Source: an uncultured Bacilli bacterium
Lineage (GTDB): Bacteria; Bacillota_I; Bacilli_A; RF39; UBA660
DNA length: 61,744 nucleotides
NCBI GenBank assembly: GCA_944332295.1
Contig: CALVJR010000005.1
Span: forward strand, 1-61,744
Reading direction: 5' to 3'
The position numbers and the translations under genes are program-made. Below, one piece after another: positions 1 through 61,744 of this stretch; within the stretch, counting starts at the first letter, position 1; every line of letters begins with the position of its first letter. A model generated the notes under the pieces. It made no database searches, had not been told where the DNA came from, and worked only from the letters and a program-made list of their open reading frames with translations.

Positions 1-10
1 ATGTTAAAAG

Positions 11-45
11 AAAAGCTTAATTTCGGGAAAAATCAAGCTTTTTTT
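11..45. terminator. Hairpin terminator at window start
   Basis: An eight-base stem AAAAGCTT/AAGCTTTT (11-18 with 35-42) is followed on the plus strand by a run of T. Read on the minus strand it lies just downstream of the amidase gene and would also end with T-rich sequence. It may serve a plus-strand gene left of the window, the amidase, or both. Confidence 0.55.
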
Positions 46-69
46 AATCGATCAAGTACAAAACTCGGG

Positions 70-753
70 TTATATCACATACTTTATTTGTCCTTTCTTT
101 TTTAAATAATTAATAATTCCGTTGGTAATAGATTTTGCTAATTTCCGTTGATAGTTTTCTTGTTGTAGTAAAGTTCTTTCTGTTGGATTTGATAAATATC
201 CGCACTCGACAAGTACTCCGGGTGTCGTTGTATTACGATACATGTATAAGTCTGTTGTTTTAATAGTTCTACTACTTCCTAAATCTGTTTTGAATTCTTT
301 CATGATAGAACGTGCTAATTTTTCATTATTTTCATTAATGGAATTATAAAGTACCTCTGCCCCTTTCATAGAAGTGTTTTGATACCAATTTATATGAATA
401 GAGATGTATAAATCACTCTTTGTTTCTTTTATCTTTAATAGTCTTCGATATAAGTCTCCTCTTTTTTTAGCCGAATCATAAATCGATGATAAATCTATAT
501 CTCTTGTTCTAGTCATATAAACAATCGCTCCATTTTTAGTCAATTCATTTTCTAGAGCTTTAGAAATTTCTAAATTAATGTCTTTTTCATATATTTTTCC
601 ATAATAAGTTCCGGAATCTCTTCCACCATGACCAGGGTCGACCATAATAATCGTGTCTTGCAAAGGTAGAGTTTGTGCAGATATTATTTGTAAAGATAAT
701 ACTAGTAGACAAAAAATAATTAGTAGTGTGGTTTTATATTTTATTTTTAACAT
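70..753 (-). CDS. cwlD: N-acetylmuramoyl-L-alanine amidase, CwlD-like (Amidase_3)
   Basis: This 227-residue exported zinc amidase cleaves the bond between MurNAc and L-Ala in peptidoglycan. A signal peptide or anchor spans about residues 7-27. The Amidase_3 zinc ligands are visible: His42 in DPGHGG, Glu56, and a His in SIHIN near residue 120, with the catalytic Glu in VECGYLSN near residue 185. The protein has no SPOR or SH3 domain and is a lone catalytic domain, the size of CwlD. CwlD makes muramic-delta-lactam in the spore cortex in endospore formers, which fits spo0A being in this window. The ATG has an AGGTGAT ribosome site. The sequence CATATAAT upstream resembles a sporulation sigma -10, but I see no matching -35. 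A housekeeping cell-wall amidase is the alternative. Confidence 0.85.
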   Translation of the reverse strand: MLKIKYKTTLLIIFCLLVLSLQIISAQTLPLQDTIIMVDPGHGGRDSGTYYGKIYEKDINLEISKALENELTKNGAIVYMTRTRDIDLSSIYDSAKKRGDLYRRLLKIKETKSDLYISIHINWYQNTSMKGAEVLYNSINENNEKLARSIMKEFKTDLGSSRTIKTTDLYMYRNTTTPGVLVECGYLSNPTERTLLQQENYQRKLAKSITNGIINYLKKKGQIKYVI

Positions 754-825
754 AGAATCACCTACTAATTATATGCATAATTTTTAGTTATTATTTTATA
801 TTCTTTTCTGTTTTCTAATATGTTA

Positions 826-1527
826 TTATAAATTTTTTTTATTTACTTTTTCCTTTAATATAATTCTATCCTCTGTATTTATTACTTCGAGATTATATGC
901 TTTTCTTCTTTTACGATTTAAAACTAACTCCACATTCTTTCTACTACTTGTACTATTATCAATAATATTTCTATAGTAGTCAGAAAGTAATTCACTAGGT
1001 ATTGGAGTTTCTAATATATCATGCATTTCTTGTTCTGTTAACAGTCCTCTTTTCTTATAAAAATAGATTTGATCTTGGTCTGAATAATATGTCATTTCTT
1101 TAAGAATGTTTTTCCAATATACCCAAATTGTCCCATAGGAAATATCTATGTTAATTTCATCTTGCCCATTATTAAAACAACTTTTTGATGGCAAACTCTT
1201 ACTAAATTTATCTTGTAGCATTTCATCTGCTATTATTTTAAAAGAGTCTTGATTAATAATCTGTAATGTATAACCTGTATAGTAACCATCTTCTTTTTTC
1301 TCTAAGGGTTCTGCTATTATGTTAGGATGTGTGAGGCTAAATAGATTCTTGTGCTTATAAGCAAAATCATAAATTATTCTATCACCTACAATAGTAAAAT
1401 TTAGATCTTTGTACTTGCTATTTAATTTTGTATATTTTTTTAATATTTCTAATCTTTTTTTAATTCTTACATATTCATCTCTTAAACCAAAAACAACTTC
1501 ATTTGCTTTATAGTATTCCTTATTCAT
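826..1527 (-). CDS. Hypothetical protein, 233 aa
   Basis: I do not recognise this soluble 233-residue protein. It has no signal peptide or membrane segment. The N-terminal quarter (about residues 1-45) is helical and charged and could form a short coiled coil; the rest looks mixed alpha/beta, with a Lys/Arg-rich C-terminus that includes an RKRRK run. It lies 43 bases after a membrane-anchored gene and in line with the gene before that, so the three may be co-transcribed. AT-rich codon use matches its neighbours. Confidence 0.6.
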   Translation of the reverse strand: MNKEYYKANEVVFGLRDEYVRIKKRLEILKKYTKLNSKYKDLNFTIVGDRIIYDFAYKHKNLFSLTHPNIIAEPLEKKEDGYYTGYTLQIINQDSFKIIADEMLQDKFSKSLPSKSCFNNGQDEINIDISYGTIWVYWKNILKEMTYYSDQDQIYFYKKRGLLTEQEMHDILETPIPSELLSDYYRNIIDNSTSSRKNVELVLNRKRRKAYNLEVINTEDRIILKEKVNKKNL

Positions 1528-1570
1528 TATCCATTTGTCAAATAAATCTAGTTTGACTTCTCCTTTCCTA

Positions 1571-2371
1571 TTATTTTAGAATAATTTCTTCTTCGTAGGA
1601 AGATAAATAATTATCTAATAATTTTAGTTCTTTATTCTTTATTTCAAATATTGATACTTCTGGTATATTAATATCGTTTGATGCTTTTGTTATTTCAGTT
1701 CTTGTGTAGTATAGTTTATCTTCTTTTATTTCAAAAGTTCCTGTAGATTTTTCAAGCATTTTACTTTGTATCTTATTCCATTCCTCTTCTGATTCCGTCA
1801 AATAATATGCTGTTAATTCTGCAATATATTCCTTTTTTCCTTTTTCATAACTATCTAAGAAAGTTACTATTAATCTTGGTGTGAATTCTTTATCTGGAGA
1901 TAATTCTATTCCTTCTCCATTCATAATATGAAATCTTGCTAGTCCTCCTAGTTTTTCTGATATTTTACTTTTTTCTTGTTCATAACAATAGTCTCCATAA
2001 CGAATTTGATAGGAGATAGTGTTATATACTATATTATTTTTTACAGAATACTCTATTATTGTAAAATCATTTTCTTTATCATAATAATATGTTGTATTAT
2101 TACATTTTATTTTTTCTAGTGTGTTTAAAAAATCATTTACTTCTTTCTTTAGGACTTTATTTCCTCTTATATTTTTATAGGAATAGCTTCTATCATTTTC
2201 TTTTTTTAGGAAAGATAGTTTTGGTATTCCTAACTCTACCGTTTTACTTCCATCTGTCATGTCATAAATGGTAAATTCTATTTCATATCCTAATGGTATT
2301 ATTTTTAATAAGATTATTGTAACTAATAGCACTACTAAAACAATAGCAATTATTAACTTTTTCTTTTTCAT
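1571..2371 (-). CDS. Hypothetical membrane-anchored protein, 266 aa
   Basis: An N-terminal signal anchor of about 20 hydrophobic residues (about 6-27) follows a KKKK start, so the rest of the protein should be extracytoplasmic. There is no lipobox cysteine at the expected place. The remaining 240 residues are rich in beta-forming stretches and contain no motif I know. It sits 18 bases downstream of the Asp-box membrane protein and 43 bases upstream of the 233-residue gene, probably in one operon. A role at the cell surface is inferred from topology only. Confidence 0.65.
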   Translation of the reverse strand: MKKKKLIIAIVLVVLLVTIILLKIIPLGYEIEFTIYDMTDGSKTVELGIPKLSFLKKENDRSYSYKNIRGNKVLKKEVNDFLNTLEKIKCNNTTYYYDKENDFTIIEYSVKNNIVYNTISYQIRYGDYCYEQEKSKISEKLGGLARFHIMNGEGIELSPDKEFTPRLIVTFLDSYEKGKKEYIAELTAYYLTESEEEWNKIQSKMLEKSTGTFEIKEDKLYYTRTEITKASNDINIPEVSIFEIKNKELKLLDNYLSSYEEEIILK

Positions 2372-2389
2372 ATTCTATTTTTCCTTACT

Positions 2390-3418
2390 TTATTTATCTT
2401 CTTGCCAAGTTAATCCATTATCATTACTTCTTAATTTTTTTATTTCTGGATTGTTGGCATAATACATACTTGCTTCTAATTTTAAGATATTATCTTCAAA
2501 ATATGGCATCTTATCTATATAAAGATAAGGCAATTCATCTTTTTTTACTTTAAAAATTACTTCTTCAAATGTTTTTCCTCCATCTCTTGTTACTCTTAGT
2601 CCTCTATTTTCATTTTCTTTTAATTCTTTTATAAAACCTATGTTTTCATTTAAAAATAAGTACTCTGCTTCATCACCTACAATTAAACTGTCTTGTGTTA
2701 GTTGATTTGTAAATGTTGTTCCTCCATCTGTTGATTTTTCTACAATTACAGCAAGTCTTCCGGCTAGTATGGCATCAATACTTGTTATTTTTATTATTAT
2801 GTTATTGCCAAACTCTTTTGTATATAGTACTTCTCTTTGAAAAGTATTGTCCGTTTGAATATTTTCTTCTACTTCTATTTCTTCTTTCTCTGTTTTGTTT
2901 TGATTTCCTGTAGTATTTCTTATTATATTTCCTTCCTCATCATAATGTGTTGTTCCAATATAGTTTTCAGGAGCAAAATAATTATTATAATTTTTTACAA
3001 ATTTAGGTTGTTTTTTTCTAAATATTAAGTATTTTAAGTCATAATAGTTAAGACTAGCATCTACTAAGGTACTTCTTTTTATTTCTACATACCAGGTATT
3101 ATCTATCATGGTAATTCTTTCTCTTTGATATAAAAGGGAAAATAAAACAATAGCTAGAAGTACTATAGATAAAATTCCTTCTAGTAGAAAATAAGCAGTA
3201 TATAGTTGTATTTTTATTTGTTTTTCATAGTTTAATTTTTTGATTGCTATTATGGTTCCAATTACTATTCCTGCAATTATTAGTAATGTAGATATTAGTT
3301 TAAAATAGAATAAATAGGTATAGTTACATATGGATAAAATTATCCATCCTATAATAAATAATATTAGATAAGTAATGGATATCCATAGAATTTTATTTTC
3401 TGCTATTTTATTTTTCAT
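2390..3418 (-). CDS. Membrane protein with C-terminal Asp-box (BNR-like) repeats, 342 aa
   Basis: Three hydrophobic segments lie at about residues 12-32, 38-58 and 74-98. The C-terminal half carries three motifs of the Asp-box type S-x-D-x-G-x-T-[FW]: STDGGTTF, TRDGGKTF and SNDNGLTW. Such boxes occur in sialidase and sortilin/VPS10-type beta-propellers and in Ycf48-like proteins, usually as a fold feature and not as an active site. Three copies are too few for a full propeller, so this may be a partial or divergent one. It is first in an apparent three-gene run. No catalytic function can be assigned. Confidence 0.7.
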   Translation of the reverse strand: MKNKIAENKILWISITYLILFIIGWIILSICNYTYLFYFKLISTLLIIAGIVIGTIIAIKKLNYEKQIKIQLYTAYFLLEGILSIVLLAIVLFSLLYQRERITMIDNTWYVEIKRSTLVDASLNYYDLKYLIFRKKQPKFVKNYNNYFAPENYIGTTHYDEEGNIIRNTTGNQNKTEKEEIEVEENIQTDNTFQREVLYTKEFGNNIIIKITSIDAILAGRLAVIVEKSTDGGTTFTNQLTQDSLIVGDEAEYLFLNENIGFIKELKENENRGLRVTRDGGKTFEEVIFKVKKDELPYLYIDKMPYFEDNILKLEASMYYANNPEIKKLRSNDNGLTWQEDK

Positions 3419-3475
3419 ATTTTTCCTCTATACTTTAAAATTTAAACTTTTGTAATTTTATGTAATATTATATTA

Positions 3476-3481
3476 CTATTA
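3476..3481 (-). promoter_or_regulatory. Extended -10 upstream of the Asp-box gene
   Basis: TATAAT preceded by TGT (TGnTATAAT on the minus strand) lies 58 bases before the ATG at 3418. No good -35 is seen. A dyad ATAACAT/ATGTTAT (3481-3487 with 3511-3517) lies directly upstream. Confidence 0.45.
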
Positions 3482-3522
3482 TAACATATATTTTGTATTT
3501 TTCTTTCATGATGTTATAGCAA

Positions 3523-3556
3523 AAAAGTAGGTTACTTTATCTAAAGTCCTACTTTT
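3523..3556 (-). terminator. Terminator of the 1528-codon gene
   Basis: The stem AAAAGTAGG/CCTACTTTT (3523-3531 with 3548-3556) holds an inner ACTTT/AAAGT pairing and is followed on the minus strand by T-rich sequence. It lies just past the stop codon at 3563. Confidence 0.75.
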
Positions 3557-3562
3557 AGTATT

Positions 3563-6500
3563 TTACATTTTTTTAGATTGTGATATCTGTGTTGTTGGAA
3601 CATCCATCATCATTGATTGTAAACCTTGTCCTTTTTCTCTTTCTTTTATATATTTACTTAATACACTTACCATTTTGTCATAACCTTCTTTACTCATATT
3701 GTTAGCAACAAAATTATCGTGTGGATATTGACCTCTTCTTTCCGCTAGATGATTTTCTCCAAAATCCCATATTTGATAAATAGATTCAAATTCTGAAAAA
3801 GTCCTATTTTCTGCTGCTCTTAAAAAGCTATTTGCTGCATCCACAAATGAACCTCCATTTTGTAGAATCCAATTTTCAATTCCAACTCCTCCTAAACCAC
3901 CTTGTGGATTTTCACCGCGATTAGGTTTATATACTTTTGCATCTTTTAAAACTTCTTTAGCTAGTAAAATATTGGCTATTACATATTTGTATTTTTCTGG
4001 ATTACATTTTTTTATAGTAGTAAGTCTATCTTGTAATGCCATATCTGTTGAATAAGAAATTTGGTCTGTTTTTTCAGTAAATGTTATATCAATATCAACA
4101 TAAGTTTTAGAATCAATTTGAACTCCCTTCAATCTAAAATCACCCGTTCCAGTTACTTCAGATGAATTCTCTTTACCTAAGTTCTTTAATATGCTTTGCT
4201 TTAATTGATTTTGTTTAGAAGAATCCGATAATATTGATCTATCTAATCTCATCATAAAGTCAAAATCACCATCACCTGGTTTATTAGTTCCTCTACCTGT
4301 TGATCCTGTATCAATTAATTCAACAAATCCCTCTGTCAAATCACCATCAATATTCGTTTTTAAGTGAAGACCTAATTCATCAATAGATTTTTTGATATTT
4401 TCATTAATTTTGTCTCTTTTTACTCGAACTTCATCATTATTTCGCTCTATTTGTTCTGCAATTTTTTTAGTTTCTTCGGTTATTAAATTTTCTGAGAAAT
4501 GGTAATCATCTTGACCATAATATGATAAACCATCCATTCTTTCTCTTAATTTATCATAATCTTCTGGTGTAAATTTAATTTTACCTTCCATATTTGCAAC
4601 AGGAATATAGAAGCCATTCATTACTATTTCTAATCCGACCCTATAATCATAGTTTTCCATAACTATATAATTTATTTCACTTGATGCAAAACCTGTTCTT
4701 ATACCGTAATGATCATTACTGATAGCTCCAGTATAGAACACTTCTATTTTGGATATATCTATTTTCGGTTCAAGTAGCTCTTTATTATTTCTTGTAATCA
4801 TAAATCTATCGTCATTTTTTAATACAAACCATATAGGTCCGTAAGTAGAGGCAGCAGTTGTTAGCATTTTTTCTCTAATTGTTCCTTCCGAACTCATAAT
4901 CATTGATACATCAGTATCTAATGGAGTTCTATCACTACTTGCACTTGATCCTAAATATTCTTTTGAAAGACTACCATTTTGTAAAATGTTTCTTAAATAA
5001 GTCGTACTACCGATTCCTTTAATAAAATCACCTTGTTTTAAAGTCATTTCTTCATTTGCAACATTTCTATTTCTAATATCTGCTGTTCTTATTTTTTTAT
5101 TGATATAGGCCTTTGCCTGTTCTACTGTATCAATTCCGGCAAAACCACAGAACATTTTAATTACTCTGTCTCCTAAATTATAATCTAATCTACCATCTGG
5201 AGATAATTCTTTTGATATTTCTGAAATGTCTGCTAAAAGATTTTCAGTAGAGGTGAATAATTTATTTTCTTTTTTTGCCTTCATGGTATTATTATACAAA
5301 GTAATTAAATGCTTCCTGAAAGTAGTTAATTCTATTTTCATATTTTCATTAAGCATACTGTATTGTGTTCTTCCTGATTTTATACTTTCATATAAATTGG
5401 AACCTATTTCTATATTCCTTAAATATTCATTTACAGATCTATTATTTGAACCAAATGCCGACTTTATTAAATCTGAAAATATGACTATTTTTTTGCCTGT
5501 AGTTGACGCTTTTTGTAGTACTGGAGAAATCATAGAAGTAAAGTTAAACCCTTGAAAATTCGGATGTAATATTTCAAAGCATGAATATATTTTTCCAACT
5601 GTTGGAATGTTATTTTTAATAAAAACATCTTCAATTTTTTCTAAACTTTCTAGAGGATTAGTTGATTTTAATATTTGAGTTGCTAATTCTTTTCTAAATG
5701 TAAATATCTCACTCGAATTAGATAACGAAAGTCTTGATACTACTTCTGATACGTTTTCAATGTTTTCTATAGTTATATCCTTACTAAATTCTGTCACATA
5801 TTCCCTGAATGCTTTTTGTAATTCAACATCTTGAAGTTTAGAATAAGCTGAAATAACTTTTAATCTATTATAGTTTGCTATTTTTAAATTATCACTATCA
5901 TCAAATACGGGAATCATCCAAGAAACATTTTGTGGAAAGCTACAAACAATATTTGTATTACCAAATATATCTAATAAGTTAGGATTAGAAGTAAAATCAT
6001 CTAAAGTAAATTCTCTATTATAAAATCTGTTACGAATATCTTCTGGAACACTTTGATTTAAAAATAATGTAGGGTTGTTATTTTTAAAATGACTTGGAAT
6101 ATTCTCATCATATTTTATCTTTCCATCAATAATAGTGTGCAGGATTGTTTTGTCTAACTCTTCTAACAAATCATCTTTGGAAAAATTAGGATTGAATTTA
6201 AAATCTTGTAATTTATTTGCTTCAAAAACTAATTCGATATATTTTGCATATAAGCATGCTATATCAAAGCCATCTTCTCGGCCGAATGTCTGTTTAATGA
6301 TACTAAATAAATTCACTTGATTATATCTATGTTCGTCACTTATAGCACTAACTGGCATATATTTAAACAATAGTTCTAACTCAATACTTTTTAAATATTG
6401 TTTATAAGATGGGTTTGATAAAATAAATTCACTGTTAATTTTTCTACTATAAAACGCTTCTTGTAATTCTTTTGGTACATCCCTGTTTAAAAACATCGAC

Positions 6501-8149
6501 GGGTAATTTTTTCTAATATTGTTAGGAATTCTTTTAGGGTAAGGCAAGTTTTTTTCAATGATTATTTTTCTAAATAGTTCATTTGTTTTTTTCTGAATTT
6601 GATTTATATCATCTTCTGCATTGAATCTTATTTCATATTGATAGTTATCCATTATTTTTCTATCAAATATCCTATCAAATATATCAACATATTCTGTAAT
6701 GAATTGTACCATGTTTTGAAAATCCATTTTATTACTAAGAAAACTATACAGATTTTCATAACCAGATTCGGTATTACTACCATCTACTTTTATATATCTT
6801 GATTTAAAACATGAACTCAAATTTTTTCCTTTTAAGAATTTAATATATCCAGGATGTTCTACAAGTAATCTTGGGGTAATGGACTTTGTATAAAATAATT
6901 CTTGTAATTCTTTAGGAGCTTGTTCTGATATAAAAAGTTCTTGATTCCTTCTTCTAAATTCTCCAGTCATATTTCTATAATCTGGGGCTTTATCTCGATA
7001 ATCCCAGTCAGTTGGACCATATATTATCATTCTTCGCATCGCTTCATAGAATTCATCTTTTGTATATGTCCTATCTACATAATTACCATTTTCATCATAT
7101 GGCTTTATGGTATCTAGCCTTTTTTCTGAATCATGAACATTACCAGCATAATGCAAATACATATCAAACATTAATTTCAACATTTCATAATTATTTTTTG
7201 TAAAGAAGTGACCACATTCGTTATCGAAGTCAACGACATTTTTTAATCCGTAAGTTCCTATGAACATTAACACATCTTGATTTAATAGTACTGTAAATGG
7301 GATTGGTATATTAAAAATGTAATCTTGGGGTAAGCTTTTTAATTCTTCTATTATTTTCCTGGAATAATAAGAATCCCTACTCAACTTACTTAGATATTCT
7401 TCTAATGATGAATATTTAAATATTTCCTTGTATTCACTATTGGTTAGCCTTATGGGTGGCCTATAATCTCCATACTTTCTATATGTATTTTTTAATAGAT
7501 TATCTGTAAACTCTTTGATATATTCATATTTTTCCTCTTTTGTTGCTAAAGCAGTAGTTTCCTGAATAAATGTGTTGATATCACTATGGTTGATTAACAG
7601 TGCTACTAAGTCTTTATAATTAGTCATAAAAGCTTTTAAATCGCTATCATTAATATGATTTTTATTTGATTCATCATGTAGTAAACAATAACTTAAATCT
7701 TTATCTTTAAATAGCTCCCAATTTTTCACTAACTCATCTATTGAAATTTTTCCATCATTAAATTTTCTTTTTTCAAGAGTTAATTCTGTATCTTCACTTT
7801 CTGATATTTCAAATAATCTGTCTCGATATACGTCTTTCATTTTTGAAGAATATGAACTTGGCGGAATTTTGTCTTTTACTAATTCATATAATTTTGCATT
7901 TACATCTTCAACTGTTGCATCAATGCTCATTAATAGTTTCTTATAATTAATATTACGAAGATTTGTTTTTCTGGATAATTCCCAATCTAGTGATTTCAAT
8001 TTTTCTATTCCAAATTTTTTTATAATTTTTCTATCTTCTGACTCAAGGCATTCTACAGGAACTTTTTCTATTAAATCAAATTTTATATAGTCTTCTAAAT
8101 ATAATTGTGAACTATAAATACTCTGCCTTATCATGAATGGAACTGGCAA
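3563..8149 (-). CDS. Large multidomain protein with C-terminal polymerase-beta-type nucleotidyltransferase domain
   Basis: This 1528-codon open frame encodes a soluble protein with no signal peptide. The N-terminal two thirds hold three diverged repeats of about 45 residues (near 402-450, 552-598 and 694-737) with the shared pattern P-x-[ED]-[LI]-x-x-x-F-Y, then N-P or H-P. Residues about 1040-1200 contain GSTTYLRNILQNG and, later, SSEIN, which loosely recall ADP-ribosyltransferase-fold proteins; this is speculative. Residues about 1270-1440 show the nucleotidyltransferase signature: Gly1282-Ser1283, then DFD (Asp1295, Asp1297), and a third Asp in DIDI (1352-1354). A GG-x-GIENW segment (1417-1427) recalls the second domain of OAS and archaeal CCA-adding enzymes. 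All three catalytic Asp appear present. The frame opens with TTG at 8149, with AGGA just upstream; ATG 8134 is an alternative. A better ribosome site plus ATG at 8191 is in frame but meets TGA at codon 3. Substrate and role are unknown. Confidence 0.75.
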   Translation of the reverse strand: MPVPFMIRQSIYSSQLYLEDYIKFDLIEKVPVECLESEDRKIIKKFGIEKLKSLDWELSRKTNLRNINYKKLLMSIDATVEDVNAKLYELVKDKIPPSSYSSKMKDVYRDRLFEISESEDTELTLEKRKFNDGKISIDELVKNWELFKDKDLSYCLLHDESNKNHINDSDLKAFMTNYKDLVALLINHSDINTFIQETTALATKEEKYEYIKEFTDNLLKNTYRKYGDYRPPIRLTNSEYKEIFKYSSLEEYLSKLSRDSYYSRKIIEELKSLPQDYIFNIPIPFTVLLNQDVLMFIGTYGLKNVVDFDNECGHFFTKNNYEMLKLMFDMYLHYAGNVHDSEKRLDTIKPYDENGNYVDRTYTKDEFYEAMRRMIIYGPTDWDYRDKAPDYRNMTGEFRRRNQELFISEQAPKELQELFYTKSITPRLLVEHPGYIKFLKGKNLSSCFKSRYIKVDGSNTESGYENLYSFLSNKMDFQNMVQFITEYVDIFDRIFDRKIMDNYQYEIRFNAEDDINQIQKKTNELFRKIIIEKNLPYPKRIPNNIRKNYPSMFLNRDVPKELQEAFYSRKINSEFILSNPSYKQYLKSIELELLFKYMPVSAISDEHRYNQVNLFSIIKQTFGREDGFDIACLYAKYIELVFEANKLQDFKFNPNFSKDDLLEELDKTILHTIIDGKIKYDENIPSHFKNNNPTLFLNQSVPEDIRNRFYNREFTLDDFTSNPNLLDIFGNTNIVCSFPQNVSWMIPVFDDSDNLKIANYNRLKVISAYSKLQDVELQKAFREYVTEFSKDITIENIENVSEVVSRLSLSNSSEIFTFRKELATQILKSTNPLESLEKIEDVFIKNNIPTVGKIYSCFEILHPNFQGFNFTSMISPVLQKASTTGKKIVIFSDLIKSAFGSNNRSVNEYLRNIEIGSNLYESIKSGRTQYSMLNENMKIELTTFRKHLITLYNNTMKAKKENKLFTSTENLLADISEISKELSPDGRLDYNLGDRVIKMFCGFAGIDTVEQAKAYINKKIRTADIRNRNVANEEMTLKQGDFIKGIGSTTYLRNILQNGSLSKEYLGSSASSDRTPLDTDVSMIMSSEGTIREKMLTTAASTYGPIWFVLKNDDRFMITRNNKELLEPKIDISKIEVFYTGAISNDHYGIRTGFASSEINYIVMENYDYRVGLEIVMNGFYIPVANMEGKIKFTPEDYDKLRERMDGLSYYGQDDYHFSENLITEETKKIAEQIERNNDEVRVKRDKINENIKKSIDELGLHLKTNIDGDLTEGFVELIDTGSTGRGTNKPGDGDFDFMMRLDRSILSDSSKQNQLKQSILKNLGKENSSEVTGTGDFRLKGVQIDSKTYVDIDITFTEKTDQISYSTDMALQDRLTTIKKCNPEKYKYVIANILLAKEVLKDAKVYKPNRGENPQGGLGGVGIENWILQNGGSFVDAANSFLRAAENRTFSEFESIYQIWDFGENHLAERRGQYPHDNFVANNMSKEGYDKMVSVLSKYIKEREKGQGLQSMMMDVPTTQISQSKKM

Positions 8150-8182
8150 GCTTTTCCTAAAAATTTGACTTCTTTTATATCT

Positions 8183-8202
8183 TCATTTCATAAGTTACAC
8201 CT
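8183..8202 (-). promoter_or_regulatory. Strong ribosome site and ATG followed by in-frame TGA
   Basis: On the minus strand AGGTG (8202-8198), a six-base gap and ATG (8191) make the best start signal for the large gene. The frame matches the 1528-codon frame exactly (14 codons upstream), but codon 3 is TGA (8185-8183). Either translation restarts at TTG 8149 or ATG 8134, or this is a nonsense change, a minimal leader ORF or a base-call error. Confidence 0.7.
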
Positions 8203-8303
8203 ACTTTTTTTCATTATAGCATACATTTCTTTATTTTGTGAATTTTTAGTTATATGCCTATACTCTCTTCTTATTTTAGAATACGTTATAATGGTGAAGA
8301 ATA

Positions 8304-9113
8304 ATGATTAATTTTTTTCAGGAGTTATCTCCCGTTATGCAGGCTTTTTTGGCAACGCTTTTTACTTGGGGAGTAACTATGCTTGGAGCTTCTATTGTTT
8401 TCTTCTTTAGAGAAGTAAAAAAAGGAATTATGGATGCTTTACTGGGATTTTCGGCTGGTGTTATGATTGCGGCTTCTTTTTGGTCATTACTTAGTCCAGC
8501 TATTGATATGGCTAATAGTATGAAAATGATTTCTTGGCTAGTTGTCTTTTTAGGGTTTTTTAGTGGTGGCCTTTTATTGTTTTTAGGGGATAAACTGTAT
8601 GATTTTATGCAAAAAAAGATGAGAAAAAGAGAGTCTACTACTTCTCACCGGTTGAAACGTTGTCTTATGCTTGTTTTCTCTATTACATTACATAATATTC
8701 CTGAGGGTTTAGTGGTCGGCGTAGCCTTTGGTTCTTTAGCTTATAGTTTAGAAGGATCTACTTTAGCATCGGCTTTAACGTTAGCTTTAGGAATCGGATT
8801 ACAGAATTTTCCAGAAGGTAGTGCTGTTAGCTTACCGCTTCGAAGAGAAGGCTTCTCTCGAAAAAAAGCGTTCTTTTTTGGTCAATTAAGTGGTGTAGTT
8901 GAACCAATTGCAGCAATTATTGGTGCTATTTTAGTATTAAAGATACAAGTATTGTTGCCATTTTTACTGGCTTTTGCTGCTGGTGCTATGATATATGTTG
9001 TTGTGGAAGAATTAATACCTGAGAGTCAGTCAAATAAGAAGAAAGATTTAATGGCATTATTTACCTTAATTGGTTTTTCTATTATGATGATTTTAGATGT
9101 TGCTTTAGGATAA
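8304..9113 (+). CDS. ZIP-family divalent metal transporter
   Basis: This 269-residue integral membrane protein of the ZIP (ZupT/GufA-like) family imports zinc or other divalent metals. About eight hydrophobic segments are visible. The two family signature helices are clear: HNIPEG near residue 134 (TM4) and NFPEG near residue 173 (TM5), whose His, Asn and Glu residues line the binuclear metal site. EELIPES near residue 235 fits the later conserved helix. A charged loop lies between TM3 and TM4 (about 108-125). It is one of few plus-strand genes here, stands alone, and ends in a shared bidirectional terminator. Which metal it carries cannot be told from sequence. Confidence 0.9.
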   Translation: MINFFQELSPVMQAFLATLFTWGVTMLGASIVFFFREVKKGIMDALLGFSAGVMIAASFWSLLSPAIDMANSMKMISWLVVFLGFFSGGLLLFLGDKLYDFMQKKMRKRESTTSHRLKRCLMLVFSITLHNIPEGLVVGVAFGSLAYSLEGSTLASALTLALGIGLQNFPEGSAVSLPLRREGFSRKKAFFFGQLSGVVEPIAAIIGAILVLKIQVLLPFLLAFAAGAMIYVVVEELIPESQSNKKKDLMALFTLIGFSIMMILDVALG

Positions 9114-9115
9114 AA

Positions 9116-9142
9116 AAACTATTTCTTTTTTGGAAATAGTTT
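9116..9142. terminator. Bidirectional terminator between ZIP gene and endolysin
   Basis: A perfect ten-base stem AAACTATTTC/GAAATAGTTT (9116-9125 with 9133-9142) encloses a seven-base loop. It follows the ZIP stop codon on the plus strand and the endolysin stop codon on the minus strand. Confidence 0.8.
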
Positions 9143-9849
9143 TATTTTAGATATAATTGTTCTCCTTCTTTTAAGTAAATGCCATATAAGTCATCTTTTG
9201 GACATGTATAGATTAATTGAGGTGGTGTTTCTTGGTTTTCTAAATTGGAGTTTTCTTCCTCATCATTTGATTGCTCTGGTAATGGTTCTAATTGCTCTAT
9301 ATTAGAATCTTCTTCTGGTTTCGTATTCGTATTTTCTTCTGTTATCTTTTTGAAGTTATATCCATTACTATTTATTATATTTGTTTCATCTTCTATCCAT
9401 AGGCATTCTTCAGGATTTTTACCGTTTATTATTACATAATAACCTTCGGAATTTGCTGTCCAGCCAGGGCTTTGATATTTTCCTTTCGCACATTCTATAT
9501 GACAATGATTCCCAGTGGCATTCCCTGATGTTCCTTCTTTATAGAATGCTTCCTTCTGTCTTATTTTCTTTCCTACATATAAATTACTAATATCATCAGC
9601 ATGAGCAAATAGAATTGTCATATAGTCTATTGTACCATCAGGATATTCTACAGGATTATCACTTTCTAACCAGACTTCATTAGCATCTTGTGGATATATC
9701 TTTTTTATTGTTCCCGTAAATGGGGCATATACCTCCTCTATCCCTGTATCTTTGCCAGCATCATCGATTGCAAAACTATTGATATGAGTTCCTTCTCCAT
9801 ACCTTTGCGTAATTCTCATATTTTTTAATGGATATATTGGCTTTTCCAT
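9142..9849 (-). CDS. Phage-type M23 metallopeptidase (endolysin-like)
   Basis: The protein has 235 residues. The N-terminal 135 or so form a peptidase M23 (LytM/lysostaphin) domain: a zinc-ligand pair His22 and Asp29 in THINSFAIDD, and HCH near residue 116 in GNHCHIE. The overall form, an intact domain beginning at residue 1 without a signal peptide, is that of endolysins of Firmicute phages, not of exported cell-wall enzymes. An acidic, Asn/Glu-rich linker (about 165-205) leads to a short C-terminal piece ending LYLK that may be the remnant of a binding domain. Its ATG overlaps the holin stop codon by one base (TAATG), so the two are translationally coupled. It would cleave peptide cross-bridges after export through the holin. 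This is a lysis pair with no other phage gene nearby. Confidence 0.8.
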   Translation of the reverse strand: MEKPIYPLKNMRITQRYGEGTHINSFAIDDAGKDTGIEEVYAPFTGTIKKIYPQDANEVWLESDNPVEYPDGTIDYMTILFAHADDISNLYVGKKIRQKEAFYKEGTSGNATGNHCHIECAKGKYQSPGWTANSEGYYVIINGKNPEECLWIEDETNIINSNGYNFKKITEENTNTKPEEDSNIEQLEPLPEQSNDEEENSNLENQETPPQLIYTCPKDDLYGIYLKEGEQLYLK

Positions 9850-10190
9850 TATTTATTATCCTCCTCATTGATTATATTTTCTTTTGATATAGTTACTGTT
9901 TTTCTACTTATTAAATCTGTATGTGATGCTAATTTTCCTTCTAATGATTTATAGATAGTATCAGCACCAATAAATGAGAAGAAGCCAATCCAAAGACTGG
10001 TTGGTAATTTAATATTTGTAAATGTATAGCAGAAAATTATTCCTACAAGCATGTTTATGATAAAAGAATATATACATAGATATTTACTTGTTTTAAAGCA
10101 GGATTTTGTTTTTTGTATTACTGCACAAGTAATTGCACTTAATGCAATTGCAATTACTAATAGTTGTTGTAGATAATCTAAGTTTAGCAT
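9849..10190 (-). CDS. Phage-type holin
   Basis: This small membrane protein (113 residues from ATG 10190) has three or four hydrophobic segments (about 5-23, 35-55, 60-80) and a charged C-terminal tail. The segment WIGFFSFIGADTIYKSLEGKL is typical of holins in Firmicute prophages, which form membrane lesions that release endolysin. I chose ATG 10190 because AGGTGAT ends four bases upstream; a GTG at 10199 is also in frame. The gene has its own promoter just after the rpsI terminator and overlaps the endolysin. It could have been kept for host-programmed lysis, for example mother-cell lysis, but that is inference. Confidence 0.7.
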   Translation of the reverse strand: MLNLDYLQQLLVIAIALSAITCAVIQKTKSCFKTSKYLCIYSFIINMLVGIIFCYTFTNIKLPTSLWIGFFSFIGADTIYKSLEGKLASHTDLISRKTVTISKENIINEEDNK

Positions 10191-10206
10191 GTTAATCACC
10201 TGATGT

Positions 10207-10235
10207 ATTATATGTTTATTTTTTTATTTTGACAC
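10207..10235 (-). promoter_or_regulatory. Promoter of the holin-endolysin pair
   Basis: GTGTCA (10235-10230), a 17-base spacer and TATAAT (10212-10207) read on the minus strand. The -35 begins directly after the T-run of the rpsI terminator. Confidence 0.5.
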
Positions 10236-10238
10236 AAA

Positions 10239-10260
10239 AAAAGCATCTTTCGATGCTTTT
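10239..10260 (-). terminator. Terminator of the rplM-rpsI operon
   Basis: A nine-base stem AAAAGCATC/GATGCTTTT with a four-base loop is followed on the minus strand by a T-run, 16 bases past the rpsI stop codon. Confidence 0.85.
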
Positions 10261-10275
10261 GAAACAGTATTTTGA

Positions 10276-10701
10276 TTAACGCTTGCTAAATTGTGGAGCA
10301 CGACGTGCTTTCTTTAATCCTGGTTTCTTACGTTCTTTCTTACGAGGATCTCTAGTAATAAATCCAGCAGCTTTTAAGATTTTTCTGAAACTATTATCAG
10401 AATCATCTGGAGTTGTTGAATCATATTCTAATAATGCTTTTGTAATACCATGACGGATAGCACCTGTTTGACCAGTATATCCACCACCACTTACTTTAGC
10501 ATCTACATCGAAGATTTCTCTAGTATTAGTCATTTCTAATGGTTGACATAAATCCATTACACAAAGTTCAGATGGGAAGTATTCATTTACATCTCTTCCG
10601 TTAACAGTGATTTTTCCAGTTCCTGGAGTTAAAGTAACTTTAGCAACACTAGTCTTTCTATGACCAGTTCCATAATATCTATTTTTCTTTTCTTTTGCCA
10701 T
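10276..10701 (-). CDS. rpsI: 30S ribosomal protein S9
   Basis: Universal small-subunit protein whose C-terminal tail reaches the decoding site and contacts P-site tRNA; the invariant tail QFSKR is present. At 141 residues it is about ten longer than usual, through a short insert near residue 100 (TTPDDSDN). The glycine-rich [16 protein letters not shown] core and the basic C-terminal 30 residues are intact. It follows rplM by 14 bases in the standard rplM-rpsI operon. Confidence 0.98.
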
Positions 10702-10715
10702 AACCTTTTAACCTC

Positions 10716-11147
10716 CTATTTCACTTCAAGCACTTCAGGCTTTTGTGCCTCATGTTTGTGCTCGCTTCCTGTGTATACAAATAATTTCTTATACATTTGT
10801 CTACCTAATCTGTTATGTGGTAGCATACCTTTTACAGCTCTTTCTACCATTTCTACTGGATATTTTTCAATCATTTCTTTAGCTGTTCTTTCTCTTAAAC
10901 CACCTAAATATTGTGAATGGTTATAATACATCTTATCATTTAATTTATTACCAGTTAATTTTACTTTTTCGGCATTTACGATAATGATGTTATCTCCGCA
11001 ATCGATATGTGGAGTATAAGTTGGTTTGTGTTTTCCACGTAAGTATTTTGCAGCAAGTGATGCTACACGACCTAAAGATTTACCTTCAGCGTCAATAACG
11101 TACCATTTACGTTCTACTGTTTCTTTCTTTTGCATATAGCTTTTCAT
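10716..11147 (-). CDS. rplM: 50S ribosomal protein L13
   Basis: Large-subunit protein that binds early in 23S rRNA assembly. It has 143 residues, the normal length, with the family start [20 protein letters not shown], the [11 protein letters not shown] segment and the [10 protein letters not shown] segment. It has a GGAGAG ribosome site and its own promoter about 80 bases upstream. Its leader holds a hairpin that may be a ribosomal-protein leader. In related Bacillota rplM follows truA; here two unknown genes and an accessory promoter intervene. Confidence 0.98.
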
Positions 11148-11169
11148 AATTACTCTCCTTTACCTTTAA

Positions 11170-11190
11170 TTAGGTTTTCCCAGGACCTAA
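11170..11190 (-). promoter_or_regulatory. Possible L13-type leader hairpin
   Basis: The roughly 75-base leader between the rplM -10 box and its ATG contains the stem TTAGGT/ACCTAA with a nine-base loop, ending about 23 bases before the start codon. L13 leaders are known in Bacillota as autoregulatory RNAs. I infer the identity from position and cannot confirm the consensus by eye. Confidence 0.4.
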
Positions 11191-11224
11191 TCAATGTGGG
11201 GATATTTCGAATGTACCGATTATG

Positions 11225-11253
11225 ATTATACTAAAAAAAGTATTAAAAATCAA
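11225..11253 (-). promoter_or_regulatory. Promoter of rplM-rpsI
   Basis: TTGATT (11253-11248), a 17-base spacer and TATAAT (11230-11225) on the minus strand. The -35 box lies in the loop and stem of the terminator of the preceding gene, so terminator and promoter share the same bases. Confidence 0.8.
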
Positions 11254-11263
11254 TACTTTTTTT
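11233..11263 (-). terminator. Terminator of the 132-aa gene
   Basis: AAAAAAAGTATT pairs with AATACTTTTTTT around a seven-base loop, immediately after the stop codon at 11269. It overlaps the rplM promoter. Confidence 0.75.
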
Positions 11264-11268
11264 CATTA

Positions 11269-11667
11269 TTATAAATGTTTTATGTGGACTTTTTCTTCTT
11301 GTTGTTCTAAAGATGCTAGTTTCTGTTCTTTAGCATCTATCATGGCAAGAAGTGCATCTAAATCATCTGGTGACTGTGCAGCTATCATTTCTTGCGTATC
11401 TCTTACCACGTTTGCTTGTTTTAGTTGATTTAAAGTTCTTTGGTATTCTTCATTATTATGATTATTGATTGCTGTAGTGACAATAGTTGCCGCTGTTGAA
11501 GAAGCCAATGTAATTGCTACCTTTTTGGGATTAAAATATCTCTCTCCTTTTTCTCCATCAATTATAAAAGCAGTCGTAGCAGTTGTACCTACTGCAGTTG
11601 TAGTTCCCTGGAATACTGGATTTGGAGTTAATAACATAGTAGTTGTATTATCGAAATCGAATTTCAT
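11269..11667 (-). CDS. Hypothetical small membrane protein, 132 aa
   Basis: I do not recognise this protein. The N-terminal half is rich in Thr and Ala with a weak hydrophobic stretch (about 48-66, VAITLASSTAATIVTTAI); the C-terminal half is charged and likely coiled coil, with repeated Gln, Glu and Lys and the segment SPDDLDALLAMIDAKEQKL. Its ATG overlaps the stop codon of the 401-residue gene by one base, so the two are expressed together. The strict coupling suggests partners. Confidence 0.6.
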   Translation of the reverse strand: MKFDFDNTTTMLLTPNPVFQGTTTAVGTTATTAFIIDGEKGERYFNPKKVAITLASSTAATIVTTAINNHNNEEYQRTLNQLKQANVVRDTQEMIAAQSPDDLDALLAMIDAKEQKLASLEQQEEKVHIKHL

Positions 11668-12872
11668 TAATAATTCCCCCTTATTTTTTTTATATTTCCT
11701 ATTAAAATATTATTTGATATTTGTTCTTGTGTAGTTTGTAATACTACACTTTTCATTGATTGTAATGTATTTATACTTGTTGCATTATTTATAATTTGAT
11801 CTGCTTGACTACTGAATGTATCTTGTTTAGTAGCAGATGAATTATTATTTCCTTTTTTATTTGTTTCTTCTAATGCTTGCTTCTGTTGTAATATCATGGC
11901 TCTCATTTGCTCTAAAGATTCTTTACTTCTCATGCTTTCTACTATTTGTTCTAATGAATCTATATTTTCTCCTCTTGTTTTTGCCTTAGATATATCAGAA
12001 ATTAATTCTTTGTTTTCTTCTCGTAGCTGATTAATTTCTCCTATATTTGCTCTTACGATTACTTTCTCAGCTGCTTTCATTCTAGATAAATTATAGTCTT
12101 GAATATTTATACATTGCATATTCTTCAATGCTGCAATGATTTGATATCCACCTACTATTTGAGGTAAGATAGGTATACCTAACATTCCTAACCCTATACA
12201 AGCACTAAATATTATTCCATTTCTCTTTAAACAATCTTTATGTATTCTTTTATTCATTTCTAGTGTTAGTGGAAACTGCTCTTTTCTTCTATTTACTCCT
12301 ATATGGTAATTAATACTTTTTCTCTCATTCAGTTCTACTCTAATTAATGTTTTTCTTCTTCTTTCATCTTCTAACAATTCTTCTCGCTGTTTGTCTGTTA
12401 AATCTTTACATAGGAATTTGTCTGTTTGATTTTGAATTATTTTATCTGCCAATTTTAAATATTTTTTTCTTATAGACTTTTTATTTAGAAATTTAAATTT
12501 TACTTTATCAAACTTTAAAACAAAATTTTGAAACTTTTCTGCACCAAGTTTTTCGTGTAGCTTCATCTTTTTTTGATACAGATTTCTTGTCCACTTTTCT
12601 TGCTCTTTTTTGGATAGACCTTTAGGTACTTTAATTGCAGCTGGTTTCATTATTAAGCGATAGGCATACTTTACTTTTTCAACTTTACTACCTATTTTTT
12701 GAATTTGTTTAGCACCCTTTTTTCTTTCTAGTTTTTCTTTTTCTTCTTTTACTTGATCTATCCATCCTTTTTGTTCTTCTTCTGATAAGTTTTTTGGCAT
12801 GTCTATTTCATCTGGATTGCAAAGCAAATAGTACTTGTATTTTAAATTTTCAACTAGCTCTTTCTTTTTCAT
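11667..12872 (-). CDS. Hypothetical basic coiled-coil membrane protein with N-terminal tandem repeat, 401 aa
   Basis: I do not recognise this protein. Two tandem units of about 60 residues fill the N-terminus (about 7-66 and 67-128). Each has the order K-Y-x-Y/A-Y-x-L then P-x-x-[IL]-x-[MV]-PK-x-LS-x-x-EQ-x-x-W then KL-x-x-K-x-GA. A hydrophobic segment follows near 214-235 (FSACIGLGMLGIPILPQIVGGY), then a long coiled coil (about 265-340). No catalytic motif is seen. It lies between truA and rplM, where ecfT or nothing is expected in relatives, and has its own extended -10 promoter. The topology suggests a membrane-associated scaffold, which is inference. Confidence 0.65.
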   Translation of the reverse strand: MKKKELVENLKYKYYLLCNPDEIDMPKNLSEEEQKGWIDQVKEEKEKLERKKGAKQIQKIGSKVEKVKYAYRLIMKPAAIKVPKGLSKKEQEKWTRNLYQKKMKLHEKLGAEKFQNFVLKFDKVKFKFLNKKSIRKKYLKLADKIIQNQTDKFLCKDLTDKQREELLEDERRRKTLIRVELNERKSINYHIGVNRRKEQFPLTLEMNKRIHKDCLKRNGIIFSACIGLGMLGIPILPQIVGGYQIIAALKNMQCINIQDYNLSRMKAAEKVIVRANIGEINQLREENKELISDISKAKTRGENIDSLEQIVESMRSKESLEQMRAMILQQKQALEETNKKGNNNSSATKQDTFSSQADQIINNATSINTLQSMKSVVLQTTQEQISNNILIGNIKKIRGNY

Positions 12873-12902
12873 TTTTTCCCCCTAATATCCTTAATTGGGC
12901 AT

Positions 12903-12911
12903 ATTATACCA
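12903..12911 (-). promoter_or_regulatory. Extended -10 promoter of the 401-aa gene
   Basis: TGGTATAAT on the minus strand, about 31 bases before the ATG at 12872, with a GGGGG ribosome site in between. No clear -35. Confidence 0.55.
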
Positions 12912-12925
12912 TAAAATGTGAAAAA

Positions 12926-12958
12926 AAGCAATAGCTAATAATTATACGGCTATTACTT
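12926..12958 (-). terminator. Terminator of the ecfA-truA operon
   Basis: AAGCAATAGC pairs with GCTATTACTT (one mismatch), overlapping the truA stop codon, with a T-run after it on the minus strand. Confidence 0.7.
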
Positions 12959-13690
12959 GTACCTGATATTTGTTAGATATAGACCTTCTGCAGGAGCTGT
13001 TTTTCCTCCTTGTGATCTATCTTTTTTATTTAAAAAGGTTTCCACATATTCAGGGGATTCTTTTTCTTCTCCTACTTTAATTAGTATACCAACCATGTTG
13101 CGAATTTGATAACGTAGGAAGCCATTTCCTGTAAATGTAAATTTTATGATATTATCAGTTGTTTTTTCTACTGTTGCCTTAGAGATGGTCCTTACACAAT
13201 TTTCTTTTTCTTTACTTTCTGTTACAAAGGCTCTAAAGTCATGTTCTCCTAATAAATACTTTATTCCTTCTTGCATCTTTTCCACATTTAATTTGTAATT
13301 ATATTGAAAAACATAGTTTCTTTCTATAGGATTATATTCTCCTATATTGATATAGTATTCATAAGTCTTTTCTAAAATATCATATCTTGCATGAAAATTA
13401 TTCTCTACCTTTTCTGTTTTAATTACATGGATATCTTCTGGTAAATTACTATTCATTGCTCGTTTTAATTTATATTCTGTAATATTGATATCTAAATCTG
13501 CATGACCACATTGCATCTTTGCATGTACTCCTTTATCTGTTCTACCAGAAGAAGTAAATGCTGTCTTTTTCCCATTATTGATCTTGGTTAACGCTTTTTC
13601 TATTTGTTCTTGAATGGTTATTAGTCCTGGTTGTGTTTGATAACCTTTATAATTTGTTCCGTCATATGATAATGTTATTAAATACCTCAT
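12953..13690 (-). CDS. truA: tRNA pseudouridine(38-40) synthase TruA
   Basis: Isomerises uridines 38-40 in the anticodon arm of tRNAs. The 245 residues match the usual length. The catalytic Asp is in SSGRTDKGVHA near residue 52, and the later conserved RNFHARYDI-type segment and FLRYQIRNMVG motif near residue 195 are present. It follows the two EcfA-like genes, as truA does in Bacilli, but the ecfT gene normally just before it is missing. A 17-bp palindrome lies in the 29-base gap upstream. Confidence 0.97.
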   Translation of the reverse strand: MRYLITLSYDGTNYKGYQTQPGLITIQEQIEKALTKINNGKKTAFTSSGRTDKGVHAKMQCGHADLDINITEYKLKRAMNSNLPEDIHVIKTEKVENNFHARYDILEKTYEYYINIGEYNPIERNYVFQYNYKLNVEKMQEGIKYLLGEHDFRAFVTESKEKENCVRTISKATVEKTTDNIIKFTFTGNGFLRYQIRNMVGILIKVGEEKESPEYVETFLNKKDRSQGGKTAPAEGLYLTNIRYK

Positions 13691-13702
13691 ATTTTCTCCT
13701 TT

Positions 13703-13719
13703 TCCACAGAAATTGTGGA
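13703..13719. repeat. 17-bp palindrome TCCAC-N7-GTGGA, copy 1
   Basis: TCCACAGAAATTGTGGA lies in the ecfA2-truA gap, directly before the truA ribosome site. It is one of six copies in the window. Confidence 0.8.
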
Positions 13720-14511
13720 TTATACATGTTTATAAATATCTTTAATTATATCCCTAATATCTTTGTGATAATCTATTTTTACTTTTTTCTTTTTTATTGC
13801 CTTATATGTGAACTGTACAATTTCTGGAATTTTATATCCATTTCTTTTTAAATAATCTACTCTCTCATAAGTTTCTTCTGTTGTTCCTTCTAGAAAGATT
13901 CTTTTGTTTTTTACGAATAGCATTTTTGTTGTATATTGATATAGCATATCAGCATTATTACTACCAATAATAATTATTTTATGGTATTGTTCTTTTAATT
14001 TTGTTAATACCATCATAATTTTTTTTCTACTTTTATTATCTAAATATTGAAATAGATCATCAAAAATCAAAACATCAGGATTAGATAAAAGTCCTATTGC
14101 AATCTGTACTTTTTTTTGTTCTGATTTAGATAGTGTAGTTATATTTCTATCTAGCATATTCGTATCTAATCCTACTATTTTTAGTGAATCATGCTCTTTT
14201 TTATCAATATTTTTTATTTGGAGGTGATAGTAATTTATAATGTAGTCCATATGTTCTTTTATTGTATTTAAGTAGGGCATTTTTTTTAATTGTTTTTCGA
14301 TTATACTTATTTTTTTATAATATTCTAAATAATTCTCAGAGGTTATTTCTTGGTTGTCTACTGTGATTGTTCCTTCTGGGAGTTTTTTTAATGTCAGGAT
14401 ATTTAATAGTTCTGCATATTCTGGTCCAGTAATTCCTATCATGTCACTACTAGATAAAGTCGTTGTTAATTCCCAATCGTCTTGTTTTATATTTTCTAAT
14501 ATTACTTCCAT
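13720..14511 (-). CDS. EcfA2-like ABC ATPase lacking Walker A
   Basis: By position and overall form this 263-residue protein is the second ATPase of an energy-coupling factor (vitamin uptake) transporter. Where Walker A should be (about residue 29) it reads ITGPEYAELLN, with no GK[ST]. The ABC signature survives as TLSKSEQKKVQIA near residue 130, and Walker B as VLIFDDLFQYL with Asp in place of the catalytic Glu. The switch His is replaced (IIIGSNNADM). The C-terminal EcfA tail (PEIVQFTYKAIKKKK) is recognisable. It overlaps the preceding ATPase gene by ten bases. It probably cannot hydrolyse ATP alone but could supply the signature to its partner. No ecfT follows. Confidence 0.8.
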   Translation of the reverse strand: MEVILENIKQDDWELTTTLSSSDMIGITGPEYAELLNILTLKKLPEGTITVDNQEITSENYLEYYKKISIIEKQLKKMPYLNTIKEHMDYIINYYHLQIKNIDKKEHDSLKIVGLDTNMLDRNITTLSKSEQKKVQIAIGLLSNPDVLIFDDLFQYLDNKSRKKIMMVLTKLKEQYHKIIIIGSNNADMLYQYTTKMLFVKNKRIFLEGTTEETYERVDYLKRNGYKIPEIVQFTYKAIKKKKVKIDYHKDIRDIIKDIYKHV

Positions 14512-15296
14512 ATTGTATCTACCATCCTGTCCATATTTAACTCTATTTTATCTACCACATTATAATCTCTTAGTTTAACAGACAAGTCTACCATAAATGG
14601 TAAGTCTAAGCCTATTTTATTTAATGTATTATCTTTTTCTATTACCGTTAATGGTTCTCCTTCTAGTAGAATTTTACCGTCATTTATTACCAATAAATAA
14701 TCACTTTCTAGTGAAATATTTAAATTTGATGTTGTCATAATAATGGCGATTTTTGTTTCTAATTGTAATGTACGTAATAATTTTATAAACTCTTCTTGTT
14801 CTTTTTCTTCTAATTCCTGACAAATATCATCTAAAAATAATATTTGAGGAGTTGCTAGCATTTTTTCTGCTAAAAGCATTTTTATTTTTATGAAAATAGG
14901 TACCATGTTAGGGTCCTTCTTCTGAAATTTGGTTAGTTTATATTTTTTAATTATTTCTTTATAGGTTTCTTTTTTATCCTCTTCTGTCTTTTTAAATAAA
15001 TGAATCACGTAATTTAATTCTTCTTCTACCGTATCAAAAAGAAATTCCGGGTTATCCTGTGGAATAATTGTTCCTGTAATTTCTTTCCACAAGTTTTGTG
15101 GATATTCTTCTACATATGTTCCTAATAATTTTATCGTTTCTTTTACTTCAAATTGTCCACTTAATATTCTAATTAATGTTGTTTTACCACAATTATTACC
15201 ACCTGATACAGTTATAAATTGTCCCGATTTTATCTGGAAGGAGATATCTTCAAAAATATTTTTATATTTTAAGTTATTTATTTCTAATAATTCCAT
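14502..15296 (-). CDS. EcfA1-like ABC ATPase lacking the LSGGQ signature
   Basis: This 264-residue protein is the first ATPase of the pair. Walker A is intact (VSGGNNCGKTTLIRIL, about residue 31), as is the Q-loop (IIPQDNPEFLF). At the signature position it reads MVPIFIKIK where EcfA has LSGG[QE], followed by a normal-looking helix. Walker B is ILFLDDIC, again Asp for Glu, and the switch His is missing (MTTSN). The C-terminal LPFMVDLSVKLRD tail is typical of EcfA1. Together with its partner only one composite site, Walker A here plus the signature there, could be formed. Own promoter upstream; SD GGAGGG. Confidence 0.82.
   Translation of the reverse strand: MELLEINNLKYKNIFEDISFQIKSGQFITVSGGNNCGKTTLIRILSGQFEVKETIKLLGTYVEEYPQNLWKEITGTIIPQDNPEFLFDTVEEELNYVIHLFKKTEEDKKETYKEIIKKYKLTKFQKKDPNMVPIFIKIKMLLAEKMLATPQILFLDDICQELEEKEQEEFIKLLRTLQLETKIAIIMTTSNLNISLESDYLLVINDGKILLEGEPLTVIEKDNTLNKIGLDLPFMVDLSVKLRDYNVVDKIELNMDRMVDTIWK
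15086..15102. repeat. 17-bp palindrome TCCAC-N7-GTGGA, copy 2
   Basis: TCCACAAGTTTTGTGGA inside the EcfA1-like gene. Here it encodes part of Y-P-Q-N-L-W, a different reading frame from the copies in the radical SAM gene. Confidence 0.8.
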
Positions 15297-15326
15297 TTTA
15301 TCTTCCCTCCTTTTGTTTTACTTTCT

Positions 15327-15356
15327 ATTATATAATAAAGCTTTTAAAAAAGCCAA
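15327..15356 (-). promoter_or_regulatory. Promoter of the ecfA-like operon
   Basis: TTGGCT (15356-15351), an 18-base spacer and TATAAT (15332-15327) on the minus strand. The -35 is part of the stem of the SDR-gene terminator. Confidence 0.65.
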
Positions 15357-15371
15357 CTATTTGGCTTTTTT
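15346..15371 (-). terminator. Terminator of the SDR gene
   Basis: A perfect 11-base stem AAAAAAGCCAA/TTGGCTTTTTT with loop CTAT, overlapping the SDR stop codon and the -35 box of the next operon. Confidence 0.85.
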
Positions 15372-16109
15372 CTTTTGTATTCTATAGGCGCAACGTAATA
15401 AAAACTTGTCAGATGCAAATCTTCCAAAAAACTTTGCACACTTCATTGTGAATCCAGGAATTATCAACATTTTTCCTTTCAACATCTCATCAATTGCGTA
15501 TTTCGCAACATACGTACTTTTTAATGGCTTCACTCCAAATTTTACTCCTGCTACTGCATTGAAATTAGTATCTACTGGTCCTGGACAAAGAACAGATACT
15601 TGAACATTTGATTTCTTTTTCTTTTGCTCATACCATAGAGCTTCTGATAATTGGTATACATAAGACTTTGTTGCATAATACGTACTCATCAATGGTCCCG
15701 GCTGAAATGCAGCAGAGGATGCAACATTTAGAATATAACCAGAATTTCTTTTTTCCATATCTTTTAAAAATGCTTTTGTTAAGATGTGTACTGCCTTAAT
15801 ATTAGTATCAATCATAGTTAATTCTGTTTGCAGATCTGTCTTGGTAAATTCCCCAAACGCTCCAAATCCGGCATTGTTAATTAGGATATCAATGTTTTCT
15901 TTTTTTGTTAATACATATAATTCTTTTACTTTTTGTTCGTTGGATAAATCAGCAACAATGATTGTTACTTTTGTAGGGAGAGATTCTTGAATCTCTTCTA
16001 GTTTTTCTTTATTTCTTGCGACTAGAATAAGCTCATATTTCTTGGTTGCTAAATATCTTGCCATATCTAGTCCTATTCCAGATGATGCTCCTGTAATTAA
16101 TGCTTTCAT
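15357..16109 (-). CDS. Short-chain dehydrogenase/reductase (classical SDR)
   Basis: A 250-residue NAD(P)H-dependent oxidoreductase of the classical SDR family, of the DltE/YqjQ-like type with a C-terminal Cys and Lys-rich extension. The cofactor motif TGASSGIG is at residues 6-13, Arg in LILVARN suggests NADP(H), NNAG is near residue 88, and the catalytic Ser-Tyr-Lys set appears as VASSAAF and YYATK near 138-156. The substrate is unknown. It sits between rplQ and the ecfA-like pair, where no such gene is usual, and has its own terminator. It is probably an accessory insertion into the operon. Confidence 0.93.
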   Translation of the reverse strand: MKALITGASSGIGLDMARYLATKKYELILVARNKEKLEEIQESLPTKVTIIVADLSNEQKVKELYVLTKKENIDILINNAGFGAFGEFTKTDLQTELTMIDTNIKAVHILTKAFLKDMEKRNSGYILNVASSAAFQPGPLMSTYYATKSYVYQLSEALWYEQKKKKSNVQVSVLCPGPVDTNFNAVAGVKFGVKPLKSTYVAKYAIDEMLKGKMLIIPGFTMKCAKFFGRFASDKFLLRCAYRIQKKKAK

Positions 16110-16170
16110 ACCGACACCTCTTTTACCTATCTTTTTCTCATTCTTATTATATAATAAAATGAGTGAAAAA

Positions 16171-16193
16171 AAAAGAATGTTGACATTCCTTTT
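16171..16193 (-). terminator. Terminator of the 197-aa gene
   Basis: AAAAGAATG pairs with CATTCCTTTT (one G-U), followed on the minus strand by a run of T; it is 28 bases past the stop codon. Confidence 0.7.
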
Positions 16194-16220
16194 ACTATTT
16201 TCTTATTACTCTTTTATATT

Positions 16221-16814
16221 TTATTTTTTATGATTTCCCTTTTGATTTGGTTCTTCATTTATACTATTAAACATAGCATCTAGTTCGTTTTCTTGTGCTC
16301 TATATTCTCTTTCTGTTTGGAGCATCATTCTCGTTAATTTATCATCTATATCTTGTTCTAAAGAGAAAGGATTCGCTTTTGGGATTTGATAGTCCTTATA
16401 TTTATCTAATCTTATTGTTGAATCTAGTCTTATAAATCTATTTAAATCATAATCTTCTTTAAATCTTCTTTCTTGTTCTTTACCTCCTGTCATTTTGATT
16501 GCTCCAGCAACTGTTGTATAATCCAGTACTCCTTGATCTAACAGTTCTTCTTTTGTAATACCTAAAGCTTCTTGTGCTGGTGTTAATGATAAATTATCTA
16601 AATATTCCATCACTGCAGCATATTCTTTACGATATTTATTTTGTAAAAACGTATTCGATAAAAACTCTTCCTCTGAAATAAATTCTTTTTCTTCGCGTTC
16701 TTGTATATATTCGTGCAATTCTTGATATATCTTTTTTTCTTGTCCTAAGTATTTTTCACCAAGTTGTCTCTCAGAAATGTCTTTCTTTTTCGGTAAATTT
16801 AAATCTAAGAACAT
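16221..16814 (-). CDS. Hypothetical acidic helical protein, 197 aa
   Basis: I do not recognise this soluble, charged, mostly helical protein. It is rich in Glu, Lys and Gln, with an N-terminal ELHEYIQEREEKEF helix and a C-terminal helix MMLQTEREYRAQENELDAMF. The open frame extends back into rplQ, but I place the start at ATG 16814: a GGTGAT ribosome site precedes it, and a promoter overlapping the rplQ terminator would begin transcripts just upstream. The extra N-terminal residues would be read from terminator sequence. No homology-based function is evident. Confidence 0.6.
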   Translation of the reverse strand: MFLDLNLPKKKDISERQLGEKYLGQEKKIYQELHEYIQEREEKEFISEEEFLSNTFLQNKYRKEYAAVMEYLDNLSLTPAQEALGITKEELLDQGVLDYTTVAGAIKMTGGKEQERRFKEDYDLNRFIRLDSTIRLDKYKDYQIPKANPFSLEQDIDDKLTRMMLQTEREYRAQENELDAMFNSINEEPNQKGNHKK

Positions 16815-16830
16815 ATTTATCACCGAACTT

Positions 16831-16859
16831 AGTATATCATAATAAAAAAAAAGACACAA
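16831..16859 (-). promoter_or_regulatory. Promoter of the 197-aa gene
   Basis: TTGTGT (16859-16854), 17 bases and TATACT (16836-16831) on the minus strand. The -35 lies in the stem of the rplQ terminator. Confidence 0.6.
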
Positions 16860-16868
16860 CTGTGTCTT
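16851..16868 (-). terminator. Terminator of the S10-spc-alpha operon after rplQ
   Basis: Stem AAGACAC/GTGTCTT with loop AGTT on the minus strand, then nine T. The rplQ stop codon is part of the stem. Confidence 0.85.
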
Positions 16869-17268
16869 ACTTTTCTTCTGCTTCTTTCTTCTTAGCTTTT
16901 TCTTTAGCAGGTTTTTCTTCTGGTTTAGCTTCATCTACTAATTTTAAAATTACCATTAATGAATTATCTCCGCGACGTTCAGATAATTTTAAAATTTGAG
17001 TATATCCACCATTTCTGTTTTCATAACGTTTTGCTAAATCATGGAAAATTTTATCCACAACTTTTTTATCATTATGTAAGAATGCTAAAGCTTTACGACG
17101 AGAAACTAAATCACCTTTTTTACCATAAGTAATCATTTTTTCAACAAACTTACGAACTTCTTTTGCTCTAGTTTCTGTAGTAGTAATACTTTCGTTAATT
17201 ACTACTTGTTTAGTCATAGTAGCTAGCATGCTTCTTCTATGTTTGTTATCTACACCTAATTTTCTCAT
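16867..17268 (-). CDS. rplQ: 50S ribosomal protein L17
   Basis: Large-subunit protein near the exit tunnel. The first 112 residues are a normal L17, with [21 protein letters not shown] at the start and the [14 protein letters not shown] end. A Lys/Glu/Ala-rich tail of about 20 residues ([17 protein letters not shown]) is added; such tails are variable and probably disordered. Last gene of the alpha operon, 20 bases after rpoA. Confidence 0.97.
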
Positions 17269-17288
17269 AGTTATTTCCTCCTTATATA

Positions 17289-18239
17289 TTAGTCATCATC
17301 ACGTAATACTAGACCCATATCTCTAATTTTGTCTAATACTTCTTTTAGTGATTTTTTACCTAGATTACGTATTTTCATCATGTCTGATTCACTCTTATTA
17401 ACAAGATCTTGTAATGTATGAATTCCAGCTCTCTTTAAGCAGTTATATGCTCTTACAGAGAAATCTAAATCTTCAATAGATGTCTCTAGTGCTTTTACTT
17501 TTGGATCTTCTGTTTTTTCAATCATCATTCCACTTACATCTGCAATTGATGACAAATCAGTTAAAATTGTGAAATGTTCAATTAAAATTCTAGAAGCTAA
17601 AGCAATTGCTTCTTCTGGTTTGATTGAACCGTTTGTCCATACGTCTAAAATTAATTTATCATAACTTTCATCTTGTCCAACACGAGCACTTGCAACTTCA
17701 TATGATACTCTTTCAATAGGAGAATATAATGAGTCAATAGCAATAACTCCTGCTTTTTTAATTTCATGAATTTTCTTGTTGTCTTCACTTCTTACATATC
17801 CACGACCATTTGTTACAGTCATTTCCATGTTTAGAGTTGCTCCTTTTGATAATGTAGCGATAACTTTATCTTTGTTAATTACTTCGATATCAGCATCGTG
17901 TTCAATATCTCCAGCAGTAATTTCTCCTTCTTTACTAGTATTGATACGTACTACTTTTGGTTCATTTGAATGGTTTTTAAATACGATTCCTTTTAAATTT
18001 AAAATAATCGTTGTAACATCCTCATAAACTCCTTCGATTGTTTGGAATTCATGTAGAACACCATCTATTTTAATACTACTAATAGCACTTCCTGGAAGAG
18101 ATGATAACATTACTCTTCTTAATGCGTTACCAATTGTAGTTCCGAATCCTCTTTCTAATGGTTCTAATTCAAATCTACCATAGAAATTGCTTTCTACAGA
18201 ATCTGTTATTTTGTAAATTGGTTTTTCAAATTGTAACAT
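17289..18239 (-). CDS. rpoA: DNA-directed RNA polymerase subunit alpha
   Basis: Scaffolds assembly of RNA polymerase and contacts UP elements and activators. At 316 residues it has the usual length. The N-terminal dimerisation domain has the [22 protein letters not shown] segment (about 29-50). The C-terminal domain (about 250-310) has the helix-hairpin-helix region [20 protein letters not shown] and [12 protein letters not shown]. It sits between rpsK and rplQ, the standard place. Confidence 0.99.
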
Positions 18240-18264
18240 GAAACTAACCTCCCTTATTCATTAA

Positions 18265-18648
18265 TTATACACGTGGACGTTTTGGTGGACGACATCCATT
18301 GTGTGGTATTGGTGTAACATCAACGATTGTTGTTACTTCTAATCCAGCAGTTTGAAGTGAACGAATTGCTGTTTCTCTACCTGGACCTAAACCTTTAACG
18401 CGTACTTCTACTTTACGCATTCCCATATCATATGCTGCTTTACCTGCAGCTTCTGCTGCCATTCCTGCAGCGAATGGTGTTGATTTCTTACTACCTTTAA
18501 ATCCGATAGCACCAGCTGATGCCCAGCTAATTACGTTACCATCCTTATCTGTGATTGTAGTAATTGTATTGTTGAATGTTGAATGAATATGTGCAATACC
18601 TTCTGGAACATTCTTTTTTACTTTTCTTTTTCTTGTCTTGTATGCCAT
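18265..18648 (-). CDS. rpsK: 30S ribosomal protein S11
   Basis: Platform protein of the small subunit that contacts the E-site region. The 127 residues are full length, with [10 protein letters not shown], the [18 protein letters not shown] core, GLGPGRE and the C-terminal [13 protein letters not shown]. It lies between rpsM and rpoA in the alpha operon, with a GGAGG ribosome site. Confidence 0.98.
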
Positions 18649-18688
18649 GAGTTTACCTCCTTCAAAAATTATCCTTGTTAATTTCTAA

Positions 18689-19057
18689 CTAAACTTTCTT
18701 CTTGTTTGCTACTACTTTTCCTTTACCTTTACGAGTACGAGCATTGCGGTTTGTTCTTTGTCCTCTTACAGGTAATCCTTTTTTATGGCGACTTCCTTGA
18801 TAAGAATTGATTTCCATTTTTGTCTTGATGTTCATACTTACTTCACGACGAAGATCACCTTCAGTTAAATGTTTATTAATTTCATCACGAATTTTAACTA
18901 AGTCTTCTTGTGAAAGATCTTTTGTTTTTGTTGTTGGATCAATATTTACTGCTTTTAAAATTTGTTTAGCTAAACTTTGTCCAATACCATAAATATAAGT
19001 TAATGAAATGCAAATGTGTTTATCATTTGGAATATCTACACCTTTAATACGTGCCAT
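18689..19057 (-). CDS. rpsM: 30S ribosomal protein S13
   Basis: Head protein of the small subunit that contacts 5S/L5 bridges and P-site tRNA. It has 122 residues. The start [12 protein letters not shown], the helix-hairpin segment [14 protein letters not shown] and the basic C-terminal tail [14 protein letters not shown] are present. Follows rpmJ by 20 bases. Confidence 0.98.
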
Positions 19058-19077
19058 TTAATACACCTCCTAAAAAA

Positions 19078-19191
19078 TTATCCTTGTTTTTGCTTATGCT
19101 TTGGATTTTCACAGATTATTCTTACTGTACCTTTACGTTTTACAACTTTGCATTTTTCGCAAATTGGTTTTACTGATGCTTTAACTTTCAT
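19078..19191 (-). CDS. rpmJ: 50S ribosomal protein L36
   Basis: Short gene of 37 residues, starting [15 protein letters not shown] and ending KHKQKQG. The zinc-binding set is complete (Cys11, Cys14, Cys27 and His32), so this is the zinc form. It lies between infA and rpsM, the standard order in Bacillota, with GGAGG seven bases before the ATG. Confidence 0.97.
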
Positions 19192-19205
19192 TTTTATCCC
19201 TCCTA

Positions 19206-19421
19206 TTATTTACGATAGGTTATACGCCCACGTGTTAAATCATAAGGTGAAAGTTCTATCATTACGGTATCTCCTGCTAAGATACGAATATAGTTCATTC
19301 GTATTTTACCAGAAACGTGAGCTTCCACAATGTGTCCATTTTCTAGTTGAACTTTGAATTTCCCACCTGGGATAATTTCAAGAACTTTACCTTCAATTTC
19401 AATTGTATCTTCTTTGGCCAT
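19206..19421 (-). CDS. infA: Translation initiation factor IF-1
   Basis: A single S1/OB domain of 71 residues that binds the ribosomal A site during initiation. I start it at ATG 19421 ([13 protein letters not shown], the family start), ten bases after GGAG. A GTG at 19430 overlaps the map stop codon (GTGA) but leaves no room for a ribosome site. The ETHGXVVEALPN-type region and the RGRITYRK end are normal. Confidence 0.97.
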
Positions 19422-19426
19422 CTTTA

Positions 19427-20173
19427 TCACTCTCCTGTTAAGATTTGATATCCATCTTTTGTTACTACAACTGTATGTTCAAAATGAGCAGATAAGCTTC
19501 CATCTTGAGTATCTACAGTCCAATCATTATCATGTAAGAACACTTTAGGACTACCTAAGGTTAACATTGGCTCTACCGCAATTACCATTCCTTCTTTTAA
19601 TTTAGGTCCGGTATTAGGTATTCCATAATTTGGTACTTCCGGATCTTCATGCACAGAAGTTCCTACTCCATGACCACATAATTCTCTTACAACACCTAGG
19701 TTATGTTTTCGGGCGTACTGTTCAATTGCATAACCAATGTCTCCTATTCTGTTACCTGGCTTTACTTGTTCTAGGCCTACAAATAGAGATTTCTCAGTGT
19801 CTTCTAGTAACTGTTTTGTTTTGTCATCTACTTCTCCTACGATGTAAGTCCAAGCAGAATCTCCATGGTATCCTTTGAAACATGCTCCAATATCAATAGA
19901 AATAATGTCACCATTTTTTAGTTTTCTATCACTTGGAAACCCATGAACTACTTCTGAATTGATACTTGTGCATAGTGTAGATGGGAAACCCTCGTATCCT
20001 TTAAAAGAAGGAGTAGCATCATGACTTCTAATAAAGTCTTCTGCTAACTTATCTAACTCTTTGGTTGTAATTCCTTCTTTTATAAATGGTTTTAGATACT
20101 GATGAGTTTGATATACGATATTACCAGCTATTTTTAATAATTCAATTTCTCTTTCGCTTTTAATTGTTATCAT
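19427..20173 (-). CDS. map: Methionine aminopeptidase, type I
   Basis: Removes the initiator methionine from nascent proteins. All five metal ligands are visible: two Asp in [17 protein letters not shown], His in [13 protein letters not shown], Glu in VIAVEPML and Glu in HFEHTVVV. At 248 residues it is a bare catalytic domain without the N-terminal zinc extension. Its ATG overlaps the adk stop codon by one base, and it ends in TGA, which argues for the standard code. Confidence 0.98.
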
Positions 20174-20856
20174 TATTTATCATCTCCGCTATTTGAATTA
20201 TCTTTCTCACTGATAATTTTGTCTACTTGTTTAAAAACATTTTCGATTGTATCATTTCCGTTAACCTCTTTTAAAACACCTTGTTTTTTATAGTGCTCGA
20301 TAATTGGTTCGGTTTTTTCTTGATACATTTTATATCTAGTTTGGAAAGCTTCTAAGTTATCGTCATTTCTTTGATATAATTTTCCACCACAGATATCACA
20401 GACAGATTCTTGTGCTGGTGCACTAGATTCTTCATTGATATTATAAACTGCATGACAGTCTTCACATACTCTTCTGCCTGTTATTCTTCTTTCTAATGTT
20501 TTTTCATCGATTACAATTGAAATTACATTTCCTACTTCATATCCTAATTTCTTTAGGATGTTATCATATTCAACTGCTTGCTCTAGACTTCTTGGAAAAC
20601 CGTCAATAATGTACCCATTTTCACAGTCCTTTTCTCCTAGCCTTTTTTCAATTAGTTGATATGTAATTTCATCTTTTACTAATTTACCACTTGCTAGTGT
20701 TTCAGCAACATAATTTCCCACTTCACTATCTTCTTTAGCAATTTCTCTTAGAATGTCACCTGTAGAGATATGTGGAATGTGATATTTCGCAACAACTAGC
20801 TCTGCTTGTGTTCCTTTACCAGCAGCAGGTGGTGCTATAAACATAATATTTTTCAT
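20173..20856 (-). CDS. adk: Adenylate kinase
   Basis: Interconverts ATP plus AMP and two ADP. The 227 residues include a long lid with four cysteines (CEDC and CDIC, about 126-155), the structural zinc site typical of Gram-positive enzymes. The P-loop is unusual: APPAAGKGT where most enzymes have GPPGAGKGT, with both early glycines changed to Ala. The lid Arg residues and DGFPRSLEQA are intact, so it is likely active. Three-base gap after secY. Confidence 0.97.
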   Translation of the reverse strand: MKNIMFIAPPAAGKGTQAELVVAKYHIPHISTGDILREIAKEDSEVGNYVAETLASGKLVKDEITYQLIEKRLGEKDCENGYIIDGFPRSLEQAVEYDNILKKLGYEVGNVISIVIDEKTLERRITGRRVCEDCHAVYNINEESSAPAQESVCDICGGKLYQRNDDNLEAFQTRYKMYQEKTEPIIEHYKKQGVLKEVNGNDTIENVFKQVDKIISEKDNSNSGDDK

Positions 20857-20858
20857 TT

Positions 20859-22133
20859 TTACCTTCTACTATATCCTCTCTTATAACTTCTGGTCAAAAT
20901 ACTTCCTTCCAATTGTTTATAAGTCTCAAGTGCTACACCTACTACGATTAATAATCCGGTACCACCAATGGATACACTAGTAGGTAAGCTTGTTAATTTA
21001 GAAAATAGAATTGGTAATCCAGCAATTACTACTAGGAAGGTTGCTCCTAAGATAGTAAGTCTTGATAATATTTTGCTTACATATTTTTTGGTATCTTCTC
21101 CAGGTCTGATTCCAGGAATATACCCTCCATTTTCTTGTAAGTTCTTTGCAAATTCTTCTGGCTTTACTTGAATAAATGTATAGAAATATGCAAAGAAGAA
21201 AATTAATACTACATATATTAGGAATCCTACTGGAGTTGTATACGTTAAATATTTTTCTACAACTAAAGTAAATGTTTCGTTTTTAATTACTTGTGCTAAA
21301 ATTCCAGGGATTGCAAGCAAACTTGATGCAAATATTACTGGAACTACACCAGCTGTGTTAATTTTAATTGGCATAAAGCTTTGAGCTGAAGCACCATATG
21401 CACTTGTTGATTTATTAGCGTATTGGATTGGTATTCTTCGTTCAGATTCTTGAACAAAAATCATGCCTATGACTATTGCAAAGTATACTATTACAAAAAG
21501 AATAAACTTAATAATTCCTAAAGTAATTACTTGTGCTGTTCCATCAAAAGCAATTAAACCAGTGAAGGCATCAATAAACATTTGAGGTAATGTTGCAATG
21601 ATACCAGCCATAATAATCAGACTGATTCCATTTCCTATTCCTTTTTGTGTTATTTGATCACCTAACCATAGCAAGAATGCAGTACCTGCTGTTAACACAG
21701 TTGCAATATAAAGATACTCTACTACATCTCCTGATTTTCCAATAAATGCAAATGAGAATGCATATCCTTCGATAAACGCAAAGATTATACCTACATATCT
21801 AGTAATTTGATTTAATTTACGTCTTCCTGTTGCTCCTTGTTTACTTAGTTCTGTAAAGTATGGAATGATATCCATTTGTAATAATTGCATAATGATGGAT
21901 GCCGTAATGTATGGCATAACACCTAATGCAAATATTGAGAAGTTTTTTAACGCTCCACCACCAAGTGTGTTTATTAATTCTAAGAAGCCTAAACTGCTAG
22001 TTAAATCTTCTGTTCCAGGAACTCGAATTGAAATACCCAATATGAAGATCATTAGTGCCGCAAGAGTAAAGTAAATACGATGACGTAAGTCTTTATTCGT
22101 TGAGGTAAATAATTGCTTCATAGTTTTGAACAT
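20859..22133 (-). CDS. secY: Protein translocase subunit SecY
   Basis: Forms the Sec protein-conducting channel. The 424 residues hold ten hydrophobic segments. The plug and lateral-gate regions look normal, and the cytoplasmic loops carry the expected ERRIPIQYANKS and VKPEEFAKNLQENGGYIPGIRPG. Placed between rplO and adk as in other Bacillota, one base after rplO. Confidence 0.98.
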   Translation of the reverse strand: MFKTMKQLFTSTNKDLRHRIYFTLAALMIFILGISIRVPGTEDLTSSLGFLELINTLGGGALKNFSIFALGVMPYITASIIMQLLQMDIIPYFTELSKQGATGRRKLNQITRYVGIIFAFIEGYAFSFAFIGKSGDVVEYLYIATVLTAGTAFLLWLGDQITQKGIGNGISLIIMAGIIATLPQMFIDAFTGLIAFDGTAQVITLGIIKFILFVIVYFAIVIGMIFVQESERRIPIQYANKSTSAYGASAQSFMPIKINTAGVVPVIFASSLLAIPGILAQVIKNETFTLVVEKYLTYTTPVGFLIYVVLIFFFAYFYTFIQVKPEEFAKNLQENGGYIPGIRPGEDTKKYVSKILSRLTILGATFLVVIAGLPILFSKLTSLPTSVSIGGTGLLIVVGVALETYKQLEGSILTRSYKRGYSRR

Positions 22134-22134
22134 A

Positions 22135-22578
22135 CTAGATCACCTCAGCTTTGCTTCCTGACTCTTTGATCTTTTCTAGAGCTGTTTTTGAAAATTTATT
22201 TGCTTGAATTGTAAGCTTACGCTCTAATTTTCCATTTCCTAAAATTTTTAGTCCATCTAAACCTTTTTTAATAATTCCTTTATCTTTTAGTAATGCAGGT
22301 GTTACTACAGTACCATCTTCAAATACATTTAATTCTTCTACATTAATTGTTGCATATGTTGTTTTAAATAATGCATTTTTGAAACCTCTTTTTGGAAGTC
22401 TTCTATATAATGGTAATTGTCCACCTTCAAATACTGGATTGATACTACCACCACTACGTGCTTTTTGTCCTTTTTGTCCGCGTCCACTTGTTTTACCAAG
22501 ACCACTACCTGGACCGCGTCCTACACGTTTTCTTGCATGAGTAGCACCGATATTTTTCTCTAATTCATGTAATTTCAT
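22135..22578 (-). CDS. rplO: 50S ribosomal protein L15
   Basis: Late-assembly large-subunit protein. It has 147 residues with the long basic, glycine-rich N-terminal extension ([21 protein letters not shown]) and [17 protein letters not shown]. Its ATG overlaps the rpsE stop codon by one base. The rpmD (L30) gene often found between rpsE and rplO is absent. Confidence 0.98.
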
Positions 22579-23087
22579 TATCCTAATATCTCCTCTACTG
22601 TTTTACCACGAAGTGCTGCTACTTGTTCAACTGTTTTCATTGCTTTTAATGCGTTTAATGCAGCAGTTGCAGTATTAATTTTAGTTCTTGCTCCTAGTGA
22701 TTTAGAGACAACATCACGAATTCCTGCTAATTCTAAGATAGCACGAACAGATCCACCAGCGATGATACCAGTACCAGCTGGAGCAGGTTTAATAATTACT
22801 CTAGCAGCACCACTTGTTCCTATCATTTCATGAGCTACTGTTCTGCCTTCAATTAGAGGTATTGTGATCATTTTTTTGTTTGCATCTTGAATTGCTTTCT
22901 TTATTGCATCAGGTACTTCATTTGCTTTTCCAATACCTAATCCAACTTTACCTTTACGGTCACCTACAACGACAGTTGCTGAATATCTTCTACGACGTCC
23001 ACCCTTAGTAACTTTTACTACGCTTTTAACATCGATTACTAATTCTTCTAACAACTTTTCTCTAGGTTCGCCTGTCTTTCTTTGCAT
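22578..23087 (-). CDS. rpsE: 30S ribosomal protein S5
   Basis: Small-subunit protein of the decoding centre that affects accuracy. It has 169 residues, with the double-stranded-RNA-binding N-terminal part ([21 protein letters not shown]) and the [14 protein letters not shown] loop. 12 bases after rplR. Confidence 0.98.
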
Positions 23088-23099
23088 AATACCCTCCTA

Positions 23100-23462
23100 T
23101 TAGAATTCTAATCCATTTTCACGTGCAGCTTCTGCTAAAGCTTTTACACGTCCATGATAAAGGTATCCTCCTCTATCAAATACCACTTTTGTAATTTTTG
23201 CTTTTGTTGCTTTTTCAGCAATCGCCTTACCAACAACTTTAGCTGCTTCAACATTACTTCCGTTTTTGATATTTAAATCTTTGTCTAATGAGGAAGCAGA
23301 TACAAGAGTAGTTCTAGTTTCATCATCGATAATTTGTGCATAAATTCCAGTATTAGAACGGAATACGCATAATCTAGGTACTGCGCTTGTTCCCATTAAG
23401 TTTTTACGAATTCTTTCATGACGAACTTCACGCATACTGTTACGAGATTCTTTCTTTATCAT
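23100..23462 (-). CDS. rplR: 50S ribosomal protein L18
   Basis: Binds 5S rRNA and attaches it to the large subunit. It has 120 residues, with a basic N-terminal tail, the [17 protein letters not shown] strand region and the [25 protein letters not shown] end, all typical. In spc-operon order between rplF and rpsE. Confidence 0.98.
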
Positions 23463-23487
23463 AATTTGATTTCTCCTTTCCTACTTA

Positions 23488-24018
23488 TTAAGCAGCTTTC
23501 TTTCCTTCTTTACGACGAACATGTTCATCTTTGTAACGAATACCTTTACCTTTATATGGTTCAGGTGGTCTTACTTTTCTTACGTTAGCAGCGAATTCTC
23601 CGACTAATACTTTATCAATACCCTTGATAGTGATTTCAGTATTTCCGTTAGCTTCTACTGTTAATCCTTCTGGTACTTCCATCTCTACTGGATGAGAATA
23701 ACCAGCACTGATTACTAATTTTTTACCTTGAACATTGAAACGATATCCAACACCGATAATCTCTAATCCTTTTTCAAAGCCTTTTGTAACACCTTCGATC
23801 ATGTTATGAATTAAAGCATTCATTGTACCGTGCATTGCTTTTGCATTTTCGTTTTTACGTTCTAAAGTAATTTTATTATCTTCTTGCTTCATAGTAATAT
23901 CTTTTAACATTACTTGAGATAAAGTTCCTTTTGGTCCAGTTACTGTTACTGTATTATTTTCTTCTTTTACTGTAACTCCTTCAGGAACAATAATTGTACG
24001 ATTTCCTATACGGCTCAT
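23488..24018 (-). CDS. rplF: 50S ribosomal protein L6
   Basis: Large-subunit protein near the factor-binding site. The 176 residues form two repeated alpha/beta domains; the C-terminal [15 protein letters not shown] signature is intact. Spc-operon position, 25 bases after rpsH. Confidence 0.98.
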
Positions 24019-24044
24019 CTTGACACCTCCTTATATTTTCTTTA

Positions 24045-24443
24045 TTACCAAATATAAGCTAGAACTTCCCCACCTATATTTTCTTTACGTGCTTCTTTAT
24101 CAGTCATAATTCCTTTAGATGTAGAAAGGATAGCGATTCCTAATCCATTTAATACTCTTGGAATTTCGTTACTGTTTACATATACACGAAGTCCTGGTTT
24201 AGAAATTCTCTTTAGCCCTGTTATAACTCTTTCTTTCTTGTTATATTTTAAAGTTAAAAGAATTTTTCCTTGAGCGTCTTCTTTTACAACTTTATAATCT
24301 TTAATAAATCCTTCATCTTTTAAAATTCTTGCAATTTCTTCTTTCATTTTTGATGCAGGAACTTCAACTTCTTCATAGCGCATTTGGTTAGCGTTACGAA
24401 TACGAGTTAACATATCTGCAATTGTATCTGTTACTACTGCCAT
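24045..24443 (-). CDS. rpsH: 30S ribosomal protein S8
   Basis: Binds the central domain of 16S rRNA and in many bacteria represses the spc operon. 132 residues, with [14 protein letters not shown] at the start and the [21 protein letters not shown]-binding segment at the end. Follows rpsZ. Confidence 0.98.
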
Positions 24444-24462
24444 TTTATATCCTCCTTTCCAA

Positions 24463-24648
24463 TTACCAACTTGATTTTTTAAGTCCTGGTATTTGTCCTT
24501 TATAAGCTAATTCACGGAAGCAAATACGGCAGATTCCGAATTTACTCATAACTGCGTGAGGTCTACCACAACGAGCACATCTAGTATATTCACGTACTTT
24601 ATATTTTTGTGGTCTATTAGCTTTTACTATCATACTTTTCTTTGCCAT
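24463..24648 (-). CDS. rpsZ: 30S ribosomal protein S14, zinc type
   Basis: The 61-residue short form of S14 with two CxxC pairs (CARC and CRIC) that bind zinc. The paralogous long zinc-free form used under zinc limitation is not in this window. Located between rplE and rpsH, as usual. Confidence 0.98.
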
Positions 24649-24663
24649 AATATTCCTCCCATT

Positions 24664-25203
24664 TTACTTTCTAAAAGGAATTCCAAGTCCATTTAATAAA
24701 TCGAATGATTCTTCATTAGTTTTTGCTGTTGTTACAAATACGATATCCATTCCACGTACTTTTACAACATCATCATAATCAATTTCTGAAAAGATTAATT
24801 GTTCTTTAATTCCTAATGTATAGTTTCCTCTACCATCGAATGCTTTAGGACTAACTCCACGGAAGTCTCTAACACTTGGTAGTGCGATTGCAATTAGTTT
24901 ATCCATAAAGTTATACATGTTTTCTCCACGTAATGTAACTTTACATCCAATTGCATGTCCTTCTCTTAATTTGAATCCAGCTATTGATTTTTTAGCACGT
25001 GTTACTACTGGTTTTTGTCCAGAGATTTTTGCTAAGTCAGCAACTGCTGCATCAATTAATTTTGAGTTAGATGTAGCATCTCCCACACCGATATTAATAA
25101 CAATCTTTTCTAACTTTGGAACTTCCATAATTGATTTATAATTATATTTTTCTTGTAAACTTGGAACAACTTCATTTAAGTATTTCTCTTTTAGGCGGTT
25201 CAT
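24664..25203 (-). CDS. rplE: 50S ribosomal protein L5
   Basis: Binds 5S rRNA and forms the bridge to S13. It has 179 residues with [34 protein letters not shown] and the [13 protein letters not shown] end. Spc-operon position, 17 bases after rplX. Confidence 0.98.
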
Positions 25204-25220
25204 AGTTACCCTCCTTCCAA

Positions 25221-25532
25221 TTAATCAAGCTTCTCGTTTGATTTTTTTGTAATTCTTATTTTTTTACCTGTTTTTGTATCTGTTGTATGTCCGATTCTAG
25301 TTCCTTTTTTTGTCTTAGGATCAACGATCATAACATTTGATGCATGAATTGGTCTTTCTACTTCAATAATTCCACCAGATTCATTAGCTGTAGGTTTTTG
25401 ATGTTTTTTTACTACGTTCACACCCTCAACTACAACTTTGTTTTCGCTTCTTAATGTTTTAATAATTTTTCCTTCTTTACCTTTATCAGAACCAGCGATA
25501 ACTACAACTTTATCTCCTACTTTAAAGTTCAT
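25221..25532 (-). CDS. rplX: 50S ribosomal protein L24
   Basis: Assembly-initiator protein with a KOW motif ([20 protein letters not shown]) at its N-terminus. The 103 residues match the family, and the [15 protein letters not shown] segment is present. Between rplN and rplE. Confidence 0.98.
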
Positions 25533-25547
25533 AATTTATCCTCCTCA

Positions 25548-25916
25548 TTATAGTACTTCTTTTGCTAAAGAAACAATTTTCATGTAATCTTTATCACGAA
25601 GTTCTCTTGCGACTGGTCCAAAAATACGAGTACCTACTGGACTCTTGTCATCACGAATGATAACACAAGCATTGTCATCGAACTTAATATAACTTCCATC
25701 TTCACGACGAACGCCTTGACGACTACGAACGATAACTGCTTTTACAACTTTTCCTTTTGGTAATGATGAATTAGGAATTGCATTTTTTACTGTTCCTACT
25801 ACTACATCACCAATGTTACCTGTTTTTACTTTGCTTCCGCCAAGTACACGAATTACTAATAATTCACGTGCACCAGTATTGTCTGCAACTTTTAAGCGGC
25901 TTTCTTGTTGTAACAT
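25548..25916 (-). CDS. rplN: 50S ribosomal protein L14
   Basis: Large-subunit protein at the intersubunit face. 122 residues, starting [19 protein letters not shown] and ending [20 protein letters not shown], with no insertions. Between rpsQ and rplX. Confidence 0.98.
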
Positions 25917-25950
25917 AGATTATTCCTCCTTCTTTCCAATCATCTAAGCG

Positions 25951-26211
25951 TTAAATAATAACTGCTTCTTTTACTACTTCTTTTAAATAGAAGTGTTTTG
26001 TTTTTGACATAGGTCTTGTTTCTGCAATACGTACTGTGTCTCCAACTTTAGCGATATTTTTTTCATCATGTACACTATATTTCTTAGAGCTTTTTACTCT
26101 TTTGTGATATAACGGATGGTTTTTATGAGTTTCAACTAAAACGCTTATTGTCTTATCATTAGTTGCGCTAACTACTTTTCCAACTAATTCTCTTTCAATT
26201 TTCTTTTCCAT
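25951..26211 (-). CDS. rpsQ: 30S ribosomal protein S17
   Basis: Primary 16S rRNA-binding OB-fold protein, 86 residues. The segments [30 protein letters not shown] and the RPMSKTKHF end are diagnostic. Follows rpmC by 11 bases. Confidence 0.98.
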
Positions 26212-26222
26212 TATACAACCTC

Positions 26223-26417
26223 CTATTCGTTACTTTCACGTTCTTTTAGAACAGTTTTCATTCTTGCAACGGTGTGTCTTAAATCTCTAATTCTAGAAGG
26301 TTTTTCAAGGTTTCCAGTCGCTTGTTGGAAACGTAAGTTAAATAGTTCTTGTTTTGCTTCGAATAATTTTGTATTAATTTCTTCAGTTGTTAATTCTCTA
26401 ATCTCTTTAACCTTCAT
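26223..26417 (-). CDS. rpmC: 50S ribosomal protein L29
   Basis: Two-helix protein at the tunnel exit, where signal recognition particle docks. I start it at ATG 26417 ([10 protein letters not shown]), giving 64 residues as usual; this overlaps the end of rplP by 11 bases. The [22 protein letters not shown] signature is intact. Confidence 0.96.
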
Positions 26418-26838
26418 TATTTTCACCACCATTTTCTTTCATTACAAATTTTGTTGCTATTGGTAATTTGTGAGATGCTAAACGTAATGCCTCACGTGCT
26501 ACTTCTTCAGTAACTCCTGAAATTTCGAAAAGGATTTTTCCTTCTTTTACAACAGCAACCCATCCTTCAACGTTACCTTTACCTTTACCTTGTCTTGTAC
26601 CAATTGGTTTTCTAGTAAGTGGCATATGAGGGAATACGTTGATCCAAACTTTACCACCACGTTTCATGTAACGAGTCATAGCAATACGAGCAGCTTCGAT
26701 TTGGTTTGCTGTAATCCAAGCTCCTTCTTTTGCTTGAAGACCATATTCTCCGAAACTTAATGTTCTATTTCCACGTGATCTTCCTTCGTAAGGTAATCTA
26801 TGAACACGACGATATTTTGTTCTTGACGGTATTAACAT
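26407..26838 (-). CDS. rplP: 50S ribosomal protein L16
   Basis: Organises the A-site tRNA region of the large subunit. 143 residues, starting [11 protein letters not shown] and containing [24 protein letters not shown] few Asn/Gly/Glu-rich residues are added at the C-terminus. One base after rpsC. Confidence 0.98.
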
Positions 26839-26839
26839 A

Positions 26840-27490
26840 TTAATTACCTCCCTTAGATTTCTTATTTAGGATTTCTCCTTTATAGATCCATACCTTTACA
26901 CCAATTTTTCCGAATGTTGTATCAGCTTCGCTTGTTGCGTAATCAACATCTGCTCTTAAAGTATGTAGAGGAATAGTTCCTTCTGTGTATCCTTCACTAC
27001 GTGCCATATCAGCACCACCTAAACGTCCAGATACTGATGTTTTGATTCCTTTAGCTCCTGCTTTCATAGCGTTTCTAATTGCACGTTTTTGAGCCATACG
27101 GAATGATGCTCTGTTAGTAATTTGATTTGCAATTGAATCAGCAACTAATTGAGCGTTCATGTCTGCTTTTTTAATATCAACGATTGAGATTTGAACATTT
27201 TCATCAGCAATCTTTGATAGTTGTTTCTTTAATTTTTCTATTTCTTCTCCACCACGGCCAATCATTACACCTGGTTTAGAAGTATGGATTACAACTTCAC
27301 ATCTTTTAGCAGTTCTTTCGATTTCAACTTTTGCAATACCTGCATTTTTTAAGTTCTTTTCTAAATATTTACGGATTTCAATATCTTTTGCTAACACTTT
27401 AGAAAAGTCTTTTTTATTTGCATACCATTTTGCTTCCCAGTCTTTGTTGATGCCAAGTCTAAGTCCATTAGGATTAACTTTTTGTCCCAT
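26840..27490 (-). CDS. rpsC: 30S ribosomal protein S3
   Basis: Head protein at the mRNA entry channel with a KH domain ([14 protein letters not shown], the GxxG loop, about residue 77). 216 residues, with [13 protein letters not shown] at the start. Between rplV and rplP. Confidence 0.98.
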
Positions 27491-27505
27491 GTTTTAACCT
27501 CCTTA

Positions 27506-27841
27506 TTAGTTTTTTGTAGCCACTACGATAATAATGTGACTAGTTCTATGATCTCTATGTCCTATGTGAGAACGTGAATCAAAAAAGTGACGTTTCATAA
27601 CAGGACCAGCATCTACTCTTGCTTCTTTTACATAAAGTGTAGCAGCATCTGCATTGTTGTTATTTACTGCATTTGCAATAGCAGAATCTAGAACTTTTTT
27701 AATAAGTCTTGCTGACTTATTGCTTGTATTTACTAAGATGTTAGCTGCTTCTTGTACACTTTTACCACGAATCATGTCGATTGTTATACGAGCTCTGATT
27801 GGTGATACTCTAAGGCCTTTAGCAATTGCTCTTGCTTCCAT
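27506..27841 (-). CDS. rplV: 50S ribosomal protein L22
   Basis: Its beta-hairpin lines the peptide exit tunnel next to L4. 111 residues, with RVSPIRARITIDMIRGKSVQEA at the start. The hairpin region near residues 82-100 has MKRHFFDSRSHIGHRDHRTSHI, where many bacteria have a Lys/Arg-rich RGRA type loop; it is a little unusual in its His content. Follows rpsS. Confidence 0.97.
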   Translation of the reverse strand: MEARAIAKGLRVSPIRARITIDMIRGKSVQEAANILVNTSNKSARLIKKVLDSAIANAVNNNNADAATLYVKEARVDAGPVMKRHFFDSRSHIGHRDHRTSHIIIVVATKN

Positions 27842-27867
27842 TTCTTTCCCTCCTAGTCATTTTTTAA

Positions 27868-28134
27868 TTATTTCTTGTCTGAACCATGTCCACCGAATTT
27901 ACGAGTTAATGCAAATTCACCTAATTTATGTCCAACCATATCTTCAGTAACATATACTGGTATAAATTCTTTACCATTGTGAACGGCAAATGTATGTCCT
28001 ATAAAATCAGGATAAATTGTGGAACGGCGTGACCATGTTTTAATGACTTCTTTTTTACCAGATTTATTTAATTCTTGAACCTTTTTTAGTAATCTAGCGA
28101 ATACATAAGGTCCTTTTTTTAAACTTCTTGCCAT
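27868..28134 (-). CDS. rpsS: 30S ribosomal protein S19
   Basis: Head protein that pairs with S13. 88 residues, with [20 protein letters not shown] and the [12 protein letters not shown] end. Between rplB and rplV. Confidence 0.98.
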
Positions 28135-28151
28135 TATTCAATCATCCTTTC

Positions 28152-28982
28152 CTATTTACTATTACGACGACGTACGATGAACTTGTCAGATTGTTTTTTC
28201 TTACGTGTCTTTAATCCAAGTGCAGGTTTACCCCATGGAGTCATTGGTGCTTTACGTCCTACTGGAGCACGTCCTTCACCACCACCATGTGGATGGTCGT
28301 TAGGGTTCATAACAGAACCACGAACTGTTGGTCTTATACCCATGTGACGTTTGCGTCCTGCTTTACCTAATCTAACAAGTGATGAATCTTCATTTCCAAC
28401 TTCACCAACTGTTGCCATACATGTTCCTAAAACTTTTCTTTGTTCACCAGAAGATAGACGAACCATTACATATTTTCCTTCACGTCCAAGGATTTGTGCT
28501 GAAGTACCAGCAGATCTTGCTAGCTCTCCACCTTTTCCAGGACGTAATTCAATATTATGAATCATTGTACCTACTGGAATATTCATAATTGGTAATGCAT
28601 TACCAACTTTAATATCAGCATTTGCTCCAGCTTCAATTTTCATTCCTACTTGTAATCCTTTTGGAGCAATGATATATCTTTTTTCACCATCTGCATAATT
28701 AATTAATGCGATGTTTGCTGTTCTATTTGGATCGTATTCGATACTTGCTACTGTACCAGGTACCTCTAATTTATTTCTTTTAAAATCAATGATACGATAT
28801 TTTCTTTTTACTCCGCCACCTTGATGACGAACTGTTATCTTACCTTGATTGTTACGTCCACTATTTTTCTTAATAGTAGTTAATAGAGATTTTTCTGGAG
28901 TACTTGTTGTGATATCTTCATTCACTAATGTACTCATTTTTCTACGACCTGGTGTAGTAGGTTTATATGTTTTGATAGCCAT
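28152..28982 (-). CDS. rplB: 50S ribosomal protein L2
   Basis: Near the peptidyl-transferase centre and needed for subunit joining. 276 residues. The conserved His in [16 protein letters not shown] (near residue 230) and the [15 protein letters not shown] start are present. Between rplW and rpsS. Confidence 0.99.
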
Positions 28983-28998
28983 AATTTATTTCCTCCTT

Positions 28999-29283
28999 CT
29001 AACCAAGATCAATTGTTTGTCCTTCAGCTAAAGTAACAATTGCTTTCTTTGTACGATTCGTTAATCCTGTATAACGACCAACTCTTCTCTTTTCAGGTTT
29101 TACATTGATTGTTCTGATTGATGTAACCTTAACATTGAAGATTTTTTCAATTGCATTTTTGATTTCAATTTTGTTAGCTCTTGGATCAACTTTGAATGTA
29201 TATTTTCCATTTTCTTTATCAGCCATTGATTTTTCAGTAATAACTGGTGCCTTGATGATTTCTAAATATTTTGTATCTTTCAT
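28999..29283 (-). CDS. rplW: 50S ribosomal protein L23
   Basis: Tunnel-exit protein and dock for trigger factor. 94 residues, with [21 protein letters not shown] and [15 protein letters not shown]. Overlaps the rplD stop codon by one base. Confidence 0.98.
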
Positions 29284-29909
29284 TATTTAAGCACCTCCTC
29301 TACAGCGTTTAATGCATCTTGTGTAAATACTACTACATCAGTACCTACAACATCTAATACATTGATTTCGTCTGCTGAAATTAATACTACATTTTGTAAG
29401 TTCCTTGATGCTAAAATCATATTATCATCAAATTCTTTTACTACTAATAATACTTTTTTATCAGCAACTTTTAATGTTTCTAATAAAGCTTTCATATCTT
29501 TAGTCTTTGGTGTAGATAATGTTAAGTTTTCTAAAACAATGATTGCTTTTTCTTCTGCTTTTTCTACTAAAGCTGACTTGATAGCAAGTCTTCTTTCTTT
29601 ACGGTTTTGTTTCTTACTGTAATCTCTTGGTACTGGAGTTCCATATCTTCCTCCACCTACCCATTGTACAGCTCTGATAGAACCTTGACGAGCACGTCCA
29701 GTTCCTTTTTGTCTCCATGGCTTTCTTCCGCCACCACTTACTTCTGATCTATTCTTAGTACTATGTGTTCCTTGTCTTAGTGATGCTCTTGCTAAAATGA
29801 TTGCATCATATAAAACGTTTTTATTTGGTTCGATGCCAAATACATTTTCATCTAAGTTAATGTCCTTTACTTTTTCACCTTTAAGATTTAAAAGTTCTAC
29901 TTTTTTCAT
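29283..29909 (-). CDS. rplD: 50S ribosomal protein L4
   Basis: Its extended loop reaches the exit tunnel; in enterobacteria it also represses the S10 operon. 208 residues, with the loop segment [19 protein letters not shown] intact. It is separated from rplC by 69 bases, the widest gap in the S10-spc run, which holds a hairpin and a 16-residue open frame overlapping its ATG. Confidence 0.98.
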
Positions 29910-29925
29910 TTACGATTCCTCCTTT

Positions 29926-29975
29926 CATCACATTTCTTTACTTTTCTATTTTTCATTTTATCTGTTCCTGTGATG
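29926..29975 (-). promoter_or_regulatory. Hairpin in the rplC-rplD gap
   Basis: CATCACA (29926-29932) can pair with TGTGATG (29969-29975), enclosing a 36-base AT-rich loop. Inside the loop, ATG 29956 opens a 16-residue frame whose TGA overlaps the rplD ATG. There is no T-run, so it is not a simple terminator. Confidence 0.4.
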
Positions 29976-29978
29976 ATT

Positions 29979-30704
29979 TTATTCTGCTGTAGTTTCTGCA
30001 GATGTTGTTTCTTCATTAGTCTCTACTTCAACTTTTACTTCTTCGTAAGAAACTAAGTCAGCTTTTTCTTTTTTTACATTTGGTTTTTTAACTGCAGTAC
30101 GAATCATAACTAATGATTTCTTTGGACCTGGAACATTTCCTTTAACTAAGATTACGTTATTTTCAGTGTCTACTGAAATAATTTCAAGATTTTGAACAGT
30201 TCTTGCTACATTACCCATTTGTCCAGGCATTTTCTTACCTTTCAAAACGTGCATTGGTAACATAGTACCTAGTGAACCTACACCTCTATGGTATTGAGAA
30301 CCATGTCCCATTGGTCCACGGCTTTGGTTATGACGTTTGATAACTCCTTGGAATCCTTTACCTTTACTAATTCCACTAACGTCAACCATTTCTCCTTCTT
30401 CAAAGATATCTACATTAATTACTTGTCCTAATGTATAATCTTCTACGTTTACTCCTCTAATTTCTCTTAAGAAGCGCTTAGGTTCTGTTCCAGCTTTCTT
30501 AGTATGACCGATTGCTGGTTTGTTTGATATTTTTTCTCTGATAGTTTCTGTTGCAATTTGGATTGCATCATATCCATCGTTTGCTACTGTTTTAATTTGA
30601 GTTACTACATTTGGTTCAACTTCAATTACAGTAACAGGAATTAACTTACCGTTCTTAGTGAACACTTGAGTCATTCCGACTTTTTTACCTAAGATTCCTT
30701 TCAT
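29979..30704 (-). CDS. rplC: 50S ribosomal protein L3
   Basis: Assembly-initiator protein near the peptidyl-transferase centre. 241 residues: about 208 of normal L3 ([14 protein letters not shown]; the central [19 protein letters not shown] loop) plus an acidic, Thr/Glu-rich tail of about 30 residues ([17 protein letters not shown]). Acidic tails on L3 are not general and the role is unknown. Confidence 0.98.
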
Positions 30705-30719
30705 TATTATTTCCTCCTA

Positions 30720-31031
30720 TTATTTTGTTTTGATTTCAATATCAACCCCGCTAGGTAAATCTAAATGAGCTAACGCATCAATAGTTTCCTTGCTAGGATT
30801 TTTGATATCAATAAGTCTCTTATGTGTACGCATTTCGAATTGCTCACGTGAATCCTTATCTTTGTGAACAGCTCTTAGAATTGTGAATTTTTCAATTTCA
30901 GTTGGTAGTGGTACTGGACCTGAGATTTCTCCACCTGATCTTTTGATTGTTTCAACAATTTTAGTTACTGCATTATCAAGAATTCTATGATCATATGATT
31001 TTAATCTAATACGAACTTTTGATGTTGACAT
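30720..31031 (-). CDS. rpsJ: 30S ribosomal protein S10
   Basis: Head protein, also NusE in transcription antitermination. 103 residues, with [17 protein letters not shown] at the start and [17 protein letters not shown]. First gene of the S10-spc-alpha run; a promoter and a roughly 117-base leader lie upstream. Confidence 0.98.
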
Positions 31032-31148
31032 TAAAAATCCTCCCTTCGCCTATATCTAGTATAGACTTGCTCCGTGCAAATAACCCGATACCAAATTAAC
31101 AACTTAACCTGGTGTATCGACAACCTCGCACATCTAAGCAGTCACACG
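31032..31148 (-). promoter_or_regulatory. S10 operon leader RNA
   Basis: The roughly 117-base untranslated leader has far more G and C than the surrounding gaps and several pairings, for example GGTTGTCGATACACC with GGTATCG. It ends with a CACGGAGCAAGTCTATA stretch and a GGGAGG ribosome site. Similar leaders precede rpsJ in other Bacillota. That it binds a ribosomal protein is inference. Confidence 0.55.
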
Positions 31149-31154
31149 TAATTA

Positions 31155-31183
31155 ATTATAGCAAGTAATATCAACAAATGCAA
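31155..31183 (-). promoter_or_regulatory. Promoter of the S10 operon
   Basis: TTGCAT (31183-31178), 17 bases and TATAAT (31160-31155) on the minus strand, with TGC before the -10 (extended -10). A strong housekeeping promoter. Confidence 0.85.
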
Positions 31184-31221
31184 GCGTTTTTTTGTAGAAA
31201 TTTTTATTTTTTAACTAAAAA

Positions 31222-31257
31222 AAGAGCAAAAATACATTTTTTTAGATTTTTGCTCTT
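31222..31257 (-). terminator. Terminator of the dinB-side gene pair
   Basis: A perfect 12-base stem AAGAGCAAAAAT/ATTTTTGCTCTT followed by seven T on the minus strand. It overlaps the last codons of the 163-residue gene. Confidence 0.85.
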
Positions 31258-31733
31258 ATTTTATATTGTATTGGAGGTTCAAATTCACACATTCCCATCC
31301 AGTAGTTAATATCATTCGTTCCTTCTTCTAATAGTTTCTCACGTAATTTTTCTACATTTCCATTTCTATCATATAGTAGTGTTCCATACTTTACTTCTTG
31401 CTCAAAAGTATAATCTCCACGCATTGTAGTTCTTGTTTTTTCATTTTCAAGTAAATGTATACCTACTTCTGATCTTCTAATATACATTCCACTATCGCAC
31501 ACATTTTCATCAGTGTCATAATCTTTTAAACATACTTTATCATTATAAATGAATAGAAGGTGACAACCGTATCCTGGTAATGAACCAAACTCACATCCAG
31601 TAGCAACGACTCCCTCTAATGAATAATAAAAATCATCTTCCCTTATTTCCTCTATAATTCTCTGTGTTATTACATTATTTAATATTTCCATCTTTGATGG
31701 TTCTACTTGTACTTTTTTTAAACTTTCCATCAT
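31242..31733 (-). CDS. Hypothetical protein, 163 aa, paralogue of the next gene
   Basis: No known family is clear. It shares with the next gene upstream the blocks LEG-x-V then F-x(8)-LFIYND, E-x-x-V-x-[YH]GT-x-x-YD-x-x-G and CEFEPPI-x-Y, so the two are diverged tandem paralogues. The [YH]GT-LLYD-x-x-G block recalls the stretch after the active site of small nucleotidyltransferases, but no GS..DxD motif precedes it. I start it at ATG 31733, preceded by GAGG at five bases; an ATG at 31751 abuts the upstream stop codon without a ribosome site. Confidence 0.6.
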   Translation of the reverse strand: MMESLKKVQVEPSKMEILNNVITQRIIEEIREDDFYYSLEGVVATGCEFGSLPGYGCHLLFIYNDKVCLKDYDTDENVCDSGMYIRRSEVGIHLLENEKTRTTMRGDYTFEQEVKYGTLLYDRNGNVEKLREKLLEEGTNDINYWMGMCEFEPPIQYKIRAKI

Positions 31734-31751
31734 CCGAACCTCACTATACAT

Positions 31752-32312
31752 CTAACTTGCAGATGCTATTTTATTCGTACTAGTATTTAATGCCCTTATT
31801 TTTCTATACTGTTTTGGTATATATTCAATTGGTGGTTCAAACTCACAAGAATCATTTGAAAAAAATAAAGTGTAATTATCTAAGGTTAAATCATTTTGCA
31901 AATCTGTTTGTAGTTCTTTTAGTTTCCCGCTCTTATCATATATGATTGTTCCATGTCTTACAATAAACTCCCAGGGATGTTCTCCTCTATCTTGAAACCT
32001 ACCTTCTAAACTATAATACCAATCTGGTTTATTCATTATACTAATATTCATACCCGTCTGTGATAAAATTTCCATAATTTCTTTTTTGGTTAGTTCAATT
32101 GGTTCAAAATTTTTATCATTATAAATAAACATTAACTCTACTTCTGGCTTACTAGAGTCAATTTGAGAAAAATCTCTTCCCATATAGACAATACCTTCTA
32201 AAAAATTCTTTTGCTGATTATTTGATAATATTTCGTCGATTTTATTACTAATTAAATAATTCATCCTCTCTATACTTTTTTCGTCTCTGTGCACCGTTCT
32301 TAATTCTTCCAT
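31752..32312 (-). CDS. Hypothetical protein, 186 aa, paralogue of the previous gene
   Basis: Shares the LEGIVYMGRDF, FIYND, HGTIIYDKSGKLKELQ and CEFEPPIEY blocks with its downstream neighbour. The open frame starts with TTG at 32366, but TTGACG-17-TACAAT lies within that extension, so transcripts should begin near 32331 and I place the start at ATG 32312, nine bases after AAGGA. A degenerate nucleotidyltransferase-like fold is possible; the catalytic Asp pair is not visible. Function unknown. Confidence 0.6.
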   Translation of the reverse strand: MEELRTVHRDEKSIERMNYLISNKIDEILSNNQQKNFLEGIVYMGRDFSQIDSSKPEVELMFIYNDKNFEPIELTKKEIMEILSQTGMNISIMNKPDWYYSLEGRFQDRGEHPWEFIVRHGTIIYDKSGKLKELQTDLQNDLTLDNYTLFFSNDSCEFEPPIEYIPKQYRKIRALNTSTNKIASAS

Positions 32313-32337
32313 ACTACTATTTCCTTCCCCTATTTTC

Positions 32338-32366
32338 ATTGTACCCTTCCTGTACAAACTCGTCAA
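32338..32366 (-). promoter_or_regulatory. Promoter of the tandem paralogue pair
   Basis: TTGACG (32366-32361), 17 bases and TACAAT (32343-32338) on the minus strand. Confidence 0.7.
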
Positions 32367-32382
32367 TTGATTTTAACTTATT

Positions 32383-33621
32383 TTACTTTTTTAAATTTCT
32401 TTTGGATTTGGGCTCACCAATAATTTTTAGTGACGCTGGTGCTACGATTGATTTTCCAAATTTTTGATTGATATCATCTATTGTCTTTTGAATTTCTTCT
32501 TCTTTTTGTTCTTCTTCATTATTTTCTTCAAATAACGTTAGTTGCCTTTCCTTTGTCTCAGATAAATCTGCTAATCTTACTCCTATTAACCTTATAGGAT
32601 CTTTTTTATAACTTTTATTAAAAATTTCTATTACTAATTTATATATTTCCTTGGTACTATTTGTTTGATGAGGAAGTTTTGCTTGGGCAGAATAGCCTTG
32701 GAAATCTTTATTTTTATAAATTACTGCAACCGTTTTGGCATATTGTTTTTGTTTTCTTAACTCTCTTGTGACATCTTCTGTTTGTCTAAATAATATATCT
32801 TTTATCTTTTCTTCATCTGTATAATCATGTGATAGCGTTTCTGATGTTGAGATACTGGTCGTTTTACTACTTCTTGGTTCTACTTTTGTATTGTCTATTC
32901 CTAGGGAAGCTTCTTTTAGATATTTAGCTTGATTTTTAAAATTTCTTTCTAATACTTTTTCATTGGCAAAAGCTAGGTCTTTTATAGTATAGATTCCTAA
33001 CTTATTTAACTCTTCTTTGGTTCTTTTCCCAACCATGAATAAATCTCCCACGTCTAAGGGCCATAGTTTTTGTTCTATTTCATTTTTTAATAAAGTATGT
33101 ACTTTATCTGGTTTTTCAAAGTCTGATGCCATTTTGGCACATAATTTATTATTTCCTATTCCGACATTTACTGTGAAACCAAATTTTTCTTTTACTTCTT
33201 CTTTTATTTTTACTGCTAATTGATAGTAATCTTTATATAAATAATTGGTACCTGTCATGTCTAGGAAACATTCATCAATGGAAAATTTTTCTAGTAATGG
33301 AGAGTATTGTGAAAGATAGTCAAATAGTTCTTTTGACTTTTGATAATACCAGCCGTGATTTGGAGGATAAATTTCTACTCTTGGACATTTCTTTTTGGCC
33401 TGATATATTGTCTCAGCTGTTTTTATTCCAAATTTTTTGGCTACAGGGGACTTTGCTAATACTATTCCATGCCTGTTAGATTCTGATCCTGCGATAATGG
33501 CTGGTATTTTTCTGATATCCTTTTTATATCCTTGTTTTAATAATAGAACTGCTGTCCATGATAAAAAAGCATTATTTACATCTATATGAAAAATTATTCT
33601 TTCCTTCATTTTAAGATTCAT
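32383..33621 (-). CDS. dinB: Y-family DNA polymerase (DinB / Pol IV)
   Basis: Translesion DNA polymerase. The 412 residues hold the first catalytic Asp in HIDVNNAFLSW and the second catalytic site in FSIDECFLDMTG, followed by the thumb helix-hairpin-helix (LGIYTIKDLAF) and a little-finger domain. The C-terminal part near 375-385 (QLTLFEE) includes QLTLF, a good beta-clamp-binding motif, followed by an acidic stretch. I start at ATG 33621, with AAAGG six bases upstream; ATG 33609 is an alternative. The VNNAFLSW variant is common in clostridial-type enzymes. A half LexA site lies upstream but no full box. Confidence 0.95.
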   Translation of the reverse strand: MNLKMKERIIFHIDVNNAFLSWTAVLLLKQGYKKDIRKIPAIIAGSESNRHGIVLAKSPVAKKFGIKTAETIYQAKKKCPRVEIYPPNHGWYYQKSKELFDYLSQYSPLLEKFSIDECFLDMTGTNYLYKDYYQLAVKIKEEVKEKFGFTVNVGIGNNKLCAKMASDFEKPDKVHTLLKNEIEQKLWPLDVGDLFMVGKRTKEELNKLGIYTIKDLAFANEKVLERNFKNQAKYLKEASLGIDNTKVEPRSSKTTSISTSETLSHDYTDEEKIKDILFRQTEDVTRELRKQKQYAKTVAVIYKNKDFQGYSAQAKLPHQTNSTKEIYKLVIEIFNKSYKKDPIRLIGVRLADLSETKERQLTLFEENNEEEQKEEEIQKTIDDINQKFGKSIVAPASLKIIGEPKSKRNLKK

Positions 33622-33693
33622 TCCTTTCCTTTCGTTCAAGATACACCTAGGAATGAAAACTTGAACTAATTTTTATACCTTTCCTTTACTTGT

Positions 33694-33722
33694 ATTATAA
33701 AATACTTTTTTGGGTGTTGCAA
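33694..33722 (-). promoter_or_regulatory. Promoter of dinB
   Basis: TTGCAA (33722-33717), 17 bases and TATAAT (33699-33694) on the minus strand. TTGTTCG lies directly upstream of the -35. Confidence 0.75.
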
Positions 33723-33803
33723 TCGAACAAGCGCAGATAAATACGATACTTTCGTTTACATATTATTTTATTAATTTTGAGCATACTAAATCTAGGTGAT
33801 ACT

Positions 33804-34106
33804 ATGATTAATAAAGATGAGCGAAAAATATATGAAAAAATATTTAAAAAAGTCGTTATTGAACATATTCGAGATGCTAGAATAGAAAAAGGTTGGACAC
33901 AGGCACAGCTAGCAGAAGCTATTTGTGTTTCTCATGAGTACATTCGTAATTTAGAGTCTGAAAAGGGAGATAACTATTTTTCTACTTTTACAGTTTGGCT
34001 TATTTCTAAGGCATTAGATGTTAACTTAGATCAATTACTTGATTTTGATATGGAAGCTTTTCATTCTGTGATAGAAAAAGCAATGCAAGGAAAAATTAAT
34101 CCTTAA
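33804..34106 (+). CDS. XRE-family transcriptional regulator
   Basis: A 100-residue DNA-binding protein. The helix-turn-helix covers about 22-75, with TQAQLAEAICVSHEYIRNLES giving the turn and recognition helix. The C-terminal 25 residues form a further helix. I start at ATG 33804 because GGTGAT lies six bases upstream; the TTG at 33777 has none. Divergent from dinB and convergent with gpmI. Its targets are unknown. Confidence 0.88.
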   Translation: MINKDERKIYEKIFKKVVIEHIRDARIEKGWTQAQLAEAICVSHEYIRNLESEKGDNYFSTFTVWLISKALDVNLDQLLDFDMEAFHSVIEKAMQGKINP

Positions 34107-34119
34107 GCATTGCTTTTAT
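34078..34119. terminator. Bidirectional terminator between XRE gene and gpmI
   Basis: AAAGCAATGC pairs with GCATTGCTTT, with an inner AGG/CCT pairing, overlapping the end of the XRE gene and followed by T-rich sequence on both strands. Confidence 0.75.
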
Positions 34120-35618
34120 TTTTCTATTAAACTTTCTCCAGTCATTTCAATTGGTTTTTCTAGATTCATTAAATCTAGTATTGTAGGAGCAATATCTCCT
34201 AGTTTACCTTCATGTAATTTCAAACCTTTCTCTGTAATAATAAATGGTACTGGATTTGTTGTATGTGATGTCACTACATTATTTTCATCATCTAACATTT
34301 CTTCACAATTACCATGATCTGCTGTTACAATTAATATTCCACCTAATTCCATGACTTTGTCATATATTAATTTTAAGTTTTTATCTACTGTTTCTACAGC
34401 TTTGATAGCTGCTTCTAATACTCCTGTATGTCCTACCATATCACCGTTTGCAAAGTTTAATATTACTAAATCCGTATGTGGTAGTTCTGCAAGTAACTTT
34501 TCTGTTACTTCATCAGCACTCATTTCTGGCTTTAAGTCATAAGTTGCCACTTTTGGTGATGGTACTAGTATTTTCTTTTCATTTTTATAATCTACTTCTT
34601 TTCCGCCATCGAAGAAGAAAGTGACATGAGCATACTTTTCTGTTTCAGCAATTCTTAGTTGTGATAAGTTTTGCTTTTCTATATATTCTCCTAAAATATT
34701 AGTAAGTTCAGGGTCATTGAATGCATGTGGTGCTTTCACACTTTCTACAACAGGCATCATTGTGATAGTTTTTACATTGTTAAATTTTACTGTTTCCATG
34801 TCTACAGCGCTCGGATTAGTGATAGCAGTAAATAGTTCACGTAATCTATCTTTTCTGAAGTTATAAGCTATAATTCCGTCATTTTCTTCGACATTTCCTG
34901 CTTCTGTAAATTTTGCTGGCAAAAAGAACTCATCTGTTACTTCGTTATTGTAACTATTTTCAATATATTCTTTTGGAGATGATTGTATTTCTCCTTTGTT
35001 GTTTACAATTACATCATATGCTTTTAGTAATCTGTCATAATTGTTATCACGGTCCATAGCATAATATCTACCAGAGATAGAAGCAATAGTTCCAAATCCT
35101 ATTTCTTTTATTTTTTCTTCTACTTTAGAGATATATGTATAAGCACTCTTTGGTGGTACATCACGTCCATCCGTAAATAAGTGTAGATAAACATTTTTTA
35201 TTCCTTCCATTTTACACATATCAAGTAAAGCTAGTAGATGATTTATATGAGAATGTACTCCTCCATCACTGATTAATCCCATTAAATGTAGCTTTGACTC
35301 ATTTTTTCTTACATGATCCATTACACTCTTAATTGTTTCATTTTGGAAAAACTCTTTATCTTCAATTGATTTATTAATTAGTTCTAATGGTTGATAGACA
35401 ATTCTTCCTGCTCCAATGTTCATGTGTCCTACTTCACTATTTCCCATTTGTCCTTTAGGAAGTCCTACTAATTGTCCTGATGCTGTTAATTGTGTATGTG
35501 GATAGGTATTCCATAGTTCATTAAATACTGGATTATTTGCTAGAGCTACTGCGTTTCCATGAGTTTCCTCTCTTAATCCATATCCATCTAATATTGTTAA
35601 TACAATTGGCTTTTTCAT
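34116..35618 (-). CDS. gpmI: 2,3-bisphosphoglycerate-independent phosphoglycerate mutase
   Basis: Interconverts 3- and 2-phosphoglycerate in glycolysis, using two Mn ions. 500 residues. The alkaline-phosphatase-fold start TILDGYG, the phospho-Ser in GNSEVGHMNIGAGR near residue 61, and later metal ligands (SDGGVHSH, DGRDVPP, ADHGNCEEM) are all present. It lies 11 bases after the DUF4143 ATPase gene and is probably transcribed with it. Confidence 0.98.
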   Translation of the reverse strand: MKKPIVLTILDGYGLREETHGNAVALANNPVFNELWNTYPHTQLTASGQLVGLPKGQMGNSEVGHMNIGAGRIVYQPLELINKSIEDKEFFQNETIKSVMDHVRKNESKLHLMGLISDGGVHSHINHLLALLDMCKMEGIKNVYLHLFTDGRDVPPKSAYTYISKVEEKIKEIGFGTIASISGRYYAMDRDNNYDRLLKAYDVIVNNKGEIQSSPKEYIENSYNNEVTDEFFLPAKFTEAGNVEENDGIIAYNFRKDRLRELFTAITNPSAVDMETVKFNNVKTITMMPVVESVKAPHAFNDPELTNILGEYIEKQNLSQLRIAETEKYAHVTFFFDGGKEVDYKNEKKILVPSPKVATYDLKPEMSADEVTEKLLAELPHTDLVILNFANGDMVGHTGVLEAAIKAVETVDKNLKLIYDKVMELGGILIVTADHGNCEEMLDDENNVVTSHTTNPVPFIITEKGLKLHEGKLGDIAPTILDLMNLEKPIEMTGESLIEK

Positions 35619-35629
35619 TCTTGTTCCTC

Positions 35630-36907
35630 CTATATTATATTATTATTTAAACAAAATACGGCATATATCGGAATATATCTGATATCTTTTTTGGTTGCGA
35701 AATTATTTTCTGTTACACGGTATGCTTCTGTTACTGTGAATTTTTTCATAAATACGGCTAATGATTTAGCCTTTGAATCCGCTTTCGATATTAATTCGAT
35801 TGGTATTATTTTTCCCATTCTGTTTTGTATTACAAAGTTTACTTCAGCTTTTCCTTCTGACTGATAATAATATAGAGCATACCCTGCTTCCGCTAATGTT
35901 TTTGCGATACTATTTTCATATAATATTTCTTTTATTTTTTCATCGCTTAATAATTGTTTTAAGTTTGTATGTAGCATTGAGAATAATAGACCGTCATCTG
36001 GTAAATATAATTTAAAACTATCTGTTTCTCTACAACTACTTAGAGGAGATTTTACGGTTGATATTTTATAACTTCTATATACAATTTGATTGTTTACTAA
36101 ATAATTTATTGTATTTTCATATTCTTTGGCACGTCTTCCTGTACCAATTACCCCATATTGGAACTTCTTGTTATCCTTTTTTAGTTGTTCTGGAAGAGAT
36201 TCGATTACTTCTAGACCTCTTGGAATATCAATTAGGTTTTTACTTGCGATTAGTTCTTTTTCATATACTTCTAAAATCTTTTGTTTTATAATATCTATTT
36301 CATATTCACTTTTACCATCTAGACTAGCGGTAATTACTTCTGGTAGTCCACCGGTCATTAAATATTCTTGAAATAGTTCTAATGCTAGTTTATGAAATGG
36401 ACAAGTTTTATGCTTGGTAAAGGATTCTCTAATTAACTCTGCTAGGGCTTTTTCATTTTTTGCCCAGAGAAACTCTTCAAAATCCATTTCATTCATACCT
36501 TTAAATTGCAATTCTTCTCCTTTAAATTCATTTAAGTTTTCTCTACGAGAGGTAATGGCAATGATATGATATTTACTATGTTCACTTCCAAATAGTTTTA
36601 ATCCTTTTACAATCTCTATACTGTTTACGTTATCAAAAATAAGTAAGGAATCTTCTTGTAGTATTGTTTCTCCTGATAATAAAGATAAATTTAAAATTAA
36701 TCTTTCTGTTGATTTTTCTTTTGTAAATAATTCTTCTAGAGTTCTATTGTTGCTGGTATTAAAATATATTGTATTTTTGTAATTTTGTTTTCCGAATTGT
36801 AGGGCTGAATAACTTTTTCCTACTTGTTTTGGTCCATATAATATTAAAGGCTTCCTGATAATATCTTTTTGCCACTTTTGCAGGAATTTTTCTATTTTTC
36901 GTTCCAT
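35630..36907 (-). CDS. AAA-14/DUF4143 family ATPase
   Basis: A P-loop ATPase of the AAA_14 type with a C-terminal DUF4143-like domain, 425 residues. Walker A is GPKQVGKS near residue 25 and Walker B is LLIFDNV near residue 92. The C-terminal domain ends with the YYYQSEGKAEVNFVIQN and PIELISKADSKAKSL segments, typical of DUF4143, which recall restriction-like folds (E-V-x-F-V then P-x-E-x-x-x-K). These proteins are common in gut anaerobes and their role is unknown. Strong promoter upstream. Confidence 0.9.
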   Translation of the reverse strand: MERKIEKFLQKWQKDIIRKPLILYGPKQVGKSYSALQFGKQNYKNTIYFNTSNNRTLEELFTKEKSTERLILNLSLLSGETILQEDSLLIFDNVNSIEIVKGLKLFGSEHSKYHIIAITSRRENLNEFKGEELQFKGMNEMDFEEFLWAKNEKALAELIRESFTKHKTCPFHKLALELFQEYLMTGGLPEVITASLDGKSEYEIDIIKQKILEVYEKELIASKNLIDIPRGLEVIESLPEQLKKDNKKFQYGVIGTGRRAKEYENTINYLVNNQIVYRSYKISTVKSPLSSCRETDSFKLYLPDDGLLFSMLHTNLKQLLSDEKIKEILYENSIAKTLAEAGYALYYYQSEGKAEVNFVIQNRMGKIIPIELISKADSKAKSLAVFMKKFTVTEAYRVTENNFATKKDIRYIPIYAVFCLNNNII

Positions 36908-36940
36908 AATCTGTATCCTCCTTACACATTTTATAAAATA

Positions 36941-36969
36941 AGTATACTTTTATTTTTTTGTTTTGTCAA
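36941..36969 (-). promoter_or_regulatory. Promoter of the DUF4143 ATPase-gpmI unit
   Basis: TTGACA (36969-36964), 17 bases and TATACT (36946-36941) on the minus strand; the -35 is a full consensus. Confidence 0.85.
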
Positions 36970-36983
36970 TGTAAGGAAGAAAA

Positions 36984-37003
36984 AAGACGGTTGCTTCCGT
37001 CTT
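36984..37003 (-). terminator. Terminator of spo0A
   Basis: AAGACGG/CCGTCTT with a six-base loop and a T-run on the minus strand, overlapping the spo0A stop codon. Confidence 0.85.
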
Positions 37004-37775
37004 AATTTGCTAATGGTTTACTAAATTCTAATCTTAGTTTATCAGCAACTGTAATTATAAATTCTGAATTCGTTGGTTTTGCTTTATCTATGTCCACGCT
37101 ATGTCCAAAAATCTCTTCCATCAATTGCCAATTTCCACGGTTCCAACTAACTTCTATTGCATGTCTAATTGCTCTTTCTACACGTGAAACTGTGGTATCA
37201 AACTTTTTTGCTACTTCAGGGTATAACTCTTTGGTTATTCCTCCTACAATTTCTGGTCTTTCATATACTAAAGATATACTTTCTCTAATATATTGATATC
37301 CTTTTATATGAGAAGGTACACCTAATTCATGTAATGTTTTGGTAATGGCAATTTGTAAATTATTGTGATACACATCTATTTCTTTGCCACCAAATTTTAC
37401 ACCTTCGGCTACCTCGGTAATTCTTTTCTCTAAATCTTCTAATTCGAAAGGTTTTAAAATAAAGTAATTTACTCCTAACTCTGATACTTTTCGAATCATA
37501 TCTTGCGTATTATATGAAGTCAAAACAATAACTTTCTTATCAATTGCTTTTTTCTTCATAAACTCCAGTACTGCAATTCCATCTTTGTTTGGCATGATTA
37601 AGTCTAATAGAACAATATCATACTCCTCTTGTTTCTTTTCGATCAAGCGAATTCCCTCTGTACCATCATAAGCTTCTAGTGATATTGTGATATTGGAATT
37701 CTCTTTAAAGTATTCCTTAATCATTTCTACTAAACTCTTATTATCATCTACTACTAATACTTTTGTCTTTTTCAT
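37002..37775 (-). CDS. spo0A: Sporulation master regulator Spo0A
   Basis: Response regulator that commits cells to endospore formation. The 257 residues comprise a receiver domain (VLVVDDN acidic pocket; phospho-acceptor Asp in IVLLDLIMP near 59; Lys in FILKPFE) and the Spo0A-specific C-terminal domain. The latter has the recognition region [26 protein letters not shown] and SWNRGN, which is diagnostic. I start at ATG 37775, five bases after GAGAGGAG; the longer frame begins within the -10 region. Alone between glycolytic genes, without spoIVB, its usual neighbour in Bacillus. Confidence 0.97.
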
Positions 37776-37806
37776 TTGTTCTCCTCTCAGTACTGCACGT
37801 ATTTTC

Positions 37807-37812
37807 ATTATA
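37807..37812 (-). promoter_or_regulatory. -10 element of spo0A
   Basis: TATAAT on the minus strand, 32 bases before the ATG. I find no good -35 at 16-18 bases and no clear sigma-H pattern. Confidence 0.45.
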
Positions 37813-37845
37813 TACTACCTTTTTAAAAAATGATAGAGAAAAAAA

Positions 37846-37869
37846 AGACAAGTTTTGTCGAAACTGTCT
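37846..37869 (-). terminator. Terminator of the gap-pgk-tpiA cluster
   Basis: AGACA-GTTT pairs with AAAC-TGTCT (one bulged A), followed by T on the minus strand, just past the tpiA stop codon. Confidence 0.7.
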
Positions 37870-37876
37870 AATTTGT

Positions 37877-38578
37877 CTAATTTTCTAGTTTTTCTATAAA
37901 AACTTTTAATTTTTCTGGTTTTAAACTTAATCCGCCTAATAAGTAGCCGTCAATTTCTTTTATTTCTTTTAATAACACTATATTTTCTTCGTTGGCACTG
38001 CCTCCATATAGTACTTTGTTATTAGGAACCATATTTTTTATGTTTTTAAACATTTCCTTTATTTGGTCATTGGTTGGTATTATACCTGTTCCGATTGACC
38101 ATATTGGTTCATAGGCAATTATTATTTTTTCTTTTTGTTCGCTAGTTAAGTTTGCTAAGGCTATTGTTAATTCTTTTTCTATAATACTTTTTTCTAACTG
38201 CTTTTCTCTTTCTTCTTTTGTTTCGCCTACACATAAAATTGGTATGATGTCTTGTTCTAAAAGTCTCATTATCTTTTGATTTATCTCTTCATCTGTTTCT
38301 TGTTGATAGTTTCTACGTTCTGAATGACCTACAATACAATACTTTACTTGTTCTGATTGTAATTGTTGTGCCGATACTTCTCCTGTATATGCACCTTGGT
38401 CGTTAAAGCTTACATTTTGAGCACCTAGCTCTACATTTTTTAAATCGAAATGTCCAATATTTAGAAAAGTGGGACATAATATTAATTTATTCTGTGTAGA
38501 TAGACTTCCTAATTCTTCTTGATATTTTAAAAATTCTTGTTTTGTTAGATTACATTTATTATTTAACGCTATAATCAT
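37877..38578 (-). CDS. tpiA: Triosephosphate isomerase
   Basis: Interconverts dihydroxyacetone phosphate and glyceraldehyde 3-phosphate. At 233 residues it is shorter than the usual 250. The catalytic His (IVGHSERRNY) and Glu (AYEPIWSIGTG) are clear. The N-terminus is divergent: ALNNKCN stands where most enzymes have GNWKMN, though Asn and the catalytic Lys (residue 8) remain. The phosphate loop LYGGSAN and LLGGLSLKP is intact. Last in the gap-pgk cluster. Confidence 0.96.
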   Translation of the reverse strand: MIIALNNKCNLTKQEFLKYQEELGSLSTQNKLILCPTFLNIGHFDLKNVELGAQNVSFNDQGAYTGEVSAQQLQSEQVKYCIVGHSERRNYQQETDEEINQKIMRLLEQDIIPILCVGETKEEREKQLEKSIIEKELTIALANLTSEQKEKIIIAYEPIWSIGTGIIPTNDQIKEMFKNIKNMVPNNKVLYGGSANEENIVLLKEIKEIDGYLLGGLSLKPEKLKVFIEKLEN

Positions 38579-38590
38579 TTTATCATTCCT

Positions 38591-39085
38591 TTACATTTGA
38601 TAAGTTGTTACTTTTTCTAATTCTTTGGACTTTGTGTATACTTGCATTCCAGATTCTATTCCCAAATCATCAAAACCTTGTTCTTTTAGATAACTTGAAG
38701 GAATATGATTTCCTTCTTCTTGTAATAATACAACATCTTCCATTCCTAAACTCGTAAATGCATAATTTTCTGCTTCCATTAGTAATTTTTCTTGGAACTT
38801 CGTACTTGCTGTATTATCTATTGTCATACGACAAATTTTACGATCTTTTTCTCCAAGAAGATGAGCTACTGTTATAATATTTCCATTCTGTGATAGAAAA
38901 AGTGTTCTTGCTATCTCCGGAGTTGTTTGTTCTAATTGTCTGTAATCTGCTTCGGATAGCATATTTTTTGTCTTTAATAAATAGTTAGAAGTGGTATTTG
39001 ATAATTGATTCTTATCTTCATATTCTTTAAGCCTAATTATATGTTCTTCATTATAAGGATTTGCTACTTCAATTTTTTCTTTCAT
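38591..39085 (-). CDS. GNAT-like protein between pgk and tpiA
   Basis: A 164-residue soluble protein. The order of elements, with a beta strand ending FLSQNGNIITVAHLLG, an ENYAFTSLGMEDVVL helix-strand and YLKEQGFDDLG near the end, resembles the GNAT acetyltransferase fold. The acetyl-CoA loop (Q/R-x-x-G-x-G/A) is not clear, so it may not bind CoA. It is tightly packed (one base from pgk, 12 from tpiA), so it is co-expressed with lower glycolysis. Confidence 0.6.
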   Translation of the reverse strand: MKEKIEVANPYNEEHIIRLKEYEDKNQLSNTTSNYLLKTKNMLSEADYRQLEQTTPEIARTLFLSQNGNIITVAHLLGEKDRKICRMTIDNTASTKFQEKLLMEAENYAFTSLGMEDVVLLQEEGNHIPSSYLKEQGFDDLGIESGMQVYTKSKELEKVTTYQM

Positions 39086-39086
39086 T

Positions 39087-40259
39087 TTACTTTATTGCTT
39101 CCAATCCAGGTAGAGTTTTTCCTTCTAGATATTCTAGGGTTGCTCCTCCTCCAGTTGATGCATGATAGACTTTGTCTTTATATCCTGCAAGAGAGGCAGC
39201 TGCTACTATATCTCCACCTCCAAGAATAATCTTGATGTCATTTTCTACAACATATTTTAATAAATCATCTGTTCCTTTTTTGTATTTTTCAAATTCATAG
39301 ACACCTAGAGGTCCATTCCATACAGCAATACTTGCTTCCTTTAAGTAACTTTCAAATAATTCTACTGTTTTTGGACCGATATCTAAGCCCTGTTCATTTT
39401 CGCTTATTTCCTTTATTTCTTTTGTTTGATATGGTTCATTTTCACTATATTCTGTTGTTACTGCAACATCTACTGGTAATACAATCTTATCCTTGTAATC
39501 TTTTAAGATATTTTTACAAAATTCTAAGTTTTCTTCATCTAGTAAAGACTTTCCAACTTCATATCCTTCTGCTTTTAAGAAAGTAAATGCCATTCCTCCA
39601 CCAATTAGAATTTTATCTGCTTTAGTTACTAAGTTTTCTATTACACCGATTTTATCAGCCACTTTTGCTCCACCTAGTACTACTACAAATGGATGTGTTG
39701 GATTATCTAATTCCTTTAATGCATTTAGTTCTTTTTCGATTAAAAATCCGATACAAGAGTCTAAGTGTGATGCAATTCCTACATTAGAGGCATGTGCTCT
39801 ATGAATTGTTCCGAATGCATCATTTACAAAAACATCTCCTAAAGATGCCCAGTAAACTCCTAATTCAGGGTCGTTTTTACTTTCTTTTTTACCATCTAAA
39901 TCTTCATAACGAGTATTTTGAACTAGAATAATATCTCTACTATTCATATTATTAATTGCACTCTCTAGTTCCTCACCTCTTGTTTTCTCTACGAACGTTA
40001 CTTTTTGGTCAAGTAATTCTTCTAGTCTTTTTGCAACAGGTGCTAAATTATTTTTTGCTAGATCACTTTCTTCTTTTACTCTTCCTAAATGTGAAAATAA
40101 AATTACTTTGGCATTTTGGTCTAGACAATACTTAATTGTTGGTAAGGCTGCAGTGATTCTTGTATCATCTGATATATGTCCTTCTTTCATTGGAACATTA
40201 AAGTCACAACGAATTAATACTTTTTTATTTTCTAAATTCATATCTTTTATTGTTTTCAT
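39087..40259 (-). CDS. pgk: Phosphoglycerate kinase
   Basis: Makes ATP from 1,3-bisphosphoglycerate. The 390 residues are full length: VLIRCDFNVPMK near the start, the HLGRVKEESD loop, VVLGGAKVADKIGVIENL, and GGGDIVAAASLAG near the end. Own promoter; divided from gap by a terminator. Confidence 0.98.
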   Translation of the reverse strand: MKTIKDMNLENKKVLIRCDFNVPMKEGHISDDTRITAALPTIKYCLDQNAKVILFSHLGRVKEESDLAKNNLAPVAKRLEELLDQKVTFVEKTRGEELESAINNMNSRDIILVQNTRYEDLDGKKESKNDPELGVYWASLGDVFVNDAFGTIHRAHASNVGIASHLDSCIGFLIEKELNALKELDNPTHPFVVVLGGAKVADKIGVIENLVTKADKILIGGGMAFTFLKAEGYEVGKSLLDEENLEFCKNILKDYKDKIVLPVDVAVTTEYSENEPYQTKEIKEISENEQGLDIGPKTVELFESYLKEASIAVWNGPLGVYEFEKYKKGTDDLLKYVVENDIKIILGGGDIVAAASLAGYKDKVYHASTGGGATLEYLEGKTLPGLEAIK

Positions 40260-40278
40260 TATCTATCCTCCTGATATT

Positions 40279-40307
40279 ATTTTAGTCTTTTTCTTACTTT
40301 TTTTCAA
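40279..40307 (-). promoter_or_regulatory. Promoter of pgk
   Basis: TTGAAA (40307-40302), 17 bases and TAAAAT (40284-40279) on the minus strand, about 20 bases before the pgk start codon. Confidence 0.7.
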
Positions 40308-40384
40308 TATAGTCTAGTTTTTATGCCATAAACTTTACAAGAACTTGATTCTTATCTTTCTAGTTTATCAAGAAAAAGTAAAGA

Positions 40385-40410
40385 AAAAGATATGGTTATT
40401 CATATCTTTT
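40385..40410 (-). terminator. Terminator of gap
   Basis: A perfect ten-base stem AAAAGATATG/CATATCTTTT with a six-base loop, T-rich after it on the minus strand. Confidence 0.8.
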
Positions 40411-40417
40411 CATCGCT

Positions 40418-41422
40418 CTATAGGTTTGACACATATTTTGCAGTTCTTATCATTTGAGCAGTATAGCTCATTTCATTGTCATACCAAGAAACAACTCTTA
40501 CTAATTGTTTTCCATCTACTTCTAAAACACTAGTAGATAATCCGTCTACTAAAGAACCACAATGTCTTCCAATAACATCACTTGATACAATTGGATCATC
40601 TGTATATTGTAGCGTTTCATTTTGAGATGATTTTAATACTTCATTAATTTCTTCAGCAGTTGTATTTTTTTCAAATTCAAGTACTAAATCAATTACTGAA
40701 CCTGTAGGAACTGGTACACGCATTGCTGCTCCATCTAATTTGCCATCTAGATTAGGACAAACTTTACCAATTGCTGATGCTGCTCCTGTTGATGCTGGAA
40801 CAATATTTGCAGCACAAGCTCTACCACGACGTGCTTTAATTCCTTTTTTATGAGGTACATCAAGAGTTGCTTGATCATTTGTATAAGCATGAACTGTTGT
40901 CATATAACCTTTTACAATTCCAAAAGCTTTGTCTAAGACATCTACCACTGGTGCTAGGCAGTTTGTTGTACAACTTGCTGCAGAAATGATTTTTTCATCA
41001 CCTTCTAATGTCATATGGTTAACGTTATAAACGATTGTTTTTACGTCTCCTTTTGCTGGTGCAGAAATAATTACTTTTTTAGCTCCTGCATTAATATGTG
41101 CCATAGCTTTTTCTTCTGATGTAAACTTACCTGTACATTCCATTACTACATCGATATCTAAATCTTTCCATGGTAATAGAGAAGGATCTGTTTCAGCATA
41201 AACTTTTATGCTTCTATCTCCTACTATAATTGTATCATTCTCACTATAGATTTCATCAATACGATAGTTTCTGTGATTTGTATCGTATTTTAATAAATAT
41301 GCTAATTGCTCAGCATCTGTTAAGTCGTTAATTGCAACAACTTCAAATTCTGGATCTTCTTCCATTAGGCGAAATGCTAGTCTTCCGATTCTTCCGAATC
41401 CGTTGATTGCTACTCTTACCAT
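40418..41422 (-). CDS. gap: Glyceraldehyde-3-phosphate dehydrogenase
   Basis: Oxidises glyceraldehyde 3-phosphate to 1,3-bisphosphoglycerate. 334 residues. NAD-binding GFGRIGRLAFR at the N-terminus, the catalytic Cys in SAASCTTNCLAP near residue 150, its partner His in VHAYTNDQ, and WYDNEMSYTAQM near the end. Asp in AINDLTD suggests NAD over NADP. Own promoter, upstream of pgk. Confidence 0.98.
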   Translation of the reverse strand: MVRVAINGFGRIGRLAFRLMEEDPEFEVVAINDLTDAEQLAYLLKYDTNHRNYRIDEIYSENDTIIVGDRSIKVYAETDPSLLPWKDLDIDVVMECTGKFTSEEKAMAHINAGAKKVIISAPAKGDVKTIVYNVNHMTLEGDEKIISAASCTTNCLAPVVDVLDKAFGIVKGYMTTVHAYTNDQATLDVPHKKGIKARRGRACAANIVPASTGAASAIGKVCPNLDGKLDGAAMRVPVPTGSVIDLVLEFEKNTTAEEINEVLKSSQNETLQYTDDPIVSSDVIGRHCGSLVDGLSTSVLEVDGKQLVRVVSWYDNEMSYTAQMIRTAKYVSNL

Positions 41423-41444
41423 TTATTATTCCTCCTTTATTTTC

Positions 41445-41473
41445 ATTATATAGTGTTCTATTTTTTGTTTCAA
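41445..41473 (-). promoter_or_regulatory. Promoter of gap
   Basis: TTGAAA (41473-41468), 17 bases and TATAAT (41450-41445) on the minus strand, followed by GGAGG near the ATG. Confidence 0.85.
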
Positions 41474-41515
41474 TATATTCTAAGTTTTTTGACACTTTTT
41501 TGTCGCAAAAAAATA

Positions 41516-41532
41516 TCCACAGATTTTGTGGA
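41516..41532. repeat. 17-bp palindrome TCCAC-N7-GTGGA, copy 3
   Basis: TCCACAGATTTTGTGGA, flanked by ATAT on both sides, so the stem extends to nine or more bases and could also act as the terminator of the HAD pseudogene. It contains TATCCACA, eight of nine bases of a DnaA box, on both strands. Confidence 0.8.
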
Positions 41533-41558
41533 TATTTTTACTATTTATTATCTTTAGG

Positions 41559-42367
41559 TCAATCGTTTAATATATGCTCCTCTATAAATCTAGCTACGCC
41601 ATCTTCTGCGTTTGGTAAGGTAATATAATCAGCCTGTTTTTTCAACTCATCCATGGCATTTCCAACTGCACAAGTAATTCCACAGTATTGGAACATATTT
41701 AAATCATTTATATGATCTCCAAAGCAAATCGTTTCTTCTTTTTTTATATTAAGATATTCCCTTAGTTTACTAATTGCCTTTCCCTTTGAATTGTTATTTT
41801 TTATTATATCTACCTAGAAAAAAATATCATTCTTTTTAAGAGTTTTTACTAAATTTGAAGAACTGTTTTCTATGTTGTATTTCTTGGTATTTATAATTTT
41901 TTCTATAAATTCTTTTATCGATTCATATTCGTTATTATAAGCATATATTTGAACTATTTCTTCTTGTCTGTTTTTTAATCCTTCTAGACTTTTACTGTCA
42001 TTTTTCTTCATTCGGTACTATTTTATTATGATACCTAGTAGTGATAGCATTTAATTTGTACTTTATTTGAAATTTTGTTGCAAAACTTAATATTCTTTCG
42101 ATTTCTTTTCTTTCTATGGAATCTATGTATATTTTTTGTTGTGAATAATCATAAACTAAGGTCCCGTTACTCGAGATTACAATAGGGGTAATTTCTAACT
42201 CTTTACTTTTTGTTACTACAAATTCATTTGTTCTTCCAGAACATAATATTACATACATTCCTTTTGCTACTGCTTGTTGCAGTATTTTTCGTATATTCTG
42301 TGATTTCGTTTTCATTATTTGTAATTATTTTATCAATATCTAATATTATTAATTTTATATTTTTCAT
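41559..42367 (-). pseudogene. Decayed Cof-type HAD phosphatase
   Basis: From ATG 42367 (MKNIKLIILDIDKIITN) to TGA 41559 the pieces of a roughly 270-residue Cof-type HAD hydrolase can be read in order. The first piece carries motif I, with DIDK where DxDGT is expected. The next has CSGRTN (motif II). After it come SLEGLKNRQEE and finally CFGDHINDLNMF with AVGNAMDELKKQADY (motif IV). Two frame changes, each at a five-A run (near 42296 and 42006), and an in-frame TAG (41814-41816) break it. Either real decay or homopolymer miscalls; the lost DGT and the TAG favour decay. Confidence 0.8.
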
Positions 42368-42371
42368 GTTT

Positions 42372-44027
42372 TTATTCGTGGAAACAACTTCCTCCGATAA
42401 ACTCTCTTAAGATAGAATCCTGTGGTATGACATCCGATGGGATTGGTAAAAATAGTCGTAAGAAGTTAATTAGTCTTTTTGCTTCTTCATAATATGGAGA
42501 GTCTTGTGGCACTGAATAAAGTAATGGTTCTACATATGTTTTTAGGACTCCAATTTCATAAATTAGTGCTGAATTAAATGTAAAATCTGCATCATCCTGA
42601 TATGGGAAGATATATTTTTCTTCTCCTCGTCTTACACTATCCCAAGATTTTAGTGTATGCTCTACATTATTATTTCTTGTTCTATTATCACGTATAATTC
42701 TTCTTAACATACGATTGTCTGTCGTTGAAACACGGTTGTGATCATCTAAATTTAACTCTGTTAAAGCAGATATATATATTTTATATTTTTTTGTTCTTGG
42801 TATGTTTGTTAATATTTTGTTATCTAAAGCATGTATTCCTTCTATTACTAGAATATCTTCTTCTCCTAGGGTCATTTCTTTATTGAATTCTTTTTTACCT
42901 ACTAAAAAACTGTATGTTGGAATTGTAACCGTTTTTCCTTTTAATAAATCTTCTATTTGTTTATCAAATAATTTCATATCTATTGCTTCTAGGCATTCGT
43001 AATCTGGTTTTCCATTTTCATCTAATGGGGTTTCTTCACGTTCTACAAAGTAGTCATCCATAGATAACACTTTAGGATGAAGACCAAAACTTTCTAGATA
43101 CATGCATAGTTTTCTTGAAGTTGTTGTCTTACCTGATGATGATGGCCCTGCCATTAATACTATTTTTATATCTTTCTTCTTTTTGTTTATTTCTCGTGCT
43201 AGATTTAATAGACGATTACTTTGTAAAGTCTCATCAACTCTGATTAAATCATTTATTTTTCCTAAAGATACTACTTTGTTTAAACCAACTGAATTTTCTA
43301 CTCCTATAATCTTTGCCCAATCACGACATTCTTGAAATACCTCGAACATATGCGGATGATGTTTGTATGGTGGTATTTTTTCTGGAATATATATCGTTGG
43401 AAATTGTAATACGAATCCATTTTCTTTTATATATGTTATATCAAAATCTTTTAATTTCCCTGTAGAAGTTGGCATTAGATTATAAAAATAATTGTAATAA
43501 TTTCCTAGACGATATAGAGTTATGTAACTATTGGTATTATACGTCATTACTCCAGCTTTTGCCTTATCATTTTTACTATTAAAGTATTTAATTGCTTCTG
43601 CTCTATCTACTGTACTTTTAATAATTGGCATATCTGCTTCTATTATTTTTTTCATGCCTTCTTTGATATTTTTCATTCTCGTTTCTGTTAACTTAAAATT
43701 GGTTTCAATATATAATCCTTTATCTAAAGAATGTTGAACCTGAATATTAGCATCTTCTCCAAATAGTTTTTTTATTGTATATAATAGTACATAAGTAAGT
43801 CCACTAATATGTGTTCTATTCGCTTCTCTTGTTGTTAAATCACAAAATTCTATCTTTGAATTTTCATCCACTTCACTTGTTAGCTCTTCAAGTTTATTAT
43901 TTACTTTTGCTAATAGAATTGGATACTTATATTCTTTTTGAAACTCTTTAGAGATTTCTTCTAAAGTCATTCCTTTACTTAGTTGATACTTTTTACCTTT
44001 TATTTCTACTTCTATTGTTTCTATCAT
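42372..44027 (-). CDS. TGS-domain nucleoside kinase (uridine kinase-like)
   Basis: This 551-residue fusion starts with a TGS domain (about 1-65) and a region like the second N-terminal domain of threonyl-tRNA synthetase (about 66-200, with [10 protein letters not shown]). A P-loop kinase of the uridine kinase/PRK type follows: Walker [14 protein letters not shown] near residue 294, then SMDDYFVER and [11 protein letters not shown]. The combination is known in Bacillota and Bacteroidota as a putative nucleoside kinase. The phosphate acceptor is not established. Adjacent to clpP in divergent orientation. Confidence 0.9.
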
Positions 44028-44136
44028 TTTGCTTCACCCTTTTTTATTTTCTCTTATTATTGTATCATACTTTGTCGTTTTGAAATATACATATTTTATT
44101 TTCTTTACATCTATACTAAAGATAGGTGATATAAAT

Positions 44137-44712
44137 ATGAGTTTAGTTCCTGTTGTTGTAGAAAAAGAGTTAGATGGAGAACGTAGTTATGATATTTTCT
44201 CTAGGTTATTAAAAGAGAGAATTATTTTTATTAGCGGGGAAATTAATGATGCTTTAGCTAATAGTGTTATTGCTTCTTTGTTATACTTGGATTCTATTAG
44301 TCATGATGATATTTCTATTTATATTAATTCTCCTGGTGGTAGTGTTTCTTCTGGTCTTGCTATCTATGATACTATGCAATTTATTTCTAGTGATGTTTCT
44401 ACAATTTGTGTTGGTATGGCGGCAAGCATGGGTGCCTTTTTACTCTCTAGTGGTACTATTGGTAAACGATTTGCTCTTCCTAATTCTGACATTATGATAC
44501 ATCAACCCTTAGGTGGTGCAGAAGGACAGGCTAGTGATATAAAAATTACTTCTGATCATATCGTTTTACTTCGTAAAAAATTAAATAAAATCCTTGCTAA
44601 AAATACGAAACAGACTCTTCGAAAAATAGAAAAAGATACAGAGCGTGATTACTATTTAGATGCAAAAGAAGCTTTGGAATATGGACTTGTTGATCAAATT
44701 ATTCAAAAATAA
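44137..44712 (+). CDS. clpP: ATP-dependent Clp protease proteolytic subunit
   Basis: Serine protease of the Clp complexes. I start at ATG 44137 ([25 protein letters not shown]), with AGGTGAT upstream, giving 191 residues. Catalytic Ser in [12 protein letters not shown] near residue 94, His in MIHQPLGG near 119, and Asp in [13 protein letters not shown] near 168. Plus strand, alone, between divergent minus-strand genes. Confidence 0.97.
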
Positions 44713-44736
44713 AACTATTAGGATAACCTAATAGTT
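44713..44736. terminator. Bidirectional terminator between clpP and whiA
   Basis: A perfect ten-base stem AACTATTAGG/CCTAATAGTT with loop ATAA, touching both stop codons. Confidence 0.85.
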
Positions 44737-45679
44737 ACTTTTCTTTATTTTCTAATTTTTTAAATCTTGTTGCTAGTTCCTTAATTTTTCGAAATCTATG
44801 ATTTAAGCCTGATTTTGTTATTGAGTTTCCTGTTTCTAGAGATATAATTTCACTTAATTCTTTTAGAGATGCTTCTGGATATTTTTTTCTATATTCTAGA
44901 GCTTGTTGCGTTTTATCATCTAAAAGACTAATTCCTAAGTTATCTTCAATAATTGCAATGTCATCTAGTTGAGCTGTTGCCGTAGCTACAACTTTATCCA
45001 TATTAGCTTGTTCACAATTATTTAAACGATTTGCCTGATTTTTTTGATTTCTATAAATTCTTTGATTTTCAAAATATAATACAGCGTTATTTGCTTTTAT
45101 TATCTTTAAGAAATCACTTATTTTATCTGCTTCTTTGATATATAGCATATATCCTTTGTCTCTTGTTAGAATTTTTACGTTTAAATCAAATAAATTTAAT
45201 AACTTTTGTACAAACACAGCTTCTCCTGATTCTTCAATTAATAGTTCCATATGGTATCTTGAAGTTTTAGGATCATTAATACTTCCTGACGCTAAGAAAA
45301 CACCTCTTAGGTATGCACGAATTTCTTCATTTGCACCTACGATATATTGTGGTGGTTTTTCTAAATATGTCCCTTCTTTATCCTGATAACCAATATCTTC
45401 TAAAATAAAGTCTTTTTTTTCTTCAATGGTCAATGCAAATAAATCCTTCTTACTAAAGTTTAGATTATCTTTTATTTCTTTTTTTATTTTTACCTCATAA
45501 AGAACTTCAAGTTGTTTTTCAATTCTTTCACAAATTAATGGATTTTCTGTAGTTAATTGAAGGCCAGTAGGTGTATTGTGTCCATTATTTCTAATATACC
45601 CGGATAACTCTGCAATCATTTCTGATTTTGAGGCAATATTTTTAGAAATTTCTTCTTTAATATCTGTTGTATATGACAT
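44735..45679 (-). CDS. whiA: DNA-binding protein WhiA
   Basis: Conserved Gram-positive regulator linked to sporulation in Streptomyces and to cell division in Bacillus. 314 residues: an N-terminal LAGLIDADG-like homing endonuclease fold without catalytic residues (about 85-215, with RAYLRGVFLASGSINDP), and a C-terminal helix-turn-helix (KYPEASLKELSEII and TKSGLNHRFRKI). Follows yvcK by one base, the usual order; rapZ, normally before yvcK, is absent. Confidence 0.96.
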   Translation of the reverse strand: MSYTTDIKEEISKNIASKSEMIAELSGYIRNNGHNTPTGLQLTTENPLICERIEKQLEVLYEVKIKKEIKDNLNFSKKDLFALTIEEKKDFILEDIGYQDKEGTYLEKPPQYIVGANEEIRAYLRGVFLASGSINDPKTSRYHMELLIEESGEAVFVQKLLNLFDLNVKILTRDKGYMLYIKEADKISDFLKIIKANNAVLYFENQRIYRNQKNQANRLNNCEQANMDKVVATATAQLDDIAIIEDNLGISLLDDKTQQALEYRKKYPEASLKELSEIISLETGNSITKSGLNHRFRKIKELATRFKKLENKEK

Positions 45680-45680
45680 A

Positions 45681-46634
45681 TTAATTCCTCATTAAATAGT
45701 TAAATATTAAAGAGCTTAATTTTAGACTGTTATGTCTTAGTGTATTTGCTTCTATTGTTATCAAGTCATCTTCAATTAGTTCTACACCAAGATTTTCTAA
45801 TGCTGCATAGTCTATTTTTACAGGATCTTTTTGCTCTGCGGTTGCATATTTCTCAGCTATTCTTTTATCTATTTTTGTGTTACTAGCAATTACTACATCA
45901 ATTTTTCTAAAATCTAAATACCTGTTTAATAATTTTACATGATCACTTACTGTGAAGTTGTCAGTTTCTCCAGGTTGGGTCACAGCATTACATAAATACA
46001 TAATTGGTGCTTTTGTTCCTTTTAAAGCACTTTTTACTTCACTACAGATAACATTTGGTAAAATGCTGGTATAAAGACTACCCATACTGAAAATTATTAA
46101 GTCTGCTTCTGCTATAGCTGATATTACTTCAGGCAGAACTTTTGGTTCTTCCTTATAGTAAATTTTTTCAATTCTTTGATCTGATTTAGTAATTTGCTCT
46201 TCTCCTTCAATTACATTACCTGATTTGTCTAATCCCATTAAAGTGAGAGATGAATCTTCTGAAATTGGTAAAACCGTATGTTTTACATCGAATAATTTAC
46301 TTAGTGAGAAAATTGCTTCTTTTAATGACCCTGTAATATCTAACATAGAAGTTAAGATTAAGTTTCCCATGGCATGTCCGTCTAAATCACTTGAGGTGTG
46401 GAATCTATATTCCATCATTTTCTTGATTGGTTCATCTATTTCTGATAAAGCAGTAATTACCTTTCTAATATCTCCTACTGCAGGAATATTAAACTCTTTT
46501 CTTAATTTTCCTGTTGATGTTCCATTATCAGAGACTGTAATCACTGCTGTAATATCAACAGGAAAGTCTTTTAACCCTTTCAATAAATATGATATTCCTG
46601 TTCCTCCACCAAAAACTACAACTTTCTTATACAT
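45681..46634 (-). CDS. yvcK: YvcK/GlmR family protein (CofD-like)
   Basis: UDP-GlcNAc-binding protein of the CofD-like fold needed for cell shape and growth on gluconeogenic carbon in Bacillus. 317 residues. GGGTGISYLLKGL near the start, VSDNGTSTGKLR, and later GSLYTSILPNV and YLCNAVTQPGETDNF. In an lgt-yvcK-whiA run, with 14 bases after lgt. Confidence 0.95.
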   Translation of the reverse strand: MYKKVVVFGGGTGISYLLKGLKDFPVDITAVITVSDNGTSTGKLRKEFNIPAVGDIRKVITALSEIDEPIKKMMEYRFHTSSDLDGHAMGNLILTSMLDITGSLKEAIFSLSKLFDVKHTVLPISEDSSLTLMGLDKSGNVIEGEEQITKSDQRIEKIYYKEEPKVLPEVISAIAEADLIIFSMGSLYTSILPNVICSEVKSALKGTKAPIMYLCNAVTQPGETDNFTVSDHVKLLNRYLDFRKIDVVIASNTKIDKRIAEKYATAEQKDPVKIDYAALENLGVELIEDDLITIEANTLRHNSLKLSSLIFNYLMRN

Positions 46635-46648
46635 TTTATTTCCTCCTG

Positions 46649-47434
46649 TTATGCATTATATTGCTTATTATTCTTTTTCAACATATTTACTATAATAATA
46701 ATTAATCCGGATACTATGAATATTATAGAGACTATTTGAGCTATTTTATATGTTCCAAGCATTAATGAATCCGTTCTCATTCCTTCTATAAAAAATCTGA
46801 TAATACCGTACCATAGTAGATAGAAGCCTGTTAATTGACCTAGTTTTAGGTATTTAAATCTTCGTATTAATAGCATTGCTAAAAAGCCAAATAAACACCA
46901 AACTGATTCATAAAAGAAAGTAGGTTGTCTGTATTCTCCTAAAATATACATTCCTTGTATTACAAAGTTTGGTATTCCTAATGACTTTAGATGGGCTGCT
47001 GTGGTGACAGGTCCATATGCTTCGCTGTTAAAGAAATTTCCCCAGCGTCCAATTGCTTGAGCAATGATTAATCCTACTACTATAATATCTAGCATCTCCC
47101 AGATATTTATGTTATGTTTCTTACACGATATAATTACCACTATTAAGCCTGCAACGATTCCCCCGTGAATTGCTAGTCCTCCATTCCAGATTTGTAATAT
47201 TTCTAATGGCCTATTTAAATAGTAAGGCAAATTAAATAGGACATAATATAATCTTGCACCTATAATTCCTATTATTATGGTACTAAATGCTAGATTTACT
47301 AAGAAGTCTTCCTCTATTCCTCTTTTTTTTGATTCCCTATATATTAGAATACAAGCTACTAACATACCTAGGAAGATAAAGATGGAATACCAATATATTT
47401 GAATTACACCTAAATCTAATGCTACTTGATTCAT
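46649..47434 (-). CDS. lgt: Prolipoprotein diacylglyceryl transferase
   Basis: Transfers diacylglycerol from phosphatidylglycerol to the lipobox Cys of prelipoproteins. I start at ATG 47434, six bases after AAGAAGG, giving 261 residues; TTG 47440 lacks a ribosome site. Seven hydrophobic segments; the signature GRWGNFFNSEAYGP near 140-153 and GGLAIHGGI near 85 hold the catalytic Arg and His. Twenty-odd bases after uvrA, as part of its operon. Confidence 0.97.
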   Translation of the reverse strand: MNQVALDLGVIQIYWYSIFIFLGMLVACILIYRESKKRGIEEDFLVNLAFSTIIIGIIGARLYYVLFNLPYYLNRPLEILQIWNGGLAIHGGIVAGLIVVIISCKKHNINIWEMLDIIVVGLIIAQAIGRWGNFFNSEAYGPVTTAAHLKSLGIPNFVIQGMYILGEYRQPTFFYESVWCLFGFLAMLLIRRFKYLKLGQLTGFYLLWYGIIRFFIEGMRTDSLMLGTYKIAQIVSIIFIVSGLIIIIVNMLKKNNKQYNA

Positions 47435-47460
47435 AAACAACCTTCTTTACTTTGATTCTT

Positions 47461-50274
47461 TTACAAAATTTTCTTTAAAAATTGGCCTGTATATGATTCT
47501 TTTACTTTAGCTACTTCTTCTGGAGTTCCTGTTGCAACAATTTGTCCTCCTTCATCTCCACCTTCAGGTCCTAGGTCAATAATGTAGTCTGCAACTTTGA
47601 TTACATCTAAGTTGTGTTCAATTACCACTACCGTATCTTTATTATCTACTATTTTTTGTAAAATTGCAAGTAAACGCTTGATATCGTCTGTATGAAGTCC
47701 TGTTGTTGGTTCATCTAATACAAATAAGGTTTTTCCAGTTGCTTTTTTCTGTAATTCTTTGGCTAACTTTACACGTTCTGCTTCTCCTCCTGATAAGGTT
47801 GGTGCAGGTTGTCCTAATTTGATATATCCAAGTCCTACATCTTCTAATACTTGTAGTTTATTTTTTATTTTTGGTACATTTGAGAAAAACTCTAGGGCTT
47901 CTGATACTCTCATGTCTAGTACTTCTGCAATATTTTTTCCTTTATATTTTATGTTTAGGGTTTCTCTATTATACCTTGTTCCATGACATACTTCACATGG
48001 TACATAAACATCTGGTAAGAAGTGCATTTCTATTTTTTTCACACCATCTCCACGACAAGCTTCACAACGCCCGCCTTTGACATTGAATGAGAAACGATTC
48101 TTTTCAAAGCCGTACATTTTCGCTTCTTTGGTGGTTGTGAATAATGTACGTATGTCATCGAATACTCCCGTATAGGTTGCGGGATTTGATCTTGGTGTTC
48201 TACCGATCGGGTTTTGAGAAATTGCTACTATTTTATCAATGTTATCTAGTCCTAAAATCTTTTTATGTTTTCCTGGTTTTTCTTTGGAATGATATATTTT
48301 AGCAGCTACTGCTTTACAAAGTATTTCATTTACTAAACTACTTTTTCCACTTCCTGATACTCCTGTTACACAGGTAAATGTTCCTAGAGGAATATCTACA
48401 TCAATATTCTTTAAGTTGTGCTCTTCAGCACCTTTTATCTTTAAGAACTTCTTATTTCCTTTTCTTCTTGTTTTTGGTACTTCGATACATTTCTTTCCAC
48501 TCAAATATTGTCCTGTGATACTATTTTCATTTTTCATTACCTCTTCTGGAGTTCCGGCTGCTACTACTTGTCCTCCATGTTCTCCAGCACCTGGTCCAAT
48601 GTCTACTAAATAGTCACAGGCAAGCATGGTATCGGTATCGTGTTCAACAACAATTAAAGTATTTCCTAAATCACGCATTTCTAACATGGAGTTAATTAAC
48701 TTTTCATTATCTCGTTGATGTAGTCCAATACTTGGCTCATCTAATACATATAGTACACCTGTCAAGTGAGATCCAATTTGCGTTGCTAATCTTATACGTT
48801 GTGCTTCTCCACCCGATAAAGTACCAGCACTTCTACTTAGTGTTAAATATTCAAGTCCCACATTTTTTAAGAAGTGTAGTCGGTCTTGTACTTCTTTAAT
48901 GACTAATTTAGCTATTTCTTTTTTCTCTTCTGATAATTCTAGATTATCAAAGAAAGGTATTAATTCTTTAATACTCATTTCGGTTACTTCATAGATGTTT
49001 TTTCCATTTAATTTTACAGATAGGACATCATCAGTAAGACGAGCTCCATGACAAGTCTCACAAGTATGTTCTACCATATAATTTTCTAACCATTCTCTAA
49101 TCCATGTCGAACTTGTTTCCATGTACCTTCTTTCTAGGTTGGTTATAATTCCTTCATAGAAATCTCTACTATTATATTTATTGCCACTTTTTGATGAATA
49201 CTGAAAATGTATTACTTCATCTGAACCATAAAGAATGACATCTTGTTGCTTTTGAGTTAATTTTTTCCATGGCTTTTTCATATCTATTTTATAGTGCTTA
49301 CAAACACATTCTAGCTTTTTATAGTCTAGTCCTTCCGGGTCATCTGTTAATGTTTTTATACACCCATTAGCTATCGATTTATCTTTGTCTGGAATTAACA
49401 AATCCGCATCTATTTGTAGCTTTACTCCTAGACCTTTACAATCTGGACAAGCACCATATGGAGCATTGAAACTAAAGATTCTTGGCTCTAATTCTGGTAG
49501 AGAGAATTCACAATATGGACAGGCAAATGCTTCTGATAATACTAATTCCTTTTTATTTTCTCCTAATATTTCCACTACTACTTTACCTTCTGATAGTTTG
49601 GTTGCTCCTTCGATTGCTTCAAATAGTCTGGATCTTGAACCTTCTTTGATGATTAATCTATCAATTACAACGTCAATTTTATGTTTTTTGTTTTTGTCTA
49701 GCACGATATCTTCTGATAAATCCATCATTTCTCCGTCAACACGAACTCTAACATATCCTTCTTTGCGTAAATCTTCTAATAAGTCTTTTTGTGTTCCTTT
49801 TTCACCATGTACTACTGGTGACATGATGATTATCTTTGTTCCTTCCGGGTATTCTAAAACTTTATTTGTCATTTCTTCTACACTTTGAGAAGATATTGGA
49901 ATATTGTGGTTTGGACAGTAAGGAACTCCGACGCGAGCAAAAATCAGTCTTAGATAATCATAAATTTCTGTTACTGTTCCTACTGTTGATCTTGGATTGT
50001 TGTTTGTTGTTTTTTGATCAATACTAATCGCAGGGGATAATCCTTCGATACTATCTACATCTGGTTTTTCACTTCCACCTAAAAATTGTCTAGCATAGGC
50101 AGAAAGACTTTCTACATATCTTCTTTGACCTTCTGCATAAATAGTATCAAAAGCTAAACTACTTTTTCCGCTTCCTGACAAACCCGTCATTACAATGAGT
50201 TTATTCTTTGGTAATTCAATATTTATATTTTTTAAATTGTTTTCTCTTGCACCTTTTACAATAATTTTATCCAT
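47461..50274 (-). CDS. uvrA: Excinuclease ABC subunit A
   Basis: Damage-recognition ATPase of nucleotide excision repair. 937 residues with two ABC ATPase halves: Walker A TGLSGSGKSSLAF near residue 32 and TGVSGSGKSSLVN near 637. Two signatures (LSGGEAQRIRL and LSGGEAERVKL) and the zinc-binding CPYC...CPDC and CEAC...CEVC sets are present. An exact LexA-type box lies in its promoter. First gene of a uvrA-lgt-yvcK-whiA run. Confidence 0.99.
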   Translation of the reverse strand: MDKIIVKGARENNLKNINIELPKNKLIVMTGLSGSGKSSLAFDTIYAEGQRRYVESLSAYARQFLGGSEKPDVDSIEGLSPAISIDQKTTNNNPRSTVGTVTEIYDYLRLIFARVGVPYCPNHNIPISSQSVEEMTNKVLEYPEGTKIIIMSPVVHGEKGTQKDLLEDLRKEGYVRVRVDGEMMDLSEDIVLDKNKKHKIDVVIDRLIIKEGSRSRLFEAIEGATKLSEGKVVVEILGENKKELVLSEAFACPYCEFSLPELEPRIFSFNAPYGACPDCKGLGVKLQIDADLLIPDKDKSIANGCIKTLTDDPEGLDYKKLECVCKHYKIDMKKPWKKLTQKQQDVILYGSDEVIHFQYSSKSGNKYNSRDFYEGIITNLERRYMETSSTWIREWLENYMVEHTCETCHGARLTDDVLSVKLNGKNIYEVTEMSIKELIPFFDNLELSEEKKEIAKLVIKEVQDRLHFLKNVGLEYLTLSRSAGTLSGGEAQRIRLATQIGSHLTGVLYVLDEPSIGLHQRDNEKLINSMLEMRDLGNTLIVVEHDTDTMLACDYLVDIGPGAGEHGGQVVAAGTPEEVMKNENSITGQYLSGKKCIEVPKTRRKGNKKFLKIKGAEEHNLKNIDVDIPLGTFTCVTGVSGSGKSSLVNEILCKAVAAKIYHSKEKPGKHKKILGLDNIDKIVAISQNPIGRTPRSNPATYTGVFDDIRTLFTTTKEAKMYGFEKNRFSFNVKGGRCEACRGDGVKKIEMHFLPDVYVPCEVCHGTRYNRETLNIKYKGKNIAEVLDMRVSEALEFFSNVPKIKNKLQVLEDVGLGYIKLGQPAPTLSGGEAERVKLAKELQKKATGKTLFVLDEPTTGLHTDDIKRLLAILQKIVDNKDTVVVIEHNLDVIKVADYIIDLGPEGGDEGGQIVATGTPEEVAKVKESYTGQFLKKIL

Positions 50275-50345
50275 TTATACTTCACCTGCCACATATTATA
50301 ACATAACTTTGTTATTTTTTCTTCATTAATTTGATGCATACTTAT

Positions 50346-50373
50346 TTTATAGCAAGAAACATTTGTTCGTCAA
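50346..50373 (-). promoter_or_regulatory. Promoter of uvrA
   Basis: TTGACG (50373-50368), 16 bases and TATAAA (50351-50346) on the minus strand, with TGC before the -10. A second TATAAT lies nearer the gene, within about 20 bases of the ATG. Confidence 0.7.
50356..50369 (-). promoter_or_regulatory. LexA (SOS) box of uvrA
   Basis: CGAACAAATGTTTC on the minus strand matches the Bacillus LexA consensus CGAACRNRYGTTYC at every position. It lies between -35 and -10 of the uvrA promoter, where bound repressor would block RNA polymerase. Confidence 0.85.
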
Positions 50374-50387
50374 TCGAACAAAAAGAA

Positions 50388-50418
50388 AAAGAATGATTTT
50401 CTATGTTTATCATTCTTT
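50388..50418 (-). terminator. Terminator of the uvrB-radical SAM operon
   Basis: A perfect ten-base stem AAAGAATGAT/ATCATTCTTT and T-rich sequence beyond on the minus strand, running to within 15 bases of the uvrA -35. Confidence 0.8.
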
Positions 50419-50420
50419 AG

Positions 50421-51248
50421 TTATTTTTCTTTAAAAGTACAAGATTTGCAAAGTTCTTCTGATGGCTTTCTATCTTGAAAAGATTTTTTTAGTTTTTGAT
50501 ATCTTTCTTTATTTTGTATTTCTTCTATAGATTCTTGATAAATATTTCCTAAGTCTATTATACCATTACTATCTAGACAACATGGTACTACTGTTCCATC
50601 TACTAAAATTGCGATTTGCGTTTTTAGTGCATGACAATATCCACAACTTTTGTGATTTGTAATTTCTGGCCATAAAAACTCATTATCTTTATCCACATAT
50701 ATTGTGGAGGAAATTTTTACGTTGTTTTCCGTTTTTAATTTATCCACTGTTTCTGTGGATAAATTATAATACTTTTGTATTTTTTCCACTACTTTTGTGG
50801 ACTTTTTATCTAATTTATTATCTTTTAATGTCCATAATCGATAAATAATCACAGTATCTGGGGATAACTTTTCTACATTTTGGAATAGTTCTTCTTCGTA
50901 GGTTGGATTATTCTGTTCACAATGAAGAGAAAAGTTTATCTTATGTAGGGCTTTACAGTCCTTTAACTTATCTACTCGCTTGGCAAATATTGTTCCATTG
51001 GTTGTTAGATTTACGTTTAAGTTGTATTTTTCTGCTAAAGTTAGAAACTCAATTATTTTAGGATGCAGTAATGGTTCTCCTTTCACATGCAGGTATATAA
51101 CTTTGGTTACTTTTGATACTTCTTTTAAAATATGTTCAAATTTCTCTTCTGCCATGAAGCGCTTTTCTTTTGTAACAGGGGAACAGAAAGAACAATTTAG
51201 ATTACAGCAATTTGTAATTTCAATATAGACTTTTTTATACTTTTCCAT
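50421..51248 (-). CDS. Radical SAM protein with C-terminal Cys cluster
   Basis: A 275-residue radical SAM enzyme. The iron-sulphur CX3CX2C motif is Cys15-Cys19-Cys22 in CNLNCSFC; HVKGEPLLHPK and LTTNGT follow as expected. The C-terminal region has CGYCHALKTQIAILVDGTVVPCCLD and CKSCTF, a SPASM-like auxiliary cluster. Such enzymes often modify peptides or act in cofactor synthesis. No small peptide substrate gene is seen beside it. It overlaps the 239-residue gene by 14 bases, in an operon led by uvrB. Its DNA holds a cluster of 17-bp palindromes, so some codons (S-T-x-x-V-[DE]-K, three times) may be set by the DNA element. Confidence 0.85.
   Translation of the reverse strand: MEKYKKVYIEITNCCNLNCSFCSPVTKEKRFMAEEKFEHILKEVSKVTKVIYLHVKGEPLLHPKIIEFLTLAEKYNLNVNLTTNGTIFAKRVDKLKDCKALHKINFSLHCEQNNPTYEEELFQNVEKLSPDTVIIYRLWTLKDNKLDKKSTKVVEKIQKYYNLSTETVDKLKTENNVKISSTIYVDKDNEFLWPEITNHKSCGYCHALKTQIAILVDGTVVPCCLDSNGIIDLGNIYQESIEEIQNKERYQKLKKSFQDRKPSEELCKSCTFKEK
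50640..50656. repeat. 17-bp palindrome, degraded copy
   Basis: TCCACAACTTTTGTGAT differs from the TCCAC-N7-GTGGA pattern in its last bases. It is the outermost member of a four-copy cluster in the radical SAM gene. Confidence 0.6.
50692..50708. repeat. 17-bp palindrome TCCAC-N7-GTGGA, copy 4
   Basis: TCCACATATATTGTGGA. The flanking bases complete an exact DnaA box TTATCCACA at 50689-50697. Confidence 0.8.
50743..50759. repeat. 17-bp palindrome TCCAC-N7-GTGGA, copy 5
   Basis: TCCACTGTTTCTGTGGA, extended by TTTA/TAAA on both sides. An exact DnaA box TTATCCACA is read on the minus strand at 50762-50754. Confidence 0.8.
50785..50801. repeat. 17-bp palindrome TCCAC-N7-GTGGA, copy 6
   Basis: TCCACTACTTTTGTGGA, the third perfect copy within 110 bases. 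Confidence 0.8.
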
Positions 51249-51954
51249 TTTTCTTTTGACCTACTTTTTTAGTTTTGGGACGATATGGTTCAGGTTTATA
51301 TCCTTCCTTGTCTTTATCAAAAACCATATAATCATACGCTTCCCAAAGATATACTGGCTTACTATTTTGTTTTACGGTCGCAGTATACATACCATTTGGT
51401 GATAAGTATATTCTAGTTGCGAAAGTGGTATTGTTATCTAGGTAGGTACAAAGAGCATCACATAACCTGTTACTTTTTATTCCGTTTACTATAAAATGAA
51501 TTCTAGTAGGAGCATTTTCATCTAGTGTTAGTATTTCTTTTACATAGTCACTGTCTGGTATCTTGTCTTTAAACATTTCATATGCAACATAATCTCCTCT
51601 TTTAAAGATATCTAATCTAGCTTCATTGAAGCATAAGTTTAATGGTGTATTTTTCGTAGATAGGTTTTCTAATACTTTTAAAGCAATATATTGATCTAAA
51701 ATTTTAGTTGTCGTTTGTTGTACTAAAGCAGAGTTCTTTGTTTTTCCATAACGATAATCTACTGTTTCTTTGTAAATTATCTTTTCTACTTTTTCCCAGT
51801 ATTCTTCAGGATTAAAAATTACTAATAAATCGTTTGGATGCTCTTTTTTTATTACTTTGGATAATTCCTTTAAGTCTTTTGATATTTGATGTTCAAATAT
51901 TTCATGTACTTTTTCTTTATTTTCTAACTCTCTTAATAGTATTTTATTTTCCAT
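51235..51954 (-). CDS. Hypothetical protein, 239 aa, between uvrB and radical SAM gene
   Basis: I do not recognise this soluble protein. An N-terminal helical region with many Glu and Lys (1-60) precedes a mixed domain with LCDALCTYLDNNTTFATRIYLSPNG and VYLWEAYDYMVFDKD; the tail is basic (PKTKKVGQKKNGK). It starts one base after the uvrB stop codon and overlaps the radical SAM gene, so the three form one translational unit. It could be a partner or substrate-binding protein of the radical SAM enzyme, but the sequence shows no leader-binding (RRE) fold that I can identify. Confidence 0.65.
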   Translation of the reverse strand: MENKILLRELENKEKVHEIFEHQISKDLKELSKVIKKEHPNDLLVIFNPEEYWEKVEKIIYKETVDYRYGKTKNSALVQQTTTKILDQYIALKVLENLSTKNTPLNLCFNEARLDIFKRGDYVAYEMFKDKIPDSDYVKEILTLDENAPTRIHFIVNGIKSNRLCDALCTYLDNNTTFATRIYLSPNGMYTATVKQNSKPVYLWEAYDYMVFDKDKEGYKPEPYRPKTKKVGQKKNGKV

Positions 51955-51955
51955 A

Positions 51956-53908
51956 TTAATTTCCTGCTTTCATTTCAAATAAGATATCCCGCAATTCCAT
52001 TGCACGTTCGAAGTCTAATGCTTTGGCTGCTTCTCTCATTTCTTGTTCGATTGCATCTACTGTCTTTGTAAACTCTTTCTTGGTCATCTTCTTTGGCTTT
52101 TCTGCTGCTTTTTCATCAACATTACTGATAACTTCTCTAATTTCTTTCTTGATAGTCTGTGGAGTAATTCCATGTTTTTTATTATATTCTTCTTGGATTT
52201 TTCTACGTCTTGCCGTCTCTTCTATGGTCTCTTTCATAGAATCGGTAATTTTGTCTCCATACATAATAACATGACCATTGGCATTTCTGGCACAACGTCC
52301 TACTGTTTGAATCAAACTTCTCGTACTACGTAGGAATCCTTCTTTATCTGCATCTAGTATAGCGATAAGTGAGACTTCCGGGATATCAATTCCTTCACGT
52401 AATAAGTTAATTCCGACTACGACATCATATTTTCCAACACGTAAGTCATGAATAATTTGAAGTCGTTCTAGTGTTTTTATTTCTGAGTGAAGATAGGCTA
52501 CTTTGATATCTAATTCCTTTAGATAATTTGTTAATTCTTCTGACATACGGATTGTTAGTGTTGTTACTAATACTCTTTCATTCTTTTCTATTCTATCTTT
52601 AATTTCACCTACTAAGTCATCAATTTGTCCTTCCGTTTTTCTAACTTCAATTGTCGGATCTAGTAGTCCTGTTGGACGAATAATTTGTTCTATGAATTTT
52701 CCTCCAGTATGCTCTAATTCTAAGTCTCCTGGTGTTGCAGATACATAGATTGCTTGATTAATCTTTTTCTCAAACTCATCATATTTTAATGGCCTATTAT
52801 CTAGAGCACTTGGAAGACGGAATCCATATTCCACAAGATTCATCTTTCTTGCTCTATCTCCATTATACATTCCTCTTACCTGTGGTAAGGTAACATGAGA
52901 TTCATCTACTACTAATAAATAATCTTTTGGAAAGAAATCCATTAATGTTGTTGGTGTTTCTCCTTTTTTTCTTCCGGCCATTGGTGCAGAATAGTTTTCA
53001 ATTCCAGAGCAAAATCCAGTTTCTTCTAACATTTCAATATCATAATTTGTTCTTTGTTCTAGACGCTCTGCTGCTAAAAGCTTGTTATTTTCTTTTAGTT
53101 CTTGTAATCTTTCTTTTAATTCTTCTTTAATACGAACGATTGCAGCTTTTAATTTTTCATCACTAACTACAAAGTGACTGGCTGGGAAGAGACTTAAATT
53201 CTTTTTGTTAGAGATAACTGCTCCTGTTAATGTATCAATTTCACTGATTCTATCGATTTCATTTCCAAAAAATTCTACTCGATATCCCGTAGTATTTTGA
53301 TAGGCTGGGATAATTTCTACTACATCACCACGCACTCTGAAAGTACCACGTTTAAAATCAAGGTCATTTCTCTCATACATCATTTCTACTAATTTTGTTA
53401 ATATTTCATTTCTTTCTACTTCTTCTCTGACAGATAGCGTTAACATTTTATTTCTATACTCTTCTACTTCTCCAATACCATAAATACAAGAGACACTTGC
53501 TACAACAATTACATCATCACGAGATAATAAGCTACTTGTTGCAGCATGACGAAGTTCATCAATTTCATCATTAATTGATGAATCCTTTTCAATGTAAGTA
53601 TCTGTTGAGGGAACATATGCTTCTGGTTGATAATAATCGTAATATGATACAAAGTATTCGACTCTATTTTCAGGAAATAATTCTTTTAATTCTGAGTAAA
53701 GTTGCCCTGCTAACGTCTTATTATGAGCTAATACTAGTGTTGGTTTATTTACTTCTTTTATGACATTAGCAATCGTAAATGTCTTTCCAGTTCCTGTTGC
53801 TCCTAACAGTACTTGTTCTTTTTTCCCCTCTTTGATACCTTCTACTAACTCTTTTATTGCTTCTGGTTGGTCTCCACTTGGTTTAAATTTCGATACTAAT
53901 TTGAACAT
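51956..53908 (-). CDS. uvrB: Excinuclease ABC subunit B
   Basis: DNA helicase-like subunit that loads at lesions and recruits UvrC. I start at ATG 53908 ([18 protein letters not shown]), with GGAGGAG upstream, giving 650 residues. Walker A GATGTGKT near residue 38, the beta-hairpin region [21 protein letters not shown], and a C-terminal UVR motif ([23 protein letters not shown]). uvrA is on the same strand downstream but in a separate unit. Confidence 0.99.
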
Positions 53909-53948
53909 ATTTCTCCTCCTTTTTAACGATTGAACCTTATCTATTGAC

Positions 53949-53977
53949 ATTGTAAGTTACCATTGCTTTTTTTACAA
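53949..53977 (-). promoter_or_regulatory. Promoter of uvrB
   Basis: TTGTAA (53977-53972), 17 bases and TACAAT (53954-53949) on the minus strand, about 40 bases before the ATG. No full LexA box is seen here. Confidence 0.75.
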
Positions 53978-54061
53978 GAATATCTTTTTTAGTTACTTAA
54001 CTTAATACTAAATAACACCTATAATACTTGGTAACTTATTCTAACACTTATTCTACAATAA

Positions 54062-54092
54062 AACAAGAAACTTATACTAGTAGTTTCTTGTT
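54062..54092. terminator. Hairpin downstream of the ATP-grasp gene
   Basis: A perfect 11-base stem AACAAGAAACT/AGTTTCTTGTT with a nine-base loop. The 273-base gap 53909-54181 also holds two direct copies of ACTTATTCTA (54034-54043 and 54046-54055) and a longer imperfect dyad (about 54109-54190) that ends at the ATP-grasp stop codon. No gene is seen in it. Confidence 0.65.
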
Positions 54093-54181
54093 ATTTTTAC
54101 TGATTCTAAATAAAAACTAACTAATTTATATTCTTCCTTTTTTAGAATATTGTTATTATAAATTTCTGAATTCATTAGTTT

Positions 54182-55477
54182 TTATTTTTTAGATACTAAA
54201 TTTAATGTTTTTTCACTATGTCTATCTTTAATATATGTGTTTTTCTCTCTTTCACACTCTTTATCATTAATTTCTAGTTTCTCTAAAAACATTTCTGAAG
54301 TTATATCAATTCCTGCTTGCTCTAATTCCATTGCTATATAAGGTAGAGCATCTCTTATAGAAACTGTATTAGAAAATATTTCTTCAATACTAAGATCTGT
54401 TTTTCTAAAAAACAAATCATCCGCAAAAATATGAATCCATGTAAATGGGGGATTTTGTTTTCCAAATTTTTTTAGTGATTGATAGTGATAACTAAAGGTA
54501 TCTTTCACAAACCTTTGTCGACATAATGTATCTTGTTCTGGTTCTCTTAAACTTACTCTATTCTTTTTATATACTGGTATTCTGTTCATCTTATCTTTTA
54601 ATAATTGGTCTTTAGTTATTATTGTATCTTCTTGATTTTCTCTTTTTGGTATTGCATTTTCCCAAATTGTATTATAAAGATATTCTCCCGTTGCTTCTAA
54701 CGGATTTAGTTCTACTATATCATATATCGCAATATTTCTTTTTGGTATCATGTAATGTGCCATATCCATACTGAAAGTAGTAGGGAAATTTTCTGTTGCT
54801 ATAATATGTTCTAATAGTTTTTGAGCCTCTTCTTTTACCTCTTCAGGGATAGGATGTGTAGTTGAGTATAGTGGCCTTGAAATACTTTTTATTTTACCAT
54901 CTAAAACGAAACATCTATATTCTTGTTTGCCATACTCATCTTCTATTATTTCTACTTTTTCACTAATCATAAATTCTTCAGTTGGATGTAATTCTAATGC
55001 ATCTATAAGACCATATTTTCTTTCCAAAAACTCATTTATGTTTATAGCGGCAGAAAAGTTTTTCTCCACTGTTTTTAAGAAAATTTCGTTATCTATTTGC
55101 ATATCAAATATTCTATTTTTTAGTTTTTCATTTTTCAATATTTCTTTTCCTGTTGCAAAGACAATATTTCTTTTTGTTGGTATAAATTTAGACCATTGTT
55201 TAATTTTATCTATCTTATCTTTAGTATTTAATGGAGATCCTCCATGTCTTATTATAGCTTCCATTATTATTTCTTCTTTAGAAATATTTGTTCTAGGAAA
55301 TATTCGTAACCCTGTTACCTCTTGAATTTCTCCATTAGCGTTATAGAATTCATCTGCTATTTCATCATAAAAACATACATTTCTTTCATTTTCTAATGCA
55401 TATTCTATTTCTTCGTTTTTCCTATTATATGGATTACTCGTTGTCGGTGCAGTATAGCAAACTAAAATTGATTTCAT
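54182..55477 (-). CDS. ATP-grasp-like protein, 431 aa
   Basis: The middle of this soluble protein fits an ATP-grasp fold: a strand with EYRCFVLDGKIKSISRPLY near residue 195, then FPTTFSMDMAHYM and IYDIVELNPLEATGEYLYN near 245-270, where the E-x-N of metal binding and a following Gly-x-Tyr are typical. The first 100 residues resemble the preATP-grasp region found in uncharacterised DUF4343-type members. The C-terminal 150 residues are charged and unknown. Such enzymes join a carboxylate to an amine or thiol using ATP; the substrate is unknown. Lone gene with its own promoter. Confidence 0.65.
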   Translation of the reverse strand: MKSILVCYTAPTTSNPYNRKNEEIEYALENERNVCFYDEIADEFYNANGEIQEVTGLRIFPRTNISKEEIIMEAIIRHGGSPLNTKDKIDKIKQWSKFIPTKRNIVFATGKEILKNEKLKNRIFDMQIDNEIFLKTVEKNFSAAININEFLERKYGLIDALELHPTEEFMISEKVEIIEDEYGKQEYRCFVLDGKIKSISRPLYSTTHPIPEEVKEEAQKLLEHIIATENFPTTFSMDMAHYMIPKRNIAIYDIVELNPLEATGEYLYNTIWENAIPKRENQEDTIITKDQLLKDKMNRIPVYKKNRVSLREPEQDTLCRQRFVKDTFSYHYQSLKKFGKQNPPFTWIHIFADDLFFRKTDLSIEEIFSNTVSIRDALPYIAMELEQAGIDITSEMFLEKLEINDKECEREKNTYIKDRHSEKTLNLVSKK

Positions 55478-55509
55478 AATGACCTCCTTACAAATACTAT
55501 TTATGATAA

Positions 55510-55537
55510 CATATCTAGTTTCATTTTCAAAGAAAAA
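55510..55537 (-). promoter_or_regulatory. Promoter of the ATP-grasp gene
   Basis: TTGAAA, 16 bases and TATCAT on the minus strand, with TGT before the -10; the gene follows with AAGGAGG before its ATG. Confidence 0.6.
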
Positions 55538-55617
55538 AGAAAATAACTTTTCTTATTAACCATTGGGACTTTTACTCTTTTGATTTTTTTATTATCATAT
55601 AATCCATCATTTATACC

Positions 55618-55646
55618 TTTACTTTTTACTGCTTTTCTATTATAAT
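55618..55646 (+). promoter_or_regulatory. Promoter of the 114-aa gene
   Basis: TTTACT (55618-55623), 17 bases and TATAAT (55641-55646), with a transcription start about 20 bases before the GTG. Confidence 0.65.
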
Positions 55647-55674
55647 TAAAGAACGCGAAAAAGGAGGGATATCT

Positions 55675-56019
55675 GTGGAGTCAACTGAAGTTAACACATC
55701 TGTTTCTCATTACCAAATATTATTAATTGATAATGAACTAGATATTAATGCACTTTCTTCTCTTTTTCCAATTCAGGGAAAAACAGTAGAACTTTCTTTG
55801 ATAACTAGGGATGAAGATATAGTATCTTATTTTTGTAATCAATCTAATGCTTATCAAGAACTAGGGATACATGCATTGTATGTTTCTGCAAATCCAGAGA
55901 AATTAGCTGTTGCTAGAGATTTTCAAATGGATACTTGTTTTTTAAACAACGGAATCAATGATGTTGTAGATTTTGATAAAACTTATGAAATACCAGTTAC
56001 TAAAAAACTAACTAGATAA
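55675..56019 (+). CDS. Hypothetical protein, 114 aa
   Basis: Starts at GTG 55675 after a strong AAGGAGGG ribosome site. The middle (ALYVSANPEKLAVARDFQMDTCFLNNGI) resembles the C-terminal strand-helix-strand of HAD phosphatases, where a sugar- or nucleotide-like substrate ages to the next strand. The catalytic D-x-D-x-T segment is missing; only LLIDNELDIN near residue 17 is acidic. It may be a HAD-derived remnant or a receiver-like fold. Unlinked to its neighbours; own promoter and terminator. Confidence 0.6.
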   Translation: MESTEVNTSVSHYQILLIDNELDINALSSLFPIQGKTVELSLITRDEDIVSYFCNQSNAYQELGIHALYVSANPEKLAVARDFQMDTCFLNNGINDVVDFDKTYEIPVTKKLTR

Positions 56020-56047
56020 GACTTCTAATTTATAACTTAGAGGTCTT
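56018..56047 (+). terminator. Terminator of the 114-aa gene
   Basis: AAGACTTCTAA/TTAGAGGTCTT (one G-T pair) with an eight-base loop and six T, overlapping the stop codon. Confidence 0.8.
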
Positions 56048-56220
56048 TTTTATTACTTTCTATAAGACTTTAAATATTTCCTTATATCTTATTTTAAACA
56101 GTTACTCTATTCCTAAATTGTATGTTTAGTTTCTCTTGTAATTTTATACTTTATTTTTTATTATTATACTAAAGTAATTTCTATTTTTCGTAATTTTCGA
56201 CATATTTTGGTAAATATAGT

Positions 56221-56228
56221 GTTACAAT
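56221..56228 (+). promoter_or_regulatory. Extended -10 of the metallophosphoesterase gene
   Basis: TGTTACAAT, 22 bases before the ATG, without a convincing -35. Confidence 0.5.
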
Positions 56229-56250
56229 GGTTAAAAGATAAGGTGATTTT

Positions 56251-57108
56251 ATGGGTGAAGAGGAGTATATAAAAATTGCAAAAAGGGTAAATGTTCACAA
56301 TTTTTATGGTTTTATGGATTCTTACAATCTAACTTATGGAGAATTATTAGGTATTATTAATTATGGAATTCATTCTGACATTTCAAAGTTTCAAAAAGAG
56401 AATTTATATCAATTACTACATGATAAACAGTGTATTTTACGTCTTACTGATTCTAAACTAGGAATTATTGCAGATACTCATATAGGTAGTCCTTTTATGA
56501 GTTGGGATAAAATTTACAGAGCATATGATTTTTTCTTTGAGCATAATATTCATACTGTGATATTGCTCGGAGATTTATTTCATGGTCCTTCTTATAGATA
56601 TAAAACAAATCCTAATCGAGGTATTATTCAGTGTTACCAACAATTTGTTGATTGTGAGGAGCATTACCCAAAAGGTTTTCAAAACTTTGTTTTGCATGGA
56701 AATCATGAGGAAAGATTTGAATTTGTTGGTATGAATTTATGGGAAATGTTAGCTGTGAAAAGAGACGATTTTTTCTCCTTAGGTATTGGTAGATGTTATG
56801 TTGAAATGAATGGGTTTATTATATCTTTAAATCATCCTGGTACTCGGGATACACTTCTTCCTCCTGAAATGGATTGTGATATTTCTCTTTATGCCCATTA
56901 TCACTATTTTAAAAAAAGAGGTAGTCAAACTAATATTGGCACATGTAGTGACCTTATAAATCAGAATCCTTCTACCGGAATAGATACTCCCGGGTTTGCC
57001 ATTTTATATGCCTGTAATAATAAATTACGTCTTAAAGCTTATGATTTGTCGGATGATGATCCTAAACTAATGTTTACAGAGTCATATTCTAAAATAAAAA
57101 AGCGATAG
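56251..57108 (+). CDS. Calcineurin-like metallophosphoesterase
   Basis: 285 residues. The metal motifs of the family are in order: D-x-H in IIADTHIG near 73, GD in LLGDLFHG near 108, GNHE in LHGNHEERF near 150, and H-x-H in YAHYHYF near 220 where GHTH is usual. An N-terminal helical region of about 60 residues, with KVAKRVNV-type segments, precedes the catalytic domain and is unusual. Substrate unknown (phosphoprotein, nucleotide or DNA). Start preceded by AAGGTGAT. Confidence 0.85.
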   Translation: MGEEEYIKIAKRVNVHNFYGFMDSYNLTYGELLGIINYGIHSDISKFQKENLYQLLHDKQCILRLTDSKLGIIADTHIGSPFMSWDKIYRAYDFFFEHNIHTVILLGDLFHGPSYRYKTNPNRGIIQCYQQFVDCEEHYPKGFQNFVLHGNHEERFEFVGMNLWEMLAVKRDDFFSLGIGRCYVEMNGFIISLNHPGTRDTLLPPEMDCDISLYAHYHYFKKRGSQTNIGTCSDLINQNPSTGIDTPGFAILYACNNKLRLKAYDLSDDDPKLMFTESYSKIKKR

Positions 57109-57134
57109 CACTATGCTTGTGCATTCGCTTTTTT
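57096..57134. terminator. Bidirectional terminator between phosphoesterase and RNB-like gene
   Basis: AAAAAAGCGA pairs with TCGCTTTTTT, with an inner GCAC/GTGC stem. It overlaps both gene ends. Confidence 0.8.
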
Positions 57135-59642
57135 ATAAGCTTTTACCATTTTCTTTATTACTTTTTCATTTCCTTTTTCTAAATCACTTGGTATATATTC
57201 ATGACTTTCATTTAATTTTTCTATTAATTCTTTTACTTCTGCTTGAGACTCTTCTGGATTATACTTTTTACTTACTATTTTATGAATTGTATTCATTAAA
57301 AATATTCCTGCTTCTGTATCTGGATTCATCTCTAACTTACTTTCTTTTGTTTTTGTAGGTGTATAATATTCACTATCTTTTGAATCAATAATATCAAATA
57401 TTTGATGTGCTTTTGGCCTTGCTATCTTATGTAAATCTGTACATATTTCGTTATGATTTTGTAATATTAATTCTTCTATATTTGGTAACGGACTTTGATA
57501 GATAAATGGTATTTTTTGACTTTGTAATTTTGAAGACATTCTTTCTGAAAAATACGTTGAGATTAATTCTTTTGTTGTATAATCTTGATATTCATTTTCT
57601 AATAATCCTATTTTTTCTTGAATTAGTTTTAACCAATTTGCAACCTGTTTTAATTCTGTTATATCTCTGTAATTATCTAAATCTTCATAACTATAGTATT
57701 TATCTATTTTTATCGTTGCTGGTGTTACTTTTAAATCTTGAAGTTGGTTGTTCTTATTGATATTACTTTCAAACACTATTGTAGGATATTCTCTTTCCGT
57801 ATTCAACTTTGGTAATACTTGTAAACCAGACTCTACTTCTTTTGCAATATCATCATTTTCATTTACTATTGTTGTAGTATCTAATATATGAACTCCAATC
57901 TTTCTACTACCGTCTAAGTTGAATTGTAGAGAAAAAGCAAATGGTTCTAGTCCTGCTATTTGAAAAGTTTTTATAGTATCTGAAGTTTGATATTCAGGAT
58001 ATCCTCTTCTTTCATTTCTAATTACTGCAGAATCCAGTAAAAATTCATATATTTCTTTTCTTTCTTGTCTTTCAAAATATAATTGTCCAGTTTGTTCTTT
58101 GCTTTCTTCTATATATTCTAGACTTTCTATTTCTTCAATATCATTTAGTACTTTATCTGTAGTTTGATAACCTTTTCCTTTAATATATTCTTTAAATTCT
58201 TCTATGCGTGTATAATATTTATCTTGTTCTTCTTGCGTTAATTCTACATCTTTCTTTATAAATAATTTGATTATTTCTTTATAATATATTGGTTCTATAT
58301 AATCTAATCCTTGATCTAGGAGTTTTAATTTATAATTTTTTATAAAATTGTCTAACGATAATAGAACAATATGTTCTTTTCTTCTATTTATTACAGTTTT
58401 TCTTCCATGACCTTCCTTTTCTTTATATGTTTTTCTGGCTCTTGTGAATTCTTCTATATCTAATAATTTTTTTATATAATCATAATTTCTATCATCTTGC
58501 ATTAATTTATTTAATATATCGTAGTAGACACTTGTATCTTCTTCATCAATTTGATAAATTATTGGCTTTATTCGTTCAAATTCTTTTTCTATATTTTTAA
58601 GAAAAGCTTTTTCCCAACTATTATCTTCTTTTCTTAGCACTTTTCTTCTTTGTTTTAATACATCTATGGCTAAAATAGTTAGTTCTTCTAGCTCATATGT
58701 AGGTAAATCTAACATATTATTTAATAAAGCTTTTATTTCCTCTGGAATAAATCGTGTTGGCTGATTATTATACTCTTTCGTATATTTACCACACACTAGT
58801 TTTCTTAAGATAAATTGAAAGTCTTTTTCAATAGCATTTTTTGGCTCTATAAAATCATAATTTTCAATTAATTCTTCATTTGTTGGTTCTGGATTTGTTA
58901 ACAATTTAATTTGAGCATTGTCTAATTCTTTTAAGTGTATTATGCTTTCTAAAAACTGATGACATTTTCTAACTTCTATTGTTATTTTTTCTAACTTTTC
59001 TCTAAAGTCTAAGTATTCTTCTCTATTCATTTGACTATATATTAACTTCTTTGAGGTAGGTAGCCCTAATTTTATATTACTATCTACCGCTATCATATGA
59101 TAAACTCTTTCGCTCATTTCTTTTTGATATGAAATTTGTTCTTGTAACGCTGTTGTATATATTTTTTGTAGTTCTCTTAATATTGATACTCGTTCATTAT
59201 AAAATGCTGTATTTTTATAGGTATTAAATTCCTCTCTTGTCTCGTCTGATAGCCAGTAATTGATTAGTTCTATATCTGAAATTACTTTCCTTCTTCTCAT
59301 TTCTAATTTTGATTTTCCAGATGTATTACCTGTAGTTGGTTGTTGGCGAACAGACGCTGGTTGATTACGCATCAATCTAAATTTTTTATCTGTTTCTAGT
59401 AGTTCTTGAAATTCTATTCCTATTTCTAATGCAAGTTCTTCCTCTCCATTATTTCTATAAGTTCTATTTAGTGCCCTATTACTTCTTTTCATCGAAATTA
59501 GTTTTTTACTGATTTGTGCTAATAAGTCATCTGTTAGTTCTTCTCCTAATTGTGTTTCTAATTCTTGTAGACTTTCTACATTCTTTATGTAAGAAATTGC
59601 TTTCTTTACTATTTCATTATATTCTTCTTTTCTCTTTTTCAT
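57111..59642 (-). CDS. RNase II/R (RNB)-like protein lacking catalytic aspartates, 843 aa
   Basis: The first 550 residues are charged and helical, with no domain I know. From about residue 556 the order of segments follows the RNB domain of RNase R: a strand, KIGVHILDTTTIV (for VxIADVSxYV), LPK, a helix, ELISTYFSERMSSKL (for the LANxxVA helix), IPFIYQSPLPNIEELI (for PALYRxHxxP), and SEYYTPTKTKESKL (for YxHFTSPIRRYxDL). The four catalytic Asp of the D-x-D-x-DDA stretch are absent (GLEPFAFSLQF), and SPIRR is lost. No cold-shock or S1 domain is seen. Probably an RNA-related scaffold, or a protein that has lost activity. Starts with GAAGGA upstream of ATG 59642. Confidence 0.65.
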   Translation of the reverse strand: MKKRKEEYNEIVKKAISYIKNVESLQELETQLGEELTDDLLAQISKKLISMKRSNRALNRTYRNNGEEELALEIGIEFQELLETDKKFRLMRNQPASVRQQPTTGNTSGKSKLEMRRRKVISDIELINYWLSDETREEFNTYKNTAFYNERVSILRELQKIYTTALQEQISYQKEMSERVYHMIAVDSNIKLGLPTSKKLIYSQMNREEYLDFREKLEKITIEVRKCHQFLESIIHLKELDNAQIKLLTNPEPTNEELIENYDFIEPKNAIEKDFQFILRKLVCGKYTKEYNNQPTRFIPEEIKALLNNMLDLPTYELEELTILAIDVLKQRRKVLRKEDNSWEKAFLKNIEKEFERIKPIIYQIDEEDTSVYYDILNKLMQDDRNYDYIKKLLDIEEFTRARKTYKEKEGHGRKTVINRRKEHIVLLSLDNFIKNYKLKLLDQGLDYIEPIYYKEIIKLFIKKDVELTQEEQDKYYTRIEEFKEYIKGKGYQTTDKVLNDIEEIESLEYIEESKEQTGQLYFERQERKEIYEFLLDSAVIRNERRGYPEYQTSDTIKTFQIAGLEPFAFSLQFNLDGSRKIGVHILDTTTIVNENDDIAKEVESGLQVLPKLNTEREYPTIVFESNINKNNQLQDLKVTPATIKIDKYYSYEDLDNYRDITELKQVANWLKLIQEKIGLLENEYQDYTTKELISTYFSERMSSKLQSQKIPFIYQSPLPNIEELILQNHNEICTDLHKIARPKAHQIFDIIDSKDSEYYTPTKTKESKLEMNPDTEAGIFLMNTIHKIVSKKYNPEESQAEVKELIEKLNESHEYIPSDLEKGNEKVIKKMVKAYKKANAQA

Positions 59643-59701
59643 ATTTATCCGTTCCTTCTTTATTATTAGATATTACTAGAAACTTGAATTTTTCCTTTTA
59701 A

Positions 59702-59797
59702 CTAGTAAATCATTTTCTTTATAACACTTAAGCCACCACTTTTTATTACTTCATAGTCGTTTGGACCATACTTCTTCCTTTCTTGTTTTTTATCATA
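59702..59797 (-). other. Small relic reading frame
   Basis: The 222-base gap 59643-59864 carries a 31-codon open frame without a start codon, ending in TAG 59702, whose translation (YGPNDYEVIKSGGLSVIKK near its end) looks protein-like in composition. It may be the tail of a deleted gene. Nothing else is seen in the gap. Confidence 0.3.
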
Positions 59798-59846
59798 CTA
59801 TTTCATTTATTAAATTACAATATTTTATTTTAAAAACATAACAAAA

Positions 59847-59863
59847 GAACTATTTTGTAGTTC
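59847..59863 (-). terminator. Weak terminator of the transglutaminase-like gene
   Basis: GAACTA/TAGTTC with a five-base loop and T-rich sequence after it on the minus strand. Confidence 0.5.
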
Positions 59864-59864
59864 C

Positions 59865-60725
59865 TTATTCCATATTAGTTGTTTCTATTTCTGGGTACCA
59901 TTCTGGATTATCCATCATATATTCTTTCATTGCTGTTTGTTTTAATCCATCATAATAGTACTCGGATGTTTCTGATATACTTGCTGCAACAGTAGAGTCA
60001 AAAAAATAATATTTTCCCTTATATTTTACAATATTCCACATGTGTGGTCCTGTTGTATGACCTGATACACCATATGACTCTATTCCAATATTTTGAAAAA
60101 TTATTTGGCACGCTTTAGCAAATCCTGCACATACTGCATTTTTATTTATGAACACATTATATGCCGATTGATTTTTCGACATATATGTAAATGTTTTATC
60201 ATATTTCGTTTTTTTTCCTATCCAATTATATACATATTTAATTTTTCCATAATCATTTAAGTCTTTTGTGTCTTCTTTAATTTTGTGAATAATTCTTTGT
60301 ATTCTACTCATATTAAATGCTGTAAGTAATCTTAATGGTGTTGCACTATTTATTGTTATTTCATAGTCTCCTGCTGTACTATATTTATATCTCAAACTTC
60401 CAAAATTTAGTAATTCTGGATGATCTACTATAATAGCATCATATATTTTCTTTACATCTAGTTCATCTGTTATACTTTTGAAATAGATTGTTGGGATATG
60501 ATTTTGTGATGCTGATACTAATTTTTTGTATATGATTTGTTCTGAAGTCTCTAAATAATTATTATATATTCTTTCATCTGATGCATATAAATCATTGATA
60601 TAAGTTCGACTATTCTTATCTACTTTAGAATTAGGCTCAATTAAGATAAAGTAGTTATTATATAAATAAAAAGATAGTATTAGTAGTATAATTGTTAGTA
60701 TTTTATTGTCTTTAAAAAATTTCAT
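59865..60725 (-). CDS. Membrane-anchored transglutaminase-like cysteine protease
   Basis: 286 residues. A signal anchor spans about 8-27. The C-terminal half is a transglutaminase-like (papain-fold) domain: Cys near residue 199 in NAVCAGFAKA, His in GPHMWNIVK and Asp in YYFFDSTVA form the triad. Related proteins are extracellular proteases or cross-linking enzymes at the Gram-positive surface. It follows a small membrane gene by one codon, probably in an operon with it. Confidence 0.85.
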   Translation of the reverse strand: MKFFKDNKILTIILLILSFYLYNNYFILIEPNSKVDKNSRTYINDLYASDERIYNNYLETSEQIIYKKLVSASQNHIPTIYFKSITDELDVKKIYDAIIVDHPELLNFGSLRYKYSTAGDYEITINSATPLRLLTAFNMSRIQRIIHKIKEDTKDLNDYGKIKYVYNWIGKKTKYDKTFTYMSKNQSAYNVFINKNAVCAGFAKACQIIFQNIGIESYGVSGHTTGPHMWNIVKYKGKYYFFDSTVAASISETSEYYYDGLKQTAMKEYMMDNPEWYPEIETTNME

Positions 60726-61073
60726 TTAACTTTCCTCTTTATATATATAATTTCCTGACAAATAAGCAAGCCAAGGATATATAATAAATGGAAGAATCAA
60801 TCCTAAAAAGCCTGTTTTTTTGCCATGACCATAGGTATCCGCTATTATAAATGAAGCAAATACACAAATTATTGTTAAAATGAATAGTCTATCCGGTAAT
60901 AAAATTAATCCTAATGCTAGTACCATCAATAGCCATGGAGATATTCTTAACCCTTTTAAAAAGTAATAAATATTTACAATAGGAATAATTCCTTTCCACC
61001 ATTTTATTCCACTTTTTGCGATATACCCTGGAATAGATATTACAATACAAATCAAACATACTACTAAATACAT
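60726..61073 (-). CDS. Small membrane protein, DUF5684-like
   Basis: 115 residues with four hydrophobic segments (about 1-15, 22-42, 45-62, 65-80 and a final one near 90-105). The order KWWKGIIPIVNIYYFLKG resembles the conserved GxxxWxxxIPxYNxYxxxK of DUF5684 proteins. Such proteins often precede or accompany signal-peptidase genes, which is not the case here. It comes just before the transglutaminase-like gene. Confidence 0.7.
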   Translation of the reverse strand: MYLVVCLICIVISIPGYIAKSGIKWWKGIIPIVNIYYFLKGLRISPWLLMVLALGLILLPDRLFILTIICVFASFIIADTYGHGKKTGFLGLILPFIIYPWLAYLSGNYIYKEES

Positions 61074-61125
61074 ACACTCACCTTAATTTTATTATATAAC
61101 CATTTTTTTTAATTGAACAGAAAAA

Positions 61126-61149
61126 AAGAAACTGACTTTACAGTTTCTT
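61126..61149 (-). terminator. Terminator of the partial M23 gene
   Basis: A perfect nine-base stem AAGAAACTG/CAGTTTCTT with a six-base loop and T on the minus strand, overlapping the stop codon. Confidence 0.85.
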
Positions 61150-61744
61150 ACCTTCCATACCACCAAGAATATAGTCCACTAGGGAATCCTATATAATTTC
61201 TTGGATTTAATGTGCTTCTTTGATAAGTAGCCCAGGTACATCCTCCACCTTTGTTCCAATCACATGTAGTAATTTCTAAGTGTAGGTGCGGTCCTGATGA
61301 GTTACCTGTTGATCCCATACGTCCAATTACTGTATCTGGTGTTACTATTTGTCCTACATTAACATACCATGCTGATAAATGGGCATAGGTAGAGTATAAG
61401 TATCTTCCGTTAGTATAATGTCTTATCTTTAATACTAGAGCACCTGCACTATCATAGTATTTGGCAAATACAACACCTGTTGCTACTGGGTGAATTTCAA
61501 TATTTGAATAATTTCTATTTCCAAGGTCTATTCCTAAGTGACCATTGTTCATCCAGTTTTGTGTTACATATCCACTTTCCATTGGTCTAAAGAATCCTGC
61601 TGCTGATGGTGGCATAATATTTCCGGCATTACCACCGTTACCTCCACCGCCACCACTTGATGCATGCTCTCTATCATATCTAATTTGGCATTGTTGAATA
61701 TCTTCATTCTCTCCACAACCAATAGACTCATAATATTTTACATT
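61148..61744 (-). CDS. M23 metallopeptidase, partial (5' end beyond the window)
   Basis: The reading frame is open to the window edge, giving at least 198 residues; the first in-frame ATG inside (61615) is unlikely to be the start. A Gly/Asn-rich linker (about 61665-61615) joins an N-terminal helical part to the M23 domain. Zinc ligands are seen in HLGID and in GPHLHLEIT. The arrangement is that of exported cell-wall hydrolases with an N-terminal coiled coil (EnvC/PcsB-like). Unlike the endolysin at 9.1 kb it has no adjacent holin. Confidence 0.85.
   Translation of the reverse strand, partial: NVKYYESIGCGENEDIQQCQIRYDREHASSGGGGGNGGNAGNIMPPSAAGFFRPMESGYVTQNWMNNGHLGIDLGNRNYSNIEIHPVATGVVFAKYYDSAGALVLKIRHYTNGRYLYSTYAHLSAWYVNVGQIVTPDTVIGRMGSTGNSSGPHLHLEITTCDWNKGGGCTWATYQRSTLNPRNYIGFPSGLYSWWYGR

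Follow-up and report, generated by a model that had tools for sequence, protein, structure and literature searches.

For the RNB domain of the RNase II family it is established knowledge that loss of the catalytic aspartates abolishes nuclease activity (summarised in PMC8097288). Fungi provide the described examples of RNB proteins in this state: the pseudonucleases Ssd1 and Sts5 belong to the Dis3L2 branch of the family (PMC8097288, PMC8934651). The fungal RNB proteins have undergone at least four independent catalytic losses, with conservation lying outside the RNB domain (PMC8097288), and Ssd1 binds RNA through its cold-shock domains (PMC8934651). A search of open-access papers found no bacterial RNB pseudonuclease. 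Here we describe such a case, for which fungal Ssd1/Sts5, minus the cold-shock domains, appears by analogy to be the closest precedent. Shared with the fungal proteins are an RNB fold without catalytic Asp, repeated independent losses within one branch, and conservation centred outside RNB; in contrast, the protein described here is bacterial, carries a helical domain in place of the two cold-shock domains, lacks S1, and has an RNB core that is shortened rather than blocked by insertions, whereas the RNA site of Ssd1 lies on its cold-shock domains.

The window analysed is a 61,744-nucleotide stretch from an uncultured Bacilli bacterium (GCA_944332295.1, contig CALVJR010000005.1), and the gene of interest lies near its end. 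The gene encodes an 843-residue protein that we assign to a clade referred to as F1, with the following features:

57,111–59,642, minus strand: open reading frame of 843 aa with an ATG start, coding for a helical N-terminus and a degenerate RNB domain (F1 clade pseudonuclease).
59,652–59,658, minus strand: GAAGGAA, resembling a ribosome-binding site, just 5' of the ATG (direct reading).
58,623–59,642, minus strand: residues 1–340, F1-specific N-terminal helical extension, all-helical in the model and outside the alignment to the hRNB intermediates introduced below.
58,098–58,622, minus strand: residues 341–515, helical domain common to the hRNB subfamily and best-conserved part of the protein (profile alignment, model, conservation).
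57,186–58,097, minus strand: residues 516–819, RNB fold (Foldseek and VIA alignment to RNase R/II, Dis3 and Ssd1; HMM and profile matches).
57,927–57,968, minus strand: residues 559–572, TFQIAGLEPFAFSL, in the place of the catalytic loop TIDGxDxKDxDDAxS, about four residues shorter and with zero Asp.
57,495–57,512, minus strand: residues 711–716, IPFIYQ, counterpart of PFIYR in RNase R (profile alignment and HMM).
57,297–57,326, minus strand: residues 773–782, NPDTEAGIFL, in the place of the RNA-anchoring TSPIRRYxDL, with the arginines gone.

Sequence similarity to RNB is faint when the protein is considered by itself: a single-sequence Pfam scan gives RNB at E 0.56 and 9.9 bits, which is not significant against the cut-off of 29.3. 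An HMM built from the family alignment and run against all PDB sequences has RNase R (8cdu, E 1.6e-7) as its sole significant match, and the probability of a profile-profile match to RNase R rises from 44.6% with a genus-only set to 95% (E 2.5e-8) with a wider set of relatives. Against the helical RNB intermediates the match reaches 99.9% (E 3.6e-34) over 485 columns, a span that takes in the helical domain and almost all of RNB. The AlphaFold2 model, built on 27 sequences, has a mean pLDDT of 83.7, with most RNB blocks near 90; its pTM of 0.55 leaves the placement of the two halves relative to each other uncertain. Foldseek matches this model to RNase R (E 2e-8) and Ssd1 (E 3e-7), and every one of the 36 matches under 0.001 is an RNase II-family chain. 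VIA gives Z 19.9 for RNase R (289 residues) and 19.1 for Ssd1, with an overlap of about 285 residues. Because the HMM, profile-profile and structural matches agree despite the weak Pfam score, the relation to RNB goes beyond chance, and the protein is a member of the RNase II/RNB superfamily by descent and fold. The first-pass annotation had proposed this homology from a series of short motifs, and two of the checks that it named, a profile-profile search and a structural comparison with RNase R (made here at the level of the whole fold), bear it out. Neither outcome that it gave as refuting has come about: the structure matches RNB and, as described below, no conserved acidic cluster takes over from the lost Asp. 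The motifs themselves are all present in the reading frame: GLEPFAFSLQF at residues 564–574, VHILDTTTIV at about 584–593, IPFIYQSP at 711–718 and YYTPTKTKESKL at 759–770.

RNase R is the best structural and sequence match and shares the RNB fold and segment order; the two differ in nearly everything that RNase R uses to cut RNA. The 1.7 Mb genome assembly also encodes an ordinary RNase R, on a contig other than that of the F1 gene, and its catalytic loop TIDGDDTKDIDDAIS aligns to TFQIAGLEPFAFS in the 843-residue protein, which is about four residues shorter and has no Asp at the four positions. Where RNase R has DxxxxxDxDD, the protein reads A--F at the catalytic columns, and NPDTEAGIF stands where RNase R has TSPIRRYPD. 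The channel segment GTSVYLxDRVIPMLPxxLSNGICSLNP is collapsed in F1, and at a median of 272 residues the RNB core is shorter than that of hRNB (330) or RNase R (365). None of the 30 F1 sequences has Asp at all three of positions 1, 3 and 4, a combination retained in 59 hRNB sequences and in all RNase R. No replacement acidic cluster is conserved across the F1 clade—the only positions acidic in over 80% of its members are D588 and D654, and D588 corresponds to the HIAD Asp of RNase R, a residue additional to the catalytic four. The winged-helix N-terminus of RNase R is missing, Pfam detects neither CSD nor S1, and the model is purely helical up to residue 400, its final element being the last helix of RNB. 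It is thus well supported that this is a dead RNB protein, with the fold kept and the catalytic site erased. The loss of every catalytic Asp and of the SPIRRY anchor had been noticed from the window sequence, and both observations hold; so does the reading of the N-terminus as helices instead of cold-shock domains, to which the loss of S1, then unmentioned, must be added.

The protein does not derive directly from RNase R. Searches with RNB and the intermediates recovered a subfamily, here called hRNB, composed of about 280 helical residues followed by RNB, mostly 600–690 aa long and without CSD or S1 (e.g. L089, L048, L088). As far as seen, its carriers belong to one family of uncultured Bacilli, which comprises about 180 genera; about 300 genomes of the class and 300 of the phylum, sampled outside this family for hRNB or F1, gave RNase R matches or weak short ones only. 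The window protein has the homologous helical domain followed by RNB, as in hRNB (485 columns, 99.9%; tree support 99). In a tree with RNase R as the outgroup and Dis3L2 left out, RNase R separates from hRNB (SH-aLRT 99), and the 30 F1 sequences form a single clade (SH-aLRT 99) nested inside bacterial hRNB. F1 therefore descends from hRNB, most members of which keep three or four Asp and share part of the N-terminus. Both groups consist of the helical domain and RNB without CSD or S1; hRNB differs from F1 in its mostly retained Asp, in lacking the 340-residue N-terminal extension, and in usually lying behind dnaI.

The state of the catalytic site varies within hRNB itself. The 59 aligned sequences that keep Asp 1, 3 and 4 comprise 34 D-E-D-D and 6 D-D-D-D, the rest differing at position 2, and 11 further sequences are changed at position 3 or 4 (D-I-E-D, D-I-E-Q, D-S-E-G and so on). 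Six site-state changes are required on the tree, a count that is not exact, as the tree (computed without the two motif columns) is of a quick type in which some long branches meet. The nuclease site has decayed repeatedly within the hRNB family. Dead RNB proteins had been described as rare in the first-pass annotation; with several cases of site damage in this one bacterial family, and fungal cases already published (PMC8097288, PMC8934651), that description does not hold here. Living genomes preserve a graded series that starts with four Asp, passes through D-E-D-D and the loss of single residues, and ends with the site wholly erased, which offers a natural test of the transition from enzyme to binding protein. 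Two further observations concern hRNB genes: at L214:5250-8729 two neighbouring copies (503 and 651 aa), the active sites of both damaged, lie between dnaI and thrS, and a second hRNB group (L159, L166, L176), unlinked and with four Asp, adjoins a gene for an FAD-dependent-looking protein.

Gene order provides evidence of descent that is independent of the alignments. The usual arrangement, present in many genera, is dnaB-dnaI-hRNB-thrS (L084, L133, L139, L154, L186 and others), with hRNB as third gene of a dnaB-dnaI operon; where linked, hRNB mostly begins 4–32 bp downstream of dnaI on the same strand, and thrS often follows further on. Among the hRNB loci with enough upstream sequence, 46 of 64 have dnaI/dnaB upstream. 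Several F1 genes of other genera occupy the same slot between dnaI and thrS (L018, L035, L036, L038, L039, L040, L041), and this shared position independently supports common descent and an ancestral link to dnaI. The window's genus has lost the dnaB-dnaI linkage: F1 has moved to a site flanked by an ftsEX-like cluster and uvrB, and the gene that comes after dnaI is unrelated. Beyond this slot, the neighbours of F1 differ among genera and indicate no pathway. In B. subtilis the gene between dnaI and thrS is ytxC, and YtxC was considered as a source of the helical domain and rejected—no f1 genome is among the matches listed for the YtxC family, none passes the cut-off in the class sample, and the Pfam families shown for this domain do not include YtxC.

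An intact F1 reading frame is present in 12 of the 16 genomes of the window's genus, at 36–85% identity to the window protein, and other relatives were gathered from further genera of the same family, so that the clade covers many genera. One genus member (G014, L213) retains a remnant with several stops, apparently at the same chromosomal place, and another (G010) gave no F1 match; being absent or decayed in some members, F1 is not essential. Where intact, F1 is under purifying selection and evolves faster than RNase R, with dN/dS of about 0.18–0.24 in three pairs compared with 0.03–0.05 for RNase R from the same genomes. What selection preserves has also changed. In 354 of 435 F1 pairs, similarity is higher in the helical part (341–515) than in RNB, whereas among hRNB pairs with three Asp intact this is so in 76 of 1653 and the reverse in 1577 of 1653; although pairs of this kind are not independent of one another, the trend is plain, and constraint has moved from RNB to the helical domain in F1. 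This domain is modelled with a pLDDT of 89.6, and has no convincing fold match (Foldseek best E 0.15; VIA best Z 9.2 at 13.3 A). In the model it looks HEAT/ARM-like, although a common helical arrangement could give the same appearance.

A possible partner is suggested by a gene fusion. In all five genomes searched from genus g3, a 1272–1276 aa protein consists of two fused halves, one a site-altered hRNB and the other a complete RNase R (L212:4642-8457, L209, L210, L211, L208); the hRNB half reads FTIDDxxTxLREDA and TTPARNY, the RNase R half keeps DxDD and TSPIRRY intact, and an ordinary RNase R gene is present elsewhere in the same genomes. In a single genome (G331, L207) an F1-like gene adjoins a second RNase R gene, both between dnaI and thrS. 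These arrangements suggest that site-less RNB proteins may work with RNase R, and the conserved fusion makes RNase R a concrete candidate partner. Extra RNase R genes occur as a tandem pair in G016 (L085:662-4958) and as a divergent second copy of about 760–780 aa in G011 (L086:926-3262) and G331 (L207:5062-7335).

Taking these lines together, we favour a reading in which the F1 pseudonuclease is non-enzymatic and serves RNA turnover as an adaptor or regulator, active RNase R being its most plausible companion, and give it a probability of about 0.5. The protein would not cut RNA; the helical domain at 341–515, with the extension at 1–340, would form a docking surface, the RNB core would act as a rigid scaffold, and the partner would be the cell's RNase R. 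The hRNB ancestor probably already had a non-nuclease function; this would account for the repeated catalytic loss and suggests a second, non-nuclease role for RNB proteins in bacteria. There is evidence against this reading: the half fused in g3 is a site-altered hRNB and not F1, F1 adjoins an RNase R gene in one genome only, in the window genome F1 and RNase R lie on separate contigs, and F1 is dispensable and fast-evolving. The closest competitor, possible though we hold it doubtful, is a protein that works as Ssd1 does, binding specific RNAs on its outer surface to control their stability or translation. The RNB fold is indeed nearest to RNase R and Ssd1, and fungal RNB pseudonucleases do bind RNA (PMC8097288, PMC8934651); however, the RNA site of Ssd1 sits on cold-shock domains (PMC8934651) that are missing here, as is S1, SPIRRY is lost, the RNB part has an acidic pI of 5.2, and it is the helical domain, not RNB, that is best conserved. 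Of the RNA-binding or regulatory role suggested in the first-pass annotation, RNA binding, though possible, finds no positive support, both RNA-binding domain types of the family being absent and the RNB pI being 5.2. The helical domain, as the best-conserved part, points to protein binding at least as strongly.

The position behind dnaI invites a different reading, in which hRNB and F1 would act with the DnaB-DnaI helicase-loading proteins through the helical domain, the nuclease part being secondary. That 46 of 64 hRNB loci have dnaI/dnaB upstream, and that basal hRNB and several F1 share the slot so that the link looks ancestral, speak for it; but the linkage is lost in the window's genus, and operon neighbours may not cooperate—thrS sits in the same gene order—so we regard this as unlikely. 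A bolder form, which we would likewise not expect to hold, makes hRNB/F1 a new component with dnaB-dnaI, whose cleavage-independent helical job would couple RNA turnover (e.g. of origin or collision RNA, via RNase R) to replication initiation; a helical-domain job that never depended on RNA cleavage would allow the nuclease site to be lost repeatedly. A nuclease still active through a non-canonical second site is very improbable: pseudoenzymes sometimes rebuild sites and D588 and D654 are widely conserved, but no acidic cluster is conserved, the channel segment and SPIRRY are gone, and D588 matches an RNase R Asp outside the catalytic four. Simple decay of a functionless gene has as little to commend it, since the fast evolution of F1 and the remnant in G014 are set against intact frames in 12 genus members at 36–85% identity, a dN/dS near 0.2, and a clade covering many genera. 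Relative to the fungal proteins, the new elements are the bacterial occurrence, the different architecture, the fusion to RNase R and the slot behind dnaI, whose bearing on descent does not depend on the sequences.

Searches of other collections with the window protein returned no relative in the viral collection, no PADLOC match, and nothing significant in PHROGs or NCBIfam. RNB nucleases are also carried by some phages, as the match of one hRNB protein (L089) to the PHROGs phage family phrog_13933 (nuclease, E 1e-50) shows. Weak RNB matches in 719-aa reading frames of four genus genomes look like chance and were set aside; by sequence these are Tex/YqgF proteins with S1, an assignment that Pfam confirms for a Tex-like frame from elsewhere (L112). 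Within the window, a gene at 54,182–55,477 (minus strand) encodes a weak R2K-type ATP-grasp protein, under the Pfam cut-off, and a metallophosphoesterase-like gene at 56,251–57,108 (plus strand) converges on F1 with its end 2 bp away; related genes lie nearby in several relatives.
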